Origin: an uncultured Pelagimonas sp.
Lineage (GTDB): Bacteria; Pseudomonadota; Alphaproteobacteria; Rhodobacterales; Rhodobacteraceae
Length of the DNA: 64,000 nucleotides
Assembly (NCBI GenBank): GCA_947497905.1
Contig: CANMIH010000002.1
Span: 1-64,000, forward strand
Direction: 5' to 3'
In this document: positions 1-64,000 of the stretch, one piece after another
Position numbering within the stretch: position 1 is the first letter of the stretch
Layout: every line of letters begins with the position of its first letter
Notes under the pieces: generated by a model
What the model was told of the DNA's origin: nothing
The model's database searches: none
What the model saw: only the letters and a program-made list of their open reading frames with translations
Translations under genes and position numbers: made by a program

Positions 1-39
1 TACAGACGTATGATCCATCGAATGAACCAAATCCGCCCA

Positions 40-68
40 CATATCTCTTCAAGTCATATCAATGTCAA
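40..68 (-). promoter_or_regulatory. Strong sigma70-type promoter reading out of the left edge (possible rRNA operon promoter)
   Basis: On the minus strand there is a consensus -35 TTGACA (63-68), a 17-base spacer, and -10 GATATG (40-45). Just upstream (about 69-100) is a T-rich tract like an UP element. No open reading frame on that strand explains it, so transcription would leave the window at base 1. The strong -35, the UP-like tract and the gene-poor 275-base region suggest an rRNA operon promoter, but the rRNA itself lies outside the window. That identity is inference. Confidence 0.45.
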
Positions 69-275
69 ATAACGTGAAAAACAGAAAAAAACAGAACCCA
101 TCGCCAAATCCCTTCGGCGACAAACCCGCTCAACTGCCTCTCTAGATCCACCAACAACACCTCAGCGCCGCCGGTGAAGGGGGTTCTACGGCTAACTCAC
201 ACCACCCGCAACCCCCAAATCTAACAAAATTACAAAAACAGTGAGAAAAATGTAAAACGACGTTTTTTCAATGAC

Positions 276-890
276 TTACCCAAGCTCCTGGAGTTCAATC
301 TCTCCAATTAGAGGCGACTGCACAATAAGATGGGTCGACACGCGCGCGTGCTCGGCAATCTCATGCGATTTCAAGACAGGATTCCCAACCAGTACGCCCC
401 CCCTAGGGGATAACAACATTCCCGTCCAAAGCCTGATCAACAGATCGGGTTCCGGCACCTTCAGGCGTGATTGAAAGAAGGTCCGCAATCTGGTGTGCGT
501 TTGATCAGGACCAACTTCGAAAAAGATTTGCACCACCTGCGGAAACTTCGCCCCCTCAGACACCAGCAATCGATAGGTCGCGATATGATCCGGCGACAGA
601 TGTGCTTGAATAAATCCCTCCCCAAACCTGATCATCGCCTGCGTCACATCCGCATGATTAAGATGATCGAGAAAGTCCGCATTTGATTCCGCTCCCATCT
701 CTTTCAATGTCGCTTTGAACAGCTCCTCCTTTGAGGGGAAGTACCTGTAGACCGTTTGTTTGGTTACCTCTGCGGCTCCAGCGATGTGGTCCATACTCGC
801 ACCTTCATAGCCATCAGACAAAAAGGCTTCGCGCGCAGCGCTCAAGATGGCCTTCCGTTTGAGATTTCGCTTCTCTTCCATCTTTCCCAT
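276..890 (-). CDS. TetR/AcrR family transcriptional regulator
   Basis: DNA-binding repressor of the TetR family. The N-terminal helix-turn-helix is visible in about residues 10-55 (AREAFLSDGYEGASMDHIA followed by TKQTVYRYFPSKEELF). The rest is an all-helical ligand-binding domain; the length of about 204 aa is normal. The longest frame starts at 941, but the palindromic operator at 909-924 would then lie inside the gene. The ATG at 890 has GGGGA a few bases upstream and gives a standard N-terminus (MGKMEEKR). The gene diverges from the EamA transporter at 992, so it probably represses that transporter and itself. The inducer is unknown. Confidence 0.88.
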   Translation of the reverse strand: MGKMEEKRNLKRKAILSAAREAFLSDGYEGASMDHIAGAAEVTKQTVYRYFPSKEELFKATLKEMGAESNADFLDHLNHADVTQAMIRFGEGFIQAHLSPDHIATYRLLVSEGAKFPQVVQIFFEVGPDQTHTRLRTFFQSRLKVPEPDLLIRLWTGMLLSPRGGVLVGNPVLKSHEIAEHARVSTHLIVQSPLIGEIELQELG

Positions 891-908
891 ATCGATCCCC
901 ATCGAAAA

Positions 909-924
909 CATACCGTTTGGTATG
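909..924. promoter_or_regulatory. Palindromic operator for the divergent TetR regulator
   Basis: CATACCGTTTGGTATG is a perfect 6-bp inverted repeat around a 4-base centre. It lies just upstream of the tetR start and beside the -35 of the divergent EamA promoter. ATACC-N4-GGTAT is a common half-site pattern for TetR-family proteins, so binding by the neighbouring regulator is likely but inferred. Confidence 0.6.
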
Positions 925-930
925 ATTTTG

Positions 931-960
931 TTGACACCCATGCAAGTCTCACTTTATCAC
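931..960 (+). promoter_or_regulatory. Probable promoter of the EamA transporter gene
   Basis: A consensus -35 TTGACA (931-936) and a weaker -10 TATCAC (955-960) are 18 bases apart. Transcription would begin near 967, leaving a very short leader before the ATG at 992. The palindromic operator ends seven bases before the -35. Confidence 0.45.
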
Positions 961-991
961 ACCGGCCAGTATGATAAATGGGATTCACATT

Positions 992-1879
992 ATGACACTC
1001 ACTCACACCTCAAAACACGACGGCCTCTCTCCCCACATTCGAGGCATTCTGATCACCCTGATGGGCGCCCTGCTCATGAGCTTTGACCCAATTTTCATCC
1101 GCCTTTCCGGCGTTGGTGGCTTTGATACCGCTTTTCTCTTTGGCCTGTTCACAGCGGTATCCATGCCCGTCTTCATCCAGATACGAGACAAACGCGGTGT
1201 CATTGGCACACTCAAAGAAAGTGGATGGCCCGTTGTCTTGTCTGGTTTACTGATGCTTGGCAGTGCAACTTGCCTTGTCCTCAGCATCAAATCCACGTCG
1301 ATCGCGAATACCTTTGTGATCCTGTCCACATCGCCCGCTCTGGCGGCTCTCTTCAGCTGGATTTTCCTGAGGGAAATCACGCGACGTTCCACGTGGATCG
1401 CTATTGGAACGGTTATGGTCGGCATCGCAATTGTGGTTTCTGGCTCAGTGGGTTCCGGCAACCTCATCGGCGACATCTATGCCTTTGCCGCAGTGACGTT
1501 TCTATCGCTCAACCAAACCCTGTTGCGAAAATTCCAAGGCGTGAGCCGTATGGCGAGCGTCGGAATGGGCGGCCTGTTTCTTGCCGTGGTTATGGCATTT
1601 TTTGCTGACCCCAGCAGTTTCACAGCGCACACCTGGATCATCATGGGCGTAATGGGCCTATTCACGGCGCCGTTTGGCCGCGTGCTTTCGCAAGTTGCCA
1701 CACGATACATAACCGCCCCAGAAGTCGGTATGATCCTCATGATCGAAGTTGTGTTTGCCCCGCTACTGGCCTTTGCCGCCTTCGGTGAAATCCCACCGGT
1801 CGCGAGCTTTGCAGGGGGCGCAGTGATCCTGATTGCGATTGTCACTTATGCGGTGACCACTTTTCAGAAAGACGGGTAA
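992..1879 (+). CDS. EamA/DMT-family inner-membrane transporter
   Basis: Drug/metabolite transporter superfamily permease with ten predicted membrane helices in two EamA repeats of about 140 residues. The second repeat starts near LIGDIYAFAAVTFLSLNQTL. Family members export amino acids, nucleotides or other small metabolites; the substrate cannot be read from sequence. The ATG at 971 is also in frame, but it sits almost at the predicted transcription start. The ATG at 992 (MTLTHTSK, 295 aa) is preceded by GGGA and is preferred. It is probably controlled by the divergent TetR protein. Confidence 0.85.
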   Translation: MTLTHTSKHDGLSPHIRGILITLMGALLMSFDPIFIRLSGVGGFDTAFLFGLFTAVSMPVFIQIRDKRGVIGTLKESGWPVVLSGLLMLGSATCLVLSIKSTSIANTFVILSTSPALAALFSWIFLREITRRSTWIAIGTVMVGIAIVVSGSVGSGNLIGDIYAFAAVTFLSLNQTLLRKFQGVSRMASVGMGGLFLAVVMAFFADPSSFTAHTWIIMGVMGLFTAPFGRVLSQVATRYITAPEVGMILMIEVVFAPLLAFAAFGEIPPVASFAGGAVILIAIVTYAVTTFQKDG

Positions 1880-1969
1880 TCGTTTTCAATTGGCCGGGCA
1901 CCGATGGATGCCACTCCCAAACCCCACTTTAGCCACCGACAAACATGATTAGGCCGCTGCACAAAATGC

Positions 1970-1996
1970 AACAGGCGCCCGCAAGCGGCGCCTGTT
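1970..1996 (-). terminator. Inverted repeat downstream of hemY
   Basis: AACAGGCGCC and GGCGCCTGTT form a perfect 10-bp stem with a 7-base loop, about 35 bases past the hemY stop. On the minus strand it is followed by GCATTTTG, not a clean T-run. It is therefore a weak or factor-assisted terminator for hemD-mic60-hemY, and may also stop the converging EamA transcript. Confidence 0.45.
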
Positions 1997-2029
1997 CTGT
2001 GTCCTGAGGGTATTACTTGCCGACAAACG

Positions 2030-3574
2030 TTAGTTTTTACTCTCGGCGGTGGGCTGCACTTCGACAATTTCGGCCTCAATTGGAGCTTCAGGCGCGCCCT
2101 CTTCGATCTTGTCGTCGGCACCCGCTACCACGTCCGGCGTCACATCGACTTCGACCACAGGCTCCTCATCTTCACGCTGATCCTCAAGTGCGCCGACAAT
2201 CAATGGCAACATATTCGCCCCTGCGGGAAGAACCACTTCTGACTGCGGAGGTGTTGTCCATTCGAGCGTATCGAAGGCTTTGCAGCTTGTGCAGATTGGC
2301 GCCCATTCCGCATGGATCGTATTACAGTTTTCACAAACCCATTGGGGCCCACGTGGCGCGGTCAGGGCTTTGGCCAACCAGCCGCGTACAACAGTGTCCG
2401 AGCCGCCTTCGCCCCGTTCGACCGCAGCCATGATAGCCAACACACGGGCATCCGGATCGTTTTCCACCAAATCGCCCATAGCACGGCGCGCCGCAGGGAA
2501 ATCTTCCGCCGCCAGGTTCAGCTCTGCCAGCAACAATTTGGTTTCGCGGTGTTCGGGTTTCACTTTGGTGAGTGTTTCAAACCGCTTCAAACGGGCAGCG
2601 GCGTCTTCTTCTGGCTCGATGGCGGCAAATGCCTCTGCCAGATCTGGATGCGGATGCACATCCCAGGCTTTGCGCAACACACGAATGGCATTTCGCTTGC
2701 GGCCTTGGGCGACATAGCCTTTCGCGGCCATAGCTGCCGCCGGGATGAGATCCGGCGATGCTTTGTTCGCAGCAATTGCCGCCTCTGCCGTTGCCGCACT
2801 TTGATCGCTGTCAGAAATGTCCATCGCATTCGAAAGCGCCAGCACCGCGTCACGCCGCTTGAACACATCACGTGGCATGGCCCCATGCTTGAGCTTCACA
2901 GCCAAGGTGGCACGTGCCCCTTTCCAATCTTGCGATTCCGCCTGAAGACGCAGCAGAGTATCCTGCACCTCTTCATGCTTTGGCTTGATGGCGAAAGCGC
3001 GCTCCGCGAGCTTCATCGCAGTGTCCGTATCGCCGGCTTCCAGCTTTTGCTTCATCAGGCCCCGAACGCCCACAAACCGCGTGCCCTCATCCTTCAGCAG
3101 TCGTTTATAGACTTCTTCCGCCTTTTTGCTGTCGCCCACCATTTCCGCCGCCTGAGCGGTGATCAAATCGGTCAGCTCGGGCTTGTGCAGGTACTTTTGC
3201 GCTTTATTCGCCTTTGCAATGGCCAGGCGGCCTTCCCCAGAGGCCAGCGCCATCAAACCCTCAGACAGGGCCTGATAGCCTTTGCGCTCGCGGTTGCGAT
3301 CAAAGTACCGGCTCATCGCGGTTTCATCGCCATTGATGAACTTCAGCAAAGCAATCAAGAACCCCGCAACGCGGAAAGCCAACCAGAGCCCCGCCACGAG
3401 GACAACCAGAACCAAGGCAAGCTTGATGGGCCCAAGGGTATATTCGATGCCGTTGATAACGATCTGTGCATCCGCCAGACCGCGACCATCACTGTCGATC
3501 AGGAACCCTGCGCCAAGGGTCAGCGCCGCAACCAGCGCGAAGAAAACAACAATCTTGAGAAGTGACCAAAGCAT
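2030..3574 (-). CDS. hemY: HemY-like TPR membrane protein of the heme operon
   Basis: Inner-membrane protein with two N-terminal transmembrane helices (about residues 5-25 and 50-72), the HemY N-terminal domain, then TPR-like helical repeats (about 90-390). Its exact role in heme synthesis is unsettled in proteobacteria; it is not the protoporphyrinogen oxidase of the same name in Gram-positives. Near the C-terminus four cysteines (C414, C417, C428, C431) form a CxxC-N10-CxxC zinc-ribbon or rubredoxin-like knuckle, followed by an acidic tail. It is last in hemD-mic60-hemY, 12 bases after the mic60 stop. The start MLWSLLKIVV leads directly into the first membrane helix. Confidence 0.85.
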   Translation of the reverse strand: MLWSLLKIVVFFALVAALTLGAGFLIDSDGRGLADAQIVINGIEYTLGPIKLALVLVVLVAGLWLAFRVAGFLIALLKFINGDETAMSRYFDRNRERKGYQALSEGLMALASGEGRLAIAKANKAQKYLHKPELTDLITAQAAEMVGDSKKAEEVYKRLLKDEGTRFVGVRGLMKQKLEAGDTDTAMKLAERAFAIKPKHEEVQDTLLRLQAESQDWKGARATLAVKLKHGAMPRDVFKRRDAVLALSNAMDISDSDQSAATAEAAIAANKASPDLIPAAAMAAKGYVAQGRKRNAIRVLRKAWDVHPHPDLAEAFAAIEPEEDAAARLKRFETLTKVKPEHRETKLLLAELNLAAEDFPAARRAMGDLVENDPDARVLAIMAAVERGEGGSDTVVRGWLAKALTAPRGPQWVCENCNTIHAEWAPICTSCKAFDTLEWTTPPQSEVVLPAGANMLPLIVGALEDQREDEEPVVEVDVTPDVVAGADDKIEEGAPEAPIEAEIVEVQPTAESKN

Positions 3575-3586
3575 TCTTCGTGACCC

Positions 3587-5002
3587 TTACTGTTTATTCA
3601 ATTCTTGAGCGAGTGCAGCAGCTGCGGCCAATGCGTCGCGTCGCTGGGCCACACGCCCGGCCCAATCCGACAGAACCGCCTGAGACGCGTCCGGCAAAGA
3701 TTGGATTTCGGCCAGCACGGTCGCAAGGTCGCCAGTTTTGGCAGCAGCCTCGGCCCGGGACAGCACCGCATCGGGATCATCGCCCTCACGAGGCGTCACC
3801 GAACGGGCCCCCAACTGGTTCTGGAAGAAGCTCGCCAGCCCCCCTCCACCTGTCTCTGGCTTGGCTTCGCGACGGGCAATGCCCAGCGCTTCGCGTGCCA
3901 AAGCAGGGAAATCCGACACCAGCGCCGGCAGGGTTGCCACACCATCACCCGCTACCGAGCTCAACGCCTCTGGAACGGCGACACCATTGGACTGCAACAC
4001 TGCCAAAGGTGCGGCAAAGGCTTTGCCGTCCTGGGCCAGAGCGGTCAGCTCTGCCAAGGCAGTGCGGCTTGCGGACAAAGCTGTTTGTTCTTCTGCACTG
4101 ACCTCGGCGGCCCGTGCAGTCGACGCCATCGCTTCGATCTCTGCGCGCTGGGTGTCCATTGCAGATTGCTGCGCCGCAATCGACAGGCGCAATTCTTCCA
4201 GCTCACGTTCATAGGCTGCAATCGCCTCAGGGCCGAGAGCCCCAGCAAGCGGCTGTTTCTCCATCGCGGTCAAGCGACTGTCGAACGCCGCAACACTGGT
4301 CGCCAGTTCCGTCAGATCAGACTGCTGCGCCGCAAGCTGATCCTCAAGACCTGCAACCGCATTTGACAAGGGTGAGAGATCAAGGATCTCAAGCGCTTTG
4401 CTGGTCTGTGCCACACGTTCATTGAGCAAGGCCAAATCGTCGCTCTGTGCTGCCAACGCCGCCTGTGTTTGCTCCTGAAACGGGTCAACAGCATCCGCTG
4501 CGCCAAAAGGAAATCCCCCGCCCGTATAGGAGGCGGCTCCAAATCCGATCACTGCGGCGACCACACCACCAAGGGCGGTTGGCACAAAGCCCGCTTTTTT
4601 CTCGACGACTGTTTCACGGATGATCTGAGGCTCCTCAACCGCAGGCTCTTGATAAGAGGTTTCGACAGGAGGCACAGAGTCGTCGCCCCCCGAGAGCTCT
4701 TGACCTTCGTCTTCGATCATAACCGGCGACACGTCATCCGAAGCCACCTCTTCTGGTGTTTCGGCCTCAGTCTGAGATTCACCTGCCACGATATCGTTCG
4801 CTTCGGGCTCAGTGGGCGTTTCGCTCTGCTCGTCAGACTGCGGGGCATCCGTGGCGAGGGCCTCGTTCTCCGGCAGATCAACAGACCCTTCCGAAGTTTC
4901 CATGGTTACCTCTTGCACCTCATCCTCAACAGAACCTGTTTCAGGTTGGTCCGCCGTGGGCTTTGCTTTGCCGCGAGGCGCGTTTCTTCTGGACTTTGCC
5001 AC
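3587..5002 (-). CDS. Mitofilin/Mic60-like membrane protein
   Basis: Bacterial homologue class of mitochondrial Mic60, which shapes inner-membrane invaginations. Visible order: a basic N-terminus, an acidic low-complexity cytoplasmic stretch (to about residue 130), one transmembrane helix (GFVPTALGGVVAAVIGFGAA), a long Ala/Gln/Glu-rich helical coiled coil, and a C-terminal mitofilin-like domain ending AAALAQELNKQ. Alphaproteobacterial Mic60 genes are known to sit beside hemD and hemY, which this one does. The GTG at 5002 (MAKSRRNAP, 471 aa) has AAAGGG nine bases upstream and is preferred over the GTG at 5023. The assignment rests on architecture and synteny, because sequence conservation in this family is low. 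Confidence 0.72.
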   Translation of the reverse strand: MAKSRRNAPRGKAKPTADQPETGSVEDEVQEVTMETSEGSVDLPENEALATDAPQSDEQSETPTEPEANDIVAGESQTEAETPEEVASDDVSPVMIEDEGQELSGGDDSVPPVETSYQEPAVEEPQIIRETVVEKKAGFVPTALGGVVAAVIGFGAASYTGGGFPFGAADAVDPFQEQTQAALAAQSDDLALLNERVAQTSKALEILDLSPLSNAVAGLEDQLAAQQSDLTELATSVAAFDSRLTAMEKQPLAGALGPEAIAAYERELEELRLSIAAQQSAMDTQRAEIEAMASTARAAEVSAEEQTALSASRTALAELTALAQDGKAFAAPLAVLQSNGVAVPEALSSVAGDGVATLPALVSDFPALAREALGIARREAKPETGGGGLASFFQNQLGARSVTPREGDDPDAVLSRAEAAAKTGDLATVLAEIQSLPDASQAVLSDWAGRVAQRRDALAAAAALAQELNKQ

Positions 5003-5040
5003 CTTATGCCACCCTTTCAACACATCCGGTTAGACCCGGG

Positions 5041-5748
5041 TCAAATCTCTGCTGCTTTTGCCCAAGCCAGGAGATCAATCACCTCAACCCCCATAGCATC
5101 CGAGTCGGGCCGCGATGCAATTCTCAATTTCGTTATATGAAGCCCCGAAACAGCATTTGCCACCGCTTGACTAAAGGCCGCGACAAGAAGCGGCGGCTTT
5201 GGGCGAAACTCGGCCAGCAAAACAGCCGTTCGTGGCGAAAATAACGGCACAATTACGGGGTTAGCGCCAGACAGAGCCGCCTGCGCCTCATCCGTCAAAG
5301 GAATCGCCGGTTGATCATACAACACGGCCTCATCGGTTGGGATGGCGCTATTTGTCAGGGTCTGTGCAACGTTTCCGCGCGCATGGACACCCCGCACATG
5401 CAACATTGGTCCGGAGACACGGGCGAGTATCACGCCTTCGATCAAATTTGCGGCATCTTCAAAAACGGACTGCACTGAAAACCCCGAAGCTTGGGCGGCT
5501 TGGGCGGTTTTTGCCCCGACAACATAGCACGGTAGGTAAGGCCCATTCTGCGCCACATAGGCCTCGACCCCATGTACCGAGGTGAAAATCAGCGCACGAT
5601 ATGCTTCCATTGGGGGCAACTCCCCCCGATGAACGATGCTAATCAGCGGTGACATGATCACGCGAACCCCCTCCAGAGGCAGAGAGTCCACGAAAGCCTG
5701 CGCAGCTTTCGCCGGTCGGGTCATCAATAACACAGGCTCAACTGCCAC
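5041..5748 (-). CDS. hemD: Uroporphyrinogen-III synthase
   Basis: Closes hydroxymethylbilane to uroporphyrinogen III in cytoplasmic tetrapyrrole synthesis (heme, siroheme, cobalamin). The HemD fold starts with LLMTRPAKAAQAF and includes IFTSVHGVEAY and the late PVIVPLFSPRTAVLL segment. The longest frame (to 5901) overlaps tsaD. I place the start at GTG 5748, which has GGAG eight bases upstream and gives 235 aa, normal for the family. The ATG at 5724 lacks a clear site. First gene of hemD-mic60-hemY; it diverges from tsaD with a 76-base spacer. Confidence 0.88.
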   Translation of the reverse strand: MAVEPVLLMTRPAKAAQAFVDSLPLEGVRVIMSPLISIVHRGELPPMEAYRALIFTSVHGVEAYVAQNGPYLPCYVVGAKTAQAAQASGFSVQSVFEDAANLIEGVILARVSGPMLHVRGVHARGNVAQTLTNSAIPTDEAVLYDQPAIPLTDEAQAALSGANPVIVPLFSPRTAVLLAEFRPKPPLLVAAFSQAVANAVSGLHITKLRIASRPDSDAMGVEVIDLLAWAKAAEI

Positions 5749-5824
5749 TCTGGGTGCTCCGGGATTGTAGGGCGCCTTGGGGGGTGGTACCCCTTGGCAC
5801 CAATCAAAGCAACGGGAAGACCGG

Positions 5825-6904
5825 ATGACATCTCCCCTCATATTGGGTTTGGAAAGCAGCTGTGACGACACCGCCGCCGCGCTCTTGCGGGGACGTGACA
5901 TTCTATCGTCGGTCGTTTTAGGGCAAAACCAACTGCATGCGGCCTATGGCGGTGTCGTACCCGAAATAGCAGCACGCGCTCATGCAGAGCGTCTGGACGT
6001 TGCCGTCAAACAAGCGTTGGACGAAGCACAGGTGAGCTTGGACTCAGTCGATGCCATTGCGGTGACATCGGGGCCAGGGCTGATCGGTGGGGTTTTGTCT
6101 GGGGTGATGATGGCCAAAGGGCTGTCGATCGGCCTGCGCAAGCCCCTCATTGGGGTAAACCACCTTGCAGGACATGCACTTACTCCGCGTCTGACAGATG
6201 ATCTGCCCTATCCCTATCTGATGCTTTTGGTGTCAGGTGGCCACAGCCAATTCCTTTTGGTGCGTGGCCCACAGGATTTCACGCGACTGGGCGGCACCAT
6301 TGATGATGCCCCCGGTGAAGCCTTTGACAAAACCGCCCGTCTTCTTGGCTTGCCGCAACCCGGAGGGCCATCGGTCGAAGCACACGCCAAAAAGGGGGAC
6401 GAAACTCGTTTCCGGTTTCCCCGGCCGCTGTTGGATCGCCCCGGCTGTGATCTCTCGTTTTCAGGACTGAAAACAGCTTTGTTGCGGATGCGTGACCAGA
6501 TCATTGCAGAGAAAGGCGGATTGACGGAACAAGATCGCGATGATCTTTGCGCTGGATTTCAGGCCGCAGTGCGAGATGTGCTGAAGAAAAAAACTGCTCG
6601 AGCCATCGCCCTTTATCTGGACGAATCTCCGGCCTTTCCCGCGTTGGCCGTTGCGGGTGGCGTGGCCGCCAACCAAGAGCTACGTGGGGCGCTCGAGGCG
6701 CTTTGCGACGAACACGGCCTAAAGTTTACCGCACCGCCGTTACATCTTTGCACGGATAATGCTGCGATGATTGCCTATGCTGGCTCTGAACTTTTTGCCC
6801 ACGGCATCACCCATGACATGAGCCTCTCTGCCCGCCCTCGCTGGCCCTTGGATAGCAAAGCCGCACCTTTGGTTGGCTCCGGAAAGAAAGGGGCCAAGGC
6901 ATGA
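5825..6904 (+). CDS. tsaD: tRNA N6-threonylcarbamoyladenosine transferase TsaD
   Basis: Catalytic subunit that moves the threonylcarbamoyl group onto A37 of ANN-decoding tRNAs. It works with TsaB, TsaC and TsaE; tsaE is at 22129. The N-terminal GLESSCDD signature and the metal-binding HLAGH motif (H113, H117) are present, as is the ASKHA-type [10 protein letters not shown] segment. The start ATG 5825 ([12 protein letters not shown], 359 aa) follows GGGAAG and gives the usual family N-terminus; the longer frame from 5777 would run into the hemD leader. It overlaps gpsA by four bases (ATGA), so the two are translationally coupled. Confidence 0.96.
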
Positions 6905-7851
6905 GCATCGCGGTCCTTGGTGGCGGAGCCTTTGGGACAGCTCTGGCAATCTCTCTCGCCGCAATCGGCCCCGTGACACTCTGGGCCCGTGATACCTCTT
7001 ATCACAAGGCCACCCGCGAAAGTCCCCGATTGCCGGGCGTGAAACTGCCTGGCGCCATCACCATAACCGATGATCTCGCACTGGCCAGTCAGGCAAAAAC
7101 CCTGCTTCTGGCCGTACCGATGCAAAGCCTGTCAGGATTGTTGGGCAGGATCGAAAACGAGCTAGACGGACGCGCCCTGGTTGCCTGCTGTAAAGGGGTT
7201 GATCTGCGCACAGGGCTTGGCCCAACCGGGGTCATCTCAGCCAGCAAACCATTAAGTATACCCGCCGTTCTCACCGGACCTAGCTTTGCCGCCGATATTG
7301 CCAAAGGGCTCCCGACCGCGCTCACATTGGCCTGTGCCAACGATACCTGCGGACATGAAATCCAGCACGCACTATCGACGCCCAACCTCCGTCTTTATCG
7401 CAGCACCGATGTCATCGGTGCGGAGCTCGGCGGAGCCTTAAAAAATGTCATGGCGATTGCCTGCGGCGCCTGTATCGGTGCTGGTCTGGGCGACAGCGCG
7501 CGCGCGGCACTGATGACACGTGGTTTTTCAGAAATGACCCGTTTCGCAGTTCACCGGGGGGCCCGTGCGGAAACACTTGCCGGATTGTCAGGATTGGGTG
7601 ATTTGGCCCTAACCTGCACTTCTGATCTTTCGCGCAATTACCGCTATGGCCAGTCGCTTGGCTCAGGCGAGGGCTTTGATCCCGCCGTCACCGTCGAAGG
7701 CGCCGCCACTGCCCGTGCAATGGCACGCATCGCAATGGATGAAGGCCTGTCCCTTCCGCTCTGCCATGCTGTGGCCGCTGTCACCGAAGGCCGCTTGACC
7801 GTTGCGGCGGTTCTGGAACAACTTCTCTCACGACCACTCAAGGAAGAATAA
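6901..7851 (+). CDS. gpsA: Glycerol-3-phosphate dehydrogenase [NAD(P)+]
   Basis: Reduces dihydroxyacetone phosphate to sn-glycerol 3-phosphate, the backbone for phospholipids, in the cytoplasm. The N-terminal Rossmann motif is GGGAFGTA (residues 7-14). The catalytic lysine is K181 in [11 protein letters not shown], and the substrate-loop segment TGPSFA is present. The length of 316 aa is typical. It starts inside the tsaD stop codon and is followed one base later by the YciI-like gene, so tsaD-gpsA-yciI-EVE looks like one operon. Confidence 0.95.
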
Positions 7852-7852
7852 G

Positions 7853-8122
7853 ATGCTTATTGCGTTGATCGCCAAAGACAAACCCGGTGCTTTGCCCATT
7901 CGTCAGGAAAACCGTCCCGCCCATGTCGACTACCTGAAATCAACCGGTGTTGTGAGCCAAGCCGGCCCTTTGCTGGATGACGCAGGTGACATGATCGGTT
8001 CTCTTGTTATTCTTGAGGTCACGGATATGGCTGCGGCACAGGACTGGGCCGCAAATGATCCTTATGCGAAGGCAGGGTTGTTTGCAGATGTGCAGCTGAT
8101 CCCGTGGAACAAAGTTATCTAA
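7853..8122 (+). CDS. YciI-like protein
   Basis: Small (89 aa) ferredoxin-fold protein of the YCII family, a structural relative of muconolactone isomerases with a conserved His-Asp pair. It contains RPAHVDYLKSTG and the GSLVILEVTD strand typical of the family. A real substrate is not known. The longer frame from 7802 overlaps gpsA; the ATG at 7853, one base after the gpsA stop and preceded by AAGGAAG, is the likely start. It lies between gpsA and the EVE gene, an order seen in other Rhodobacteraceae. Confidence 0.85.
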   Translation: MLIALIAKDKPGALPIRQENRPAHVDYLKSTGVVSQAGPLLDDAGDMIGSLVILEVTDMAAAQDWAANDPYAKAGLFADVQLIPWNKVI

Positions 8123-8135
8123 CACAGGTGATAAG

Positions 8136-8555
8136 ATGCGCTACTGGCTGTTCAAATCCGAACCCTCAACCTGGAGCTGGGACCAACAGGTCGCAAAAGG
8201 GGAGATCGGTGAAGAGTGGGATGGCGTGCGCAACTATCAGGCGCGCAACTTTATGCGCGAGATGAAATTGGGCGATCGCGGCTTTTTCTACCATTCTCAA
8301 AAAGAGAAATCCGTGGTCGGCATCGTCGAAGTCTGTGCGGAAATCCACCCAGACAGCAAAGCCAATGACCCGCGCTGGGAATGCGTCGATATCCGCGCCA
8401 TAAAACCTCTAAGCACACCCATCTCTTTGGATCAGATCAAAGCGGACCCGCGATTAGAAGACATGATTTTGGTGCGCAATTCGAGACTTTCGGTGCAACC
8501 GGTGAGCGACGCAGAATGGGCTCTTATCTGTGAGCTTGGTGGTGTTTCCCCCTAG
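8136..8555 (+). CDS. EVE domain protein
   Basis: PUA-like EVE domain protein of 139 aa. The opening MRYWLFKSEPSTWSW and the following GVRNYQARNFM and GFFYHS segments are the family signature (thymocyte nuclear protein 1 type). EVE domains bind modified bases in DNA or RNA; the ligand of this stand-alone form is unknown. It is 13 bases after the YciI-like gene and probably last in the tsaD operon. Confidence 0.9.
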   Translation: MRYWLFKSEPSTWSWDQQVAKGEIGEEWDGVRNYQARNFMREMKLGDRGFFYHSQKEKSVVGIVEVCAEIHPDSKANDPRWECVDIRAIKPLSTPISLDQIKADPRLEDMILVRNSRLSVQPVSDAEWALICELGGVSP

Positions 8556-8613
8556 TCCCATCGCATTTTGCGAGGCATGCTGAACCAAATGGCATGCAGG
8601 AGGAGTGGGACAC

Positions 8614-9012
8614 ATGCTTGAAATTATCAATGTTTTGGTGGCTTCGGTGGTGGCCTTTGCTGCTGGTGCAGTGTGGTACATGAAATTGGCCGAACCCTGG
8701 ATGGAGGCGGCAAACATCAAACGCAACGCCGATGGCCAGCCCGAAGGCGGGCAAAACCCCGGGCTGTACGCCTATACGTTTGTGATGCAATTGATGGTGG
8801 CGGGCATGATGCGCCATGTCTTTGAGCTCGCCGTGATCGACAGCCCAGTCAAAGGCCTGGTGGCCGGTGTTGGCGTGGGGCTGTTTTTCATTTCACCCTG
8901 GATCGCGATCAACAACGCCTATGGACAGCGCCCGGTCAAACTGACCGTGATCGATGGCGGCTATGCCACCCTGGCCTGCGCCCTGATGGGGCTGGTCCTG
9001 ACGCTGTTCTAA
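8614..9012 (+). CDS. DUF1761 membrane protein
   Basis: Small inner-membrane protein (132 aa) with four likely helices: an N-terminal helix (LEIINVLVASVVAFAAGAVW), two central ones and a C-terminal helix ending LVLTLF. The pattern VWYMKL.EPWM matches DUF1761, which has no known function. The ATG at 8614 has AGGAGG about ten bases upstream; a GTG at 8605 is in frame but overlaps that site. It has its own short upstream gap after the EVE gene and a strong hairpin after its stop. Confidence 0.75.
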   Translation: MLEIINVLVASVVAFAAGAVWYMKLAEPWMEAANIKRNADGQPEGGQNPGLYAYTFVMQLMVAGMMRHVFELAVIDSPVKGLVAGVGVGLFFISPWIAINNAYGQRPVKLTVIDGGYATLACALMGLVLTLF

Positions 9013-9019
9013 AAGAGTA

Positions 9020-9049
9020 CGGAGGGTCGGCCCCAGGCCTGACCCTCCG
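9020..9049 (+). terminator. Hairpin after the DUF1761 gene
   Basis: CGGAGGGTC and GACCCTCCG make a 9-bp GC-rich stem around a 12-base loop, starting seven bases after the stop codon. No T-run follows, so it may be a mRNA-stabilising or Rho-linked 3' end and not a simple intrinsic terminator. Confidence 0.4.
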
Positions 9050-9133
9050 CTCACCCACGTGCTCCCTAAACACCACACGTGAAAACGAATTCTTTGGTCC
9101 GACCCTTCTAGCCAGTGATTTGAACATAACGCC

Positions 9134-9142
9134 TTATCCACA
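9134..9142 (+). promoter_or_regulatory. Isolated consensus DnaA box
   Basis: TTATCCACA matches the strong DnaA-box consensus exactly and lies in the intergenic gap 9050-9190. No second box was seen nearby. One 9-mer can occur by chance, so function is uncertain. Confidence 0.3.
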
Positions 9143-9189
9143 ACCACGCAAATTGCAAATACCGGCAATTGCACCCAGTTCATTAACAC

Positions 9190-9213
9190 AAAAGGCCCCA
9201 CCAAGGGGGCCTT
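9190..9213 (-). terminator. Terminator of the DUF2853 gene
   Basis: AAGGCCCC and GGGGCCTT form a stem around a short loop. On the minus strand it is followed by TTTTGTGTT, a good intrinsic terminator tail. It lies about 23 bases beyond the stop of the DUF2853 gene. Confidence 0.65.
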
Positions 9214-9235
9214 CCGAATAGAATAGACGCCAATA

Positions 9236-9577
9236 TTAGCCGTAAACAGCTTCTTTGCCGAAGTGCTTGGTCAGCATGTAATACACAACCGCACGGTATT
9301 TATTACGCTCGGATTTTCCATAAACTTCAACAACCTGATTGATCGCATCCATCAACTCAGGACCATCTGCCAGACCCAGCTTTTTCACCAGAAAATTCGC
9401 TTTAACGGTTTCCAGCTCGCTGTCCTGCGACGACGCGACAGTCGATGCATCATCGTTGTAAATCGCTGGACCACAGCCGATTGTGACCTTGGTCAAAAGA
9501 TCCATATCCGGCTCCATGCCGCATTTGTTGCGCAGGTCATCCGCATATTTTGCGATCAGGTCGTCACGTTTGCCCAT
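9236..9577 (-). CDS. DUF2853 family protein
   Basis: Small soluble helical protein (113 aa) of DUF2853, function unknown. The opening MGKRDDLIAKYADDLR and the C-terminal YRAVVYYMLTKHFGK segment are the recognisable parts. The ATG at 9577 has GAGGGAG seven bases upstream and is preferred over the in-frame start at 9619. A GC hairpin (CCGGGG/CCCCGG, 9594-9611) lies in its probable leader. Monocistronic, with its own terminator. Confidence 0.8.
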   Translation of the reverse strand: MGKRDDLIAKYADDLRNKCGMEPDMDLLTKVTIGCGPAIYNDDASTVASSQDSELETVKANFLVKKLGLADGPELMDAINQVVEVYGKSERNKYRAVVYYMLTKHFGKEAVYG

Positions 9578-9801
9578 GTCAAACTCCCTCGTGCCGGGGT
9601 TATACCCCCGGTAAGTCATACAATTAACGGGCCAATCCCAGCCCCCGATCGGTAGGTTAAGGGTTATTCAATTTCTGGCAATGGGTAAATCCACAGCCCA
9701 TTTCCCCGCTCACAGGTCACGTAAACGACCAAACGTCGGTCGCGTGCGAAACAGACGTCACATCCCCACTGCGCAAACCTTCCTAAAACAGGGAGGATAT
9801 A

Positions 9802-10668
9802 TTGGGACTTACAGAGACAGAAAAAGCCGCCTACGCAAAAGATGGCTTTGTTGCCGGTGTTCCCGCCTTTAGCGCGGAAGAGACGGCCGCCATCCGTGCC
9901 GAGATAGAAGCACTGGAGGCTCAGCATAGCGCAGGCGCATCCGGTAGGCCGCTCAATCACTATTTTCGGGTCAATGGCCAACTGGTGATTCCGCTCCTCG
10001 CTAAACTTGCCCGCACCCCGGCCATCTTAGAGAAAGTGGCGGATGTTCTGGGACCAAACCTGCTTGTCTGGTCGGTTGAGCTTTTTATCAAAGAGCCGCA
10101 CACAAAATCCGTCGTCAGTTGGCACCAGGACATCACCTATTGGGGCATGGGGGAAACTGACGAAGAGGTCACCGCCTGGGTCGCCCTGTCGGATGTCTCG
10201 GTCGAGGCGGGATGCATGCGATTTATCCCCGGTAGCCATAAAAACAGCATCGTGGATCACGCAGATACATTTGATGAAGACAATCTCTTGTCACGCGGCC
10301 AGGAAATTGCGGATGTGGACGAGACGAAATCGGTTCATGGCCCACTGAAACCCGGTGAAATGTCATTCCACCATGGACGATGTTTTCACGCCTCTGGCCC
10401 CAACCAGTCCAATGATCGCCGTATCGGACTGGCCATTCGGTATGTCACCCCAGAGGTGCGCCAGGCTGACACCGGACCGGATTATGCGATCCCAGTGCGC
10501 GGTGTTGATATGCATCAGGGCTGGATCCCGGTCGCAGGTGCCAGCAGCCTGTTTCACCCCGATGACCTGGCCCTCTATGATCAAGTTCTGAAACACCAAT
10601 CCACAACATTGGCAGGCAACGCAGATGGCGATGTCGCCCTTTATGAAACCGCAGGAGGCAGCGCATGA
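9802..10668 (+). CDS. PhyH-type Fe(II)/2-oxoglutarate dioxygenase, PhnY-like candidate
   Basis: Phytanoyl-CoA dioxygenase superfamily enzyme (288 aa), a non-heme iron oxygenase that uses 2-oxoglutarate and O2 to hydroxylate a substrate. The iron triad is visible: H108 and D110 in SWHQD, and H196 in CFHASGPN, followed by an arginine near 206-207 for 2-oxoglutarate. The start is TTG 9802, supported by GGGAGG five bases upstream. Its stop overlaps the start of the HD-domain gene (ATGA), so the two are coupled. This pairing recalls PhnY/PhnZ, where the first enzyme hydroxylates 2-aminoethylphosphonate at C1. No phosphonate transport or other phn genes are nearby, so the substrate is unproven. Confidence 0.82.
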   Translation: MGLTETEKAAYAKDGFVAGVPAFSAEETAAIRAEIEALEAQHSAGASGRPLNHYFRVNGQLVIPLLAKLARTPAILEKVADVLGPNLLVWSVELFIKEPHTKSVVSWHQDITYWGMGETDEEVTAWVALSDVSVEAGCMRFIPGSHKNSIVDHADTFDEDNLLSRGQEIADVDETKSVHGPLKPGEMSFHHGRCFHASGPNQSNDRRIGLAIRYVTPEVRQADTGPDYAIPVRGVDMHQGWIPVAGASSLFHPDDLALYDQVLKHQSTTLAGNADGDVALYETAGGSA

Positions 10669-11270
10669 GCGAGACACCCACAGTCAGCTTTACCCAGATG
10701 AAAGACGGCACCAAAGAAGAATATCTGATGCTGCACGAGCTGGAAAAGCCTTATCACGCGCTCACCGCAGATCGCATTCTCGACGAAATGCGCCGCCAGG
10801 GTGAAGTCTCACTGGAAGGCTATAAGATCAACCGCCTTCAACATGGGTTGCAATCCGCCACACGGGCCGAGGCCGATGGCGCCGACATTGATTGGATTGT
10901 CGGAGCGCTTTTACACGATGTGGGAGACGGGCTTGCCCCTCAAAACCACGACAGGTTTAGCGCCGAGGTGATCCGTCCGTTTGTGCGCTGGGATGTGTCC
11001 TGGGTGATCGAACATCATGGTATTTTCCAGATGCTATATTACGCACGTCATTATGGTTGGGACGAAAACGCTCGCGACCAGTTCAAAGATCATCCTTGCT
11101 TCAACAGCTGTGCGGAATTCTGCGAACGGTGGGATCAATCCTCCTTCGACCCAGACTACCCAATGAAACCCCTTGAATATTGGGAGCCGATGGTGCGCGA
11201 GGTCTTTGCACGAAAAGCCTATGACCCAGACGTCATCCGTGAGGGATACGTCTCGCCCCTCACAAGTTAA
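10665..11270 (+). CDS. HD-domain protein, candidate PhnZ-like mixed-valent diiron oxygenase
   Basis: HD-superfamily protein of 201 aa. All six metal ligands expected of the PhnZ/TmpB oxygenase group can be placed: H60 (NRLQHGLQ), H84-D85 (LLHDVGD), H95 (NHD), H117 or H118 (EHHG) and D157 (ERWDQ). As I recall the published PhnZ sequence, the 24-residue spacing from first His to the HD pair is the same, and the WD...P.EYW segment aligns. PhnZ-type enzymes cleave a C-P bond with O2 instead of hydrolysing a phosphoester, and such genes are often annotated only as HD phosphohydrolases. The start overlaps the dioxygenase stop. The 3' end overlaps the convergent hxlR gene by four bases. Confidence 0.8.
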   Translation: MSETPTVSFTQMKDGTKEEYLMLHELEKPYHALTADRILDEMRRQGEVSLEGYKINRLQHGLQSATRAEADGADIDWIVGALLHDVGDGLAPQNHDRFSAEVIRPFVRWDVSWVIEHHGIFQMLYYARHYGWDENARDQFKDHPCFNSCAEFCERWDQSSFDPDYPMKPLEYWEPMVREVFARKAYDPDVIREGYVSPLTS

Positions 11271-11644
11271 GTCGTGGCGGTTTTCGCGTCACGGCGTCGT
11301 TGAAACACATCAGCGATCTCGTCGCGGTTTTCCAATGCCCAGCTATGTAACAACGAGAGCGGTTCAATGAATCGCTCTCCATCGGTTGTCAGCCTGTATT
11401 CGACATGCGGCGGCACAACATCATAAACGATCCGCTCAACAACGCCCCAATCTTCGAGATTGCGCAGCGATTGCGTCAGCATCTTTTTGGAAATTCCCTC
11501 CAGCCGTTTCGCCAACACTCCCGGCCGCTGCGGGCCAGTTGAGAGTGCGTAAATCAAGCCCGGCACCCATTTTTCTGACATCATCTCGATCAACTGCCGG
11601 GTGGCACATTTCTTGTCATAGATATCTTGAGTGATCACCTGCAT
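11267..11644 (-). CDS. HxlR family transcriptional regulator
   Basis: Winged-helix regulator (125 aa) of the HxlR group. It has the characteristic EKWVPGLIYAL...RPGVLAKRLEGISKKMLTQ segments and RNLEDWGVVER wing region. A cysteine near the N-terminus (C13 in KKCATRQ) sits where redox- or aldehyde-sensing HxlR proteins carry theirs. It diverges from the DUF1330 gene at 11746 and probably regulates it. It is convergent with the HD-domain gene and shares four bases with it. Confidence 0.88.
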   Translation of the reverse strand: MQVITQDIYDKKCATRQLIEMMSEKWVPGLIYALSTGPQRPGVLAKRLEGISKKMLTQSLRNLEDWGVVERIVYDVVPPHVEYRLTTDGERFIEPLSLLHSWALENRDEIADVFQRRRDAKTATT

Positions 11645-11745
11645 GCAAAAACCTTCATGGTTACCTTTGGGTGCCTAGTTGAAGCTTAGTGCCCCACCTC
11701 CACATCCTAGAGCACAAACAAAACAAAGTGCAAAAGGATCTCACC

Positions 11746-12042
11746 ATGCCCGCATATATGCTTACCTTTCTTCGTGTCGAAGACGCCGAAACACATGCTC
11801 GCGACTATCTCCCTGATGCCCATGCGATTTTGCTGAAATATGGTGGAAAGCCCCTCGCAATCACCGAACACTTTGATGTTCTTGAGGGAAATCTGCCTGA
11901 GGGGCGTTTGATATTGATGGAATTTCCGAGCGCGCAGGCGGCCAAAGATTACTACCTTGGTCCAGAGCACGCGCCCTATAAGGCCATTCTCGACAAGGTC
12001 GCCTCAAGTGATCTGATGGTTTTTGAGGGTCTCCCGGCATAG
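11746..12042 (+). CDS. DUF1330 family protein
   Basis: Small ferredoxin-like (dimeric alpha-beta barrel) protein of 98 aa, DUF1330, function unknown. The start MPAYMLTFLRVED and the ILMEFPSAQAAKDYY..PEHAPYKAIL segment are the family signature. The ATG at 11746 follows AAAGGA; the in-frame start at 11689 lies in the promoter region. It is divergent from hxlR, a common regulator-target arrangement. Confidence 0.85.
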   Translation: MPAYMLTFLRVEDAETHARDYLPDAHAILLKYGGKPLAITEHFDVLEGNLPEGRLILMEFPSAQAAKDYYLGPEHAPYKAILDKVASSDLMVFEGLPA

Positions 12043-12055
12043 CAGGCCCTAAAAT

Positions 12056-12089
12056 AGAAAAACCGCCGTCCCGGCGGGGCGGCGGCTTT
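12056..12089 (-). terminator. Terminator of ahcY, possibly bidirectional
   Basis: AACCGCCG and CGGCGGCT form the stem around an 11-base GC-rich loop. On the minus strand it is followed by TTTTTCTATTTT, a good intrinsic tail for ahcY. On the plus strand, after the DUF1330 gene, the tail is only TTTCC. Confidence 0.7.
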
Positions 12090-12112
12090 CCTCGATGTGC
12101 TAAGATCGGCCC

Positions 12113-13501
12113 TTAGTAGCGGTAATGCTCGGGCTTGAAGGGTCCTTCAGGGGTGACGCCAATATAAGCTGCTTGCTCAGACGTCAACTTGGTCAGTTTC
12201 GCGCCGACGCGACCCAAATGCAAGGCTGCAACCTTTTCATCCAGATGCTTGGGCAGGATATAAACCTCGTTTTTGTACTGATCGCCGCGCAGGAAGAGCT
12301 CCATCTGAGCCAAAACCTGGTTGGTGAACGAGGCAGACATCACAAATGATGGGTGTCCGGTCGCGTTGCCAAGGTTCAGCAAACGGCCTTCAGACAGCAG
12401 AATGATCCGGCTGCCCGACGGCATCTCGATCATATCCACCTGTTCTTTGATGTTGGTCCATTTGTGATTTTTCAGAGCCGCGACCTGGATCTCATTGTCG
12501 AAGTGGCCGATATTGCCGACAATCGCCATATCCTTCATCTCGCGCATATGCTCGATGCGGATGATGTCTTTGTTGCCGGTGGTGGTGATGAAGATATCTG
12601 CATCGGCCAGAGCCTCTTCCAGCAGAACAACTTCAAACCCGTCCATCGCCGCCTGCAGCGCGCAAATCGGATCCGCTTCGGTGATTTTGACACGCGCACC
12701 AGCCCCCGCCAGCGATGCTGCCGAGCCTTTGCCCACATCGCCATACCCACACACAACAGCAACCTTGCCGGCCATCATGGTGTCGGTGGCGCGGCGGATG
12801 CCATCGACCAGCGATTCTTTACAGCCATATTTGTTGTCGAATTTCGACTTGGTGACGCTGTCGTTGACGTTGATTGCAGGGAAGGGCAGCTGGCCGTTTT
12901 TCTGCAGCTCGTACAGGCGGTGCACGCCGGTGGTGGTTTCTTCCGACACGCCCATGATCGCATCTCGGGTTTTGGTGAACCAACCGGGGCTTGCCGCCAT
13001 GCGCTTTTTGATCTGCTCCTTGATCACAGCCTCTTCTTCCGAGGTCGGAACTGGAATGATGTCTTCGCCAGCTTCAGCACGCGCACCCAGCAGAATGTAT
13101 AGTGTTGCGTCGCCGCCATCGTCGAGGATCATGTTGGCGCCTTCGGGGAACATGAAGGATTTATCCAAGTAATCCCAATGCTCTTCCAGCGACTGACCTT
13201 TGATCGCAAAGACCGGGATGTTACCCGCAGCAATTGCCGCTGCCGCATGATCCTGTGTCGAGAAGATGTTGCAAGACGCCCAGCGCACATCCGCACCGAG
13301 GTGTACCAGTGTTTCGATCAGACAGGCGGTCTGAATGGTCATATGCAGCGACCCAACGATGCGCGCACCTTTCAGTGGCTTGCTGTCACCGTATTCGTCA
13401 CGCAGCGCCATCAGGCCCGGCATTTCGGTTTCTGCGATGTCGAGTTCTTTGCGGCCGAACTCAGCCAGCGAAATGTCCTTGACGATGTAATCTTGGGCCA
13501 T
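12113..13501 (-). CDS. ahcY: S-adenosylhomocysteine hydrolase
   Basis: Splits S-adenosylhomocysteine into adenosine and homocysteine, clearing the inhibitor left by methyltransferases. The NAD-binding motif [10 protein letters not shown] and the C-terminal [10 protein letters not shown] signature are present, together with the extra internal segment usual in the bacterial/plant form. The ATG at 13501 (MAQDYIVKD, 462 aa) has GGAGG seven bases upstream; the longer frame to 13546 is not needed. In Rhodobacter capsulatus ahcY is linked to the regA locus. Here regA is about 4 kb away, with unrelated genes between. Confidence 0.97.
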
Positions 13502-13605
13502 CGGGTCGCCTCCAAAAGATGTTTGCGTTTGCGCGGGCACTATCATTCCTTACGGAATTCAGCAACGCGCATAACACGCAGACACTCATGAATTGCGGGT
13601 AAACG

Positions 13606-13620
13606 CCGGTCTCTGACCGG
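13606..13620. repeat. Short perfect inverted repeat upstream of ahcY
   Basis: CCGGTC-TCT-GACCGG lies about 105 bases upstream of the ahcY start, in a 270-base gap between ahcY and the next gene. It has no T-run. It could be a protein-binding site or part of the 5' leader. The rest of the gap shows no gene or known riboswitch that I can recognise. Confidence 0.35.
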
Positions 13621-13771
13621 ATGTGAGGCCACTCGACACAAGGCACATATCTGACGACAATGGGCTCTATGATGTCATCAGATCCATCAGGCCCGAAACA
13701 TCTCTGTCCTCACCCACATTGATCGTCTGGATGATATGCGAAAGTAAGCATCAGTTAAAAGCGGGCAGCCC

Positions 13772-14089
13772 TCAACTGGCGATATCGTCGACCACTTTCA
13801 TTGGGGGCAGATCAAAGTAATCCGTTCCCGAGGCAACGATACAGCTCAGCCCACGGGCATTGGTGATCAACACCGTAAAGGTTCCGGTTTGTTCCGAGCT
13901 CCATATCTCGACAACTGCACTGCCTGAACTGCCACCTGCCAGGCCCCCGCCAACCATATGTTCTGTATATTTATCCTTCAGTCGGTCCACGACAATGTCG
14001 CGTGGGGCACAGCTTGATTGTGCGAAAACCGGAGGGGCGATCGCGGCCATGCCAAAGACAAGCGCGGCCTTCATCAGTCGCTTGAACAT
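13772..14089 (-). CDS. Small secreted protein, function unknown
   Basis: I do not recognise a family. A Sec signal peptide is clear (MFKRLMKAALVFGMAAIAPPVFAQ, cut after AFAQ or just before). The mature part is about 80 aa with two cysteines (SSCAP near the N-terminus, LSCIV later), which could pair in the periplasm. It includes a beta-rich stretch, SAVVEIWSSEQTGTFTVLIT. The ATG at 14089 has AGGAG six bases upstream. Monocistronic on the minus strand, divergent from the HD-domain gene at 14297. Confidence 0.65.
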   Translation of the reverse strand: MFKRLMKAALVFGMAAIAPPVFAQSSCAPRDIVVDRLKDKYTEHMVGGGLAGGSSGSAVVEIWSSEQTGTFTVLITNARGLSCIVASGTDYFDLPPMKVVDDIAS

Positions 14090-14122
14090 CACAAGCTCCT
14101 TTCCTATTGATTTGGGTCTGAA

Positions 14123-14154
14123 GGGGGCGCAGCAGGAGAGAGGCCTGCGCCCCC
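14123..14154. repeat. Strong GC-rich inverted repeat in the leader region of the secreted-protein gene
   Basis: GGGGGCGCAG and CTGCGCCCCC make a perfect 10-bp stem around a 12-base loop. No T-run follows on either strand. It is 33 bases upstream of the minus-strand gene, so it would fold in that gene's 5' leader if transcription starts further out. Confidence 0.4.
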
Positions 14155-14296
14155 CGGATGCTTAATATATGGGAATGCCACAGCCGCGAAAAAACACACA
14201 TGTGTTCACGAGTTCGGTGGCAGCCGGTGATCCCTACCCATGAGCCTGCGCTGCAATTGTGGCTTTTTCTGGGCAAGTCAATTTTGAGGTGGCATA

Positions 14297-14893
14297 ATGG
14301 CAACACAGCTACGGGCATGGCAACGGATGCTGTCAGGGCGCAGATTGGATCTTTTGGATCCTACGCCGGTCGATATCGAGATAGAAGATATCGCACACGG
14401 CCTTGCCTTTGTCGCCCGCTGGAATGGTCAGACCCGTGGTGATTTCCCTTATTCTGTCGCCGAACATTCCCTCTTGGTCGAAGAAATCTTTGGGCGGCTT
14501 TACCCCAAAGCCACACCAGCTCAGCGATTGACTGCGCTGTTACACGATGCGCCCGAATATGTGATTGGTGACATGATTTCGCCGGTGAAAGCCGCCGTTG
14601 GTCCGGGCTATGACGAGCTCGACAAGCGACTGACCGCCGCGATCCACATTCGTTTTGGCCTGCCTGCCGCTGTGCCTGTACGGCTTAAGCAACGGATCAA
14701 GCGTGCCGACAAAATCAGCGCCTGGATGGAGGCCACGCAGATTGCAGGGTTCACGACCGCTGAAGCCAACAAGTTTTTCGGCCGCCCCGACCCGGACATC
14801 ATCACCGGGCTTTCAATTCAGCTGCGTGCGCCTTTGGACGTGCGTACAGATTTCACCCAACGCCACGAAACTCTCTTAGGAGCACTGACATGA
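14297..14893 (+). CDS. HD-domain phosphohydrolase, YfbR (5'-nucleotidase)-like
   Basis: HD hydrolase of 198 aa. Metal-binding residues are visible in SVAEHSLLVEE (first His), LLHDAPEYVIGDM (HD pair) and RADKISAWMEA (last Asp). This pattern matches the YfbR/HDDC2 group, which dephosphorylates deoxynucleoside monophosphates. Substrate choice here is inferred. It has no Phn-type context. The stop overlaps the start of the GNAT gene (ATGA). Confidence 0.82.
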   Translation: MATQLRAWQRMLSGRRLDLLDPTPVDIEIEDIAHGLAFVARWNGQTRGDFPYSVAEHSLLVEEIFGRLYPKATPAQRLTALLHDAPEYVIGDMISPVKAAVGPGYDELDKRLTAAIHIRFGLPAAVPVRLKQRIKRADKISAWMEATQIAGFTTAEANKFFGRPDPDIITGLSIQLRAPLDVRTDFTQRHETLLGALT

Positions 14894-15369
14894 TCACCGT
14901 TCGCCGCGCCGGTATGCTGGATGCCCGCCAAATGGCCGAGCTTTTGAACGCCATCATCAAAATTGGCGGCACCACGGCCATCACTGAACCCGTCCAGGCC
15001 GAAGACATGAAATCCTGGATGCAGAGCGATAAATCGATCTGGCATGTGGCAGAAGATGACACCGGCGAGATATTGGGATTTCAGTGGGTCGAGCCTCACG
15101 AAAAGCTGCCGCCTGAAGCGACAAACATTGCAACCTTTGCTCAGGTTGGAAAAACCGGGATGGGTATCGGATCATCTCTCTTTCGTGCGACGGAAAAGGC
15201 TGCACGTGAGTTGGGATTTCAATGGATCAACGCGGAGATACGCGCCGACAATGAAGGTGGATTGATCTACTATCAAAGTCGCGGCTTCGAAGACTACGCC
15301 CGCACAACGGGTGTCACGCTGGCGAATGGGCAGATTGTCGACAAAGTTCACAAACGTTTCAATCTCTGA
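14890..15369 (+). CDS. GNAT family N-acetyltransferase
   Basis: GCN5-related acetyltransferase of 159 aa. The acetyl-CoA-binding region is FAQVGKTGMGIGSSLFRATEKAARELG, with the Q/GxGxG/A-like turn. A C-terminal YYQSRGFEDYA motif is typical of the fold. The opening MITVRRAGMLDARQMAEL is the usual beta1-alpha1 start. The acceptor is unknown. It is translationally coupled to the upstream HD-domain gene. Confidence 0.85.
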   Translation: MITVRRAGMLDARQMAELLNAIIKIGGTTAITEPVQAEDMKSWMQSDKSIWHVAEDDTGEILGFQWVEPHEKLPPEATNIATFAQVGKTGMGIGSSLFRATEKAARELGFQWINAEIRADNEGGLIYYQSRGFEDYARTTGVTLANGQIVDKVHKRFNL

Positions 15370-15472
15370 GGTCCACTTTCCTTCAATCAGAAACAATTTA
15401 ATCGAATTGTTGCCACATTCACCTGACACACAGGGGACACTCAATTTGACCCTGTGGTGCTGGAGCGACCCC

Positions 15473-16189
15473 GTGTTTGTGAAGAAATCTGCATATTTTG
15501 CCCTTTTGATCCTGACCCTGAGCGCCTGTGGAGCCCAGGTTAAATCACCAATTTCGAGCACAATGGGCAGCACCCCGGTCATCGCTCATACTGATCAGGA
15601 ACGCGCGCTTGCCGATCAAGCGCATGCGTTAGACCGTCTTTCACGGGATATGGTGCGTAAGTCCACCACCACCGGCGCAGCCATTGGCGCGGTCGCCGGA
15701 TGTGGTTTGGCCATTGTATCCTCCTCTGCCAAAGCTCAGTGCCTAAAAGGCGCAGTGGCGGGTGGAGTTATTGGCGGTGTTGCCGGGTATGCCCATGGCC
15801 AATCACAGGTTCAGAAACGTGTCGAATTGATTTCCGCCAACACATTGCTACCCAGCGTGCGTCAAACGAAAGACCAGCTTGAGGTGGTCAAAGGTGGCGT
15901 GGCCTCTGTCATCGCCCGGCAGGACGCCGAACTGATGCAGATGAAATCACAACTTGCGCTGGCGCAGATCAGCCAAGCGCAGTATGATGCACGGATTTCG
16001 GCCATTAAGGCGTCGCGGGCCGAGCTTGCCCATGCACTTACCCAAAGCGCCGCCAATGCGGGTCAAGCCAACGCAGCCGTCAAAGACGCCGTGCGCAGAG
16101 GTCAGACAGGTTTGGGCTGGTATCTGCTGGAGACCAAAAAAATCCAAGACGAAAGCCTGTCTGCGAGGGCGCAAATCTCACTCCTCTAA
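15473..16189 (+). CDS. Lipoprotein with glycine-zipper-like segment
   Basis: Envelope protein of about 238 aa. The GTG at 15473 has GGAG seven bases upstream and gives a lipoprotein signal ending in LILTLSAC, with the acylated cysteine near residue 19. The longer frame from 15311 overlaps the GNAT gene. After the signal come two small-residue hydrophobic stretches, TTTGAAIGAVAGCGLAIV and GAVAGGVIGGVAGYAHGQ. This glycine-zipper pattern is typical of membrane-inserted envelope lipoproteins. They are followed by a long helical, probably coiled-coil tail. Function unknown. A clear terminator follows. Confidence 0.7.
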   Translation: MFVKKSAYFALLILTLSACGAQVKSPISSTMGSTPVIAHTDQERALADQAHALDRLSRDMVRKSTTTGAAIGAVAGCGLAIVSSSAKAQCLKGAVAGGVIGGVAGYAHGQSQVQKRVELISANTLLPSVRQTKDQLEVVKGGVASVIARQDAELMQMKSQLALAQISQAQYDARISAIKASRAELAHALTQSAANAGQANAAVKDAVRRGQTGLGWYLLETKKIQDESLSARAQISLL

Positions 16190-16200
16190 CCTCGTTTCCA

Positions 16201-16227
16201 AGCCTCGGCCTCGCCGGGGCTTTTTTC
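16201..16227 (+). terminator. Intrinsic terminator of the lipoprotein gene
   Basis: AGCCTCGGC and GCCGGGGCT form the stem around CTC, followed by TTTTTT. It lies 11 bases after the stop codon. Confidence 0.88.
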
Positions 16228-16342
16228 TTGCTGCGCAGAAGACACGCCTTTCGGTACTAATTCTCACTGTCTCCATTAGTGTTGCTATTCAGAGCCCTAT
16301 ACCGATTACTTGGCTCAACTGGATACCCATCCTAAGAGAGAC

Positions 16343-17233
16343 ATGATGCATGACGACGACGTGCCTCTTTCACACCATGATGCGATGAGCATGATCCGCA
16401 GGCAGTTCCCCGAATTTGCCAGTGAACCCATTGCAGCGCGCAATGGTGCCGGAACCACCAACTATGTTTTCCAAATTGGAGAACACTATGCGGCCAGATT
16501 TCCACGCCGCCTGACACGCCCCGATGTTTGCCTCGAAACGCTGCGCACTGAAGCGGAGGCGATGACCGAGCTGAACCGTCATTGCAGCGTTCGCACCCCG
16601 ACACCCTATGCGATTGGCACCCCATCTGACGCCTACCCAATGCCATGGTCGATACAAAGCTGGATCACCGGAGAAGTTGCCACACCTCACGGTCAGGCAA
16701 GTTCCGCATCTTTCACCCAAGATCTGGCAAATCTCATCCTGTCGTTACGCGCAGCAGATTCGCAGGGACGGCCCTTCTGCGGTCAAGGACGCGGTGGAAG
16801 CCTGACTGATCACGATGGTTGGATGGAGCACTGCTTCTCCCAAAGTGAGATCCTCTTGAACGTGCCCCGCCTCAGACAAATGTGGTCGTCGCTCCGCACC
16901 CTGCCCAATCCTGGATCCGTGGTGATGAGTCACAAAGATCTTATCCCGGCGAATGTACTCATCGCGGATGATCGCCTTGTCGGGGTTCTCGATGGCGGAG
17001 GCTTTGACCCCGCCGATCCCGCGCTTGATCTTGTGGCGGGTTGGCACATGCTGGACACACGAAACCGCGACACGTTCCGCCAATATCTCGGTTGTGACGA
17101 TATAGAATGGCTTCGAGGCGCGGCCTGGGCATTCCAGCAGGCTATGGGACTTGTCTGGTACTACCAAAGGTCCAATCCTGACCTTTGTGACCTTGGGCGC
17201 AGTACGCTCAATCGCCTTTCCGAAGACGTATAA
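16343..17233 (+). CDS. Aminoglycoside phosphotransferase (APH)-family small-molecule kinase
   Basis: Protein-kinase-like fold enzyme of about 296 aa. The catalytic loop is SHKDLIPANVL (H197, D199, N204) and the metal-binding aspartate is D217 in GVLDGGGF, followed by DPADPALDL. The HxDxxxxN and later D are the APH signature. The usual Trp/Glu after the second Asp is replaced by glycines. Family members phosphorylate antibiotics, choline, homoserine or sugars; the substrate is unknown. The ATG at 16343 follows AAGAGAG. Single gene with no obvious partner. Confidence 0.75.
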   Translation: MMHDDDVPLSHHDAMSMIRRQFPEFASEPIAARNGAGTTNYVFQIGEHYAARFPRRLTRPDVCLETLRTEAEAMTELNRHCSVRTPTPYAIGTPSDAYPMPWSIQSWITGEVATPHGQASSASFTQDLANLILSLRAADSQGRPFCGQGRGGSLTDHDGWMEHCFSQSEILLNVPRLRQMWSSLRTLPNPGSVVMSHKDLIPANVLIADDRLVGVLDGGGFDPADPALDLVAGWHMLDTRNRDTFRQYLGCDDIEWLRGAAWAFQQAMGLVWYYQRSNPDLCDLGRSTLNRLSEDV

Positions 17234-17307
17234 CTCTAATTCACCCAACCAATCCACCTGCAAAATTTGCACTTGGCAGACAAGAACAAAACGCTAACAT
17301 AGCGCAC

Positions 17308-17769
17308 ATGATCTCAATTATTTCTGCCACCCCCGACCACGCGCTTGGTATGAGCCAGCTGCTTCACTCCATTTTGAAGCGCTGGAACAGTCCACGGCCC
17401 TATAGCCCCGAACATGTCCGCGCCTACTACATTAGCCCGGAAGATGGCATCAAATGCTCGGTTGCCCTCAAAGGTGACAAAGTTGTTGGGTTTCAAGCGC
17501 TTCTTCTGGCAAGCGAAGGAAATGCATATGAAGTGACCCCGGGATGGGGCATCATTGGTACCTATGTCGACGGGTCAGAGGCAGGCCAGGGCATTGGACG
17601 AAAACTGTTCGCGTCATCGCTTGATGCCGCGCGAAAGATCGGGTTACCGGCCATCGATGCCACAATCGGCGATTGGAACGATGAGGGGCTGGGATATTAC
17701 GGCGCGATGGGGTTCGAAACCTATCGAACCCCGGCTGGCGCCATCAGCAAAAAGTTTACCTTGGCCTAA
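17308..17769 (+). CDS. GNAT family N-acetyltransferase
   Basis: Acetyltransferase of 153 aa. It has the acetyl-CoA loop in GSEAGQGIGRKLFASSLDAARKIG and the late GYYGAMGFETYRTPAG segment. This resembles small bacterial GNATs annotated as L-amino-acid N-acyltransferases, but the acceptor is not determinable. Its stop overlaps the regA stop by four bases; the two are convergent. Confidence 0.83.
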   Translation: MISIISATPDHALGMSQLLHSILKRWNSPRPYSPEHVRAYYISPEDGIKCSVALKGDKVVGFQALLLASEGNAYEVTPGWGIIGTYVDGSEAGQGIGRKLFASSLDAARKIGLPAIDATIGDWNDEGLGYYGAMGFETYRTPAGAISKKFTLA

Positions 17770-18326
17770 CGCGGGCTGCGTTTTGCCAGGATGCGCTGCA
17801 AGGTACGGCGGTGCATATTCAAACGACGGGCTGTTTCGCTGACATTGCGATCACAAAGCTCGTAGACACGTTGAATATGCTCCCAACGCACGCGATCTGC
17901 GCTCATCGGATTTTCTGGAGGTGGGGGCAGATCATCGCCTTTGGCCAGAAGCGCATTGGTGATATCAGTGGCATCCGCGGGCTTTGACAAATAGTCGGTT
18001 GCGCCGATTTTGACCGCAGCAACTGCAGTCGCGATCGCACCATATCCGGTCAGAACAACCACGCGGCTGTCCGGGCGTTTCTCACGCAGAACTTCGACCA
18101 CGTCCAGGCCATTGCCGTCTTCCAACCGAAGATCAACCACTGCATAGGCAGGAGGCCGAGCGGTTGCGATGGCTGTCCCCGCTGCGACCGACCCCGCCAT
18201 TTCGACGTCAAATCCGCGCTTTTCCATGGCCTTTGCCAGACGCCGCAGAAACGGCTCGTCATCATCCACCAAGAGTAGAGATTTATCTTCGCCGAGATCC
18301 TCAATACTGCGTTCTGCCAATGCCAT
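17766..18326 (-). CDS. regA: Redox response regulator RegA/PrrA/ActR
   Basis: Global response regulator that controls photosynthesis, respiration, and carbon and nitrogen fixation genes in response to redox state. The receiver domain is residues about 15-125, with the acidic pocket D21-D23 and phosphoacceptor D65 in VVDLRLEDGNG. A proline-rich linker (DDLPPPPENP) leads to a Fis-type helix-turn-helix ending SETARRLNMHRRTLQRILAK, nearly invariant in this family. At 186 aa it is full length. It lies directly downstream of senC, with regB divergent, the classic Rhodobacter arrangement. Confidence 0.96.
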   Translation of the reverse strand: MALAERSIEDLGEDKSLLLVDDDEPFLRRLAKAMEKRGFDVEMAGSVAAGTAIATARPPAYAVVDLRLEDGNGLDVVEVLREKRPDSRVVVLTGYGAIATAVAAVKIGATDYLSKPADATDITNALLAKGDDLPPPPENPMSADRVRWEHIQRVYELCDRNVSETARRLNMHRRTLQRILAKRSPR

Positions 18327-18397
18327 CCCTCCAGTCGTTCGAAAACGGTGTTTTACAAACTATTAGCCCTGCACCCTAGGGGCGTCAAATGCCTGAT

Positions 18398-19018
18398 TTA
18401 CTTTGCATCCATAAAGCAGGCCACTTTCTCAGCCATTTGCTCAGGTGTGACCTCACGGCGGAAGTACTCGACAAATCCTTCTTCTGGCATGACCAGATAG
18501 GTGAAGGTCGAGTGATCCACGAGGTAATAGTCATCCTCAGCCTCCTGCGCCTTGTAATAGGTGCGATAGGCCTGACTTGCGGCTTTGACCTGCTCGGCGG
18601 TGCCCGTCAGGCCAATCATCTTTTCATGATTGTTGGCTGAGAAATCCGCAACGACTTCGGGTGTATCCCGCTTGGGATCGATCGAGATGAACACCGGAGT
18701 GACACTACGCCCGCCTTCGGCCAGTTCATCCACAGCAAGCGAGTTGCGCGCCACATCAAAGGGGCAGATGTCCGGACAAAACGTGTAGCCGAAATATACA
18801 AGGCTAGGTTCAGTGATGACATCGGCATCCGTCACCGTCTCGCCGCGTCCATTGATCAATTCGAACGGCCCACCAATGGTGCCCGCACCACCGGCAACGG
18901 CCCCGGTACGACACTGAGCAAATTTATCTGCACTGGACGGGCCCGAGGTTGCGTACCAAATTCCCCCAAGAAGGGCGGCAATGGCGACGGAACCGGAAAC
19001 AGCGACAAGACGCATCAT
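18398..19018 (-). CDS. senC: SCO1/SenC family copper chaperone
   Basis: Membrane-anchored thioredoxin-fold protein needed for copper delivery to cytochrome c oxidase. It has an N-terminal transmembrane anchor (VSGSVAIAALLGGIWYA), the copper-binding CxxxC in TFCPDICPFD, and the distal histidine in VDHSTFTYLV. The ATG at 19018 has AAGGA eight bases upstream (206 aa); the longer frame to 19222 runs over the divergent regB start. It shares a 75-base promoter gap with regB and is probably co-transcribed with regA. Confidence 0.94.
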   Translation of the reverse strand: MMRLVAVSGSVAIAALLGGIWYATSGPSSADKFAQCRTGAVAGGAGTIGGPFELINGRGETVTDADVITEPSLVYFGYTFCPDICPFDVARNSLAVDELAEGGRSVTPVFISIDPKRDTPEVVADFSANNHEKMIGLTGTAEQVKAASQAYRTYYKAQEAEDDYYLVDHSTFTYLVMPEEGFVEYFRREVTPEQMAEKVACFMDAK

Positions 19019-19093
19019 AAGAAGGATCCTTTGCATATCTTTGGCGCAGAGGTAACGATTGTAAATCCAGCCGCAAGTGACGAAAAGGCGCAC

Positions 19094-20488
19094 ATGACTG
19101 AAAATGAACTGGGCCTGTTTGGCGAAGGACACCGCAGCAACTGGATCCGGCTGCGCACAATGATCTTGCTGCGATGGTTCGCCATCGTCGGACAGCTGTC
19201 GGCCATTGTGGTTGCTCAGCACCTCTACAATCTGCAGATCGAGCTGGGCCTTTGCTATCTAGCCGTTGGTGTTTCGATTGTTGGTAACCTGATCGCCATC
19301 TTCGTTTTCCCTGAAAACAAGCGTCTGTCGGAGACCGAAAACTTCTTCATGGTCATGTTTGACCTGCTCCAGCTGTGTTTCCTGCTGTATCTGACCGGCG
19401 GCCTTCACAATCCGTTTTCGTTGTTGGTGCTCGCGCCGGTCACTGTTTCCGCCTCGGTCCTCACCCTTCGATCAACTATGATTTTGGGAGGGACCGCCTT
19501 TTCGCTTGTCACCGCGATGGTGTTTTTCCACCTACCTTTGCGAACCGAAGCCGGTTTTATCCTGCGCATCCCTGATATTTTCATTTTTGGTCAATGGGCT
19601 GCGATCACGATCGCTCTGGTTTTCATCAGTGTATATTCTCGCCGTCTGACCTCTGAGATGCATTCGATGTCTGATGCGCTTGCCGCGACACAGATGGCGC
19701 TTGCTCGGGCGCAGAAACTCAATGATCTGGGCGGTGTGGTTGCCGCTGCGGCACACGAACTTGGCACACCTTTGGCGACGATCAAGCTCACCTCGTCAGA
19801 GTTGATTGAAGAACTGGAAGACCATCCTGAGCTGCGCGAAGATGCCGAACTGATCCGTGAACAGGCCGATAGATGTCGCGATATCATGCGCTCCATGGGC
19901 CGGGCCGGTAAAGACGATCTACATATGCGCAAAGCGCCTTTGATCGAGGTAATTCGAGAGGCCGCTGAACCGCATCAGGATCGCGGGAAAGACGTCATCA
20001 TCGAGGATGGCCCCGGACCCGGTGGGGAATACAGCGCACCCGAGATTCTGCGACGCCCGGAAATCATCCACGGCTTGCGAAATCTGGTGCAAAATGCAGT
20101 GGATTTTGCCCGCACCAGTGTCTGGATCGAAGCCATTTGGACCGACGACCTGATATCGATTCGCATTCTCGACGATGGAAAAGGATTCCCCCCCCATCTG
20201 ATTGGACGCATCGGCGATCCCTTTATGCGGCGCAGGCATGACAGCGACCGTAAATCACGCCCCGAATACGAGGGCATGGGGTTAGGGTTATTTATCGCCA
20301 AAACACTGCTGGAACGTTCGGGAGCTGAGCTAAGCTTTGCCAACGGCTCAGACCCATATCAGCCCGCGGCAACAGACGAAGAGCACATCGGCGCCATCGT
20401 CGAAGTGATCTGGCCACGTAGCAAGATTGTCCCCGAACGTCCGGAACCCGGAACACCACTGGGAGAAAACCGCCCCTTTGACCTGTAA
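19094..20488 (+). CDS. regB: Redox sensor histidine kinase RegB/PrrB
   Basis: Membrane sensor kinase, partner of RegA. Six membrane helices span residues about 20-180. The quinone-binding heptapeptide GGLHNPF (102-108) is intact. The phosphoacceptor H221 lies in AAAHELGTPLATIK. The redox-active cysteine C262 (DRCRDIM) corresponds to Cys265 of R. capsulatus RegB. The HATPase domain has N and G boxes (GLRNLVQNAVDFA, DDGKGFP, GMGLGLFIAKTLLE). The ATG at 19094 (464 aa) is preceded by AAAGG. All known signal-sensing residues are present, so redox control should be functional. Confidence 0.96.
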   Translation: MTENELGLFGEGHRSNWIRLRTMILLRWFAIVGQLSAIVVAQHLYNLQIELGLCYLAVGVSIVGNLIAIFVFPENKRLSETENFFMVMFDLLQLCFLLYLTGGLHNPFSLLVLAPVTVSASVLTLRSTMILGGTAFSLVTAMVFFHLPLRTEAGFILRIPDIFIFGQWAAITIALVFISVYSRRLTSEMHSMSDALAATQMALARAQKLNDLGGVVAAAAHELGTPLATIKLTSSELIEELEDHPELREDAELIREQADRCRDIMRSMGRAGKDDLHMRKAPLIEVIREAAEPHQDRGKDVIIEDGPGPGGEYSAPEILRRPEIIHGLRNLVQNAVDFARTSVWIEAIWTDDLISIRILDDGKGFPPHLIGRIGDPFMRRRHDSDRKSRPEYEGMGLGLFIAKTLLERSGAELSFANGSDPYQPAATDEEHIGAIVEVIWPRSKIVPERPEPGTPLGENRPFDL

Positions 20489-20510
20489 ATAATATCTGGA
20501 CAGAACCTCG

Positions 20511-20526
20511 GTTAACGGCAGATTAA
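20511..20526 (-). promoter_or_regulatory. Perfect CtrA binding site upstream of the divL-like gene
   Basis: The plus strand reads GTTAACGGCAGATTAA; the minus strand reads TTAATCTGCCGTTAAC, an exact TTAA-N7-TTAAC CtrA site. It is about 48 bases upstream of the GTG of the divL-like gene, in the 85-base gap after regB. CtrA is the alphaproteobacterial cell-cycle and motility regulator. Binding is inferred from the consensus. Confidence 0.6.
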
Positions 20527-20573
20527 TATTTCACCAACATCCTTATTTGCTATTGTGGGTGACAAATTGATTT

Positions 20574-22088
20574 GTGAGTTCTGACATGGTTTGGGCAATT
20601 GCCACCGGTATCTTTTTGGCACTTCTTGCAAGTATTTTGGTGCTACTCCTTGTTGTGGTTGCCCCACGCGCTGCTTCAAGTTCGGCTCACTTCAATGACG
20701 AAATTAGCTTTCTTTTGCATGACGGCAGTGTCGTTGACGCGAGTGCGCAGGCACGTGATCTATTAGGTCAAACCAAGTTAAAAGATGCTTCTTGGGCTGT
20801 CCTGCGCCAAACCTTTTTCCCAGTTTTTCCCGCCGTTCCCGAAGAGATCGCAGAAGGTCGCAAGGTCTACCAATCCGAAGGTATGCCCGGACTTGAACTC
20901 GTTATTGATAAGAACCGCCACATTGAACGTGTTGAACTGCATGGCATTTCCCGAAATCCGGGTCACATCCTAAAGTTGGTTGCGGTCCAAAGAGACCATC
21001 AAATGCTCTCCCATGTCGCCAGCGTTTCACCGAACCCAAGCTGGGCCATGGACAAAAACAACAAGACTGTTTGGCATAATGCAGCCTATCAAACCCTGTG
21101 CAATAGCGTCGGCGCAACACCTGCGGGCACATGCCCATTTGAGCTTCCATACCCTCTGCCACAGACAGTTCAGACCTCGCGACTTGGCCTGATTGACCCC
21201 GACGGCGCGCGCCTCTGGTTTGAGGTATCATCCCATCCAACAGCTGAAGGTTGGCTGCACTTTGCAATTCGAATCGATTCTCTGGTGCAGGCAGAACTGG
21301 CCCAGCGCAACTTCGTTCAGACCCTAACCAAGACGTTTGCGCATCTGCCCATTGGTTTGGCTGTTTTTGATCGGGACCATCAATTGGTCCTGTTCAATCC
21401 CGCCTTGGTCGATCTCACCCATCTCCCGGTGGTATTCCTCAGCTCACGACCGACACTGTTGAGCTTCTTTGACAACATGCGCGACAACCGGATCATGCCG
21501 GAGCCCAAAAACTATCCCAACTGGCGGGCGGGTCTCTCAGATATGATCTCGGCGGCTCGAGAAGACCGGTATAGCGAAACATGGAACCTCCCTTCCGGAC
21601 TGACCTACAAAATAACAGGACGCCCACATCCTGATGGCGCGATTGCTTTTCTCCTGGAAGATATCAGCGCCGAAGTCACTCTGACGCGGCGGTTCCGATC
21701 TGAGCTTGAGATGACTCAGTCTGTGATCGACTGTTTCGCGGAATCCGTCGCTGTATTTTCCCATCTTGGCGTCTTAACTCTGTCCAACGCCGCCTATCAC
21801 CGCCAATGGAACATTCCCCAGGAAGGGCGCGATTCCGAGATTTCGATCATTGAAGCAACTGAAACTTGGGAAGCTGCGTTTGAGCCCTGCGAAATATGGG
21901 ACGATCTGCAGGAATTTGTGCTGGCTCGCCACGATCGCCAGCTGCGTGAGTGTCTCCTAACCACTAAGAGCGGGCAGGATATAATGCTGACAATCGAACC
22001 TGTCTCAGCTGGGGCCACGCTCATTCGTTTCTCACGTCTGGAAGACACCGATACCTTTTCCCCGATGCAAAAAATCGCCAACGGTTGA
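20574..22088 (+). CDS. divL: PAS-domain membrane protein, DivL-like without kinase domain
   Basis: 504 aa: one N-terminal transmembrane helix (WAIATGIFLALLASILVLLLVVV), then a series of PAS-like segments (about 150-250, 255-380, 385-490; e.g. NPSWAMDKNNKTVWHNAAY and LPIGLAVFDRDHQLVLFNPAL). No histidine-phosphotransfer or ATPase domain follows; the next gene starts 40 bases after the stop, so none was lost inside the window. In Caulobacter, DivL lies immediately before tsaE-amgK-murU-addBA. The R. capsulatus PAS protein DivL regulates CtrA phosphorylation and gene transfer agent production. The start is GTG 20574 or ATG 20586; neither has a strong binding site. Confidence 0.72.
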   Translation: MSSDMVWAIATGIFLALLASILVLLLVVVAPRAASSSAHFNDEISFLLHDGSVVDASAQARDLLGQTKLKDASWAVLRQTFFPVFPAVPEEIAEGRKVYQSEGMPGLELVIDKNRHIERVELHGISRNPGHILKLVAVQRDHQMLSHVASVSPNPSWAMDKNNKTVWHNAAYQTLCNSVGATPAGTCPFELPYPLPQTVQTSRLGLIDPDGARLWFEVSSHPTAEGWLHFAIRIDSLVQAELAQRNFVQTLTKTFAHLPIGLAVFDRDHQLVLFNPALVDLTHLPVVFLSSRPTLLSFFDNMRDNRIMPEPKNYPNWRAGLSDMISAAREDRYSETWNLPSGLTYKITGRPHPDGAIAFLLEDISAEVTLTRRFRSELEMTQSVIDCFAESVAVFSHLGVLTLSNAAYHRQWNIPQEGRDSEISIIEATETWEAAFEPCEIWDDLQEFVLARHDRQLRECLLTTKSGQDIMLTIEPVSAGATLIRFSRLEDTDTFSPMQKIANG

Positions 22089-22128
22089 TCCCGCTTGCAG
22101 CGAGACGACGGCACGGTATTTTCGGCAC

Positions 22129-22593
22129 ATGACACGTCGCCAAATCCTCATGTCGTCACCCGACGCAACCGCACTATTTGCGCAGACCTTTGCCAAACAC
22201 CTCACCCCCGGTGATGTGATTTTGCTCTCCGGAGGCATTGGCGCTGGAAAAACCCACTTCGCGAGAAGCCTAATCCACGCACTACAGGATCCACCCGAAG
22301 ATGTGCCTTCGCCGACTTTCACCCTGGTTCAGGTTTATGACACCCCGAAGGGCGAAATCTGGCACAGTGACCTCTATCGCCTAAGCGACCCTGATGAGTG
22401 CGTTGAACTTGGCCTGACCGACGCGTTTGAAACCGCCATTTGTTTGGTGGAGTGGCCTGATAAACTTGAAGATCTCACGCCTGAGAACGCGTTGAAAATA
22501 CATCTGGACACCTGTGCAAACGACGACGACCACCGTCAGATGACCCTGTACTGGACCAACACCCGTTGGAACCTGATTGAGGGTCTGACATGA
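22129..22593 (+). CDS. tsaE: tRNA threonylcarbamoyladenosine biosynthesis ATPase TsaE
   Basis: P-loop ATPase that drives the TsaB-TsaD cycle of t6A37 synthesis. The Walker A motif GGIGAGKT (35-42) is followed by the family's VPSPTFTLVQVY switch and HSDLYRL segment. At 154 aa it is full length. It overlaps amgK by four bases. Its partner tsaD is 16 kb away in this window. Confidence 0.94.
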   Translation: MTRRQILMSSPDATALFAQTFAKHLTPGDVILLSGGIGAGKTHFARSLIHALQDPPEDVPSPTFTLVQVYDTPKGEIWHSDLYRLSDPDECVELGLTDAFETAICLVEWPDKLEDLTPENALKIHLDTCANDDDHRQMTLYWTNTRWNLIEGLT

Positions 22594-23555
22594 GCTTTCT
22601 CAAAACGGCAGGCTGGTCTGGCGCGCAGCATGTCCCCCTTGCGGGTGATGCCTCTACGCGACGGTACACGCGTCTGAGACTCGGTGAGAAAACAGCAATG
22701 TTGATGGAAGACCCCGATGGCGATGTCGGGCGTTTTGCACAACTGGCCCGCCACCTATTGTCTCTTGGGCTAAGCGCGCCACAAATTTTCGCCGAAGCAC
22801 CGGGGCTCCTTTTGCTCGAAGATTTTGGTGATGATCTCGTCAGTAAGTTGGCCAAAACGTCAGATACAGAAAAGCAACTGTATATCACAGCGACAGATGC
22901 GCTGATCGAGCTGCATAAACATCCTGCCCCCGGTACTTTGCCCGTCGCGACACCCGATGCTTTGGCACAAATGACCGATCTGGCATTCACGTGTTATGCA
23001 ACTTATGCCGGACACCCAAACCCATCAGCTCAGACGGCGACTGTCGCCGCATTGAAGCCACTCCTTGATCATTTTGGCGCACCCGAGAACATCATGATCT
23101 TGCGAGATTATCACGCAGAGAACGTTCTATTTCTGCCTGAACGCACAGGCGCCGCGCAGGCGGGTCTTTTGGATTTCCAAGACGCCATGATTGGACACCG
23201 CGCCTATGATCTGGTGTCCCTGATCCACGATGCCCGACGCACCCCATTTGAGGGAACCGGCGAGGCCTGTGTGCGTCATTACCTTGATGAAACAGGTGTG
23301 GATGAAACGACCTTTCGCACCTCTCTGGCCGTGCTTGGAGCCCAGCGCAATCTTCGCATTCTGGGGATATTTGCGCGGCTAGCGCGGGTGAGACAAAAAC
23401 CGCACTACATCGATTTCATCCCCACCACATGGGCCCACCTCCAACGGGATCTGGCGCATCCCGTTCTAGCTCCGGTCAAAGCCATCCTTGACCAGCATCT
23501 CCCCGTTCCAACACCTAAAATTCTGGACAGGCTCAAGTTATGCCCAACGCCATAA
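22590..23555 (+). CDS. amgK: N-acetylmuramate/N-acetylglucosamine anomeric kinase AmgK
   Basis: APH-fold sugar kinase (321 aa) that makes MurNAc 1-phosphate in the peptidoglycan recycling route that bypasses de novo UDP-MurNAc synthesis. The catalytic loop RDYHAENVLF and the metal aspartate in GLLDFQDAMIGHRAYDLVSL are clear, as is the N-terminal DASTRRYTRL segment. It lies between tsaE and murU, overlapping both (4 and 16 bases). The murU partnership is the main reason for this specific name. Confidence 0.9.
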   Translation: MSFLKTAGWSGAQHVPLAGDASTRRYTRLRLGEKTAMLMEDPDGDVGRFAQLARHLLSLGLSAPQIFAEAPGLLLLEDFGDDLVSKLAKTSDTEKQLYITATDALIELHKHPAPGTLPVATPDALAQMTDLAFTCYATYAGHPNPSAQTATVAALKPLLDHFGAPENIMILRDYHAENVLFLPERTGAAQAGLLDFQDAMIGHRAYDLVSLIHDARRTPFEGTGEACVRHYLDETGVDETTFRTSLAVLGAQRNLRILGIFARLARVRQKPHYIDFIPTTWAHLQRDLAHPVLAPVKAILDQHLPVPTPKILDRLKLCPTP

Positions 23556-24208
23556 TGTTGTTTGCTGCTGGATTTGGCACCCGCATGGGCGCTTTGACCG
23601 CAGATCGGCCCAAACCTTTGATTGATGTGGCCGGAAAACCTTTGTTGGATCACGCGCTGGCGCTGACTGAGAATATTCAGACCCGCGTGGTCAACGCCCA
23701 CTACAAAGCTGAGCAAATCCACTCCCATATCAACGGGTCTGAGGTGCAGGTCATTGAAGAACAACCGCAGGTGCTTGATACCGGCGGCGGGCTGCGCAAC
23801 GCGCTGCCCGTACTGGGACATGATCCGGTCTTTACGCTGAACACCGATGCAGTGTGGAACGGCCCCAATCCGCTGGACCAACTGCGCAGTGCATGGAACC
23901 CGGCCCAAATGGATGCTTTGTTGCTCTGCGTTCCGCTAGAGCGCGCGATTGGCCGCAAGGGCGGGGGCGATTTTTCAATCTCTGAACAAGGCGAGCTGAC
24001 GCGTAAAGGGGATTTCGTTTATGTCGGTGCCCAGATCGTAAAGACCGACCGGCTGAGCGAAATTGAAAAAGATGTCTTTTCCCTCAATGAACTGTGGAAC
24101 CTGATGGCCGCTCAAAACCGCTTGTTTGGAACCGTGTATTCAGGCCAGTGGTGCGATGTCGGCCACCCTCATGGCATCACTCTCGCCGAGGAGATGCTTG
24201 ATGTTTAG
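23540..24208 (+). CDS. murU: N-acetylmuramate 1-phosphate uridylyltransferase MurU
   Basis: Nucleotidyltransferase (222 aa) that makes UDP-MurNAc from UTP and MurNAc 1-phosphate. The N-terminal GFGTRMGALTADRPKPLI signature and the metal-binding TLNTDAVW segment are present. It starts inside amgK (16-base overlap) and its last codons contain the addB start, so the recycling pair is tightly coupled to the DNA-repair genes downstream. Confidence 0.9.
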   Translation: MPNAIMLFAAGFGTRMGALTADRPKPLIDVAGKPLLDHALALTENIQTRVVNAHYKAEQIHSHINGSEVQVIEEQPQVLDTGGGLRNALPVLGHDPVFTLNTDAVWNGPNPLDQLRSAWNPAQMDALLLCVPLERAIGRKGGGDFSISEQGELTRKGDFVYVGAQIVKTDRLSEIEKDVFSLNELWNLMAAQNRLFGTVYSGQWCDVGHPHGITLAEEMLDV

Positions 24209-27131
24209 CGGATCTGGCCCACGTCTTTTTGCTCTGCCCCCCGGGGTGGACTTTCCAACCGAACTGGCGCGGGGCCTGATCGAACGTGCCGAAACATCTG
24301 AGGCACTGGCGCGGGTTGAACTCTATGTGAACACCGAGCGTATGTCGCGCCGCCTGCGCGCGGCCTTTGAGGCAGGACCCGCATCTCTCTTGCCGCGGGT
24401 TAAGATGATCACAGACATCGCGGACCCGCTGATCAAAGCGCGCCTGCGTCAACCTGCGCCTGCTCTGCGTCGACGTCTTGAGCTTACAGGATTGGTGGGG
24501 CGGCTACTTGAAGCCCAACCCGATCTTGCCCCGCGCTCTGCCCTATTCGATCTGGCCGACAGTCTGGCGACCTTGATGGAAGAGATGCAGGGCGAAGGTG
24601 TCGATCCCGAGGCCATCGCCAATCTGGATGTCAGCGACCAATCCGGCCATTGGCAACGCGCGCTGAGCTTTCTGACCATTGTTCAACGCTATTTCGATGG
24701 GGATGAAGCTCCAGATTCTCAGGCCTACGCCCGTATGGCGTTGGAACTGCGCATCGCCGCATGGAAAGCCAATCCGCCCCAGCACCCAATCATCATTGCA
24801 GGCTCTACCGGGTCTCGCGGGACCACGCATTGGTTCATGACCGAAGTGGCCAAGCTCCCACAGGGCGCAGTGATCCTACCCGGGTTTGACCATGACATGC
24901 CCGCCCCGGTGTGGGAACAGCTGGACCAGGCCCTGACTGGCGAAGATCATCCGCAATACCGCTTTGCCCATCTGATGCGCGATCTTGGTGTTGGGCCAAA
25001 TGATGTTCACCCGTGGACCGACGCCCAAGCCCCTGCGCCAGAACGCAACAAACTGATTTCTCTGGCTCTGCGCCCTGCGCCTGTGACCCACCAATGGATG
25101 AGCGAAGGGCCGAACCTGCCTGATCTGCGGCAGGCCACCGAGGGGCTGACACTGGTCGAGGCGCCCACATCGCGGGATGAGGCGCTGGCCATTGCCCTAC
25201 GTCTGCGACAGGCCGCAGAAGACGGCACCCGCGCGGCGCTGATTTCGCCCGACCGGATGCTGACCCGTCAGGTCACCTCGGCGCTGGATCGTTGGGGGAT
25301 TTTGCCAGATGATTCCGCCGGGACACCGGCACAGCTGACCCCACCGGGCCGGTTCCTGCGCCATGTCGCAGCGCTTTTCCAGGAGCCCTTGAGCGCCGAA
25401 GCGCTCTTGGTTTTGCTCAAACATCCGTTGACCCACACTGGGGAGGGACGCGGGCAACACCTCCTGAACACCCGTGATCTCGAGCTGCACATACGCAAAA
25501 CCGGCTGGCCCTATCCCCAGCCAGAGGACCTGCGCGCCTGGGGCGTTGCCAATGACCGCGAGGTTTGGGCCGCATGGGTCGCCGACCAATTCTGCGGCAA
25601 TGAAAGAACGGGCAAGACGCCCCTAGCGGACTGGGTCGAGGACCATGTGGCGTTAGCCGAAGCCATTGCTCGAGGGAGCAACGCGGAGGGCTCTGGCGAG
25701 CTGTGGCAAGAGAATGCAGGCCGCAAGCTGACCAAAGTGATCGCTGATCTGCGGGCCGAGGCCGAGTATGGCGCGGATATGGATCCGCACGACTATGGGG
25801 ATCTCTTTGGGGCCATCATCGCCCAACACGAAGTCCGCGACCGCGATGCCCCCCATCCACACATCCTGATCTGGGGGACGCTCGAAGCGCGTGTGATGGG
25901 GGCGGATTTGTTGATTCTGGCCGGATTGAACGAAGGCAGCTGGCCCGAGCTTCCCGGCGCCGATCCGTGGCTGAACCGCAAAATGCGCGCGGATGCGGGG
26001 CTGTTGTTGCCCGAGCGGCGCATCGGTCTCTCAGCGCATGATTTTCAACAGGCCGCCGGTGCGCCCGAGGTCTGGCTGACCCGCGCCAAGAAATCAGATG
26101 ATGCGGAAACCGTGCCCAGCCGCTGGATGAACCGGATCGAAAACCTGATGGCAGGTCTTCCCCAGCGCTTTGGTAAAGAGGCATGGGGCGCGATGCGCGC
26201 GCGCGGTGATCATTGGCTGGGTCTGGCCAAAGTCGCCGAAACCCCCATTGCAGGCACGCCTGCACCCCGCCCCTCGCCCTGCCCGCCAGTGACAGCCCGC
26301 CCAAAACAGCTCTCGGTGACCGAGATCAAACGACTGGTGCGCGATCCCTTTGCAATCTATGCCAAACATGTGCTGCGGTTGCGCCCGTTGGATCCGCTGA
26401 TGCGCGCGCCCGACGCCCTGATGCGGGGGATTTTGCTGCATGAGATCCTCGAAGAGTTTGTGAAAACCACCGTGGCAGAGCCGGATCAACTCACGCCCAG
26501 CGCCTTTATCGCGCAGGCGCAAGAGATCCTGGGTGGTCCCACCCGCGTGCCTTTCCCCACCATTCGTGCCCTGTGGCAGACCCGGATGCAGCGCGTCGCC
26601 AATTGGTTTGTGGAAACTGAAACCTCGCGGCAGGCTCTTGCCACGGCGCATCCGTCAAACTTTGAAATCAAGGGGCAGGCCACGCTACCTGCGCTGGGCT
26701 TTACCCTCACCGGCACCGCCGACCGGATCGACATCGACGACCGGGGCGGCGCGCATATCTACGACTACAAAACCGGGGCGGCGCCGTCGAAAGGCGAACA
26801 GGAACATTTCGACAAACAGCTTTTGCTTGAGGCCGCCATGGTCACCCAAGGTGCCTTCAAAGATCTGGATCCCCGCCACGTCGAACGCGCCACCTTTATC
26901 TCGCTGAAACCCGGCGATCCGAAAGAGGTTGCAGCCCCTCTGGATGAGGCGCCACCCGACAAGGTCTGGGAAGAGTTCACCACGCTGATCAGTGCTTATT
27001 TCAGCGCCGAACAGGGTTTCACCGCCCGTCGTGCTCTGATGAAAGACACCGACATTGCCGATTACGATCATCTGTCGCGTTTTGGCGAATGGGATGTGAC
27101 CGATACGCCCACACGTGAGGACCTGACATGA
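24201..27131 (+). CDS. addB: Double-strand break repair protein AddB
   Basis: Inactivated-helicase/nuclease subunit of the AddAB complex, which resects double-strand breaks and recognises Chi-like sequences in alphaproteobacteria. 976 aa. The C-terminal RecB-type nuclease domain has GTADRIDIDDRGG, the catalytic YDYKTG and the downstream QLLLEAAMV helix. The ATG at 24201 (MFSGSGPRLFALPPG) overlaps the murU stop and follows GAGGAGA; the longer frame from 24126 is spurious. The alphaproteobacterial AddB type lacks an obvious Walker A at the N-terminus. Stop overlaps addA. Confidence 0.95.
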   Translation: MFSGSGPRLFALPPGVDFPTELARGLIERAETSEALARVELYVNTERMSRRLRAAFEAGPASLLPRVKMITDIADPLIKARLRQPAPALRRRLELTGLVGRLLEAQPDLAPRSALFDLADSLATLMEEMQGEGVDPEAIANLDVSDQSGHWQRALSFLTIVQRYFDGDEAPDSQAYARMALELRIAAWKANPPQHPIIIAGSTGSRGTTHWFMTEVAKLPQGAVILPGFDHDMPAPVWEQLDQALTGEDHPQYRFAHLMRDLGVGPNDVHPWTDAQAPAPERNKLISLALRPAPVTHQWMSEGPNLPDLRQATEGLTLVEAPTSRDEALAIALRLRQAAEDGTRAALISPDRMLTRQVTSALDRWGILPDDSAGTPAQLTPPGRFLRHVAALFQEPLSAEALLVLLKHPLTHTGEGRGQHLLNTRDLELHIRKTGWPYPQPEDLRAWGVANDREVWAAWVADQFCGNERTGKTPLADWVEDHVALAEAIARGSNAEGSGELWQENAGRKLTKVIADLRAEAEYGADMDPHDYGDLFGAIIAQHEVRDRDAPHPHILIWGTLEARVMGADLLILAGLNEGSWPELPGADPWLNRKMRADAGLLLPERRIGLSAHDFQQAAGAPEVWLTRAKKSDDAETVPSRWMNRIENLMAGLPQRFGKEAWGAMRARGDHWLGLAKVAETPIAGTPAPRPSPCPPVTARPKQLSVTEIKRLVRDPFAIYAKHVLRLRPLDPLMRAPDALMRGILLHEILEEFVKTTVAEPDQLTPSAFIAQAQEILGGPTRVPFPTIRALWQTRMQRVANWFVETETSRQALATAHPSNFEIKGQATLPALGFTLTGTADRIDIDDRGGAHIYDYKTGAAPSKGEQEHFDKQLLLEAAMVTQGAFKDLDPRHVERATFISLKPGDPKEVAAPLDEAPPDKVWEEFTTLISAYFSAEQGFTARRALMKDTDIADYDHLSRFGEWDVTDTPTREDLT

Positions 27132-30100
27132 CACGTGATTTGGCCACCCAACGCCAGGTGGACGCCGCCCGTCCCATGGCCTCAACCTGGCTCGCCGCGA
27201 ACGCGGGATCCGGCAAAACCCGTGTGCTCACCGACCGTGTGGCGCGGCTCTTGCTGGATGGGGTTCTGCCCGAACATATTTTGTGCCTGACCTACACCAA
27301 GGCCGCCGCGACCGAGATGCAGAACCGGCTGTTCAAACGGTTGGGCGGCTGGGCCATGCTGGATGACGAGGGTCTGCGCGCCGAACTGATTAAGCTCGGG
27401 GTCGAAAGCGATTTGCACGCCGAGTTTTTGCGCAGCGCCCGCACCCTGTTTGCCCGGGCCATTGAAACCCCCGGTGGGCTGCGCATTCAGACCATTCACT
27501 CGTTCTGTTCTTCGCTGCTGCGCCGCTTCCCGCTTGAGGCCGGGGTCAGCCCACAGTTCAAAGAAATGGAAGACCGCGCCGCCGAAATGCTACGCGCCGA
27601 CATTCTCGATCAGATGTCTGACGGCCCTGATGCGCATCTGGTTCAGGCCATCGCACCATTTCTACCCGGCGACGACAGCGAAAGCCTCTTGGCCGAGATG
27701 TGCCATATGCGCGACGCCTTTGTTCCCGGTCTTGACGACAGTGCCATTCGCACGGCTTACGGGCTGGAGGACACCGCCAGCCTCGACGCACTGGTCGCCG
27801 ATGTCTTTCTGGGCGACACAGTAGAGATGTTGGGCGAGCTGGTGCCCCTACTCAAGTCCTCTGGCAAAAATGACCAGAAGGCTGCGGATAAACTGGCTGT
27901 GGTTCAAAGCGCGGATGTCAATGCGCTGACCCTCTTGGAATCGGTTCTGTTGACCGGGGCCAGCGCAAAAGAGCCCTTTAGCGCCAAGATCGGAGCCTTC
28001 CCAACCAAAGGCCTGCGTGAAGGGGCCATGGCGGGCTATATGGGCCGATTGGAAGATCTGATGCGGCGGGTGGAACAGGCCCGCGATCAACGTCTGGCCC
28101 TGCAAGCGGTGCAAAAGGACATTGCCTTGCATCACTTTGCTCGCGTGTTCCTGCCCGCCTATGAAGACGCCAAGCTGCGTCGGGGCTGGCTTGACTTTGA
28201 CGACCTGATCACCCGCGCCCGCGATCTGTTGAACGACCCGGCTGTGGCGGCTTGGGTGCTATACCGCCTTGACGGCGGCATTGACCATATTCTGGTGGAT
28301 GAGGCGCAGGACACCTCCCCCGTGCAATGGCAGGTGATCGAACGTCTGGCGCAAGAGTTCACAAGTGGTGAGGGCGCCCGCGCGGATGTCCAGCGCACGA
28401 TCTTTGTGGTAGGCGACAAGAAACAGTCGATCTATTCCTTTCAGGGCGCTGACCCTTCTGAATTTGACCGCATGCGGGACGAGTTCGCGCAACGCCTAAG
28501 CCAGACAGAGGCACCGTTGTCGTCGATGGTGTTGGAGCATTCCTTCCGGTCAGCCGAGCCGATCCTGCGCCTGGTCGACAATACGTTTGAGCATGCGGGG
28601 GCTTCGGGCTTTAGCGCCGATCAAAAACACCGTGCCTTCAAAGACCGCATGCCCGGACGGGTGGATCTCTGGCCTCTGATTGAATCCGTCAAAGATGAAA
28701 CCGACGGTGCATGGTTTGAGGCACTGGACCGTCAGGCCACAACACACCATTCGGTGATCTTGGCCAAACGCATCGCGCGGTTCATTCGTGAGACCATCGA
28801 GGCCCAAACGCCCCTGCCCATCGAAAAAGGGTTTAGCGGAGAATATGAAGCCCGCCCGGTGCATGCCGGGGATTTCCTGATCCTCGTGCGGTCACGGTCT
28901 CGCCTGTTCAAAGAAATCATCCGTGCCTGTAAACAAGAAGCCCTGCCCATTGCTGGGGCAGACCGGCTGAAGGTCATGGCTGAACTGGCGGTGCGGGACA
29001 TCATTGCGCTGCTGAGCTTTCTATCGACCCCCGAAGACAGCCTGTCGCTTGCCACAGCGCTGCGCTCTCCCTTGTTTGGCCTGACAGAACAAGAGCTGTT
29101 TGACCTCGCCCATCGCCGCACCCAACGCTATCTCTGGGAAGGATTGCGCACGCGCCGCGACGACTTCCCGGCAGTGCTTGAGGTACTCGACGATCTACGC
29201 AAGCAGACCGATTTCCTGCGCCCCTACGATTTGATCGACCGCATTCTAACCCGCCACAATGGCCGCAAATTGCTGATTGGGCGGTTGGGCGAAGAGGCCG
29301 AGGACGGGATCAACGCGCTGCTGGGGCAGGCGCTAGCTTACGAACAGACCGACATTCCCTCTCTCACTGGGTTCCTGCAATGGGCCCAGGCGGATAATCT
29401 CGAGATCAAGCGTGCTCCCGACAGCGCCGGCGAAACGCTGCGCGTGATGACGGTTCATGGCTCAAAGGGGCTGGAGGCCCCTATTGTCATTATGCCCGAC
29501 GGCGCCCAGCCGGACCGCAAGCTACGCGGCGCATTGGTACGCGACGATCAGGGTGCGATGTGGAAAGGGCCTGAAGCCACCCAGCCCAAACGCCAATCTC
29601 AGGCGGTGGACGCCAAGAAAGAGAAAGAGGCGCAGGAACGCGACCGCCTTCTATATGTCGGCCTCACACGGGCCGAACGCTGGCTCGTGGTTGCCGCCTC
29701 GGGTGAGCTGGGGAAACAGGGCGACGCCTGGTACGATCAGGTTCAGCGCGGCATGACGGCCTCAGGCGCAAGCGATCACGATTTTGGCTTTGGGACGGGC
29801 AAACGTCTCAGCCATATGGATTGGGACGGGTTAGAGATGACAGTCCCTGATGCCAAGGTAGAGGTCCAGCCTGATCTGCCGGACCAATTTGTTCGCCCAG
29901 CGCCTGTCCCTGCCGAAGAACCGCAGAGCCGTTCTCCTTCGGATCTTGGCGGTGCCAAGGCCCTGCCCGGTGCGCAGGGTGACAGCGAAGAGCTCGCCAA
30001 GGCGCGCGGCACCGCTCTTCATGAGCTGCTGGAAAACCTCGCTCCATTGCCTATCGCTGAACGCGCGACTGCGGCCGATGTTTTCCTCTCACATATTGCC

Positions 30101-30517
30101 GAGAAAACCGAGGTAGAGGGGCTGGAAGAGCTTTTGCCTGACCTGCTCTCCGAGGCAGTGGGAGTTTTGAACTCGCCCGCGCTTGCCCAATTTTTCGCAT
30201 CTGATGCCCTGAACGAGGTGCCTGTCACAGCTGATTTGCCAGACATCGGGCGGATCTACGGGATCATCGACAAGCTTCTGATTACACCACAGAAAGTCAC
30301 GGCGATTGATTTCAAATCCAACCGCGTGATCCCTCAGACGGTTGAGCAGGTGCCGGAGGGGTTGTTGCGTCAGATGGGGGCCTATGCCGCGGCTTTGGCG
30401 CAGATTTATCCAGATCGCGAGATTGAAACTGGGCTGATCTGGACCGCAAGCGCACACTACATGCCGTTGCCACACGATCTTGTCACACAAGCTCTCGGGA
30501 ATGTGTCTTCGCCTTGA
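27128..30517 (+). CDS. addA: Double-strand break repair helicase AddA
   Basis: UvrD-like helicase-nuclease subunit of AddAB, 1129 aa. Helicase motif I is NAGSGKTRVL (near residues 24-33), motif II is VDEAQDTSP, motif IV/V includes VMTVHGSKGLEAPIV, and motif VI includes LLYVGLTRAERWL. The C-terminal nuclease has GIIDKLLI and IDFKSNR. It overlaps addB by four bases and is followed by trxA after 63 bases. Confidence 0.96.
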   Translation: MTRDLATQRQVDAARPMASTWLAANAGSGKTRVLTDRVARLLLDGVLPEHILCLTYTKAAATEMQNRLFKRLGGWAMLDDEGLRAELIKLGVESDLHAEFLRSARTLFARAIETPGGLRIQTIHSFCSSLLRRFPLEAGVSPQFKEMEDRAAEMLRADILDQMSDGPDAHLVQAIAPFLPGDDSESLLAEMCHMRDAFVPGLDDSAIRTAYGLEDTASLDALVADVFLGDTVEMLGELVPLLKSSGKNDQKAADKLAVVQSADVNALTLLESVLLTGASAKEPFSAKIGAFPTKGLREGAMAGYMGRLEDLMRRVEQARDQRLALQAVQKDIALHHFARVFLPAYEDAKLRRGWLDFDDLITRARDLLNDPAVAAWVLYRLDGGIDHILVDEAQDTSPVQWQVIERLAQEFTSGEGARADVQRTIFVVGDKKQSIYSFQGADPSEFDRMRDEFAQRLSQTEAPLSSMVLEHSFRSAEPILRLVDNTFEHAGASGFSADQKHRAFKDRMPGRVDLWPLIESVKDETDGAWFEALDRQATTHHSVILAKRIARFIRETIEAQTPLPIEKGFSGEYEARPVHAGDFLILVRSRSRLFKEIIRACKQEALPIAGADRLKVMAELAVRDIIALLSFLSTPEDSLSLATALRSPLFGLTEQELFDLAHRRTQRYLWEGLRTRRDDFPAVLEVLDDLRKQTDFLRPYDLIDRILTRHNGRKLLIGRLGEEAEDGINALLGQALAYEQTDIPSLTGFLQWAQADNLEIKRAPDSAGETLRVMTVHGSKGLEAPIVIMPDGAQPDRKLRGALVRDDQGAMWKGPEATQPKRQSQAVDAKKEKEAQERDRLLYVGLTRAERWLVVAASGELGKQGDAWYDQVQRGMTASGASDHDFGFGTGKRLSHMDWDGLEMTVPDAKVEVQPDLPDQFVRPAPVPAEEPQSRSPSDLGGAKALPGAQGDSEELAKARGTALHELLENLAPLPIAERATAADVFLSHIAEKTEVEGLEELLPDLLSEAVGVLNSPALAQFFASDALNEVPVTADLPDIGRIYGIIDKLLITPQKVTAIDFKSNRVIPQTVEQVPEGLLRQMGAYAAALAQIYPDREIETGLIWTASAHYMPLPHDLVTQALGNVSSP

Positions 30518-30580
30518 CGCTCAACCCTGCGCTCCCTAGGTTCCCATTCCAACACAGCTGCTCATCCAAGGAGAGACCTT

Positions 30581-30901
30581 ATGGCCACCGTCGCAGTCAC
30601 CGACGCCACCTTTGACGCCGAAGTCAAAAACTCAGACATCCCCGTTGTTGTGGATTTCTGGGCTGAGTGGTGCGGCCCCTGTAAGCAGATTGGCCCGGCT
30701 CTGGAAGAGCTGGCCGCAGAATACGAAGGCCGCGTGAAAATCGCCAAGGTCGACGTCGACAGCAACCCGAACTCTGCTGCGGCCATGGGCGTGCGTGGCA
30801 TCCCGGCACTGTTCCTGTTCAAGGACGGCGCGCCGATCTCGAACCGCGCGGGTGCTGCTCCCAAGGCAGCTCTGGAAAGCTGGATCAAAGAAGCGCTGTA
30901 A
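30581..30901 (+). CDS. trxA: Thioredoxin
   Basis: Disulfide reductant of the cytoplasm, 106 aa. Active site WCGPC (C31, C34), the buried aspartate in VVVDFWA, and the cis-proline in RGIPALFLF are present. AAGGAGAGA precedes the ATG. trxA follows addA in many alphaproteobacteria. It has its own strong terminator. Confidence 0.97.
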
Positions 30902-30923
30902 TTTCGCTTCTTTGCTAGAATCG

Positions 30924-30957
30924 AAAACCCCCGTTGCCCGTCGCAGCGGGGGTTTTT
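30924..30957 (+). terminator. Intrinsic terminator of trxA
   Basis: AAAACCCCCG and CGGGGGTTTT pair around a 13-base apical part that adds a small TGC/GCA stem, then TTTTTCTT. It starts 23 bases after the stop. Confidence 0.92.
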
Positions 30958-31038
30958 CTTTGCTTGCACACCGGGCGCCTAAGACTTGTGCCGCCTCGGC
31001 GCAGGTTCCATATAGGCAGGTAAAGACAGGAGGCTCAT

Positions 31039-31596
31039 GTGGCAGAAGACAGTTTTCCCGGATGGCACGGCACAACCATCATTGGCGTTCGCAAAGGCGG
31101 TGAAGTGGTCATCGCAGGGGATGGTCAGGTCAGCCTCGGCCAAACCGTGATCAAGGGCACCGCCCGCAAGGTACGCCGCCTGTCCCCCGGCGGGCATGAC
31201 GTGATCTGTGGTTTCGCCGGCTCAACCGCCGACGCCTTTACCCTGCTGGAGCGCCTCGAAGCCAAGCTTGAGGCCACTCCGGGTCAGTTGCAGCGCGCGA
31301 GTGTGGAGCTTGCCAAAGACTGGCGCACGGACAAATACCTGCAAAAGCTAGAGGCCATGCTAATCGTCACCGATGGCACGCATCTTTTGGTGATCACCGG
31401 CGCGGGGGATGTTCTGGAACCCGAGCATGATGTGGCGGCCATTGGATCGGGGGGCAACTTTGCGCTGGCTGCCGCGCGCGGCATGATGGACAGCGATAAA
31501 TCCGCCGAAGAGGTCGCCCGTAGCGCTATGGCGATTGCGGCCGACATTTGTGTCTACACCAATGGCAAACTGACCGTCGAAAGCATCAAGGCCTAA
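31039..31596 (+). CDS. hslV: ATP-dependent protease subunit HslV
   Basis: Proteolytic threonine peptidase that forms dodecamers capped by HslU. The GTG at 31039 has AGGAGG five bases upstream. The first eleven residues ([11 protein letters not shown]) are a propeptide, leaving catalytic T12 (TTIIGVRK) at the mature N-terminus, as in other alphaproteobacteria. The [12 protein letters not shown] and [10 protein letters not shown] segments are standard. 185 aa. Unlike the usual hslVU operon, hslU is 1.7 kb downstream behind two unrelated genes. Confidence 0.96.
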
Positions 31597-31603
31597 CAAA
31601 ACA

Positions 31604-31624
31604 GGGTCGGCAACATGCCGACCC
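31604..31624. repeat. Hairpin between hslV and the convergent DM13 gene
   Basis: GGGTCGGCA and TGCCGACCC form a perfect 9-bp stem with a 3-base loop, seven bases after hslV. It lies between two convergent genes and lacks a T-run on the plus strand. On the minus strand TGTTTTGTT follows, so it can terminate the DM13 gene. Confidence 0.6.
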
Positions 31625-31651
31625 AAACAAGTTACGCGACCAACGCACTGG

Positions 31652-32062
31652 TTATTTCAGGCTGGCAACGCCCAGCGGAACACCGGCAACGTCACACCAG
31701 ATGAACACTTCATCATAGGCCGACACATCCCAGACCTTAGGCACGGCATAGCGCTGTTTGCCGTTCAGGCTCTGCAGGGCACCAAGATAACCCTCTGCGC
31801 CCAGATACTCGCCAGCCTTACCAAAGCCAACGCGTGGGTCGGGACCACCGTCCAGCACAAAGTCATCGCCTAGCTCGACGATGTAGACTTCGCCTTCTTT
31901 GTAGATCGACACCGACCCGGTGGTTACGTGGTTCGAGCGGCCCTGAAAGGTGCCGTCGGCTACGGATTTCATCGATCCTGCTGCGGCCTGCGTGCCAACG
32001 GTTGCGACCAGTGCTGCGGCGCCTGCGGTGCCAACGGTGCCCAAGAAATTACGACGGTTCAT
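31652..32062 (-). CDS. Tat-exported DM13-domain protein
   Basis: 136 aa. The N-terminus MNRRNFLGTVGTAG is a twin-arginine signal, cleaved near AQAAAG. The mature protein matches the DM13 fold: VSIYKEGEVYIVELGDDFVLDGGPD near the start, and the C-terminal YDEVFIWCDVAGVPLGVASL with the conserved cysteine. DM13 domains are proposed electron-transfer or redox modules; Tat export suggests folding or cofactor loading in the cytoplasm. It is on the opposite strand between hslV and the aldo/keto reductase. Confidence 0.78.
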   Translation of the reverse strand: MNRRNFLGTVGTAGAAALVATVGTQAAAGSMKSVADGTFQGRSNHVTTGSVSIYKEGEVYIVELGDDFVLDGGPDPRVGFGKAGEYLGAEGYLGALQSLNGKQRYAVPKVWDVSAYDEVFIWCDVAGVPLGVASLK

Positions 32063-32236
32063 GATTGCGTTTCCTCCTCGTCAATCTGACCCTCAAAATA
32101 TCAGCGCATTTTCAAAGCGAAATGGGGGCTCACGCGTTGCTCATCTTCCGTGAACGCTTGCACTTGGGACGCGCATTGTTAGGTATCATTCAATGAATCA
32201 CATAAACCTGATGAACACGAAAAAAGAGGCCTCGGC

Positions 32237-33271
32237 ATGAGCGACATGACCTACACCCGTCTGGGCCAGTCTGGCCTGGTGGTTTCGCGGATGGCGCTGG
32301 GCACAATGACCTTTACACATGGGTCGGATTGGATCCCGGGCGTTGCCAAAACCGGCTTGGATGATGCCCAGCGGATGGTGGATTTTGCCCTCGATCGTGG
32401 GGTCAATTTCTTTGATACAGCCGATGGGTATTCCAACGGCGAGGCCGAGCGTATCTTAGGTGAAACATTACGCACAAAACGCCACGAAGCTGTGATCTGT
32501 ACCAAAATCGGCTTTCGTCAGAGTGATAGGATCACCGATGCAGGCCTGTCGCGTGGGCATATTCTGTCCTCGGTCGAGGGATGCCTGACCCGACTCGGCA
32601 CCGATTGGATTGATCTTCTCGTCCTTCATAAGACCGATTTCACCACCCCGATGGAAGAAACACTGGGGACGCTGCAAACCCTGATTGACGCGGGCAAGGT
32701 ACGCCACATTGGTGTCTCCAACTGGCCAGCCTGGCAGGTGGCACAGGCCGTTCAATTCCAGAAGGACAATGGCCTCAGCCCCTTCATCACTGGACAGTAT
32801 CTCTACAACACAGTCGCGCGCGACATTGAAGTTGATGTGCTGAGCATGGCTTCTCAGATGGGGCTGGGTTTGATGGCATGGTCGCCTCTGGCAGGGGGGC
32901 TGCTGACCGGTAAATATGATCTGGAGAAACTTGATCAGGCAGAGGGGCGTCTGTCTGAGGGGGATTTCCTACAAATCTCTCGCGATCAGGCCGAAGCCGC
33001 CGTGACCACCCTCACCACACTTGCCGCCACATATGACGCCACACCAGCGCAGATTGCTCTGGCCTGGATCCTGGCCAAGTCTCGCACACATACGGTGATT
33101 GTTGGGGCAAGTAAGCTGCCACAGCTTGAAACCTCACTGGCGGCAACACAGGTTGCCCTGACCGACAAAGACATGGCCGCGCTTGATGCCGTGGCTGCTC
33201 CGGGTCGTCGTTATCCTGAATGGTTCGACGATATGATGACCGATGAACTCTTTACGAAGGCTCTGACATGA
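32237..33271 (+). CDS. Aldo/keto reductase
   Basis: TIM-barrel NADPH-dependent oxidoreductase of 344 aa. The catalytic tetrad can be seen: D and Y in [15 protein letters not shown] in VICTKIGF, H in LLVLHKTDF. The cofactor-binding C-terminal [12 protein letters not shown] segment is typical of the YajO/Tas-like group. The carbonyl substrate is unknown. It overlaps hslU by four bases and is expected to be co-transcribed with it. Confidence 0.92.
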
Positions 33272-34575
33272 CCGACCTAACCCCACGCGAAATCGTTTCC
33301 GAGCTGGATCGCTTTATCATCGGCCAATCCGATGCGAAACGTGCGGTGGCTGTGGCGCTGCGCAACCGCTGGCGCCGCAAACAGCTATCGGATGATCTGC
33401 GCGATGAAGTCTATCCCAAGAACATCCTGATGATCGGCCCCACCGGTGTGGGCAAAACCGAAATCAGCCGTCGTCTGGCCAAACTGGCCCGTGCACCATT
33501 CATCAAAGTCGAAGCCACCAAATTCACCGAGGTGGGTTATGTGGGACGGGATGTGGAACAGATCATTCGTGATCTGGTGGATGCCGCGATCATTCAAGAG
33601 CGTGAGCTGATGCGCGAGGATGTCAAAGCCCGCGCCTTACAAGCCGCTGAAGATCGCGTGATTGAGGCCATTGCGGGTGCAGATGCCCGCGAAGGGACGC
33701 GCGAGATGTTCCGCCGCAAGCTCAAAGCTGGTGAACTTGATAACACCGAGATTGAGCTGGATCTGGCAGAAACCGCTTCACCCTTTCCGATGATGGACAT
33801 TCCCGGACAACCCGGCAGCCAGATGGGCATGATGAACCTCGGGGATATTTTCGGCAAAGCCTTTGCCGGGCGAACCACACGCAAGCGCATGACCGTGGCT
33901 GAAAGCTACGACATCCTGATCAATGAAGAAGCTGATAAGCTTTTGGATGACGAGGCTGTTAAAACCGCAGCTCTTGAGGCCGTTGAACAAAACGGCATCG
34001 TCTTCCTTGATGAGATCGACAAGGTCGCAGCACGGCAAGAGGCACGTGGTGGCGATGTCTCGCGTGAAGGGGTTCAGCGAGATCTGCTGCCTCTGATTGA
34101 AGGCACCACTGTGTCGACCAAACATGGGGCCGTCAAAACCGACCATATCCTGTTTATCGCTTCGGGCGCATTCCATATCGCCAAACCGAGCGATCTCCTA
34201 CCGGAGCTCCAGGGGCGTCTGCCCATCCGCGTCAACCTTAAGCCGCTCACCGAAGATGATTTTGTCCGCATTCTCACCGAGACCGACAATGCGCTGACAC
34301 GGCAGTACACCGCCTTGATGGCCACAGAAGAGGTGGTCGTGGAGTTTACCAAAGACGGGATCGCCGCATTGGCGCGCATTGCAGCAGAGGTGAATCAATC
34401 TGTTGAAAACATCGGCGCGCGGCGTCTCTACACTGTGATGGAACGGGTGTTCGAAGAGCTGTCGTTTGAGGCACCGGACAAATCTGGAGTGACGGTAACG
34501 GTCAACGAAGCTTTCGTTGAACAGCATCTTGGCGAATTTTCAAAATCCGCCGATCTAAGCCGCTACGTTCTGTAA
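33268..34575 (+). CDS. hslU: HslU ATPase subunit of the HslUV protease
   Basis: AAA+ unfoldase (435 aa) that feeds substrates to HslV. Walker A is [13 protein letters not shown], Walker [12 protein letters not shown], with the intermediate I-domain between. The C-terminus ends SADLSRYVL, the tail that docks into HslV. It starts inside the aldo/keto reductase stop codon. A terminator follows. Confidence 0.97.
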
Positions 34576-34580
34576 GACAC

Positions 34581-34607
34581 AAAAAGGCGCCCACCGGGCG
34601 CCTTTTT
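34581..34607 (+). terminator. Intrinsic terminator of hslU
   Basis: AAAAAGGCGCCC and GGGCGCCTTTTT are a perfect 12-bp inverted repeat with a 3-base loop, five bases after hslU. It ends in five Ts and is symmetrical. Confidence 0.92.
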
Positions 34608-34667
34608 CGCTGGGCAGCGGGCAGGAACCCCCTTACGTTTGCGCAAACATTTCGATACGAGAGCCCC

Positions 34668-35345
34668 ATGAAGCGTTCCCAGATCAATGACATCCTCCGC
34701 GAAGGCGATGCCTTCATTCAAAGCTTTGGTTATCGGCTACCTCCGTTTGCCTATCTCTCACCAGAGCAGCTGAAACAATCGGATCATGCAGAGATCAAGC
34801 GCCGTCGGATGGGGTGGGACATCACCGATTACGGAGATGGCCGGTTCGACGAAATGGGGCTGTTTCTTTTTACAACGCGGAACGGTCTGAACAACGATCT
34901 GGGGCGTAAAAGCGCCATGCTCTACGCAGAAAAGATCATGATCTCGCGTCAGGACCAACTGTCACCGATGCATCGCCATGAGTTAAAGGTTGAGGACATT
35001 ATCAACCGGGGCGGCGGGAAACTTGTTCTTGAGCTCTTTGCCCGCGATGCCGATGGGGGCATCGACCGCAAGGCTGATGTCCAGGTCATCTGTGATGGCA
35101 TGCCGCGCATTGTGCCCGCCGGAGGGTTGCTCAAGCTTGAAGCCGGTGAATCGGTCACGTTGTTTCCCGATACATGGCATGCTTTCTGGGGCGAAGGCGG
35201 AGACGTGTTGATTGGTGAAGTTTCCACCGTCAATGACGACGAAACCGACAATATTTTTGAGCTTCCGATTGGCCGGTTCTCAAATATTGAAGAAGACGAG
35301 GCACCCGCCCACCTACTTGTCTCCGACTATGAGACAAAGCTCTGA
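34668..35345 (+). CDS. D-lyxose isomerase-like cupin sugar isomerase
   Basis: Cupin enzyme of 225 aa (D-lyxose ketol-isomerase family, formerly DUF1498), which interconverts D-lyxose/D-xylulose or D-mannose/D-fructose with a divalent metal. The metal motif is MHRHELKVEDI (two His and a Glu), with a late histidine in FPDTWHAFWGEGGDVLIGEVS. No sugar transporter or kinase is adjacent, so its physiological sugar is unclear. It has its own terminator. Confidence 0.85.
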   Translation: MKRSQINDILREGDAFIQSFGYRLPPFAYLSPEQLKQSDHAEIKRRRMGWDITDYGDGRFDEMGLFLFTTRNGLNNDLGRKSAMLYAEKIMISRQDQLSPMHRHELKVEDIINRGGGKLVLELFARDADGGIDRKADVQVICDGMPRIVPAGGLLKLEAGESVTLFPDTWHAFWGEGGDVLIGEVSTVNDDETDNIFELPIGRFSNIEEDEAPAHLLVSDYETKL

Positions 35346-35355
35346 TAGGTTGATG

Positions 35356-35385
35356 AAGGGCCCCGTCTCCGGGGCCTTTTCTTTT
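35356..35385 (+). terminator. Intrinsic terminator of the sugar isomerase gene
   Basis: GGCCCCG and CGGGGCC form the stem around TCTC, then TTTTCTTTT. It overlaps the last bases of the convergent RTX-repeat gene. Confidence 0.85.
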
Positions 35386-36151
35386 AGCTGTCTGTGACAA
35401 CATTGATATCCGACACGGAGAACCCGCTTCCTGCGCCGCGCACAATCATAATCAGCTGACCATTGTTGCGCACATAGGCATCTTCGGGAGCGTCACCGCT
35501 TTCAAATCCAACCTGAAGGTTCACATCGGCCCGGTTTTCACTGAGGTAGATGATGTCATCATCCGAACTCTCATAGTCCTCGACAATCACAGCATCGCCG
35601 CCTTCAAGCCACTGCCCGGTGACAAACTCGTCGTCTCCCTGCCCACCAGTGACACTATCTCCTTGCCCCAGAAACAACAGATCGTTGCCGCTCCCGCCGC
35701 GTATCACGTCACCTTCGGTGTCCGTATCGGTGCTCAAGCTGGTGTTCACGTCATCCGAGATATCCCCGTTGTAGTGCAGAATTTCATGCTGCAACTGGTC
35801 GACATCAAAGATCCCGGCAGAAAAGATCACATCGTTGCCGCTTCCGCCATCAATCGTATCCACACCTTCAATATCAACAAGAAGGTCGTCTTCACCTCCA
35901 CCCTGGATCAGATCATTGCCACCGTTGCCCACGATGATGTCGATCAGGGTGTCACCGGTTAGAATATCCGCGCCATCACTGCCCTGAGTCAGGGTGCCGG
36001 GTTTGGCGGTCGAACGGATATCCGTAAATTCGGTTTCGCGGATATCTTCGTGTGAGGTCTCGACCTGCGGTTCGCTGTCTTCGTCATCAGAAACAGACAC
36101 CACGGCGGCGCCGACTGCGGCGATGCCGAGTAAAGAAATTAATAAAAACAT
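35384..36151 (-). CDS. Small membrane-anchored RTX-repeat (calcium-binding) protein
   Basis: About 255 aa. One N-terminal hydrophobic helix (FLLISLLGIAAVGAAVVSV) is followed by a very acidic region and hemolysin-type nonapeptide repeats: GNGGNDLIQ, GGGEDDLLV, GGSGNDVIF, GGSGNDLLF, GGQGDDEFV. These bind Ca2+ outside the cytoplasm. It is far smaller than RTX toxins and has no toxin or enzyme domain. The ATG at 36151 has GAGG six bases upstream. Function unknown; similar small proteins are common in roseobacters. Confidence 0.75.
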   Translation of the reverse strand: MFLLISLLGIAAVGAAVVSVSDDEDSEPQVETSHEDIRETEFTDIRSTAKPGTLTQGSDGADILTGDTLIDIIVGNGGNDLIQGGGEDDLLVDIEGVDTIDGGSGNDVIFSAGIFDVDQLQHEILHYNGDISDDVNTSLSTDTDTEGDVIRGGSGNDLLFLGQGDSVTGGQGDDEFVTGQWLEGGDAVIVEDYESSDDDIIYLSENRADVNLQVGFESGDAPEDAYVRNNGQLIMIVRGAGSGFSVSDINVVTDS

Positions 36152-36213
36152 CATTTGCCTCAAAATTAACCTGACACAACCTGTGTCAGCTCATTTGGGC
36201 TAAACTATGAAAG

Positions 36214-36248
36214 AAAACGCCCCACCAAATGGCAGGGCGTTTTTTTTA
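36214..36248 (-). terminator. Bidirectional terminator after the ABC transporter operon
   Basis: AAAACGCCC and GGGCGTTTT pair around an 11- to 13-base loop. On the minus strand the tail is TTTTCTTTC, 20 bases after the binding-protein stop. On the plus strand there are eight Ts. No plus-strand gene ends here. Confidence 0.8.
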
Positions 36249-36264
36249 TCATTCACTTAGGAAC

Positions 36265-37818
36265 TTAGGCGTTCCACCAACGCTCCGCCATACGTGCGTT
36301 ATCCATCTGCCACAGGTTGCCTACGGTGTCGGCGGTGGCGATTTTGTTGCTTACAGCCTGCACATAGTTGGCAAACATCGGCACCAGAACTCCACCATCG
36401 TCACGCAGGATCTGCTGCATTTCGGTGTACTGATCGCGGCGCTTGTTGCTGTCGAGTTCAGCGCGTGCAGTGATCAACAGCTCCTGGAAGCGGGCGCTGT
36501 CTTTCTCGTCCCACTGACTGTCGTTCCAAGGCACACCTGCTTCATACGCAGTCGAGAACATCCAGTCCTCAGTTGCACGGCCCGACCAATAGCAGGCGCA
36601 GAAGCCTTTCTTCAGCCAAACGTTGGACCAGTACCCATCCGCAGGTTCCTGCACCACGTTGATGTTGATGCCACCGGGTTTGGCCGAAGCCTGGTACAGC
36701 TGTGCTGCGTCTACCGCACCTTCAAAGGCCGCGTTCGATGCCGAAAGATCGATATTGATCGAATCCAGACCTGCTTCTTTCAAGTAGAATTTTGCCTTGT
36801 CCGGGTCATAGGCCGGTGCTTCCATGTCATGGGCAAAGTACTGGTTTGCGGGGCCAATTGGGGTGTCTTTACCCACGGCACCGTGACCAAGCAGAACTTT
36901 GTCGACCATTTCCTGACGGTTGATGCCGTGCTTCAGCGCGCGACGCACGTTGACGTCGTTGAACGGCGCAACATCGGTCAGCATTGGGAAGGTGTAATGC
37001 TGGTTGCCGGTGACTTCCTGAATGCGCACATTCGGGTTTGCCTTCAGCAGCGCTTCGGTTTTGAAGTCGATGCGGTTGATGGCATCCACCTGCCCGGTCA
37101 GCAATGCGTTCATACGCGCGGTGTTGTCGTTGATCGCGATATATTCGATCTCGTCAAACCAACCCGCTTTGCCATCTTTGTAGTGGCTGTCGACACGGGT
37201 TGCGACCATGCGTACGCCCGGGTTGAAGCTCTTGACCTTGTACATGCCTGTACCAATGCCGTTGGCGATCGCTTCTTCGATCTGGCCCGCAGGGTACATC
37301 AGCAGGTGATAGTCGGACATCAGGTATGGGAAGTCGGCATTGCCGTTTTCCAAAACGAACTGAACCTGATGATCGGTGATTTTCTTCATCTCGGTGATGG
37401 CCGAAACGATAGGTTTCGCCGCCGATTTCGCGCCTTCAGCAACGTGCAGCTGAAGCGATTCGATAACGTCATCGGCACCAAAGGCTTTGCCGTTGTGGAA
37501 GGTCACACCCTGACGCAGGTTGAAAGTCCAGGTTTTGGCATCCGACGACGCTTCCCAGTCGGTGGCAAGCTCACCCACCAGAGTACCATCCGCCTGAATT
37601 TCGGTCAGACCGTCAAAAACCGCACCTTGAGCACTGGCAATCATAAACAGGTCAGAATGCGTCCGGCCGTCCCAGCTGTCGCTTGTGTTCGCGCCACCCA
37701 AACCTGCGCGCAGGCGGCCACCGCGTTTGGCAGCGGCGCGCAGCGGAAGGCCTGAGGCGGCCAAAACGCCGGCGGCTGCGCCGGTGGTAAGTAGTCCACG
37801 TCTGCTGATTGTGGTCAT
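36265..37818 (-). CDS. Peptide-type ABC transporter substrate-binding protein (family 5)
   Basis: Periplasmic solute-binding protein of 517 aa. The N-terminus TISRRGLLTTGAAAGVLAASG is a Tat-type signal. The family-5 features WTFNLRQGVTFHNGKAFGADDV and FNDVNVRRALKHGINRQEMV are clear. Such proteins bind oligopeptides, opines or other amines. It is the last gene of the operon, after both permeases and the ATPase, behind two hairpins. AAGGAGA precedes the ATG. A peptide ligand is suggested by the upstream proline iminopeptidase but is not proven. Confidence 0.9.
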   Translation of the reverse strand: MTTISRRGLLTTGAAAGVLAASGLPLRAAAKRGGRLRAGLGGANTSDSWDGRTHSDLFMIASAQGAVFDGLTEIQADGTLVGELATDWEASSDAKTWTFNLRQGVTFHNGKAFGADDVIESLQLHVAEGAKSAAKPIVSAITEMKKITDHQVQFVLENGNADFPYLMSDYHLLMYPAGQIEEAIANGIGTGMYKVKSFNPGVRMVATRVDSHYKDGKAGWFDEIEYIAINDNTARMNALLTGQVDAINRIDFKTEALLKANPNVRIQEVTGNQHYTFPMLTDVAPFNDVNVRRALKHGINRQEMVDKVLLGHGAVGKDTPIGPANQYFAHDMEAPAYDPDKAKFYLKEAGLDSINIDLSASNAAFEGAVDAAQLYQASAKPGGININVVQEPADGYWSNVWLKKGFCACYWSGRATEDWMFSTAYEAGVPWNDSQWDEKDSARFQELLITARAELDSNKRRDQYTEMQQILRDDGGVLVPMFANYVQAVSNKIATADTVGNLWQMDNARMAERWWNA

Positions 37819-37842
37819 GTCACATCTCCTTGTTGGACAATT

Positions 37843-37884
37843 TGACGGTGTTTCCCGTCATTATTTGACGCCCGTTGCCGGGCG
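37843..37884 (-). repeat. Two tandem hairpins between the ABC ATPase and binding-protein genes
   Basis: CGCCCG/CGGGCG (37869-37884, loop TTGC) and TGACGG/CCGTCA (37843-37860, loop of six) follow one another in the 70-base gap. Such structures between transporter genes often stabilise or process mRNA so that the binding protein is made in excess. That role is inferred. Confidence 0.5.
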
Positions 37885-37888
37885 ATTC

Positions 37889-39559
37889 TCAATTCATTTT
37901 ACCCACAGCTGCGTCGCCGATGTTATCAACTCCGCGTTCACTGAGCAGTTTATCAAGCCAATCCGGGTCCATCTCCGGCACCGAGCTCAGCAAAAGATCG
38001 GTATAGGGATGGTGAGGCGGCGTGAACATGTCCTGCTTGGGACCCTGTTCGACAACTTCGCCATTTTTCATCACAACCACCTCATCCGCAATGGATTTCA
38101 CTGTAGCGAGGTCATGTGTAATGAACATGTAGCTCAGGCCCAATTTGTCCTGCAGATCCGCCAAAAGTCGCAAAATACCCTCGGCGACAAGCTGATCCAG
38201 TGCACTGGTAACTTCGTCACAAATAATAAACTTGGGCTCAGCCGCCAGCGACCGTGCGATACCGATCCGCTGTTTCTGACCACCGGACATCTCAGACGGC
38301 AGGCGATCAATAAACTGGCTTGCGGGCAGCTCGATCTGTTCCAGAAGCTCTTCTACACGTTTGCGTTTTTCACGCCCTTTCAGGCCCGTGTAGAACTCAA
38401 CTGGGCGGCCAATGATCTCACCCACAGTTTTCCGCGGGTTCAGAGCGGTATCCGCCATCTGATAGATCATCTGAGCCTGCTGCAACTGATGATTGCTTCG
38501 CTTGCGATAGTCCAGCGGAAGCATCTCTCCATCCAATTCAATGTGCCCAAGGCGCGGCGGTAGCAATCCAGTGATGCAACGTGCCGTGGTCGATTTTCCC
38601 GACCCGGATTCGCCCACAACGGCAACGGTCCGTCCCTCATGGATGTCAAAGCTGACATCTCTCAGAACATCGATTTTGCCATAGGCTGCTGTAACCCCTT
38701 GAACAGAGACAACGGGCGTTGCCCCGGTATGTACCGCTGGCTTCTGCGGGCGCTGGAATTCACGTACGGCCCACAGGCTTTTGGTATAATCCTGTGTTGG
38801 GTTCGAGAGCATCTCGCGGGTTTCGGCCTCCTCGACCTCATCCCCCTTCAGCAACACTTTGATCCGATCTGCCATCTGCGCCACAACGGCAAGGTCGTGG
38901 GTGATATAGATCGCGGCCGTGTTGAACTCTTCGACAATTTCACGAATCGAGGCCAGAACTTCGATCTGGGTTGTCACATCCAACGCGGTGGTCGGCTCAT
39001 CAAAGATGATCAGATCCGGACGGCAGGCCATAGCCATCGCTGTCATTGCCCGTTGCAGCTGACCTCCGGACACCTGATGCGGATAGCGGAACCCGATTTC
39101 ATCGGGATTGGGCAGACGAAGCTTCCGATAAAGCTCAACCCCGTCCAACTCGCTTTCAGATCGCCCAGAAACTCCATGTTGAACCGGAGCTTCCGTGTGC
39201 TGATCAATCAATTTGTGCGACGGGTTAAAGCTCGCCGCGGCAGATTGCGCAACATAGGCGATGCGCTTGCCCAGAAGTTGGCGTTTCTCCTCGGCACTGG
39301 CCGAGAGAAGATCAATGCCGTCAAACATCACCGACCCGCTGGAAATGCGCACCCCGTCGCGGCAAAACCCCATGGAGGCGAGCCCCAAAGTGGATTTCCC
39401 CGCCCCGGATTCCCCGATCAGACCCAGAACCTCACCTCGTTTCAGGGTGAGATCAACGCCATTGATGATCGGGTGCCAGGTTTCGTCGCTGCGCCCTTCA
39501 AGATACACATTGCGCATCTCGACCAGCAGATCGCTGGATTGCGTGGCTGTGTCGCTCAT
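37889..39559 (-). CDS. Peptide-type ABC transporter ATP-binding protein, two ATPase domains fused
   Basis: 556 aa with two complete ATPase halves, equivalent to DppD and DppF joined. Walker A motifs are GESGAGKST (near residue 43) and GESGSGKST (near 315). ABC signatures are VSGGQLQRA and MSGGQKQRI; Walker B includes LIIFDEPTTALD and FIICDEVTSALD. In the second half the usual Asp-Glu-Pro is Asp-Glu-Val, a tolerated variant. It starts four bases after the permease stop. Confidence 0.93.
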   Translation of the reverse strand: MSDTATQSSDLLVEMRNVYLEGRSDETWHPIINGVDLTLKRGEVLGLIGESGAGKSTLGLASMGFCRDGVRISSGSVMFDGIDLLSASAEEKRQLLGKRIAYVAQSAAASFNPSHKLIDQHTEAPVQHGVSGRSESELDGVELYRKLRLPNPDEIGFRYPHQVSGGQLQRAMTAMAMACRPDLIIFDEPTTALDVTTQIEVLASIREIVEEFNTAAIYITHDLAVVAQMADRIKVLLKGDEVEEAETREMLSNPTQDYTKSLWAVREFQRPQKPAVHTGATPVVSVQGVTAAYGKIDVLRDVSFDIHEGRTVAVVGESGSGKSTTARCITGLLPPRLGHIELDGEMLPLDYRKRSNHQLQQAQMIYQMADTALNPRKTVGEIIGRPVEFYTGLKGREKRKRVEELLEQIELPASQFIDRLPSEMSGGQKQRIGIARSLAAEPKFIICDEVTSALDQLVAEGILRLLADLQDKLGLSYMFITHDLATVKSIADEVVVMKNGEVVEQGPKQDMFTPPHHPYTDLLLSSVPEMDPDWLDKLLSERGVDNIGDAAVGKMN

Positions 39560-39563
39560 AGTG

Positions 39564-40760
39564 TTACTCCTTCAGCCCCGAACTGCGATGCAGCATCCAA
39601 TCAACCACAAAGTTCACCGCAACAGTCAGCAGCGCGATTGCCCCCGCAGCCATCAAAGGTGCGGCAGAAATCTGTGGTGCAAAGGCGGCGTAGTTGATGA
39701 AGGCCGAGAGGTCTTTCACCATGGTGCCCCAATCCGCCAACGGTGGCTGGATGCCCACACCGAGGAAGCTCAGCGAGGAAATTGTCAGGAAGACAAAGCA
39801 GAAGCGCAGACCAAATTCAGCAAGCAATGGAGCCGTGGCATTGGGTAGGATTTCGCGGAACACGATGTACCCCAACTTTTCGCCTCGAAGCTTGGCTGCT
39901 TCGATATAGTCCATCACCACAATGTTCATCCCAACCGCACGGGCCAGACGAAACACGCGCGTCGAGTCGATGAGAGCCATGATGATAATCATTGCTATCG
40001 TCAGACCCGCGCCCTGAACCCAGGCCGACGCCACGGTGATCAGGAGAAGCGCGAAGATGAGCGACGGAATAGCCATCAGCACATCAACGGTGCGCGACAG
40101 GATCTGGTCGACCCATCCCCGCAAAGTGGCCGCAAGAAACCCGAGGCTTCCACCAAGGAAAAAGGCCAAAACCGTGGTGACAAACGCAATACCCACCGTG
40201 TTTTGCGCGCCATAAATCAGACGTGACAGGATATCCCGGCCAATCTGATCGGTGCCCAGCGGAAAGTCTGGATTGCCCCCAAGAGCGGGGTTGCCACCCG
40301 GAACTACGTTCGCCTGGGGAAACACCGTTTCTTGACCATGCGGTGCAATCAGCCCGGCAAAGATCGCAAGGATGGCGTAGATGAGGATGATCAGGATACC
40401 AAAACTCGCCGTCAAAGGCATCTGTCGGAACAGTTTACGGGTCGCACCGGTCCCCACGGACCGACCGAACAAGCGGAAGATCCAAGCCGCGATCGCAGAC
40501 AGGACCAATCCTTGGACCGCCATAACAAAGAAGAAGTATTTGTTGGCGGTCTGCTCATCCATGACAAAGCGTGCCTGCACCCAGGTCCAGATGACCCAGG
40601 CCAGAACAGCCACCCCGAGCGCATAGCCAAAGGCCACCGCAAAGGGCATGTCGCGGAATTTCGGTGCATTCCCAGTCAGTTTTTGCCCGGCAAAGCGGAA
40701 AATCCAGCCCGCCGCAACAAGGGCCACGAGGACCACAAAGAAAGTTGTCCAGCCGCTCAT
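39564..40760 (-). CDS. Peptide-type ABC transporter permease (DppC-like) with extended N-terminus
   Basis: 398 aa, about 100 longer than a standard DppC. Residues 1-110 hold about three extra hydrophobic helices (e.g. WTTFFVVLVALVAAGWIF and FFFVMAVQGLVLSAIAAWIF) before the canonical permease starting near LTASFGILIILIYAILAIFAG. The EAA-type loop YIEAAKLRGEKLGYIVFREILPN is present for ATPase contact. It overlaps the DppB-like gene by four bases. The extra helices are found in related roseobacter and rhizobial transporters, but their role is unknown to me. Confidence 0.9.
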   Translation of the reverse strand: MSGWTTFFVVLVALVAAGWIFRFAGQKLTGNAPKFRDMPFAVAFGYALGVAVLAWVIWTWVQARFVMDEQTANKYFFFVMAVQGLVLSAIAAWIFRLFGRSVGTGATRKLFRQMPLTASFGILIILIYAILAIFAGLIAPHGQETVFPQANVVPGGNPALGGNPDFPLGTDQIGRDILSRLIYGAQNTVGIAFVTTVLAFFLGGSLGFLAATLRGWVDQILSRTVDVLMAIPSLIFALLLITVASAWVQGAGLTIAMIIIMALIDSTRVFRLARAVGMNIVVMDYIEAAKLRGEKLGYIVFREILPNATAPLLAEFGLRFCFVFLTISSLSFLGVGIQPPLADWGTMVKDLSAFINYAAFAPQISAAPLMAAGAIALLTVAVNFVVDWMLHRSSGLKE

Positions 40761-41752
40761 TTCGGATGCCTCAAACGTGGGTTCGATACAATCGACAGAA
40801 TATCCGCGGTCAGGTTCAGCAGGATATAAGCCGCCGCAAAGATCAGACAGCAGGCCTGTACAACCGGGATGTCACGGATTTTCACACTGTCCACAAACAG
40901 CTGACCAATGCCCGGATAGACAAACACCACCTCAACCACGACCACACCGGTGATCAGATAAGCAAGGTTGAGCGCAATGACGTTGATGATCGGCGCCAAA
41001 GCATTGGGCAGCGCGTGTTTGATGATCACCCGCATCGGCGTAATGCCTTTCAGACGCGCCATCTCGATGTACGGCGACGCAAGAAGGTTGATGATCGCCG
41101 CACGTGTCATCCGCATCATATGCGCCGTCACAACCAAGGTCAGTGTCAGAGCAGGAAGAAGCGTTTTGTTCAGACGTTCGCTGAAGGCCATTCCGTCATA
41201 GATATTCGACAGAGAGGGCAAGATTGGGTTCATCACCGCAAGGAACAGGATCAACACGTAGGCCAGAAAGAACTCTGGTGATGAGATCGAACTGAGTGTG
41301 GTGATGTTGGTTGCGCGATCAAATACGGAGTTGCGGTACAGCGCCGCCAGGATCCCCAGAGCAACCGAGAAAGGAACCGCAATTGCGGCGGTCACACCTG
41401 CCAAGAACATGGTGTTTGCAAATCGCGGTGCGATTTGTGCGGCGACGGTGGTTCGAACACCACTGTCTTCACCAACAAAGCTGGCGAAATTGGCCTGGGC
41501 AAACGAATTGCCCAAATCCCCTTGTATGGCCCCACCCAACCACTGCACGTAACGTGTGATCGGGTGCTGATCGAGACCTAAGTCCTTACGGATGGCGTCG
41601 ACCGCTTCTGGGGTTGCCCCTTGGCCTAGGATGGCCTGGGCAAAGTCGCCTGGAAGCATATTCACTGCCGTGAAGATAACTATCGAGACAACGAAGAGCG
41701 TCAGGACCCCGAGGGCGAGACGCTGAGCGATGATTGTGAGAACTGAGTTCAA
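40757..41752 (-). CDS. Peptide-type ABC transporter permease (DppB-like)
   Basis: 331 aa inner-membrane permease. The N-terminal helix (RLALGVLTLFVVSIVIFTAV) is followed by MLPGDFAQAILG and LGLDQHPITRYVQWL, standard for the DppB group, and by the EAA loop YIEMARLKGITPMRVIIKHALPN. It is the first transporter gene and lies 104 bases downstream of the iminopeptidase gene. Confidence 0.92.
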   Translation of the reverse strand: MNSVLTIIAQRLALGVLTLFVVSIVIFTAVNMLPGDFAQAILGQGATPEAVDAIRKDLGLDQHPITRYVQWLGGAIQGDLGNSFAQANFASFVGEDSGVRTTVAAQIAPRFANTMFLAGVTAAIAVPFSVALGILAALYRNSVFDRATNITTLSSISSPEFFLAYVLILFLAVMNPILPSLSNIYDGMAFSERLNKTLLPALTLTLVVTAHMMRMTRAAIINLLASPYIEMARLKGITPMRVIIKHALPNALAPIINVIALNLAYLITGVVVVEVVFVYPGIGQLFVDSVKIRDIPVVQACCLIFAAAYILLNLTADILSIVSNPRLRHPK

Positions 41753-41856
41753 GATCCCTGTCGGCGTTTTTTTTCAGTTATCCCTCAGCGTAACCCCTCA
41801 GTTTCTCATGTAAAGGGTCCAAAAACGGATCTTAATGTCGGAAACGCGACAGCACG

Positions 41857-42834
41857 CTAGCGCCATTGCTCTGCAATTGTGTCCATAGCGGAAACCAGCG
41901 CCGCACTGATTCCCGGTTCCGACAGCGCGTGCCCGGCGTTTCGAATCATCTTCAACTCGACATTTTGCCACGCCTGCGCCAGCTCCCAGGCCCGCTGCGG
42001 CGGACAGATCATGTCATATCGCCCCTGAACAATGATCCCCGGAATCTCAGAAATGCGGTCAACATTTTTGAGAATCCAACCGTCTTCGGACAGGAACCCG
42101 GCATTGACGAAATAGTGGTTCTCAAGCCGCGCAAAGGCACGTGCATAATCCCCCGGGGCTTCGCCGCCATATCCGCTTGAATTGACCGAGGCGAGCGCGT
42201 TTTCCCAAGCGGACCAAGCTTGCGCAAACTTTATCTCTTCGCGCAGATCGCCCCCAAACAGCCGAGAATGATAGGCCGCTATCATGTCGCCACGCTCATC
42301 TTCTGGAATCAGATCGCGGAATCGGGCCCAGGTTTCGGGCCAAAACTGCCCTGCCCCGCCCCCGTAGAACCAATCCAGCTCGACCTGCGTCATCATAAAG
42401 ACACCGCGCAGCACGAGGTACGACACCCTCTCGGGATGGGAAATGGCATAAATCAGCGCCAGAGTGGCCCCCCAGCTTCCGCCGAACACGATTAACTGGT
42501 CGATGCCAAGCTGGGTCCGGATCATTTCAATATCCGCCACCAGATCCCAAGTGGTGTTGTTCACAACACTCGCATGTGGTCGTGAGCGGCCACAGCCACG
42601 CTGGTCAAATAAGATGACGCGATATACATCGGGGTCGAAATAGCGGCGCATCGCTGGGCTGCATCCGCCACCTGGGCCACCATGAAACACAATGACCGGC
42701 ACACCCTTGGGATTACCGCATTGCTCCATGTAAATATGGTGCCCATCTCCGGTATCGAGCACCCTGTAGTCATAGGGCTCGATTGGAGGATAAAGATATT
42801 GAACTGCGCGCTTTTGGCCCGGGAATTTGTCCAT
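41857..42834 (-). CDS. pip: Proline iminopeptidase
   Basis: Alpha/beta-hydrolase (S33 family, 325 aa) that releases N-terminal proline from peptides. The oxyanion motif HGGPGGGCSP, the nucleophile elbow FGGSWGATLAL, a late aspartate in GRYDMICPP and the histidine in AGHALSEP make the complete set. It is cytoplasmic, with no signal peptide. It precedes the peptide-type ABC operon on the same strand, which suggests peptide uptake followed by trimming. It is divergent from ubiG with only 47 bases between starts. Confidence 0.93.
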   Translation of the reverse strand: MDKFPGQKRAVQYLYPPIEPYDYRVLDTGDGHHIYMEQCGNPKGVPVIVFHGGPGGGCSPAMRRYFDPDVYRVILFDQRGCGRSRPHASVVNNTTWDLVADIEMIRTQLGIDQLIVFGGSWGATLALIYAISHPERVSYLVLRGVFMMTQVELDWFYGGGAGQFWPETWARFRDLIPEDERGDMIAAYHSRLFGGDLREEIKFAQAWSAWENALASVNSSGYGGEAPGDYARAFARLENHYFVNAGFLSEDGWILKNVDRISEIPGIIVQGRYDMICPPQRAWELAQAWQNVELKMIRNAGHALSEPGISAALVSAMDTIAEQWR

Positions 42835-42881
42835 AGTTACTCTATATTGTGCTTCTCAGGCAAAAGACCATGGGGAACGTC

Positions 42882-43616
42882 ATGACGTCTACAGTCGATC
42901 CGTCCGAAGTTGCAAAATTTGAAGCCATGGCCGCCGAATGGTGGGATCCCCATGGAAAGTTCAAACCGCTTCATATGATGAATCCGGTACGGTTGGATTA
43001 CATCACAACCCAGATCGCGGGTGAGTTTGACCGGGATCTGTCGCAGGAGACACCGTTCAAAGGATTGCGTATCCTCGACATCGGCTGTGGCGGCGGATTG
43101 CTGTGCGAACCAATGGCTCGCCTTGGCGCCGAGATCGTTGGCGTTGATGCTGCCGGGGGGAACATTCCTGTGGCGCAGGCCCATGCCGCTCAGTCTGATC
43201 TGACTATCGACTACCGCCACACCACAGCCGAAGCGCTGGCGGAAGCCGGTGAGCAGTTCGACATTGTTCTGAACATGGAAGTGGTTGAACACGTGGCCGA
43301 TCCCCTGGCCTACCTGACCGCCTGCCAACAGCTTTTGAAACCGGGCGGCTTACATCTGTGCTCCACCATCAACCGCAATCCCAAAAGTTTCGCGGTCGCT
43401 ATCGTCGGCGCCGAATTTGTGATGCGCTGGCTGCCCAAGGGTACGCATGAGTGGAACAAATTCATTACACCGGACGAGCTGTATGACCTGCTGCGGAATG
43501 CCGGATTGGAACCCGTGGATCGCAAAGGCTATGTCTTTAACCCGATCAGCTGGCGCTGGAGTATTTCAGACCGCGATCTGTCGGTGAATTACGTCACGGC
43601 TGCGCTGAAAAGATAG
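42882..43616 (+). CDS. ubiG: Ubiquinone biosynthesis O-methyltransferase UbiG
   Basis: SAM-dependent enzyme that performs both O-methylation steps of ubiquinone synthesis. SAM motif I is [16 protein letters not shown]. The [10 protein letters not shown]-like opening ([20 protein letters not shown]) and C-terminal [11 protein letters not shown] are diagnostic. The ATG at 42882 ([13 protein letters not shown], 244 aa) is preceded by GGGGAA; the frame from 42849 is longer than usual. ubiE and ubiB are 18 kb downstream. Confidence 0.94.
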
Positions 43617-43636
43617 GTCTGCCTGTCTTTTGCACA

Positions 43637-43684
43637 GGAGGAGGGGCAGCGCCCCCTCACCTCCGAATTTTCTTGAAAATTCGG
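43637..43684. repeat. Structured spacer between convergent ubiG and marR (two hairpins)
   Basis: Almost all of the 68-base gap is secondary structure: GAGGGG/CCCCTC (43641-43658), then CCGAATTTTC/GAAAATTCGG (43663-43684), a 10-bp stem with a 2-base loop. The layout resembles a dispersed 3'-end element that I associate with roseobacter genomes. It can act as a bidirectional transcription stop. Confidence 0.55.
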
Positions 43685-44116
43685 CTACTCTTCCAACCGC
43701 ATCCGCATGTCGCGCAGCACGGGGATAGCCGCGCGTACACGATCATCACCGAGATCCTGCACCATCTCATCCAGCAAGGGTGTGATTGCGGCCAAAGCCG
43801 CATCTCGGGCTGACTTTCCCGCCGGACTGATCGCGACAAACTTGCGGCGCGCATCATCCCAATCCGGCCGGATATGCACGTATCCCGCCACCTCAAGTTT
43901 TCCCAAGGTGTTGGTCATCGCGCCACGTGTCACGTGAAACGCTTTGGCCAACTGTGCAGGCGTTTTCTCGCCTCCGCGCGCCAAATGATTCAGCACCGAA
44001 AAATGCGAGATTTCCATTTTGTTGGGCAGCACTTTGGTCAGCTGCGCACGCAACATTTGATCTACTGTCAGGATTTCACTGATCAGCGAAATGGCAAGCG
44101 CGCCTTCAGAACTCAT
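43685..44116 (-). CDS. MarR family transcriptional regulator
   Basis: Winged-helix regulator of 143 aa. The DNA-binding part is LNHLARGGEKTPAQLAKAFHVTRGAMTNTLGKLE and the wing is AGYVHIRPDWDDARRKFV, with flanking helices for dimerisation. It is last of comF-grxC-nit-marR and overlaps the nit gene by four bases. The ligand is unknown. Confidence 0.9.
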   Translation of the reverse strand: MSSEGALAISLISEILTVDQMLRAQLTKVLPNKMEISHFSVLNHLARGGEKTPAQLAKAFHVTRGAMTNTLGKLEVAGYVHIRPDWDDARRKFVAISPAGKSARDAALAAITPLLDEMVQDLGDDRVRAAIPVLRDMRMRLEE

Positions 44117-44946
44117 TTTGGCCCTCGGAACTCTCGGTCATGGCTCAGCGCAGGCACCTTGCGGCGCGCGTCGCCCACCTGAGATAGGTCAATATCAACG
44201 CAATAGACACCCGGCTCGGTTCCCGCATCCAACAAAACCTCGCCCCATGGCGCGACAACCATGGAATGCCCATAGGTTTTGCGTGACCGGCCCTGCGAAA
44301 TATCATGGGTGCCGGTTTGACCCGGAGCCAGAACAAAACACCCCGTTTCAATGGCACGGGCCTGCAACAGCGGCTGCCAATGCCATGGGCCCGTCCCGGG
44401 AGAAAAGGCCGCGGGTACCGTCAGGATTCGTGCACCAGCTTGGGCCAATGCCCGGTGTAAATAGGCGAACCGCACGTCGTAACACACCGTCATGCCAACG
44501 GGACCAAAGGGGGTTTCTGCCACAACCGCCTGCTCACCGGGCGCATAGCCATCAGATTCGCGATGCGTCTCTTCCGGTGTAACCTGCACATCGAACATGT
44601 GCATCTTGTCATAACGCGCGGCGATCTCGCCTTGGTCATCGATCAAGATCGAACGGTTGGCAAACCGCTCTTCTGGCGGATCGGATTTCAAGGCAAGCGA
44701 CCCCGCCAAAACCCAAAGCCCAAGCGCCTTGGCTTCCGCACGCAACCCCGCAAGTGTGAGGTCTTCGGCCTCGACCTGTAACACGCTTTGCTGATGTGCC
44801 CGGCTCCCCGAGACACAGTTCATCACTTCGGGCGCGAGGGCAAATGCTGCGCCCTGCTCCTTGGCCTCACGCAACATGGCGCAGGCGGTGTTCAAATTCT
44901 CTTCGGGATTGTCCGAAGAACACATCTGGAGCAGGGCAACACGCAT
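44113..44946 (-). CDS. Nitrilase-family amidase, Nit1/deaminated-glutathione amidase candidate
   Basis: Carbon-nitrogen hydrolase of 277 aa. The catalytic triad is E40 (ALAPEVMN), K114 (RYDKMHMFDV) and C155 (VCYDVRF). The sequence pattern fits the Nit1/Nit2/YbeM branch. Nit1-type enzymes hydrolyse deaminated glutathione, a metabolite-repair reaction. The adjacent glutaredoxin gene (three bases away) supports this glutathione link, which remains inference; omega-amidase is the alternative. It overlaps marR. Confidence 0.87.
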   Translation of the reverse strand: MRVALLQMCSSDNPEENLNTACAMLREAKEQGAAFALAPEVMNCVSGSRAHQQSVLQVEAEDLTLAGLRAEAKALGLWVLAGSLALKSDPPEERFANRSILIDDQGEIAARYDKMHMFDVQVTPEETHRESDGYAPGEQAVVAETPFGPVGMTVCYDVRFAYLHRALAQAGARILTVPAAFSPGTGPWHWQPLLQARAIETGCFVLAPGQTGTHDISQGRSRKTYGHSMVVAPWGEVLLDAGTEPGVYCVDIDLSQVGDARRKVPALSHDREFRGPK

Positions 44947-44949
44947 TAC

Positions 44950-45207
44950 TTATCCAGCCAACAGTGGGTCAAGTTTGCCAGACTGCTCAAGCGCAAACAG
45001 ATCATCACAGCCGCCGACATGGGTCTCACCAATGAAAATCTGCGGCACGGTATGACGCCCGCCTGCGCGTTCCATCATCTCAGGCTTGCGCTCGGGGCTT
45101 GTGAGTACGTTGATTTCACTGAACTCAACGCCCTTCTGGTTCAGCAACCGCTTTGCTGCGTGACAGAAGCCGCACAGAGGCGATGTATAGATTTCGACAT
45201 TTTGCAT
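44950..45207 (-). CDS. grxC: Glutaredoxin 3
   Basis: Glutathione-dependent thiol-disulfide oxidoreductase, 85 aa. The active site is CGFC (C12, C15) instead of the commoner CPYC; it is dithiol, so it should be active. The glutathione-binding TVPQIFIGETHVGGCDDL segment is intact. It sits between comF and the nitrilase-family gene on the minus strand. Confidence 0.94.
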   Translation of the reverse strand: MQNVEIYTSPLCGFCHAAKRLLNQKGVEFSEINVLTSPERKPEMMERAGGRHTVPQIFIGETHVGGCDDLFALEQSGKLDPLLAG

Positions 45208-45243
45208 GTGACATTCCTAACTTTGAAACCGTTCTAAGGCCAG

Positions 45244-45957
45244 TTAGGTGTCCTTTGCAACGCGTGCCAGTACGCTCACGGATACGTCAGATGCTCCGGC
45301 GGCAAAACAGGCGTCTGTTGCAGCGCTCAATGTGGCCCCGGATGTGAACACATCATCCACAATCAGCACATGTCGATTCTGCATTAGTTCAGCGCGCCAG
45401 GGAGAAACTGAGATGCGGCCAGAAAGAGTTTCAAACCTCTGATGCGGCGTCTGGCCATTTAAACTCGGGGTTGGTCGGCGGCGTTCCAAAGCATCGGGGC
45501 ACCAGTCCAGCCCCAGTTCATCCGCCAAGGCTTCGGCCAGTAGCGCAGATTGATTGTATCGACGCGCAAGATGGCGATGAAGATGCAGAGGAATCGGCAC
45601 AACCAAGGTCTCGCTTTGAACAATGTCACGACAGCTTCTCGCCATCCAACGGGCCGCGGGCTTTGCGATATCCTGACGATCCCCATGTTTCAGACCCAAA
45701 ACAAGATGGCGCGCCTTGTCTTTATACAGCAACGCGGCCCGGCCTTGGCTCCAGGGGCGCGTGGTTTCAAGACACTCATCACAGTGCTCTGCCTGATCCG
45801 ATTCGCCCGGAAGAGGTGTGCCGCAACTGTCACATGACAGACCACCTATAAACGGTGTATCCCTCCAACACGCGCCACACAGGCCAAAATCACTTTCAAC
45901 CATGCCACCGCAGCCCAGACACCGGGGCGGATACACAAGTTGAACCAATGTTTGCAT
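45244..45957 (-). CDS. comF: ComF family phosphoribosyltransferase-like protein
   Basis: Double zinc ribbon plus PRTase fold, linked to natural transformation in several bacteria. The N-terminal cysteines (PPRCLGCGG, LCGACW, LSCDSCG, HCDECL) form the ribbon. The PRPP-type loop is VLIVDDVFTSGATLSAATDAC. I use the ATG at 45957 (MQTLVQLVYPPRC, 237 aa). The ATG at 45987 has a better-placed GGGGAG and is an equal candidate; it would abut the divergent methyltransferase start exactly. The frame out to 46365 is spurious. Confidence 0.88.
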   Translation of the reverse strand: MQTLVQLVYPPRCLGCGGMVESDFGLCGACWRDTPFIGGLSCDSCGTPLPGESDQAEHCDECLETTRPWSQGRAALLYKDKARHLVLGLKHGDRQDIAKPAARWMARSCRDIVQSETLVVPIPLHLHRHLARRYNQSALLAEALADELGLDWCPDALERRRPTPSLNGQTPHQRFETLSGRISVSPWRAELMQNRHVLIVDDVFTSGATLSAATDACFAAGASDVSVSVLARVAKDT

Positions 45958-45987
45958 CCCTGATGCCCAGAACCTATCTGCCAACAT

Positions 45988-46809
45988 ATGTCTGATACTC
46001 CCCGCCTGACCGATCGCACCGCCCTCACCCGCAACCGAATCCGCGCCCTGCGGGATCCAGCCTTGTTTCTCCATGAGACGGCCTGTGATGAGGCTCAGGA
46101 TCGACTGAGCATGGTTAACAGGGACTTTACGAACCCCGCAATCATCACTCCTTTTCCTCAAGTATGGGCCACCGTGTTCCCGACGGCACATATCGTTCCC
46201 GACACCGAGGTTCTGGACCTTCAGGAGGGTGCGCATGATCTTGTAATCCACGCTCTGGCACTCCATTGGGCAGACGATCCTGTGGGCCAGTTGATCCAGT
46301 GTCGTCGTGCGCTGAAACCGGATGGTCTCCTGCTTGCCTTGACCTTCGGCGGGCAAACCCTGCACGAGCTGCGAGCAGCTCTGGGACAGGCCGAGGCGGA
46401 AGTCACGGGCGGCATGTCCCCGCGGGTCTTACCTATGGGGGAAATCCGAGAATTGGGCGCGCTCCTGCAACGCGCCGGTTTCGCTCTTCCCGTGGCCGAT
46501 TCCCTGCCGCTGAACACCAGCTACTCGAGCGCCTTGCATTTGATGCGCGATCTACGTGCCATGGGTGAGACCAACGCCCTGCAGGCCCGCCTGCGTCGCC
46601 CAACACAGCGCGCGGTTCTTCTGCGGGCGGCCCAAATCTACGCCGAGAATTTCGGCACAGACGACGGGCGCATCCCTGCGACATTTGAAATGATTACTCT
46701 GACAGCTTGGTCGCCCGATGCCAGCCAACCGCAACCACTGCGGCCCGGCTCTGCGTCACAACGTCTGGCTGATGTGCTCAACACCACGGAATTGCCGCTC
46801 AAAGATTGA
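45988..46809 (+). CDS. SAM-dependent methyltransferase, NDUFAF5/BioC-like
   Basis: 273 aa class-I methyltransferase-like protein. Motif I is weak: no GxGxG is visible, and the region reads FPQVWATVFPTAHIVPDTEVLDL. A post-I acidic segment, HDLVIHALALHWADDP, and LKPDGLLLALTFGGQTL follow, as in the NDUFAF5 group. In mitochondria NDUFAF5 hydroxylates a complex I subunit instead of methylating, so the true reaction here is open. It is divergent from comF with essentially no gap and lies upstream of hemH. Confidence 0.75.
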   Translation: MSDTPRLTDRTALTRNRIRALRDPALFLHETACDEAQDRLSMVNRDFTNPAIITPFPQVWATVFPTAHIVPDTEVLDLQEGAHDLVIHALALHWADDPVGQLIQCRRALKPDGLLLALTFGGQTLHELRAALGQAEAEVTGGMSPRVLPMGEIRELGALLQRAGFALPVADSLPLNTSYSSALHLMRDLRAMGETNALQARLRRPTQRAVLLRAAQIYAENFGTDDGRIPATFEMITLTAWSPDASQPQPLRPGSASQRLADVLNTTELPLKD

Positions 46810-46864
46810 CCTATCCCCCCTGCGCGATAGGTACACTCCAAAGACTATTTTCAAAGGACGCCAG

Positions 46865-47917
46865 ATGTTCGACGACAGCCGCCCAAAAAATGCCCCCGCA
46901 GACCACCCCAAAGTCACCAGTGGCAAAGTGGGGATCCTGCTGGCCAACTTGGGAACGCCGGACAACTATGACTATTGGTCAATGCGGCGGTACCTTAATG
47001 AATTCCTGTCCGACAAACGTGTGATCGATATCGCATCGTGGAAATGGCAGCCATTGCTGCAACTGATTATCCTCACCAAGCGTCCGTTCAGTTCGGGCGA
47101 AGCCTATAAGTCGATCTGGAACCACGATCAGGGCGAAAGCCCTTTGATGACCATCACAAAAGATCAGACCGCCGCCATCTCGACAGAGATGCAAAATCGC
47201 TATGGCGATCAGGTCGTGGTGGATTTTTGTATGCGCTACGGCAATCCCTCAACCGAATCGAAAGTGCGCAAAATGGTTGAAGCGGGCTGTCACAAGATCC
47301 TGTTTCTGCCGCTCTACCCGCATTACGCAGGCGCCACATCGGCAACAGCAAATGACCAATTTTTCCGCGCTTTGATGAAAGAAACCTGGCAGCCCACCGC
47401 CCGTGTTGCCGATCCTTATTTTGCCCATCCAAAATACATCGAGGCGCTCGCACAATCCGTCGAACGGGCCTATGCCGAGATGGAGACGCGCCCTGATCTC
47501 TTGGTGTGTTCGTATCACGGCATGCCCAAGCGGTATCTGATGCAAGGCGACCCATACCATTGCCAATGCCAGAAAACGACGCGGCTCCTGCGTGAGCGAC
47601 TGGGCTGGGAGGAAACCGATATTGCCACAACCTTCCAATCCGTCTTTGGTAAAGAAGAATGGCTCCGTCCCTACACTGTGGAGGAGGTCGCGCGTCTTGC
47701 GAAAGAAGATGGCAAAAAGAACATCGCCATGATCGCGCCCGCCTTTTCAGCCGACTGCATTGAGACGCTTGAAGAGATCAACGAAGAGATTCGCGAAAGC
47801 TTTGAAGAGGCCGGTGGTGAAACCTTCACTTACATTCCGTGCCTCAACGACGATCCTGCACATGTCGATGCGCTTTGCGCTGTGATCGACGAAAATCTGG
47901 GCGGATGGGTCAGCTGA
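46865..47917 (+). CDS. hemH: Ferrochelatase
   Basis: Inserts Fe2+ into protoporphyrin IX, the last step of heme synthesis, at the inner membrane. 350 aa. GILLANLGTPDNYDYWSMRRYL, the catalytic histidine in VCSYHGMPKRYL, and APAFSADCIETLEEI are diagnostic. The ATG at 46865 has AAAGGA six bases upstream. The extended frame from 46718 overlaps the methyltransferase. C-terminal DPAHVDALCAVI contains one of the cysteines that ligate a [2Fe-2S] cluster in some ferrochelatases; I cannot confirm a cluster. Confidence 0.96.
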   Translation: MFDDSRPKNAPADHPKVTSGKVGILLANLGTPDNYDYWSMRRYLNEFLSDKRVIDIASWKWQPLLQLIILTKRPFSSGEAYKSIWNHDQGESPLMTITKDQTAAISTEMQNRYGDQVVVDFCMRYGNPSTESKVRKMVEAGCHKILFLPLYPHYAGATSATANDQFFRALMKETWQPTARVADPYFAHPKYIEALAQSVERAYAEMETRPDLLVCSYHGMPKRYLMQGDPYHCQCQKTTRLLRERLGWEETDIATTFQSVFGKEEWLRPYTVEEVARLAKEDGKKNIAMIAPAFSADCIETLEEINEEIRESFEEAGGETFTYIPCLNDDPAHVDALCAVIDENLGGWVS

Positions 47918-47942
47918 CCTTTCCCCCCAAACGCCAGACACA

Positions 47943-47972
47943 AAAAAGGCGGTGCCAAAGCACCGCCTTTTT
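47943..47972. terminator. Bidirectional terminator between hemH and the 63-aa gene
   Basis: AAAAAGGCGGTGC and GCACCGCCTTTTT are a perfect 13-bp inverted repeat with a CAAA loop. It has five Ts on each strand and lies between two convergent genes. Confidence 0.93.
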
Positions 47973-47991
47973 CTAATCTCGTGGGCAACGA

Positions 47992-48183
47992 TTAGTTGCT
48001 CGAAGCTGCCGCGATGATGGCGATCAGCGCCAGCGGGATCAGCAGGCCAGCCGAAGACGACGACTGAGCAGCTTCTTCAACAACAACAACCGGCTCCATT
48101 ACCACGTCGTCTTTTGCATACGAACCGGCCATTGCGGTCGAAGCGGCAGCAGCGAAAGCGGCGGCGAGTGCGATCTTTTTCAT
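47992..48183 (-). CDS. Small exported protein with C-terminal membrane helix
   Basis: 63 aa. A Sec signal peptide (MKKIALAAAFAAAASTAMAG) is followed by a short acidic, valine-rich mature part (VVMEPVVVVEEAA), a serine cluster, and a second hydrophobic helix (GLLIPLALIAIIAAASSN) at the very C-terminus. The layout resembles short proteins with C-terminal sorting-type tails, but I do not recognise a known signal. Similar tiny proteins next to hemH occur in other Rhodobacteraceae. The function is unknown. Confidence 0.68.
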   Translation of the reverse strand: MKKIALAAAFAAAASTAMAGSYAKDDVVMEPVVVVEEAAQSSSSAGLLIPLALIAIIAAASSN

Positions 48184-48324
48184 GTCTTACTCCAAAAATT
48201 ATAGCCATGGCAGCAGAAAACGCCACGACACCCAAGTCTTACCTCGTGACCATTTCATAAACGCGAGAGACAGTCATTGGCAATTATTGCCGAAGCACTA
48301 GTCTACTCGCGTGCCAATTTGTCG

Positions 48325-48924
48325 TCAAATTAGCAACACTTGCGTGCCAACTTTGGCCATTTCAAACAGTTGTGCGATGTGTTCGTTGTACAGACCGATG
48401 CACCCGTTCGAGGAACGGCGGCCAATTTTGCGCGTGTCGTGGGTTCCGTGGATTCGGTAATAGGTCCAGCCAAGGTAAAGCGCGTGCGTTCCCAGCGGGT
48501 TATCTGGACCTGGCCCAACATAATCCGGCCACTCGGGATTGCGTTTTTTCATCGACGGCGTCGGACGCCAGGACGGGCCTTCTACTTTGCGAACAATTTT
48601 TGTACGGCCGCGACGGGTCAAATCTTCGGTCAACGGTACCGAAGACGGGAACAAATGATACGTGCCACTCTCTTCCCAGAAATGTAGTGCGCGCGACGAG
48701 ATATCGACGAGAATCGCCCCATTGTTGAGGTTCGAGAAATGCGGCTGCCAATCAAGTGTCCGGAAACTTGAGATATTGCGGCGCACCACATTCGAAACAT
48801 CCCGTTCGATTTCAACGGTGTCGGCACCATCGACATCCTGCGCGACCACGGGCGTTGCCACCAAAGCGGCGGACCCAGCCAGGAAATGCCGGCGCGACAA
48901 TTTCGCCTTTGCAAAGTGTGTCAT
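48325..48924 (-). CDS. L,D-transpeptidase (YkuD domain)
   Basis: Periplasmic peptidoglycan cross-linking or lipoprotein-attaching enzyme of about 199 aa. The Tat-type signal KLSRRHFLAGSAALVAT ends at VVAQ. The catalytic segment is IHGTHDTRKIGRRSSNGC followed by IGLYN, matching HGTxxxxxxGxxxSxGCIRL with the catalytic cysteine (the usual Arg after Ile is Gly). The ATG at 48924 has AAGGGA seven bases upstream. Confidence 0.9.
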   Translation of the reverse strand: MTHFAKAKLSRRHFLAGSAALVATPVVAQDVDGADTVEIERDVSNVVRRNISSFRTLDWQPHFSNLNNGAILVDISSRALHFWEESGTYHLFPSSVPLTEDLTRRGRTKIVRKVEGPSWRPTPSMKKRNPEWPDYVGPGPDNPLGTHALYLGWTYYRIHGTHDTRKIGRRSSNGCIGLYNEHIAQLFEMAKVGTQVLLI

Positions 48925-49093
48925 GTCCAAGTCCCTTCAAGACTCAATGCAATTTTCCGCCAATCATATGGCTGGAATGTCTCAGTCGCAAATCAAAGCC
49001 CCGTTTGGCGGCAAGCTGCCGCTGATGCCGTTTGATTGGTGCAACAGGTTTGGGTAAGCCAATGGACAAACTAAAAGTTATAAGAGACCCGCA

Positions 49094-49675
49094 ATGAACC
49101 GCAGAGCATTCCTGACACTGACAGCCGCAGCGGGCCTTTTGGCCGCCTGCGAGACCACCACGTCACAGCCTCGCTTGGCACCGGATGGTAAGCCGCTGCC
49201 CACTCTGTACCGCATTGGGCCCGGTCAGGCCAATCGCATTCAGTTCCGTGTTTTGGATTCGGTCAACGCCTTGCGCGCGGCCTCGGGTGCTCAGGAACTG
49301 GCCTTTGACGCCAAACTGAACGCCGCCGCTGCAACTCATGCGCGCGACATGGCGCTGCAGAACCGCCCTTGGCACTTTGGCTCCGATGGCTCTTCGCCCG
49401 TGGATCGGGTTCAACGAGTTGGTTATGCGGGCCGGCTTGTCGGTGAGACCATCTCAGAGACCTATGAAACAGAGCTTCAGACCCTGAGTGCCTGGATGGA
49501 AGCCCCCGACACACGTGCCATCATTCTTGACCCCAAAGCCAAAGATCTTGGCTTCTCGTGGCACCAGGAAACCAATGGCAAAATCTGGTGGACCATGGTT
49601 CTGGGCGCCCCAGAGCTCGCCCCAACACCAGGCACGCTCTCGACCGAAGATCTGGCCGCGATCATCGACGGCTAA
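49094..49675 (+). CDS. CAP-domain (SCP/PR1-like) lipoprotein
   Basis: 193 aa. The signal NRRAFLTLTAAAGLLAAC has a lipobox with the acylated cysteine near residue 19 and a twin arginine. The CAP domain follows: FRVLDSVNALRAASGAQELAF, the first His in AAATHARDMA, and GETISETY. Related proteins act in envelope binding or proteolysis; the function is unknown here. It has its own terminator and is convergent with gyrB. Confidence 0.82.
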   Translation: MNRRAFLTLTAAAGLLAACETTTSQPRLAPDGKPLPTLYRIGPGQANRIQFRVLDSVNALRAASGAQELAFDAKLNAAAATHARDMALQNRPWHFGSDGSSPVDRVQRVGYAGRLVGETISETYETELQTLSAWMEAPDTRAIILDPKAKDLGFSWHQETNGKIWWTMVLGAPELAPTPGTLSTEDLAAIIDG

Positions 49676-49697
49676 CCTTATAAATACAAATGAAAAA

Positions 49698-49728
49698 GCC
49701 CCCGCCGAGTTTCCGCTCGACGGGGGCA
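49698..49728. terminator. Bidirectional terminator between the CAP lipoprotein and gyrB
   Basis: GCCCCCGCCGAG and CTCGACGGGGGC pair with one mismatch around a 6-base loop. The minus strand tail is TTTTTC; the plus strand tail is ATTTATG. It serves gyrB best. Confidence 0.75.
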
Positions 49729-49748
49729 TTTATGTTTAGATCTACAGC

Positions 49749-52265
<2,517 letters not shown>

Positions 52266-52288
52266 TTAGCTCATCAATCGAACAACTG

Positions 52289-52837
52289 CTAAAAGAGATG
52301 CCCCAAAAGATCGAGTTTAGCGCTATCAGGCCAAGGGGTTTCACCCAACTCCAGAACCATCAAACAATTGCTCTCCTGCTCCCCGACGTGTCCGGTGTAC
52401 GACCCTGTCATATCGACATAGCGATAGTGGTTTTTCACCGTGCGGAAGCCCAAGGCAGAATACAGACTGCGGGTTCCAAACAAAAGAAAATAGTCAGCGT
52501 TGCTGACTTTGCTTAGCGCAACCGAGCGCTCCAAAAGCTGTGCCCCAATTCCGCGACCACGGGCGTCTGGATGCGCTGCCACGTCACCAAGGCCCACAAT
52601 GCTCACCAGTTCATCGTTCATACGAATGACACGGTTGAACAATGCCATGTGACCGAGAATGCGCCCATCTTCGCGCCAGATCACGCGGTGGTGCGGGCGC
52701 TGCATATAGAAGCTGCGACCGCCAAAATCGGTGGGAAAGCACACCTCAAGCAACCTGGTAATCTGCGCCTCGTCCTCAGAGATCAGCGCCATTTCCGGAA
52801 TGGTTTCAATCATCTCAATCTGTGCCATGCAATCCAT
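52289..52837 (-). CDS. GNAT family N-acetyltransferase
   Basis: 182 aa acetyltransferase. The acetyl-CoA region is VAAHPDARGRGIGAQLLERSVALSK and a C-terminal LYSALGFRTV follows, standard for the fold. Substrate unknown. ATGs at 52837 and 52828 are both possible. It starts six bases after the tetR stop and is probably co-transcribed with it. Confidence 0.85.
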   Translation of the reverse strand: MDCMAQIEMIETIPEMALISEDEAQITRLLEVCFPTDFGGRSFYMQRPHHRVIWREDGRILGHMALFNRVIRMNDELVSIVGLGDVAAHPDARGRGIGAQLLERSVALSKVSNADYFLLFGTRSLYSALGFRTVKNHYRYVDMTGSYTGHVGEQESNCLMVLELGETPWPDSAKLDLLGHLF

Positions 52838-52843
52838 CGGGTT

Positions 52844-53419
52844 CTACAACAATCGGTCCAAATCAGCGGCGATGTCTTCCGCGATCTCCTGCGCATCCTC
52901 TGGACTACGCTCCGCGGTCACACGCAATCCCAACAGATCAGATTGATAGCGCCGCGCCAAGCGCTTTGGATCACGCGATTGACCAATTTGTCCCGCGTCT
53001 TGCGCCTGCGCAAAGAGATCCGCGAAAAGCCCTTCCTTTTTGCGCAACATTTCGGCGGCCTGATCCGCTAGGTCATGCCCCTGCCGGCTTAGTTCCAAGA
53101 ACGTTTTTGAGATCATACAGGCCTTGGAAGCGGAATCGTCGGTGCAAACAATGCGTTTTGGCATCTCTTTCAGCGCATTCAGTGGCCCTATTTCCCGCGC
53201 CAATGTCTGAAACACCTGAGAACTCTCTTGGGAGTATCGCTCAAGTGCCAGGCCATACAACGCATCCTTCGATCCAAACGCCGCGTAGAAGCTCCCCGGT
53301 TTTAGGTTCAGCTCGCGTTCCAGATCTTTCATCGATGTACCAGCCCAGCCCTGCTTCCAAAATACATCTTTGGCACGGCGGATCAGGTCTTCGCGGTCAT
53401 AGGACGGTTTACGGGGCAT
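52844..53419 (-). CDS. TetR/AcrR family transcriptional regulator
   Basis: About 191 aa. The helix-turn-helix is RAKDVFWKQGWAGTSMKDLERELNLKPGSFYAAFGSKDALY, here quoted in part for recognition (LNLKPGSFYAAFGSKDALY). The ATG at 53419 gives MPRKPSYDRED; a GTG at 53443 is in frame but lies in the operator. It faces the CMD gene across two identical operator repeats, so it very likely controls both genes and the co-transcribed GNAT. Confidence 0.9.
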   Translation of the reverse strand: MPRKPSYDREDLIRRAKDVFWKQGWAGTSMKDLERELNLKPGSFYAAFGSKDALYGLALERYSQESSQVFQTLAREIGPLNALKEMPKRIVCTDDSASKACMISKTFLELSRQGHDLADQAAEMLRKKEGLFADLFAQAQDAGQIGQSRDPKRLARRYQSDLLGLRVTAERSPEDAQEIAEDIAADLDRLL

Positions 53420-53430
53420 GGTCACCACTT

Positions 53431-53471
53431 CTTGAACGATCACTCAAATATATACTTGAACGATCACTCAA
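53431..53471. promoter_or_regulatory. Tandem operator: two identical 17-bp copies between tetR and the CMD gene
   Basis: CTTGAACGATCACTCAA occurs at 53431-53447 and again at 53455-53471, separated by ATATATA. Each copy is an imperfect palindrome, TTGA-N2-GATC-N2-TCAA, as expected for a TetR dimer. The centre-to-centre distance is 24 bases. The AT-rich spacer probably includes a -10 element. Two direct copies suggest cooperative binding of two dimers. Confidence 0.75.
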
Positions 53472-53513
53472 GAAAGGCCAATTGTAGGTCATCCGTAAAA
53501 AAGGAATCGCGAC

Positions 53514-54083
53514 ATGACCACTTTCCCATCCCACGATCTCGACACCGCACCCGAAGGCTCCAAGCCATTGTTGGAAAAATCCCAGGCTGCTTTCGGTCGC
53601 TTGCCAGGTCTTCACAAAGTGATGGCAGACAGCCCGCAGCATCTTGAAGCATATCAAGTTCTGCACGGTCTCTTCCAAGCCAGCGATTTCGACGCGGACG
53701 AACTGACCGTGGTTTGGCAGACCATCAACGTCGAACATGAATGCCACTACTGCGTTCCTGCCCACACAGGCATCGCAAAAATGATGAAGGTGTCGGACGA
53801 CATCATCGAAGCGTTGCGCAATGAAACACCGCTGCCCTCAGAAAAACTGGAAGCCCTGCGGACCTTTACCCTCGAGGTAGTACGCCAGCGCGGCAACGTC
53901 ACCGAAGAACAGTTCAATGCCTTCTTTGCCGCAGGTTATTCTCACCGCGCGGTTCTGGACGTTGTGTTGGGTGTGGCCCAGAAAACCATGTCGAACTACG
54001 TCAATCACATGGCCCAGACACCTGTTGATCCTGTGATGCAAAAATTTGCTTGGGAACCAAAAGCAAAAGCTGCCGCAGAATAA
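53514..54083 (+). CDS. Carboxymuconolactone decarboxylase (CMD)/AhpD-like protein
   Basis: 189 aa helical protein of the CMD family. The redox motif is EHECHYCVPAHTG with C77, C80 and H84, the AhpD-type CxxC-x3-H that reduces peroxidase or quinone-type substrates. Its partner is unknown. AAGGA precedes the ATG by eight bases. It diverges from the TetR regulator over the tandem operator, so it is probably induced by whatever that protein senses. A CCCCCGG/CCGGGGG hairpin (54093-54110) overlaps the end of convergent recF. Confidence 0.88.
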   Translation: MTTFPSHDLDTAPEGSKPLLEKSQAAFGRLPGLHKVMADSPQHLEAYQVLHGLFQASDFDADELTVVWQTINVEHECHYCVPAHTGIAKMMKVSDDIIEALRNETPLPSEKLEALRTFTLEVVRQRGNVTEEQFNAFFAAGYSHRAVLDVVLGVAQKTMSNYVNHMAQTPVDPVMQKFAWEPKAKAAAE

Positions 54084-54099
54084 ACACCTCGGCCCCCGG

Positions 54100-55194
54100 T
54101 CAGCCGGGGGTCACCTCAGATACCCCATTGGCATCATCAACAAAGAGCATCTGGGCACGATCCCCAAGTTCCGCAAAAAGCTCTGGGCCTGTGCCTGTCA
54201 TCCAGGCCTGAGCCCCAAGCGCGCAGATTTCATCATATAACGCCGCGCGCCGGCCCGCATCCAAATGCGCAGCCACCTCGTCCAACAATAAGATCGGCGG
54301 CGCACCAAGATCCTCGGTCAAGGCCCGCGCATTTGCCAAAATCAACGAGATCAAAAGCGCTTTTTGTTCACCTGTGGAACACTCAGACGCAGGAACCCCT
54401 TTAGCGGCAAAAACACCGTAAAGATCCGATCGATGCGGCCCCACCAGAGTGCGGCCCGCCGCGATATCGCGAAACCGGCTTTCGCCAAAGGCCTCCAAAA
54501 GATCGGCCTCGGTCTCAGGCATCGACCCTTCGCTTTGAACCAGCTCAAGTTCCGCTACAGGAAACTGTGTTTCGGCGCCACGCTGAGCCAGCTTGATCCG
54601 CTCCAAAGTTGCCATGCGATTAGCATGCATCACTGCACCAGCCGCAGCCAACTGGCCTTCCAGAACAGCATACCACATGGCGTCACGAACTTGTTCTTTC
54701 AGAAGTCGGTTCCGCTCGCGCATCGCCTTTTCATAGGTCAAAGACGCTTCGGCGTGGGCCGGGAAAAAGCTGAGCACCAAACGATCTAAGAACCGCCGCC
54801 GCCCCTCAGCCCCTTCGATCCAAAGACGATCCATCGCCGGAACAAGCCAGACAACCCGGGCGAGCTTCGCTAGTGCATTCTGAGGTGTGGATTTTTCGTC
54901 AATCTGAACCTGCCGCGCCGCACCATTTTGCGACGAAAAGGCAATCTCATGTACACCGTCAGGCCCGTTCAGATGCCCTGCAATCTTCCAGCCAATCTGC
55001 TCTGGCCGCCGCGCCATATCACCGGCAGAGGCGCGCCGCATGCCACGCCCCGGCGAAAACAGGGATACGGCTTCGATCAAATTGGTCTTGCCTGCGCCAT
55101 TCGGACCATAAATGGCCACCGGTCGCGCATCCAGCTCCAACCGCACCAGTTTATGCGATCGGAAATGCGACAAGGTCAGATGGGATAAATACAT
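54100..55194 (-). CDS. recF: DNA replication and repair protein RecF
   Basis: SMC-like ATPase (364 aa) that helps load RecA at gaps. Walker A is GPNGAGKTNLIEAV, and signature and Walker B segments are STGEQKALLISLIL and ILLLDEVAAHLD. The N-terminus MYLSHLTLSHFRSH is standard. It is downstream of dnaN on the same strand, behind a dispersed hairpin element. Confidence 0.96.
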   Translation of the reverse strand: MYLSHLTLSHFRSHKLVRLELDARPVAIYGPNGAGKTNLIEAVSLFSPGRGMRRASAGDMARRPEQIGWKIAGHLNGPDGVHEIAFSSQNGAARQVQIDEKSTPQNALAKLARVVWLVPAMDRLWIEGAEGRRRFLDRLVLSFFPAHAEASLTYEKAMRERNRLLKEQVRDAMWYAVLEGQLAAAGAVMHANRMATLERIKLAQRGAETQFPVAELELVQSEGSMPETEADLLEAFGESRFRDIAAGRTLVGPHRSDLYGVFAAKGVPASECSTGEQKALLISLILANARALTEDLGAPPILLLDEVAAHLDAGRRAALYDEICALGAQAWMTGTGPELFAELGDRAQMLFVDDANGVSEVTPG

Positions 55195-55205
55195 CTCACC
55201 CCACG

Positions 55206-55240
55206 CTCATCTTCTTTTCCAAAATACTCCCGCCGGAGGC
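55206..55240 (-). repeat. Dispersed Rhodobacteraceae 3'-end element between dnaN and recF
   Basis: On the minus strand it reads GCCTCCGGCGGGAGTATTT followed by TGGAAAAGAAGATGAG. The motif CTCC-GGCG-GGAG plus TATTTT is a small terminator-like hairpin. I recognise this string as a very common intergenic element of Rhodobacteraceae genomes. It lies 12 bases after dnaN and 11 before recF. Confidence 0.55.
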
Positions 55241-55252
55241 TCTGACTCGCGA

Positions 55253-56371
55253 TCACACGCGCATCGGCATGACGACGTAAACCGCACTTGTATCCGTGCC
55301 TTCCCGCATCAGGGTCGGATCGCCGGACGAGTTGAACAGGAACACCGCGTTTTCGCGATCAACCTGGCTGGCGATCTCGAGCAGGTATTTGGCGTTAAAC
55401 CCAATTTCCAGTTTCTCATCACCATAGGCCACCGCCAGTTCCTCTTCCGCAGCGCCGCTGTCCGGCGCATTGACGGATAGGACCAGACGATCTTCTTCCA
55501 GCTGAAGCTTCACCGCACGCGAACGCTCAGAGCTCACAGTTGCCACGCGGTCCACCGCCTTCGCGAAATCGCTGGCATCCACTTCGAGTTTGCGGGTGTT
55601 GCCCTGCGGAATGACGCGGGTGTAATCGGGGAATGTGCCGTCGATCACTTTCGAGGTCAGTGTGATATCCGGTGTGGCAAAGCGCACTTTGGTTTCCGAG
55701 ACAGACACCGCGATATCCATGTCGTCTTCGTCCAACAGCTTGCGCAATTCACCCACGGTCTTGCGCGGTACAATCACACCCGCCATCTCCGCAGCACCTG
55801 CCGGCAATGCGGCGTCAATTCGTGCCAAACGGTGCCCGTCGGTTGCAACACAACGCAGAACCTGCCCCTCTTCCGAGGTGGCGACATGCATGTACACCCC
55901 GTTGAGATAATACCGGGTTTCTTCGGTCGAAATGGCAAACTTCGATTTGTCGAACAGGCGGCGCAGATCCTGGGCCTTGGCCGAGAAGTTAGTGCCATAT
56001 TCCGACGATGCCATGATCGGGAAATCTTCTTTGGGCAGCGTGGTCAGCGAGAAGGTTGAGCGGCCCGCCGAAACGGTCAAACGCCCCGAGGCGCTATCTT
56101 CATCCAGAGAGACAAGAGCGCCATCCGGCAGTTTGCGGACAATCTCGTGCAATGTCACAGCGGACACCGTGGTACCACCGGCGCGCTCAACTTGCGCATT
56201 GGCCTTATCTAGAACTTCGATATCAAGATCGGTGGCCCGGAAGGTGACAGTGTCGCCTTCAGCTTCGATCAGCACGTTGGCCAAAATCGGAATGGTGTTG
56301 CGACGTTCGACAACCGATTGCGCTTGCGCCACTGCGCGCAAAAGCGTGGCTCGTTCGATGCTGATTTTCAT
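55253..56371 (-). CDS. dnaN: DNA polymerase III beta subunit (sliding clamp)
   Basis: Ring-shaped processivity clamp of 372 aa. The N-terminus MKISIERATLLRAVAQAQSVVERRNTIPIL and the C-terminal SAVYVVMPMRV end are characteristic (here shown in part). GGAGAGGG precedes the ATG at 56371. The longer frame to 56749 reads through the dnaA gene and is wrong. A promoter with an inverted repeat lies upstream. Confidence 0.97.
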   Translation of the reverse strand: MKISIERATLLRAVAQAQSVVERRNTIPILANVLIEAEGDTVTFRATDLDIEVLDKANAQVERAGGTTVSAVTLHEIVRKLPDGALVSLDEDSASGRLTVSAGRSTFSLTTLPKEDFPIMASSEYGTNFSAKAQDLRRLFDKSKFAISTEETRYYLNGVYMHVATSEEGQVLRCVATDGHRLARIDAALPAGAAEMAGVIVPRKTVGELRKLLDEDDMDIAVSVSETKVRFATPDITLTSKVIDGTFPDYTRVIPQGNTRKLEVDASDFAKAVDRVATVSSERSRAVKLQLEEDRLVLSVNAPDSGAAEEELAVAYGDEKLEIGFNAKYLLEIASQVDRENAVFLFNSSGDPTLMREGTDTSAVYVVMPMRV

Positions 56372-56388
56372 GACGCGACCCTCTCCGC

Positions 56389-56417
56389 ATAGTCGGAGCG
56401 CCACTCTAGACCGACAA
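56389..56417 (-). promoter_or_regulatory. Probable dnaN promoter
   Basis: On the minus strand, -35 TTGTCG (56412-56417) and -10 GACTAT (56389-56394) are 17 bases apart, ending about 18 bases before the dnaN start. The -35 lies inside one arm of the 12-bp inverted repeat. Confidence 0.4.
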
Positions 56418-56454
56418 ATCAGCGGCTCCAACCCCGTTTTTTCTGATTTGTCGG
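56411..56454. repeat. Perfect 12-bp inverted repeat upstream of dnaN
   Basis: CCGACAAATCAG (56411-56422) and CTGATTTGTCGG (56443-56454) are exact inverses with a 20-base spacer. It lies in the 157-base gap between dnaA and dnaN, and one arm covers the probable dnaN -35. It could be an operator for a regulator or a hairpin in the dnaA-dnaN transcript. Confidence 0.6.
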
Positions 56455-56483
56455 CTGGTTTTGTCGGGGCGTCAAGGGCATGA

Positions 56484-56501
56484 GGCCGCCCAAAGGCGGC
56501 C
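56484..56501 (-). terminator. Hairpin just after dnaA
   Basis: GGCCGCC and GGCGGCC pair around CAAA, 28 bases after the dnaA stop. No T-run follows, so it is a weak or partial terminator that may let some transcription continue into dnaN. Confidence 0.45.
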
Positions 56502-56528
56502 CCACTGCAAATGTGTTGTGTGAGCGAC

Positions 56529-57911
56529 TCAGGCTTCGAGCGCGCGACGCAGCATTTCCACGTCTTCGTCGATCTGGCCGTCCTGCTGGCGCAACTCTTC
56601 GATCCGACGAACGCCATGCATAACCGTGGTATGGTCACGGCCACCAAAACGACGTCCGATCTCAGGCAACGATCGCGCGGTGAGCTGTTTGCACAGGTAC
56701 ATCGCAACCTGACGCGGGCGGGCAAAAGTGCGCACACGCTTGGGACCAATCATATCCGAAAGGCGGATATTGTAGTGCTCAGCAACCTTACGCTGAATCT
56801 CATCGATCGAGATTTTACGCTCCGAAGCACGCAGCACGTCTGACAGGCTGTCTTGCACCAGATCCATATTGATCGGCTTGCCGACCAGGGACGCAAAGGC
56901 AAACAAGCGGGTCAGAGCACCTTCCAGAACACGCACGTTGGTGCTGATCCGATGGGCCAGAAATTCAAGCACACCCTCTTCGATCACCAGACCGGGATAC
57001 AGCGCACGGTAACTGTCGACCTTGGTCTGTAGAATGCCAAGACGCAGTTCATAGTCTGTCGGGTGCAGATCAACAACGAGACCGGACTGCAGGCGCGAAC
57101 GAATGCGGTTTTCCAGATCCTTGATCTCATCCGGTGCCCGATCCGCTGAAATGATGATCTGTTTGTTCTGATCCACAAGCGCATTAAACGTATGGAAGAA
57201 CTCTTCCTGGGTGGAATCTTTGCCGGCGATGAACTGAACATCATCAACCATCAGCACATCAACCGAGCGGAACATCTCTTTGAAGTCCATCATCTTGCGT
57301 TCACGCAGGGCCTGCACAAAGCGATACATGAACTGCTCTGCTGAAAGATACAGCACAGTCAGGCTGGGGTTGCGTTGGGTCAATTCCCAGGCAATCGCAT
57401 GCATCAGGTGTGTTTTACCAAGACCCACGCCACCGTACAAAAACAACGGGTTAAAGGTCACAGGGCCACCCTCTGCCACACGCTTAGCAGCTGCATGTGC
57501 CAGTTCGTTGGGTTTGCCAACAACAAAAGTATCAAATGTAAAACGCGAATCCAGAGGCGCGCCCGGCAAATCTTTCGGAGCGCTATTTGCCGAAGCGGAA
57601 GGTTTGGCCACTGGCTCGTTTGTCGGCGCTGCAACAGTATCAGCAGCTTTGACAGGCGCCGGAACCGCTTGACCAACATGAAATGCAATGCGCCGCGCCC
57701 GCTTGTCCAACGTAGACATCTGAGACAGCAGCATATCGCCAAAGTTTTGTGACACATACGATCCAAAAAAGCTCGTAGGTGCCTGCAGGCTTACAACGCC
57801 CTCATCACTCATCCCCGTAAAACAAAGCGGCTCGATCCAGGTCTTGTAGTTGTTTTGTCCCACCGTTTTGCAGATCTGCTCTTGCAACGCGCCCCATTGC
57901 TCTTGTGTCAT
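56529..57911 (-). CDS. dnaA: Chromosomal replication initiator DnaA
   Basis: AAA+ initiator that opens the origin, 460 aa. Domain I starts MTQEQWGALQEQICKTVGQ. A short, variable domain II follows (AAPTNEPVAKPSASANS). The AAA+ core has Walker A GGVGLGKTHLMHA and Walker B MVDDVQFI. The domain IV DnaA signature is GGRDHTTVMHGVRRI. GGGGA lies just before the ATG. Upstream is a 485-base region with a consensus DnaA box and three hairpins. Confidence 0.97.
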   Translation of the reverse strand: MTQEQWGALQEQICKTVGQNNYKTWIEPLCFTGMSDEGVVSLQAPTSFFGSYVSQNFGDMLLSQMSTLDKRARRIAFHVGQAVPAPVKAADTVAAPTNEPVAKPSASANSAPKDLPGAPLDSRFTFDTFVVGKPNELAHAAAKRVAEGGPVTFNPLFLYGGVGLGKTHLMHAIAWELTQRNPSLTVLYLSAEQFMYRFVQALRERKMMDFKEMFRSVDVLMVDDVQFIAGKDSTQEEFFHTFNALVDQNKQIIISADRAPDEIKDLENRIRSRLQSGLVVDLHPTDYELRLGILQTKVDSYRALYPGLVIEEGVLEFLAHRISTNVRVLEGALTRLFAFASLVGKPINMDLVQDSLSDVLRASERKISIDEIQRKVAEHYNIRLSDMIGPKRVRTFARPRQVAMYLCKQLTARSLPEIGRRFGGRDHTTVMHGVRRIEELRQQDGQIDEDVEMLRRALEA

Positions 57912-58340
57912 TTGTCCCCAGTTCCTTACAGTCGTTCCTTCGCCGGTTCGTCCGGCGGCGCGTCACAGCTTCAGGAGGCACGCAGCGATCCGTCCCGTGT
58001 CTGCAAGACACGGGCCAAGCCGATGGGCCAAAAATCGTAACCTCACCCTCGCATCCCTTCGAGGGCCGAGTCGTCACGACCCGAATTTCTTATTTTGGAC
58101 ATAGCCAGGTTGTACCGAGCGTTAACGCAAAACCAAAAAAACTAAACTCAACTAGGTAACCCGATCGACCGCTCCGTCACTGTTCGTGATCTTGTGGTCG
58201 GAAGCTTGTCCCCCCTGCGATGTGACTCGCCAGAGGAAATTACCAACACCACCCACGACCCGGCAACCGATCTTACCGCTTGACTCGCATGAATCCGAAA
58301 AAGAATCTTCTGTGGATAAAATAAAGCCCTAGAAACGCGA
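57912..58340 (-). promoter_or_regulatory. dnaA upstream region: structured leader and one DnaA box
   Basis: This is the only gap over 300 bases. On the minus strand, going toward dnaA: a DnaA box TTATCCACA (58311-58319); an AT-rich segment around 58085-58155 with the palindrome GCGTTAACGC (58119-58128); then three hairpins, CCCTCG/CGAGGG (58046-58065), CCCGTGTCT/AGACACGGG (57994-58014) and CGCCGG/CCGGCG (57941-57957). The promoter is probably in the AT-rich part. Only one good DnaA box was seen, so I do not call this oriC. Confidence 0.5.
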
Positions 58341-58367
58341 AAAGACACCACATCTCGTGGTGTCTTT
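58341..58367 (-). terminator. Intrinsic terminator of rpsT
   Basis: AAAGACACCAC and GTGGTGTCTTT form an 11-bp stem around a 5-base loop, followed by TTTTCG on the minus strand, starting 30 bases after the rpsT stop. Confidence 0.85.
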
Positions 58368-58396
58368 AAAATTTCACACAAAATATGTGTTGCGTA

Positions 58397-58660
58397 TTAG
58401 CCCAGAGCTTTTACGCGAGCCGCGAGGCGAGAAACCTTACGCGACGCAGTGTTTTTGTGGAAAACGCCTTTGGTGACGCCGCGCATCAGCTCGGGCTGAG
58501 CAACGCGCAGAGCGGCGGTTGCGGCTTCTTTGTCACCCGAAGCAATCGCTTCTTCTACTTTACGCAGGTAGGTGCGGATGCGCGAACGACGGGCTTTGTT
58601 GATCGCAAAGCGGGTTTCGTTCTGACGGGCGCGTTTCTTTGCCTGAGGCGAATTTGCCAT
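58397..58660 (-). CDS. rpsT: 30S ribosomal protein S20
   Basis: Primary 16S-binding protein of 87 aa, highly basic. The opening [17 protein letters not shown] and the [17 protein letters not shown] end are diagnostic. It precedes dnaA on the same strand, a conserved alphaproteobacterial order, with its own terminator. Confidence 0.97.
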
Positions 58661-58805
58661 GTGAGTCGGTCCTGATATTCAGTGTCTGTTTCCTAGCGCA
58701 ATGCCGGATCAAACCCGATCAAAGGATCGGACCGATTCTTGCCTTAGCGGGCATCACGCGCATGTATGGAGGCCTCATAGCCAAATCTGGCCAAATTGAA
58801 AAGCC

Positions 58806-58836
58806 CAAAACAAAGGGGATTCAAAACGAATCCCCT
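58806..58836 (-). terminator. Intrinsic terminator of the enoyl-CoA hydratase gene
   Basis: AGGGGATTC and GAATCCCCT pair around AAAAC, followed by TTTGTTTT on the minus strand, 13 bases after the stop. Confidence 0.88.
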
Positions 58837-58848
58837 CAGCCAGATAAT

Positions 58849-59625
58849 TTAACGATCGCGGAACTGTGGGGTCCGCTTTTCGCTGAAGGCAGCCATGCCT
58901 TCGGATTGGTCTTCCGTTGCGAACAGCGCGTGGAACAAGCGGCGCTCATATAGAAGACCCTCGCTCAGCGTGGTCTCATAAGCGCGGTTGACGGCCTCTT
59001 TGGCGGCCATGGCCGAAATGATCGATTTCTCCGCGATCTTTTCAGCCGCGCCACGGGCTTCTTCCATCAGTGACTTGGCAGGAACAACGCGGCTCACCAA
59101 GCCCGAGCGTTCAGCCTCTTCGGCATCCATGAAACGCCCAGTCAGGTTCATTTCCATGGCTTTGGATTTGCCAATCAGGCGCGTCAGACGCTGCGTCCCG
59201 CCAATACCGGCAATCACGCCAAGATTGATCTCAGGCTGACCAAATTTCGCTGTATCCGCAGCCAGAATGAAGTCGCACATCATGGCCAATTCACAACCAC
59301 CGCCCAGCGCATAGCCAGCAACCGCAGCAATGACAGGCTTACGAGTTTTGGTGATTCCGCTGGTGGCATCGCCGAAGAAGTCCGAGAGGAACATATCGAC
59401 GTAGGTCTTGTCAGACATCTCTTTGATGTCAGCACCGGCCGCAAAGGCTTTGGCCGATCCGGTGAGAATGATGCAGCGCACTTTGTCGTTGCGGTCTGCC
59501 TCTGCCAAAGCATCACACAGTTCTGAAAGAAGCTGGGTGTTGAGGGCATTCATAGCGTCGGGGCGATTCAGTTTGATCGTAGCGACGTGGTCTTCTACTT
59601 CGACGATGATCGTCTCATAGGCCAT
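58849..59625 (-). CDS. Enoyl-CoA hydratase/isomerase
   Basis: Crotonase-fold enzyme of 258 aa that hydrates 2-enoyl-CoA in fatty-acid or amino-acid breakdown. The oxyanion-hole segments are [12 protein letters not shown] and [14 protein letters not shown]. The two catalytic glutamates are in [21 protein letters not shown] and nearby. It falls in the short-chain (FadB1/PaaF-like) group. It lies between rpsT and mutM as in Caulobacter. Confidence 0.94.
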
Positions 59626-59691
59626 ATTTTGCGGGCTCCGGTCGTTTTCCGTCAGGCGCCAAGGCTTATCACTCCCGCGCCGTGGATCAAG

Positions 59692-60543
59692 TTATCTTTG
59701 ACAGGACGGACAAAAGAAGCTCGACCGTCCCGATTGCACAACACGTGCGATATTTGCGTCACATCCTTCGGTCACACAGGGCTCCCCCTCACGGCCGTAA
59801 ACCGCAAATCGATGCTGAAAATATCCAAGCTCTCCATCGGCTTGGCGGAAATCTCTGAGGGAAGACCCACCGGCCTCGATCGCCTCTTGCAGAACCTCTT
59901 GGATGATGGGCACCAAACCCGCAATCTTATCTTTCGCGACGTTACGTGCTTTCTCTTCGGGGTGAACACCACAGCGATAGAGTGTCTCACACACATAGAT
60001 GTTTCCCAGCCCGGCGACGGTTTTCTGGTCTAGAAGCGCGGTTTTGATCGCCGTATTCCTGTGTCCGATGGCCTCAATCAGATACGATTCGTTAAAATCA
60101 TTGCCAAAAGGCTCAGGTCCAATTGAAGCCAGCAAAGGATGCGCTTCTGCTGTTGCCGTGTCCAACAAATCCATTGCACCAAACCGACGTGGATCATTGA
60201 AGGTGACACGCGCCCCATTCTCCATGTCGAAAACCACGTGATCGTGTTTCTCCGGTGCGGGATGGTCGTGTTGAAACTGCCCCAGGGGATCACCTGAAAT
60301 CAGCATCCGCCCAGACATGCCAAGATGGATCAACAGCGTTTCACCCGTCGACAGATCCGCAAGCACATACTTCGACCGCCGCCGCAGCCGCTCGACACGT
60401 GCGCCAGTCAGACGATCTGCCATATTCTCAGGAAACGGCCAGCGTAGATCAGGACGGTTGACCTGAGCACGGGCAATCACCACCCCTTCCATCGCAGGGG
60501 TCAAACCACGGCGTACTGTCTCAACTTCAGGCAGTTCGGGCAA
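59692..60543 (-). CDS. mutM: Formamidopyrimidine-DNA glycosylase
   Basis: Base-excision repair enzyme that removes 8-oxoguanine and nicks the strand. 283 aa. Catalytic P2 and E3 in [15 protein letters not shown]59 region [11 protein letters not shown], and the C-terminal zinc finger (EPCVTEGC and FFCPSCQR cysteines) are all present. It is three bases from the end of the adjacent membrane-protein gene on the same strand. Confidence 0.96.
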
Positions 60544-60546
60544 AAT

Positions 60547-61143
60547 TCAGGTCCATCTTTGGCTGTTGATCCGCAAAACTTCTTTCAACATCTCGATCAA
60601 CTCGCGCCGACCATCAAGGTATTTTGACACTTCGACGTGACGACCATCCGAAAAATCCAGCCGATACATACCGTCACGGCGCTCTTCCAACGCCTCAAGC
60701 AGCGTCAGGTCAAACTGTTTGCGTCCCACTTCGAGATGGTTCCCGTCAACAACCACCCGCAATGTCCAAGCGTAGTAAGTTGCAAATCCCGCAAGCACCA
60801 CAAGCCCGAGTGTTAGGATCGAGTTGTTCATTTCGGGCACTATGTCTGTCACCAAGAGCCCCAAAACTATAACCAAAATCCCTGTACATTGAAGACGATA
60901 CAGCAAAGACCCGCTATAGGCGACGCGCCCGATCTCTCGCCGACCTGTCGGTTTGGCCATCCACATCTTGGGATCAAGGGTAAAACCGCCGTCACGTGTC
61001 TGGGGTGTGATCGCCCTGTCACCCAGCATACGGCGCAACCATTTTGGTTGGCTTGCGGACAACCAGACGGCCCCGACAATAAGTAAGACACCGGAATAGT
61101 CAAAAATGGCGGTCAATACAGCGGCACCTGAAAACTCGGACAC
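60547..61143 (-). CDS. Membrane protein of unknown function next to ubiE
   Basis: About 198 aa. An N-terminal hydrophobic helix (VLTAIFDYSGVLLIVGAVWL), two central helices (LLYRLQCTGILVIVLGLLVTD and ILTLGLVVLAGFATYYAW, shown in part) and a C-terminal soluble beta-rich domain ending RINSQRW are visible. No family is recognised. The start is unclear; the GTG at 61143 is my choice because the longer frame crosses the ubiE start. It ends three bases before mutM and may be co-transcribed with it. Confidence 0.55.
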   Translation of the reverse strand: MSEFSGAAVLTAIFDYSGVLLIVGAVWLSASQPKWLRRMLGDRAITPQTRDGGFTLDPKMWMAKPTGRREIGRVAYSGSLLYRLQCTGILVIVLGLLVTDIVPEMNNSILTLGLVVLAGFATYYAWTLRVVVDGNHLEVGRKQFDLTLLEALEERRDGMYRLDFSDGRHVEVSKYLDGRRELIEMLKEVLRINSQRWT

Positions 61144-61243
61144 GATAACAACTTTCTGTTTGCGATGATTTGACTGTTTGTTCTTTCGCCTCCACCTCTG
61201 TACGAGAGGTGCGACCAAAAGATGACCGAGGCGGATCGAAGTC

Positions 61244-61996
61244 ATGACCGACAGCCAGCAGAACACCACACATTTCGGCTTTACCGACGTTCCCGAAAGC
61301 GAAAAAGCCGGGAAAGTACAGGGCGTCTTTACGTCCGTGGCCTCCAAATATGACGTAATGAATGATGCCATGTCCTTGGGTATTCATCGCGTGTGGAAAG
61401 ATGCCATGATGGACTGGCTCGCACCACGCCCCGGTCAGCGGCTGTTGGACGTGGCTGGCGGCACAGGTGACATTTCATTCCGGTTTTTGCAGCGCGCAGG
61501 TCACGGTCACTCCACCGTTCTGGATCTGACCGAGTCGATGTTGGTCGAAGGCCGGAAACGCGCCGAAGCCGATTCCATGGCAGATCAGCTTGATTGGGTG
61601 GTTGGCGACGCCATGAAGTTGCCCTTCGCGGATAACACATTTGACGTCTATACCATCTCCTTTGGCATTCGGAATGTGACCCGCCCACAGGAGGCGCTGA
61701 ACGAAGCTTTCCGTGTGCTCAAACCCGGTGGCCGCCTGATGGTACTGGAGTTCAGCCATATTCCCAACGACATGATGCAGAAGGTCTATGACCTCTATTC
61801 CTTCAACGTCATCCCAAAACTGGGCCAGGCCATCGCCAATGATGCAGACAGCTATCAGTATCTGGTGGAATCAATTCGCAAATTCCCCGATCAAGAGACC
61901 TTCCTCAGCATGTTGCGCGCAGCTGGATTTGAAAATGCGAAATACCGCAATCTGACCATGGGCATTGCCTGTCTACATTCCGGTTGGAAGATCTGA
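61244..61996 (+). CDS. ubiE: Ubiquinone/menaquinone C-methyltransferase UbiE
   Basis: SAM enzyme that methylates the benzoquinol ring in ubiquinone synthesis, 250 aa. SAM motif I is [15 protein letters not shown]. The UbiE signatures [18 protein letters not shown] and the later [24 protein letters not shown] are clear (each shown in part). ubiB starts three bases after the stop. Confidence 0.96.
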
Positions 61997-61999
61997 GAG

Positions 62000-63520
62000 A
62001 TGCGTGGACCTCATAATATCTGGCGCCTTATCCGCACCGGCGCCACCTTAGAGCGCACCGGCGCGATGGGTGTTGTGCTTGACGCAATGGATGCCCCGCG
62101 CACGCTGCGCATCGCGGCACGCGTCCTAGGATGGCCGTTCAAGTGGCTGGGGTATGAAGGAGATCCTTCGACACCTCCTGCGGTGCGCGCGCTAACCGCA
62201 CTCGGCCCCGCCTATATTAAGTTTGGTCAGATCCTCAGCACCCGCCCGGATGTGGTGGGCACCGACATGGCCCAGCAATTGCGCGTGCTGCAAGACAAGC
62301 TTCCGCCCTTCTCAGTTGAAGAGGCCAAATCCGAGGTGATGTCTGAACTGGGTCGCCCGGTCGATGAGGTTTTCTCAAGCTTCTCTGAACCTGTTGCCGC
62401 GGCCTCGATTGCGCAGGTCCACAAAGCCACATTGGCCGAAACCGGCGAAACTGTTGCGGTAAAAGTTCTGCGTCCCGGGATCGAACGCGCGTTTCGAAAA
62501 GACATCGACGCCTTTTACCTTGCCGCTGAAATGATCGAGCTGCTCTCTCCAGCCTCTCGCCGTCTGCGCCCCTTGGAAGTGATTTCCCACTTCGAAGGTG
62601 TGGTCAACGGCGAGCTGGATCTGCGTCTTGAATCCGCCTCAGCCAGTGAATTTGCCGCCAACACCACCGACGATGATGGCTTCCAACTTCCTGCCATCAA
62701 ATGGGGGTATTCGGGTCGTCGCGTGATGACCATGGAATGGGCCGAAGGTGTGCAATTGGGGGACAATGATGCATTGGACGCCGCTGGACACGACCGTGTG
62801 GCGCTCTCCGAACGCGTGCTACAACTGTTCTTGAACCACGCTCTGCGCGATGGTTTTTTCCACGGCGATATGCATCAGGGTAACCTGAAGGTCGCTGCCA
62901 ACGGCGATATCATTGCGTTCGACTTTGGCATTATGGGTTACATCGACGAATATACCCGGCGGGTCTATGCCGAGATCCTGTTTGGCTTTATTCGCCGCGA
63001 TTACAAACGCGTCGCTCAGGTTCATTTCGAAGCGGGTTATGTGCCTGCCAATCAAGATGTCGATGAATTTGCCCGCGCCCTCCGCGCCGTGGGTGAGCCA
63101 ATCTTCGGCATGGATGCCTCGAACATTTCGATGGGCAAACTGTTGTCCTATCTCTTCGAAGTGACCGAACGCTTTGGCATGGAAACCCGGACAGAACTGA
63201 TCCTGCTGCAACGCACCATGGTTGTGGTTGAAGGTGTGGCTCGGTCGCTGAACCCCAATATGAACATCTGGACTGTGGCCAAGCCTGTGGTTGAAAACTA
63301 CATTGCGTCGTCCATCGGACCACGTGCCATTGTCGGTGATCTGATGAAAACCGCCAAAGTGATGGCCCGATTTGGCCCACGTCTTCCGGATCTCGTTGAA
63401 GCGGCTCTGCTGCGTCAAACCCAGACACAAGAAAGCGCCAAACCCAGCCCGTGGATTCAGCGCGTCATTTGGTCAGGGATAGGCGGCGCGGGTGTCGCCG
63501 CCCTGATGTTCCTGATTTAG
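62000..63520 (+). CDS. ubiB: Ubiquinone biosynthesis protein UbiB (ADCK/ABC1 family)
   Basis: Atypical protein-kinase-like ATPase needed for ubiquinone assembly, 506 aa. The KxGQ motif is in AYIKFGQILSTRPD, the Ala-rich nucleotide loop is AAASIAQVHKA, and the catalytic region is GFFHGDMHQGNLKV with IAFDFGIMGYI. The C-terminus ends in a hydrophobic helix (WSGIGGAGVAALMFLI) that anchors it to the membrane. The ATG at 62000 follows GAGAG. Convergent with flgD, overlapping by four bases. Confidence 0.95.
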   Translation: MRGPHNIWRLIRTGATLERTGAMGVVLDAMDAPRTLRIAARVLGWPFKWLGYEGDPSTPPAVRALTALGPAYIKFGQILSTRPDVVGTDMAQQLRVLQDKLPPFSVEEAKSEVMSELGRPVDEVFSSFSEPVAAASIAQVHKATLAETGETVAVKVLRPGIERAFRKDIDAFYLAAEMIELLSPASRRLRPLEVISHFEGVVNGELDLRLESASASEFAANTTDDDGFQLPAIKWGYSGRRVMTMEWAEGVQLGDNDALDAAGHDRVALSERVLQLFLNHALRDGFFHGDMHQGNLKVAANGDIIAFDFGIMGYIDEYTRRVYAEILFGFIRRDYKRVAQVHFEAGYVPANQDVDEFARALRAVGEPIFGMDASNISMGKLLSYLFEVTERFGMETRTELILLQRTMVVVEGVARSLNPNMNIWTVAKPVVENYIASSIGPRAIVGDLMKTAKVMARFGPRLPDLVEAALLRQTQTQESAKPSPWIQRVIWSGIGGAGVAALMFLI

Positions 63521-64000
63521 CCCAAGGTTGTGGGTGCCCGCAGGCCCTGAATCTGTGAGGCATCCATTTCACTGCCATCCGACAGGCGAACCTTCACGGT
63601 GCCATTGTCATCTCGAACTTCAAGGATCTGGTTGTAGGCCATCGCTGGCTTGGTATCGAGCTGCTCGCGGCCTTCAAAGTTCTCAATTTCAAACTTGTAG
63701 ACGCCGTTCGGCAGCTTGGAGCCGTCCTCCAAAGTCCCATTCCAGTACAGCGTCTCCTGTCCGACCGGGATCTCCATCTTATCGACGATCTCACCATCGG
63801 CATCGCGCACCACAAGATTGGCACTGGTGGCATCCTCAGCATACTGCGGACGCATCGATACAAGCTGACCGGTGAACAACACAGGCGCAGGCGCCAGCCC
63901 TTCCATGCCAACAAGCGAGCCCATCTGCTGAAGCGAGTTTGAGGCAAAGGCCGAGCTGATTTCTTTCAATGTGTCATTGGTCAGAACCTGCTGTTCCACC
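63517..64000 (-). CDS. flgD: Flagellar hook-capping protein FlgD, 3' part
   Basis: The gene runs off the right edge; only the last 160 or so codons are in the window. FlgD is the scaffold that caps the growing hook. EQQVLTNDTLKEISSA is the end of the conserved N-terminal region, and the FlgD Ig-like/FlgD-Tudor domain shows VVRDADGEIV, W(N)GTLEDGSKLPNGVYKFEIE. The frame opens with GTG (63997-63999), which I read as an internal Val, not a start. A flagellar cluster probably continues to the right. Confidence 0.82.
   Translation of the reverse strand, partial: VEQQVLTNDTLKEISSAFASNSLQQMGSLVGMEGLAPAPVLFTGQLVSMRPQYAEDATSANLVVRDADGEIVDKMEIPVGQETLYWNGTLEDGSKLPNGVYKFEIENFEGREQLDTKPAMAYNQILEVRDDNGTVKVRLSDGSEMDASQIQGLRAPTTLG

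Follow-up and report, generated by a model that had tools for sequence, protein, structure and literature searches.

Overlapping genes for a PhyH-type hydroxylase and a PhnZ/TmpB-like HD-domain protein, a predicted two-step oxidative module

The PhyH and HD gene pair

In the window, the 64,000-nucleotide stretch of DNA analyzed here, two genes on the forward strand share the four bases ATGA (10665..10668), read as stop codon of the first and start codon of the second. The upstream gene (9802..10668) begins with TTG and encodes a PhyH-type Fe(II)/2-oxoglutarate hydroxylase of 288 aa; the AGGGAGG ahead of the TTG (9790..9796, forward strand) resembles a Shine-Dalgarno sequence and may function as such. 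The downstream gene (10665..11270) begins with ATG and encodes an HD-domain protein of 201 aa with a PhnZ/TmpB/MIOX-like fold, predicted to be a diiron oxygenase. The overlap had been recognized in an initial annotation, in which the pair was proposed to be an organophosphonate oxygenase system, and is borne out. The pair is neighbored by a DUF2853 gene (9236-9619, reverse strand), an HxlR-type regulator gene (11267-11644, reverse strand), which overlaps the 3' end of the HD gene by 4 bases, a DUF1330 gene (11689-12042), and an S-adenosylhomocysteinase-like gene identified by eye. None of these neighbors suggests a substrate. A second HD-type protein is encoded nearby (14297-14893, forward strand) and by eye looks like a YfbR-type hydrolase.

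The PhyH protein matches the Pfam PhyH profile with 130 bits (cut-off 22), and its best relative in PDB is 6zyk, deposited as "Monooxygenase" (E 5.8e-38). The H-x-D...H triad of Fe/2-oxoglutarate enzymes, noted earlier, is present as H108-Q-D110 (10123..10131), which we take from family knowledge to be the first two iron ligands, and H196 (10387..10389), the third ligand. H108, D110, and H196 are invariant among the 54 aligned PhyH sequences, 4 of which are copies of the window's own. Fe/2OG halogenases carry Ala or Gly where hydroxylases have the Asp ligand. The Asp in HQD therefore argues for a hydroxylase, and the assignment as a halogenase was rejected, with 83.9 bits against the cut-off of 226.3 for TIGR01762.

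Fold and active site of the HD protein

The HD protein matches the Pfam HD profile with 26.6 bits (cut-off 22). The significant matches in a sequence search of PDB were PhnZ and TmpB only, and the same was true of the profile search. The AlphaFold2 model, built from 43 sequences, has a pLDDT of 94.7, and all 10 Foldseek matches at E<=0.001 are PhnZ or TmpB chains. With VIA-align, the model gave Z scores of 17.9 to PhnZ, 16.8 to TmpB, and 11.3 to myo-inositol oxygenase (MIOX), and 8.4 or less to the remaining chains listed, which include other HD proteins. Z scores under about 13 may be unspecific for helical models; therefore, the match to MIOX alone does not count, while those to PhnZ and TmpB do. 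That the HD protein would work like PhnZ is well supported by the model, because PhnZ, TmpB, and then MIOX rank ahead of the other chains listed. The profile match in PDB, Foldseek, and the Z scores thus agree with the earlier view of a PhnZ-type oxygenase rather than a nucleotide hydrolase.

The HD protein scores 38.8 bits on TIGR03276 (cut-off 214.6) and 26.7 bits on the TmpB model NF049941 (cut-off 300). On the PhnZ1 model NF052439 it reaches 25.6 bits (cut-off 300), and the PhyH protein reaches 23.7 bits against 500 for PhnY*; the Gimesia-type PhnY*/PhnZ1 system for methylphosphonate shares the two-step logic. Membership of the HD protein in any of the three HD models was rejected. In a quick tree calculated without a mixture model, in which deep branches are unsure, the HD family groups by itself, separately from the five PhnZ/TmpB-type rows (support 100, starred).

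The active site was compared between 218 distinct HD-family sequences and 21 PhnZ/TmpB-type sequences, including the TmpB of the window genome itself. All six HD-type ligands predicted earlier are present in the window protein: H60 (10842..10844; H34 of PhnZ), the dyad H84-D85 (10914..10919; H58-D59 of PhnZ), H95 (10947..10949), H118 (11016..11018), and D157 (11133..11135). They are conserved in 218 of 218 family sequences except H95, which is conserved in 217, and H60, H84, D85, H118, and D157 are also identical in the 21 PhnZ/TmpB-type proteins. The choice between H117 and H118 left by the initial annotation falls on H118; position 117 is H in only 150 of the 218 sequences and K in 39, and was rejected as a ligand. 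The alignment with PhnZ is gap-free over the first, 24-residue spacing, as had been claimed.

It is possible to read the HD protein as a hydrolase or another non-oxygenase, with PhyH as its neighbor for another reason. Even the deposited name of the solved PhnZ is "Predicted HD phosphohydrolase", so a name settles nothing, and D88 (10926..10928) takes the place of H62 of PhnZ, which is H in PhnZ and TmpB. Against this reading stand the Z scores of the other HD proteins listed (8.4 at most, compared with 17.9 for PhnZ), the retention of all six ligands, and the recurrent pairing with two Fe/2OG families, which follows the logic of PhnY/PhnZ and TmpA/TmpB. We consider a hydrolase quite improbable; the HD protein is likely a diiron oxygenase.

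The residues around the iron site are different from those of the phosphonate enzymes. The column of PhnZ H62, within the motif HDxGH, is H in 21 of 21 PhnZ/TmpB-type proteins and D in 215 of the 218 HD-family sequences (K in 2, E in 1). The K of the HVxAKR motif, invariant in the former, is Q in all 218 of the latter. The R that precedes the final ligand, D, likewise invariant in the 21, is retained in only 2 of the 218, where the column reads E 171, H 17, A 13, D 5, Q 4, G 4, R 2, S 1, and gap 1. These cationic H, K, and R residues presumably hold the phosphonate, and the pocket argument rests on their invariance in the PhnZ/TmpB-type set and their loss in the HD family. Two further columns correspond to the YxxE loop. 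Y24 of PhnZ is Y in 21/21 against 14/218, and E27 is E in 21/21 against 3/218 (Y 181, F 32, M 2). The role of Y24 and E27 in this loop is described in the available part of PMC8177086. Both letters are kept together in just three relatives, L259, L262, and L269, all of which are paired with PhyH. These three count against the non-phosphonate reading. L259 and L262 each have HD-family genes in tandem ahead of the PhyH gene and, by eye, a Rieske-type gene on the upstream side; one HD copy of each tandem pair keeps the YxxE letters.

The window protein has L50, Y53, D88, Q122, and E154 at these five columns. The same L-Y-D-Q-E is read in L140 and L222, which lie in carnitine operons, in L254 with carnitine genes, and in L212 and L245 with a TmpA-like partner, while L232 reads M-Y-D-Q-E and L198 T-Y-D-Q-D. 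These letters are common to most of the HD family and therefore point to a shared pocket; they do not identify a substrate.

The known systems resemble the pair to different degrees. PhnY/PhnZ, which acts on 2-aminoethylphosphonate, consists of an Fe/2OG hydroxylase and an HD oxygenase according to the available part of PMC8177086. It shares with the window pair the combination of genes, the HD fold, the six ligands, and the first spacing, whereas H62, the YxxE loop, and the invariant K and R are absent from the window protein; identity of PhnZ to the window protein in structure alignments is 20-23%. TmpA/TmpB, for 2-trimethylaminoethylphosphonate, is likewise encoded by two overlapping genes, and other HD members pair with TmpA-like dioxygenases; however, TmpA is BBOX-like, while the window partner is PhyH. 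MIOX is a C-C bond-cleaving diiron oxygenase of the HD type, with 15-16% identity and a Z score that by itself could reflect a common helical arrangement; the HD protein of L229 has a sub-threshold Pfam MIOX match (20.4 bits, cut-off 25). MIOX works without a hydroxylase partner, and only MIOX, PhnZ, and TmpB are named as HD-domain oxygenases, in the available part of PMC8177086 (2020). PMC10574752 (2023), as far as its available part goes, adds PhnZ homologues that are again C-P bond cutters.

Distribution, dioxygenase partners, and the phosphonate question

The HD family was found in 99 of the 295 genomes sampled from the taxonomic family of the window organism, which is Rhodobacteraceae-like judging from named relatives, and in 109 of the 385 sampled from its class (E<=1e-30). 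Across the phylum, 74 of 398 sampled genomes matched at E<=1e-5, a count that includes weak PhnZ-type matches, and 62 full-length HD places were listed in 59 genomes. In the family sample, 38 of the 99 HD-bearing genomes have a PhyH homologue as the gene immediately upstream of HD, and the pair is therefore not due to chance. PhyH appears to depend on HD and not the reverse, because 53 of the 55 genomes with PhyH of this type (E<=1e-40) also have HD (in one genome, G280, only a broken copy), yet 46 of the 99 HD genomes are without such a PhyH. Several genomes have a solitary HD gene at the DUF2853-ahcY site that elsewhere holds PhyH and HD.

The partner is exchanged among relatives. A set of 237 HD copies comes from loci that overlap and are related and so do not represent independent genomes; L140 and L229, for example, are the same place. 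Of these copies, 53 are partnered by PhyH, 8 by a TmpA/BBOX-like dioxygenase, and 9 by carnitine genes without an adjoining dioxygenase, and for 167 no partner was called. Outside the taxonomic family of the window, 13 of 80 HD loci have a PhyH (L231, L247, L259, L262, and L269) or a TmpA-like dioxygenase (L198, L211, L212, L232, L233, L241, L245, and L251) beside HD on the same strand. A PhyH or TmpA-like gene anywhere in the locus was found in 14 of 80 HD loci against 1 of 40 random stretches of contigs from these genomes (p=0.019, relatedness uncorrected); the controls contained a single weak PhyH match (84 bits) and lacked TmpA-like genes. On the tree, 19 changes are needed for PhyH pairing, 5 for TmpA-like pairing, and 4 for the carnitine neighborhood.

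Several other associations were observed. A class II aldolase-like gene directly adjoins HD in L131, L190, L199, L200, and L206, an identity checked with NCBIfam on L131, and a Crp-type regulator (by eye) is nearby in three of these five loci. L239 and L244, from genomes of 1.2-1.3 Mb with 29-30% GC, show the order purF-HD-gshA by eye with overlaps or tiny gaps, suggesting a core role for HD in these streamlined genomes. In L232 and L233, TmpA-like and HD genes share one run with a DMSP demethylase gene (483 bits, cut-off 410, scored in L232) and with transporter and RidA-like genes identified by eye.

The window genome encodes a separate TmpA/TmpB pair (G000:C17:7374-8507 and 8504-9094, locus L133) with a 4-base overlap. 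Its TmpA scores 581 bits (cut-off 400), and its TmpB matches the solved TmpB with 377 bits, while remaining under the cut-off of TIGR03276 (197.6 against 214.6). Three PhnD-type binding proteins over the cut-off are encoded in the genome (C20:39348, C2:367451, and C14:93266), none of them adjoining the pair. The earlier observation that no phn transporter lies beside the pair is correct and says little. A PhnD profile, built from only three PhnD-type proteins, all of the window genome, matched nothing in 205 HD loci or in 20 PhnZ/TmpB-type loci; since PhnD is absent from all 20 of the latter too, the missing transporter was rejected as an argument against phosphonates.

The pair could still be a genuine organophosphonate oxygenase with a rebuilt phosphonate pocket. 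PhnZ and TmpB are the closest solved relatives of the HD protein, and five of the six HD-adjacent TmpA/BBOX-like dioxygenases that were tested prefer the TmpA model over that of gamma-butyrobetaine dioxygenase. The partner in L198 exceeds the TmpA cut-off (423 against 400), while those in L212, L232, L241, and L245 score 334-358, under it, and the divergent gene of L240 reaches 326 with the BBOX model and 322 with that of TmpA. HD also co-occurs with TmpB in the family sample, being present in 29 of the 39 genomes that carry TmpB (p=2.5e-8). This co-occurrence means that HD does not replace TmpB, and it may only reflect lineage. The exchange of H, K, and R for D, Q, and mostly E, the near absence of the complete YxxE, and the scores far under the cut-offs of all three phosphonate HD models weigh against a rebuilt phosphonate pocket, which we regard as improbable. 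With these residues lost or rare and a separate TmpA/TmpB in the genome, the organophosphonate label is probably wrong, although the enzymatic logic proposed with it is probably right; the substrate of HD is likely not a phosphonate, in line with the earlier suggestion that it differs from that of PhnZ.

Carnitine context and the proposed reaction

Carnitine genes flank HD in several loci. In L229, from the taxonomic family of the window and the same place as L140, genes for BKACE, HD, and a carnitine-dehydrogenase-like protein run in one direction, followed in the same direction by acyl-CoA dehydrogenase-, CoA ligase-, and hydratase-like genes (the last by eye). The order BKACE-HD-dehydrogenase is also found in L222 and L224-L228, six genomes of one genus from another family. 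In L254, HD is followed by an opposite-strand thioesterase-like gene, a BKACE-like gene, and a carnitine-dehydrogenase-like gene (344 bits, cut-off 414). L198 has the order TmpA-like, HD, choline-type binding protein beside a GbdR-like regulator, together with BKACE-like, thioesterase-like, and BBOX-like genes and an L-carnitine dehydrogenase-like gene (413.7 bits, cut-off 414). The L222 dehydrogenase scores 590.8 on the carnitine 3-dehydrogenase model (cut-off 592); thus, none of the three scored dehydrogenases (L222, L254, and L198) reaches its curated cut-off, and two miss by a hair. In the quick tree, the HD proteins of L140, L222, and L224-L228 fall with PhyH-paired HDs into one starred clade of 31 rows, and those of L254 and L198 are placed elsewhere.

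Other genes for quaternary amines occur near HD: GbdR-like and sarcosine-oxidase genes in L184, L214, L256, and L261, a glycine-betaine-monooxygenase-like Rieske gene in L212 and L089, MttB-like genes in L221, L132, L184, L256, and L261, and a dimethylglycine-dehydrogenase-like gene near four distant HD members (L127-L130). In a general neighbor test, such markers were present in 11 of 80 HD loci and 2 of 40 random ones (p=0.22, not significant), although the markers had been picked after seeing some loci, a bias that favors enrichment; therefore, no statistical enrichment is claimed. Carnitine-dehydrogenase-like genes are present in 94 of 99 HD genomes against 123 of 196 genomes without HD. 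Since they are likewise present in 39 of 39 TmpB genomes, this co-occurrence, although strong, is not specific to HD. The window genome encodes a carnitine-dehydrogenase-like protein and a BKACE (85% identity) elsewhere, and no carnitine marker was found within 6.5 kb of the window pair.

Carnitine dehydrogenase and BKACE beside HD mean that the known CoA route is present, which leaves the step of HD unexplained. Replacement of the thioesterase of carnitine dehydrogenase by HD was rejected: the L229 dehydrogenase (484 aa) has a thioesterase domain beside HD, although those of L222 and L224-L228 (364-379 aa) are too short for it. Among the matches listed, with subscription journals mostly outside their scope, no publication on an HD enzyme of carnitine or roseobacter metabolism was noticed, and no mention of the HD family was noticed in the available part of PMC12421898.

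We propose, with a probability of about 0.5, that the pair is a two-step oxidative module whose substrate is probably not a phosphonate, with a betaine-type hydroxy acid such as carnitine as the leading candidate. PhyH, which probably acts ahead of HD, would use Fe(II), 2-oxoglutarate, and O2 to hydroxylate a small aliphatic substrate. With another molecule of O2, the HD diiron enzyme would then remove the hydrogen adjacent to the hydroxyl so formed and cleave the neighboring bond, following R-CH(OH)-X + O2 -> R-COOH + HO-X, an equation generalized from the reactions of PhnZ and MIOX. For X = CH2COO- and R = CH2N(CH3)3+, carnitine would yield glycine betaine and glycolate. In the window organism, carnitine might be made from gamma-butyrobetaine by PhyH; in other bacteria, the hydroxylated substrate might be supplied by TmpA/BBOX-like enzymes or a CoA route, and a solitary HD gene might serve carnitine taken up ready-made. 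A betaine-type acid as the substrate of HD is a tentative assignment, below even odds. The most specific version, in which HD is an O2-dependent, CoA-free diiron oxygenase that cleaves carnitine or a related betaine hydroxy acid, with PhyH, TmpA/BBOX-like enzymes, and a CoA-dependent route as three interchangeable ways of supplying the hydroxylated substrate, and is spread through over a quarter of the genomes sampled from the class, is unlikely.

Most HD copies are solitary and many contexts are housekeeping, which speaks against a carnitine module. The same two-step module might instead act on another non-phosphonate metabolite available in many of these bacteria, such as an alpha-hydroxy acid, a polyol, or a sulfonio compound (for example, a DMSP derivative), with PhyH and TmpA-like enzymes as optional feeders. 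The solitary and widespread occurrence of HD, including the small genomes with purF-HD-gshA, the DMSP demethylase in the run of L232, and the aldolase-like gene in five loci would fit such a metabolite. Against it, HD is flanked by carnitine genes in three or four contexts that are independent of one another, with 4 changes on the tree. This alternative is possible, if on the doubtful side, and the module for a betaine-type hydroxy acid is retained as the leading proposal.

Our verdict on the HD family is that it is a new, broad, and uncharacterised branch of HD-domain diiron oxygenases. Counts of "PhnZ-like" genes need checks at the residue level. If so large a family keeps the iron site and has a different pocket, the range of HD-oxygenase chemistry would widen, and the HD family could contribute a further step to the turnover of quaternary amines by marine bacteria.
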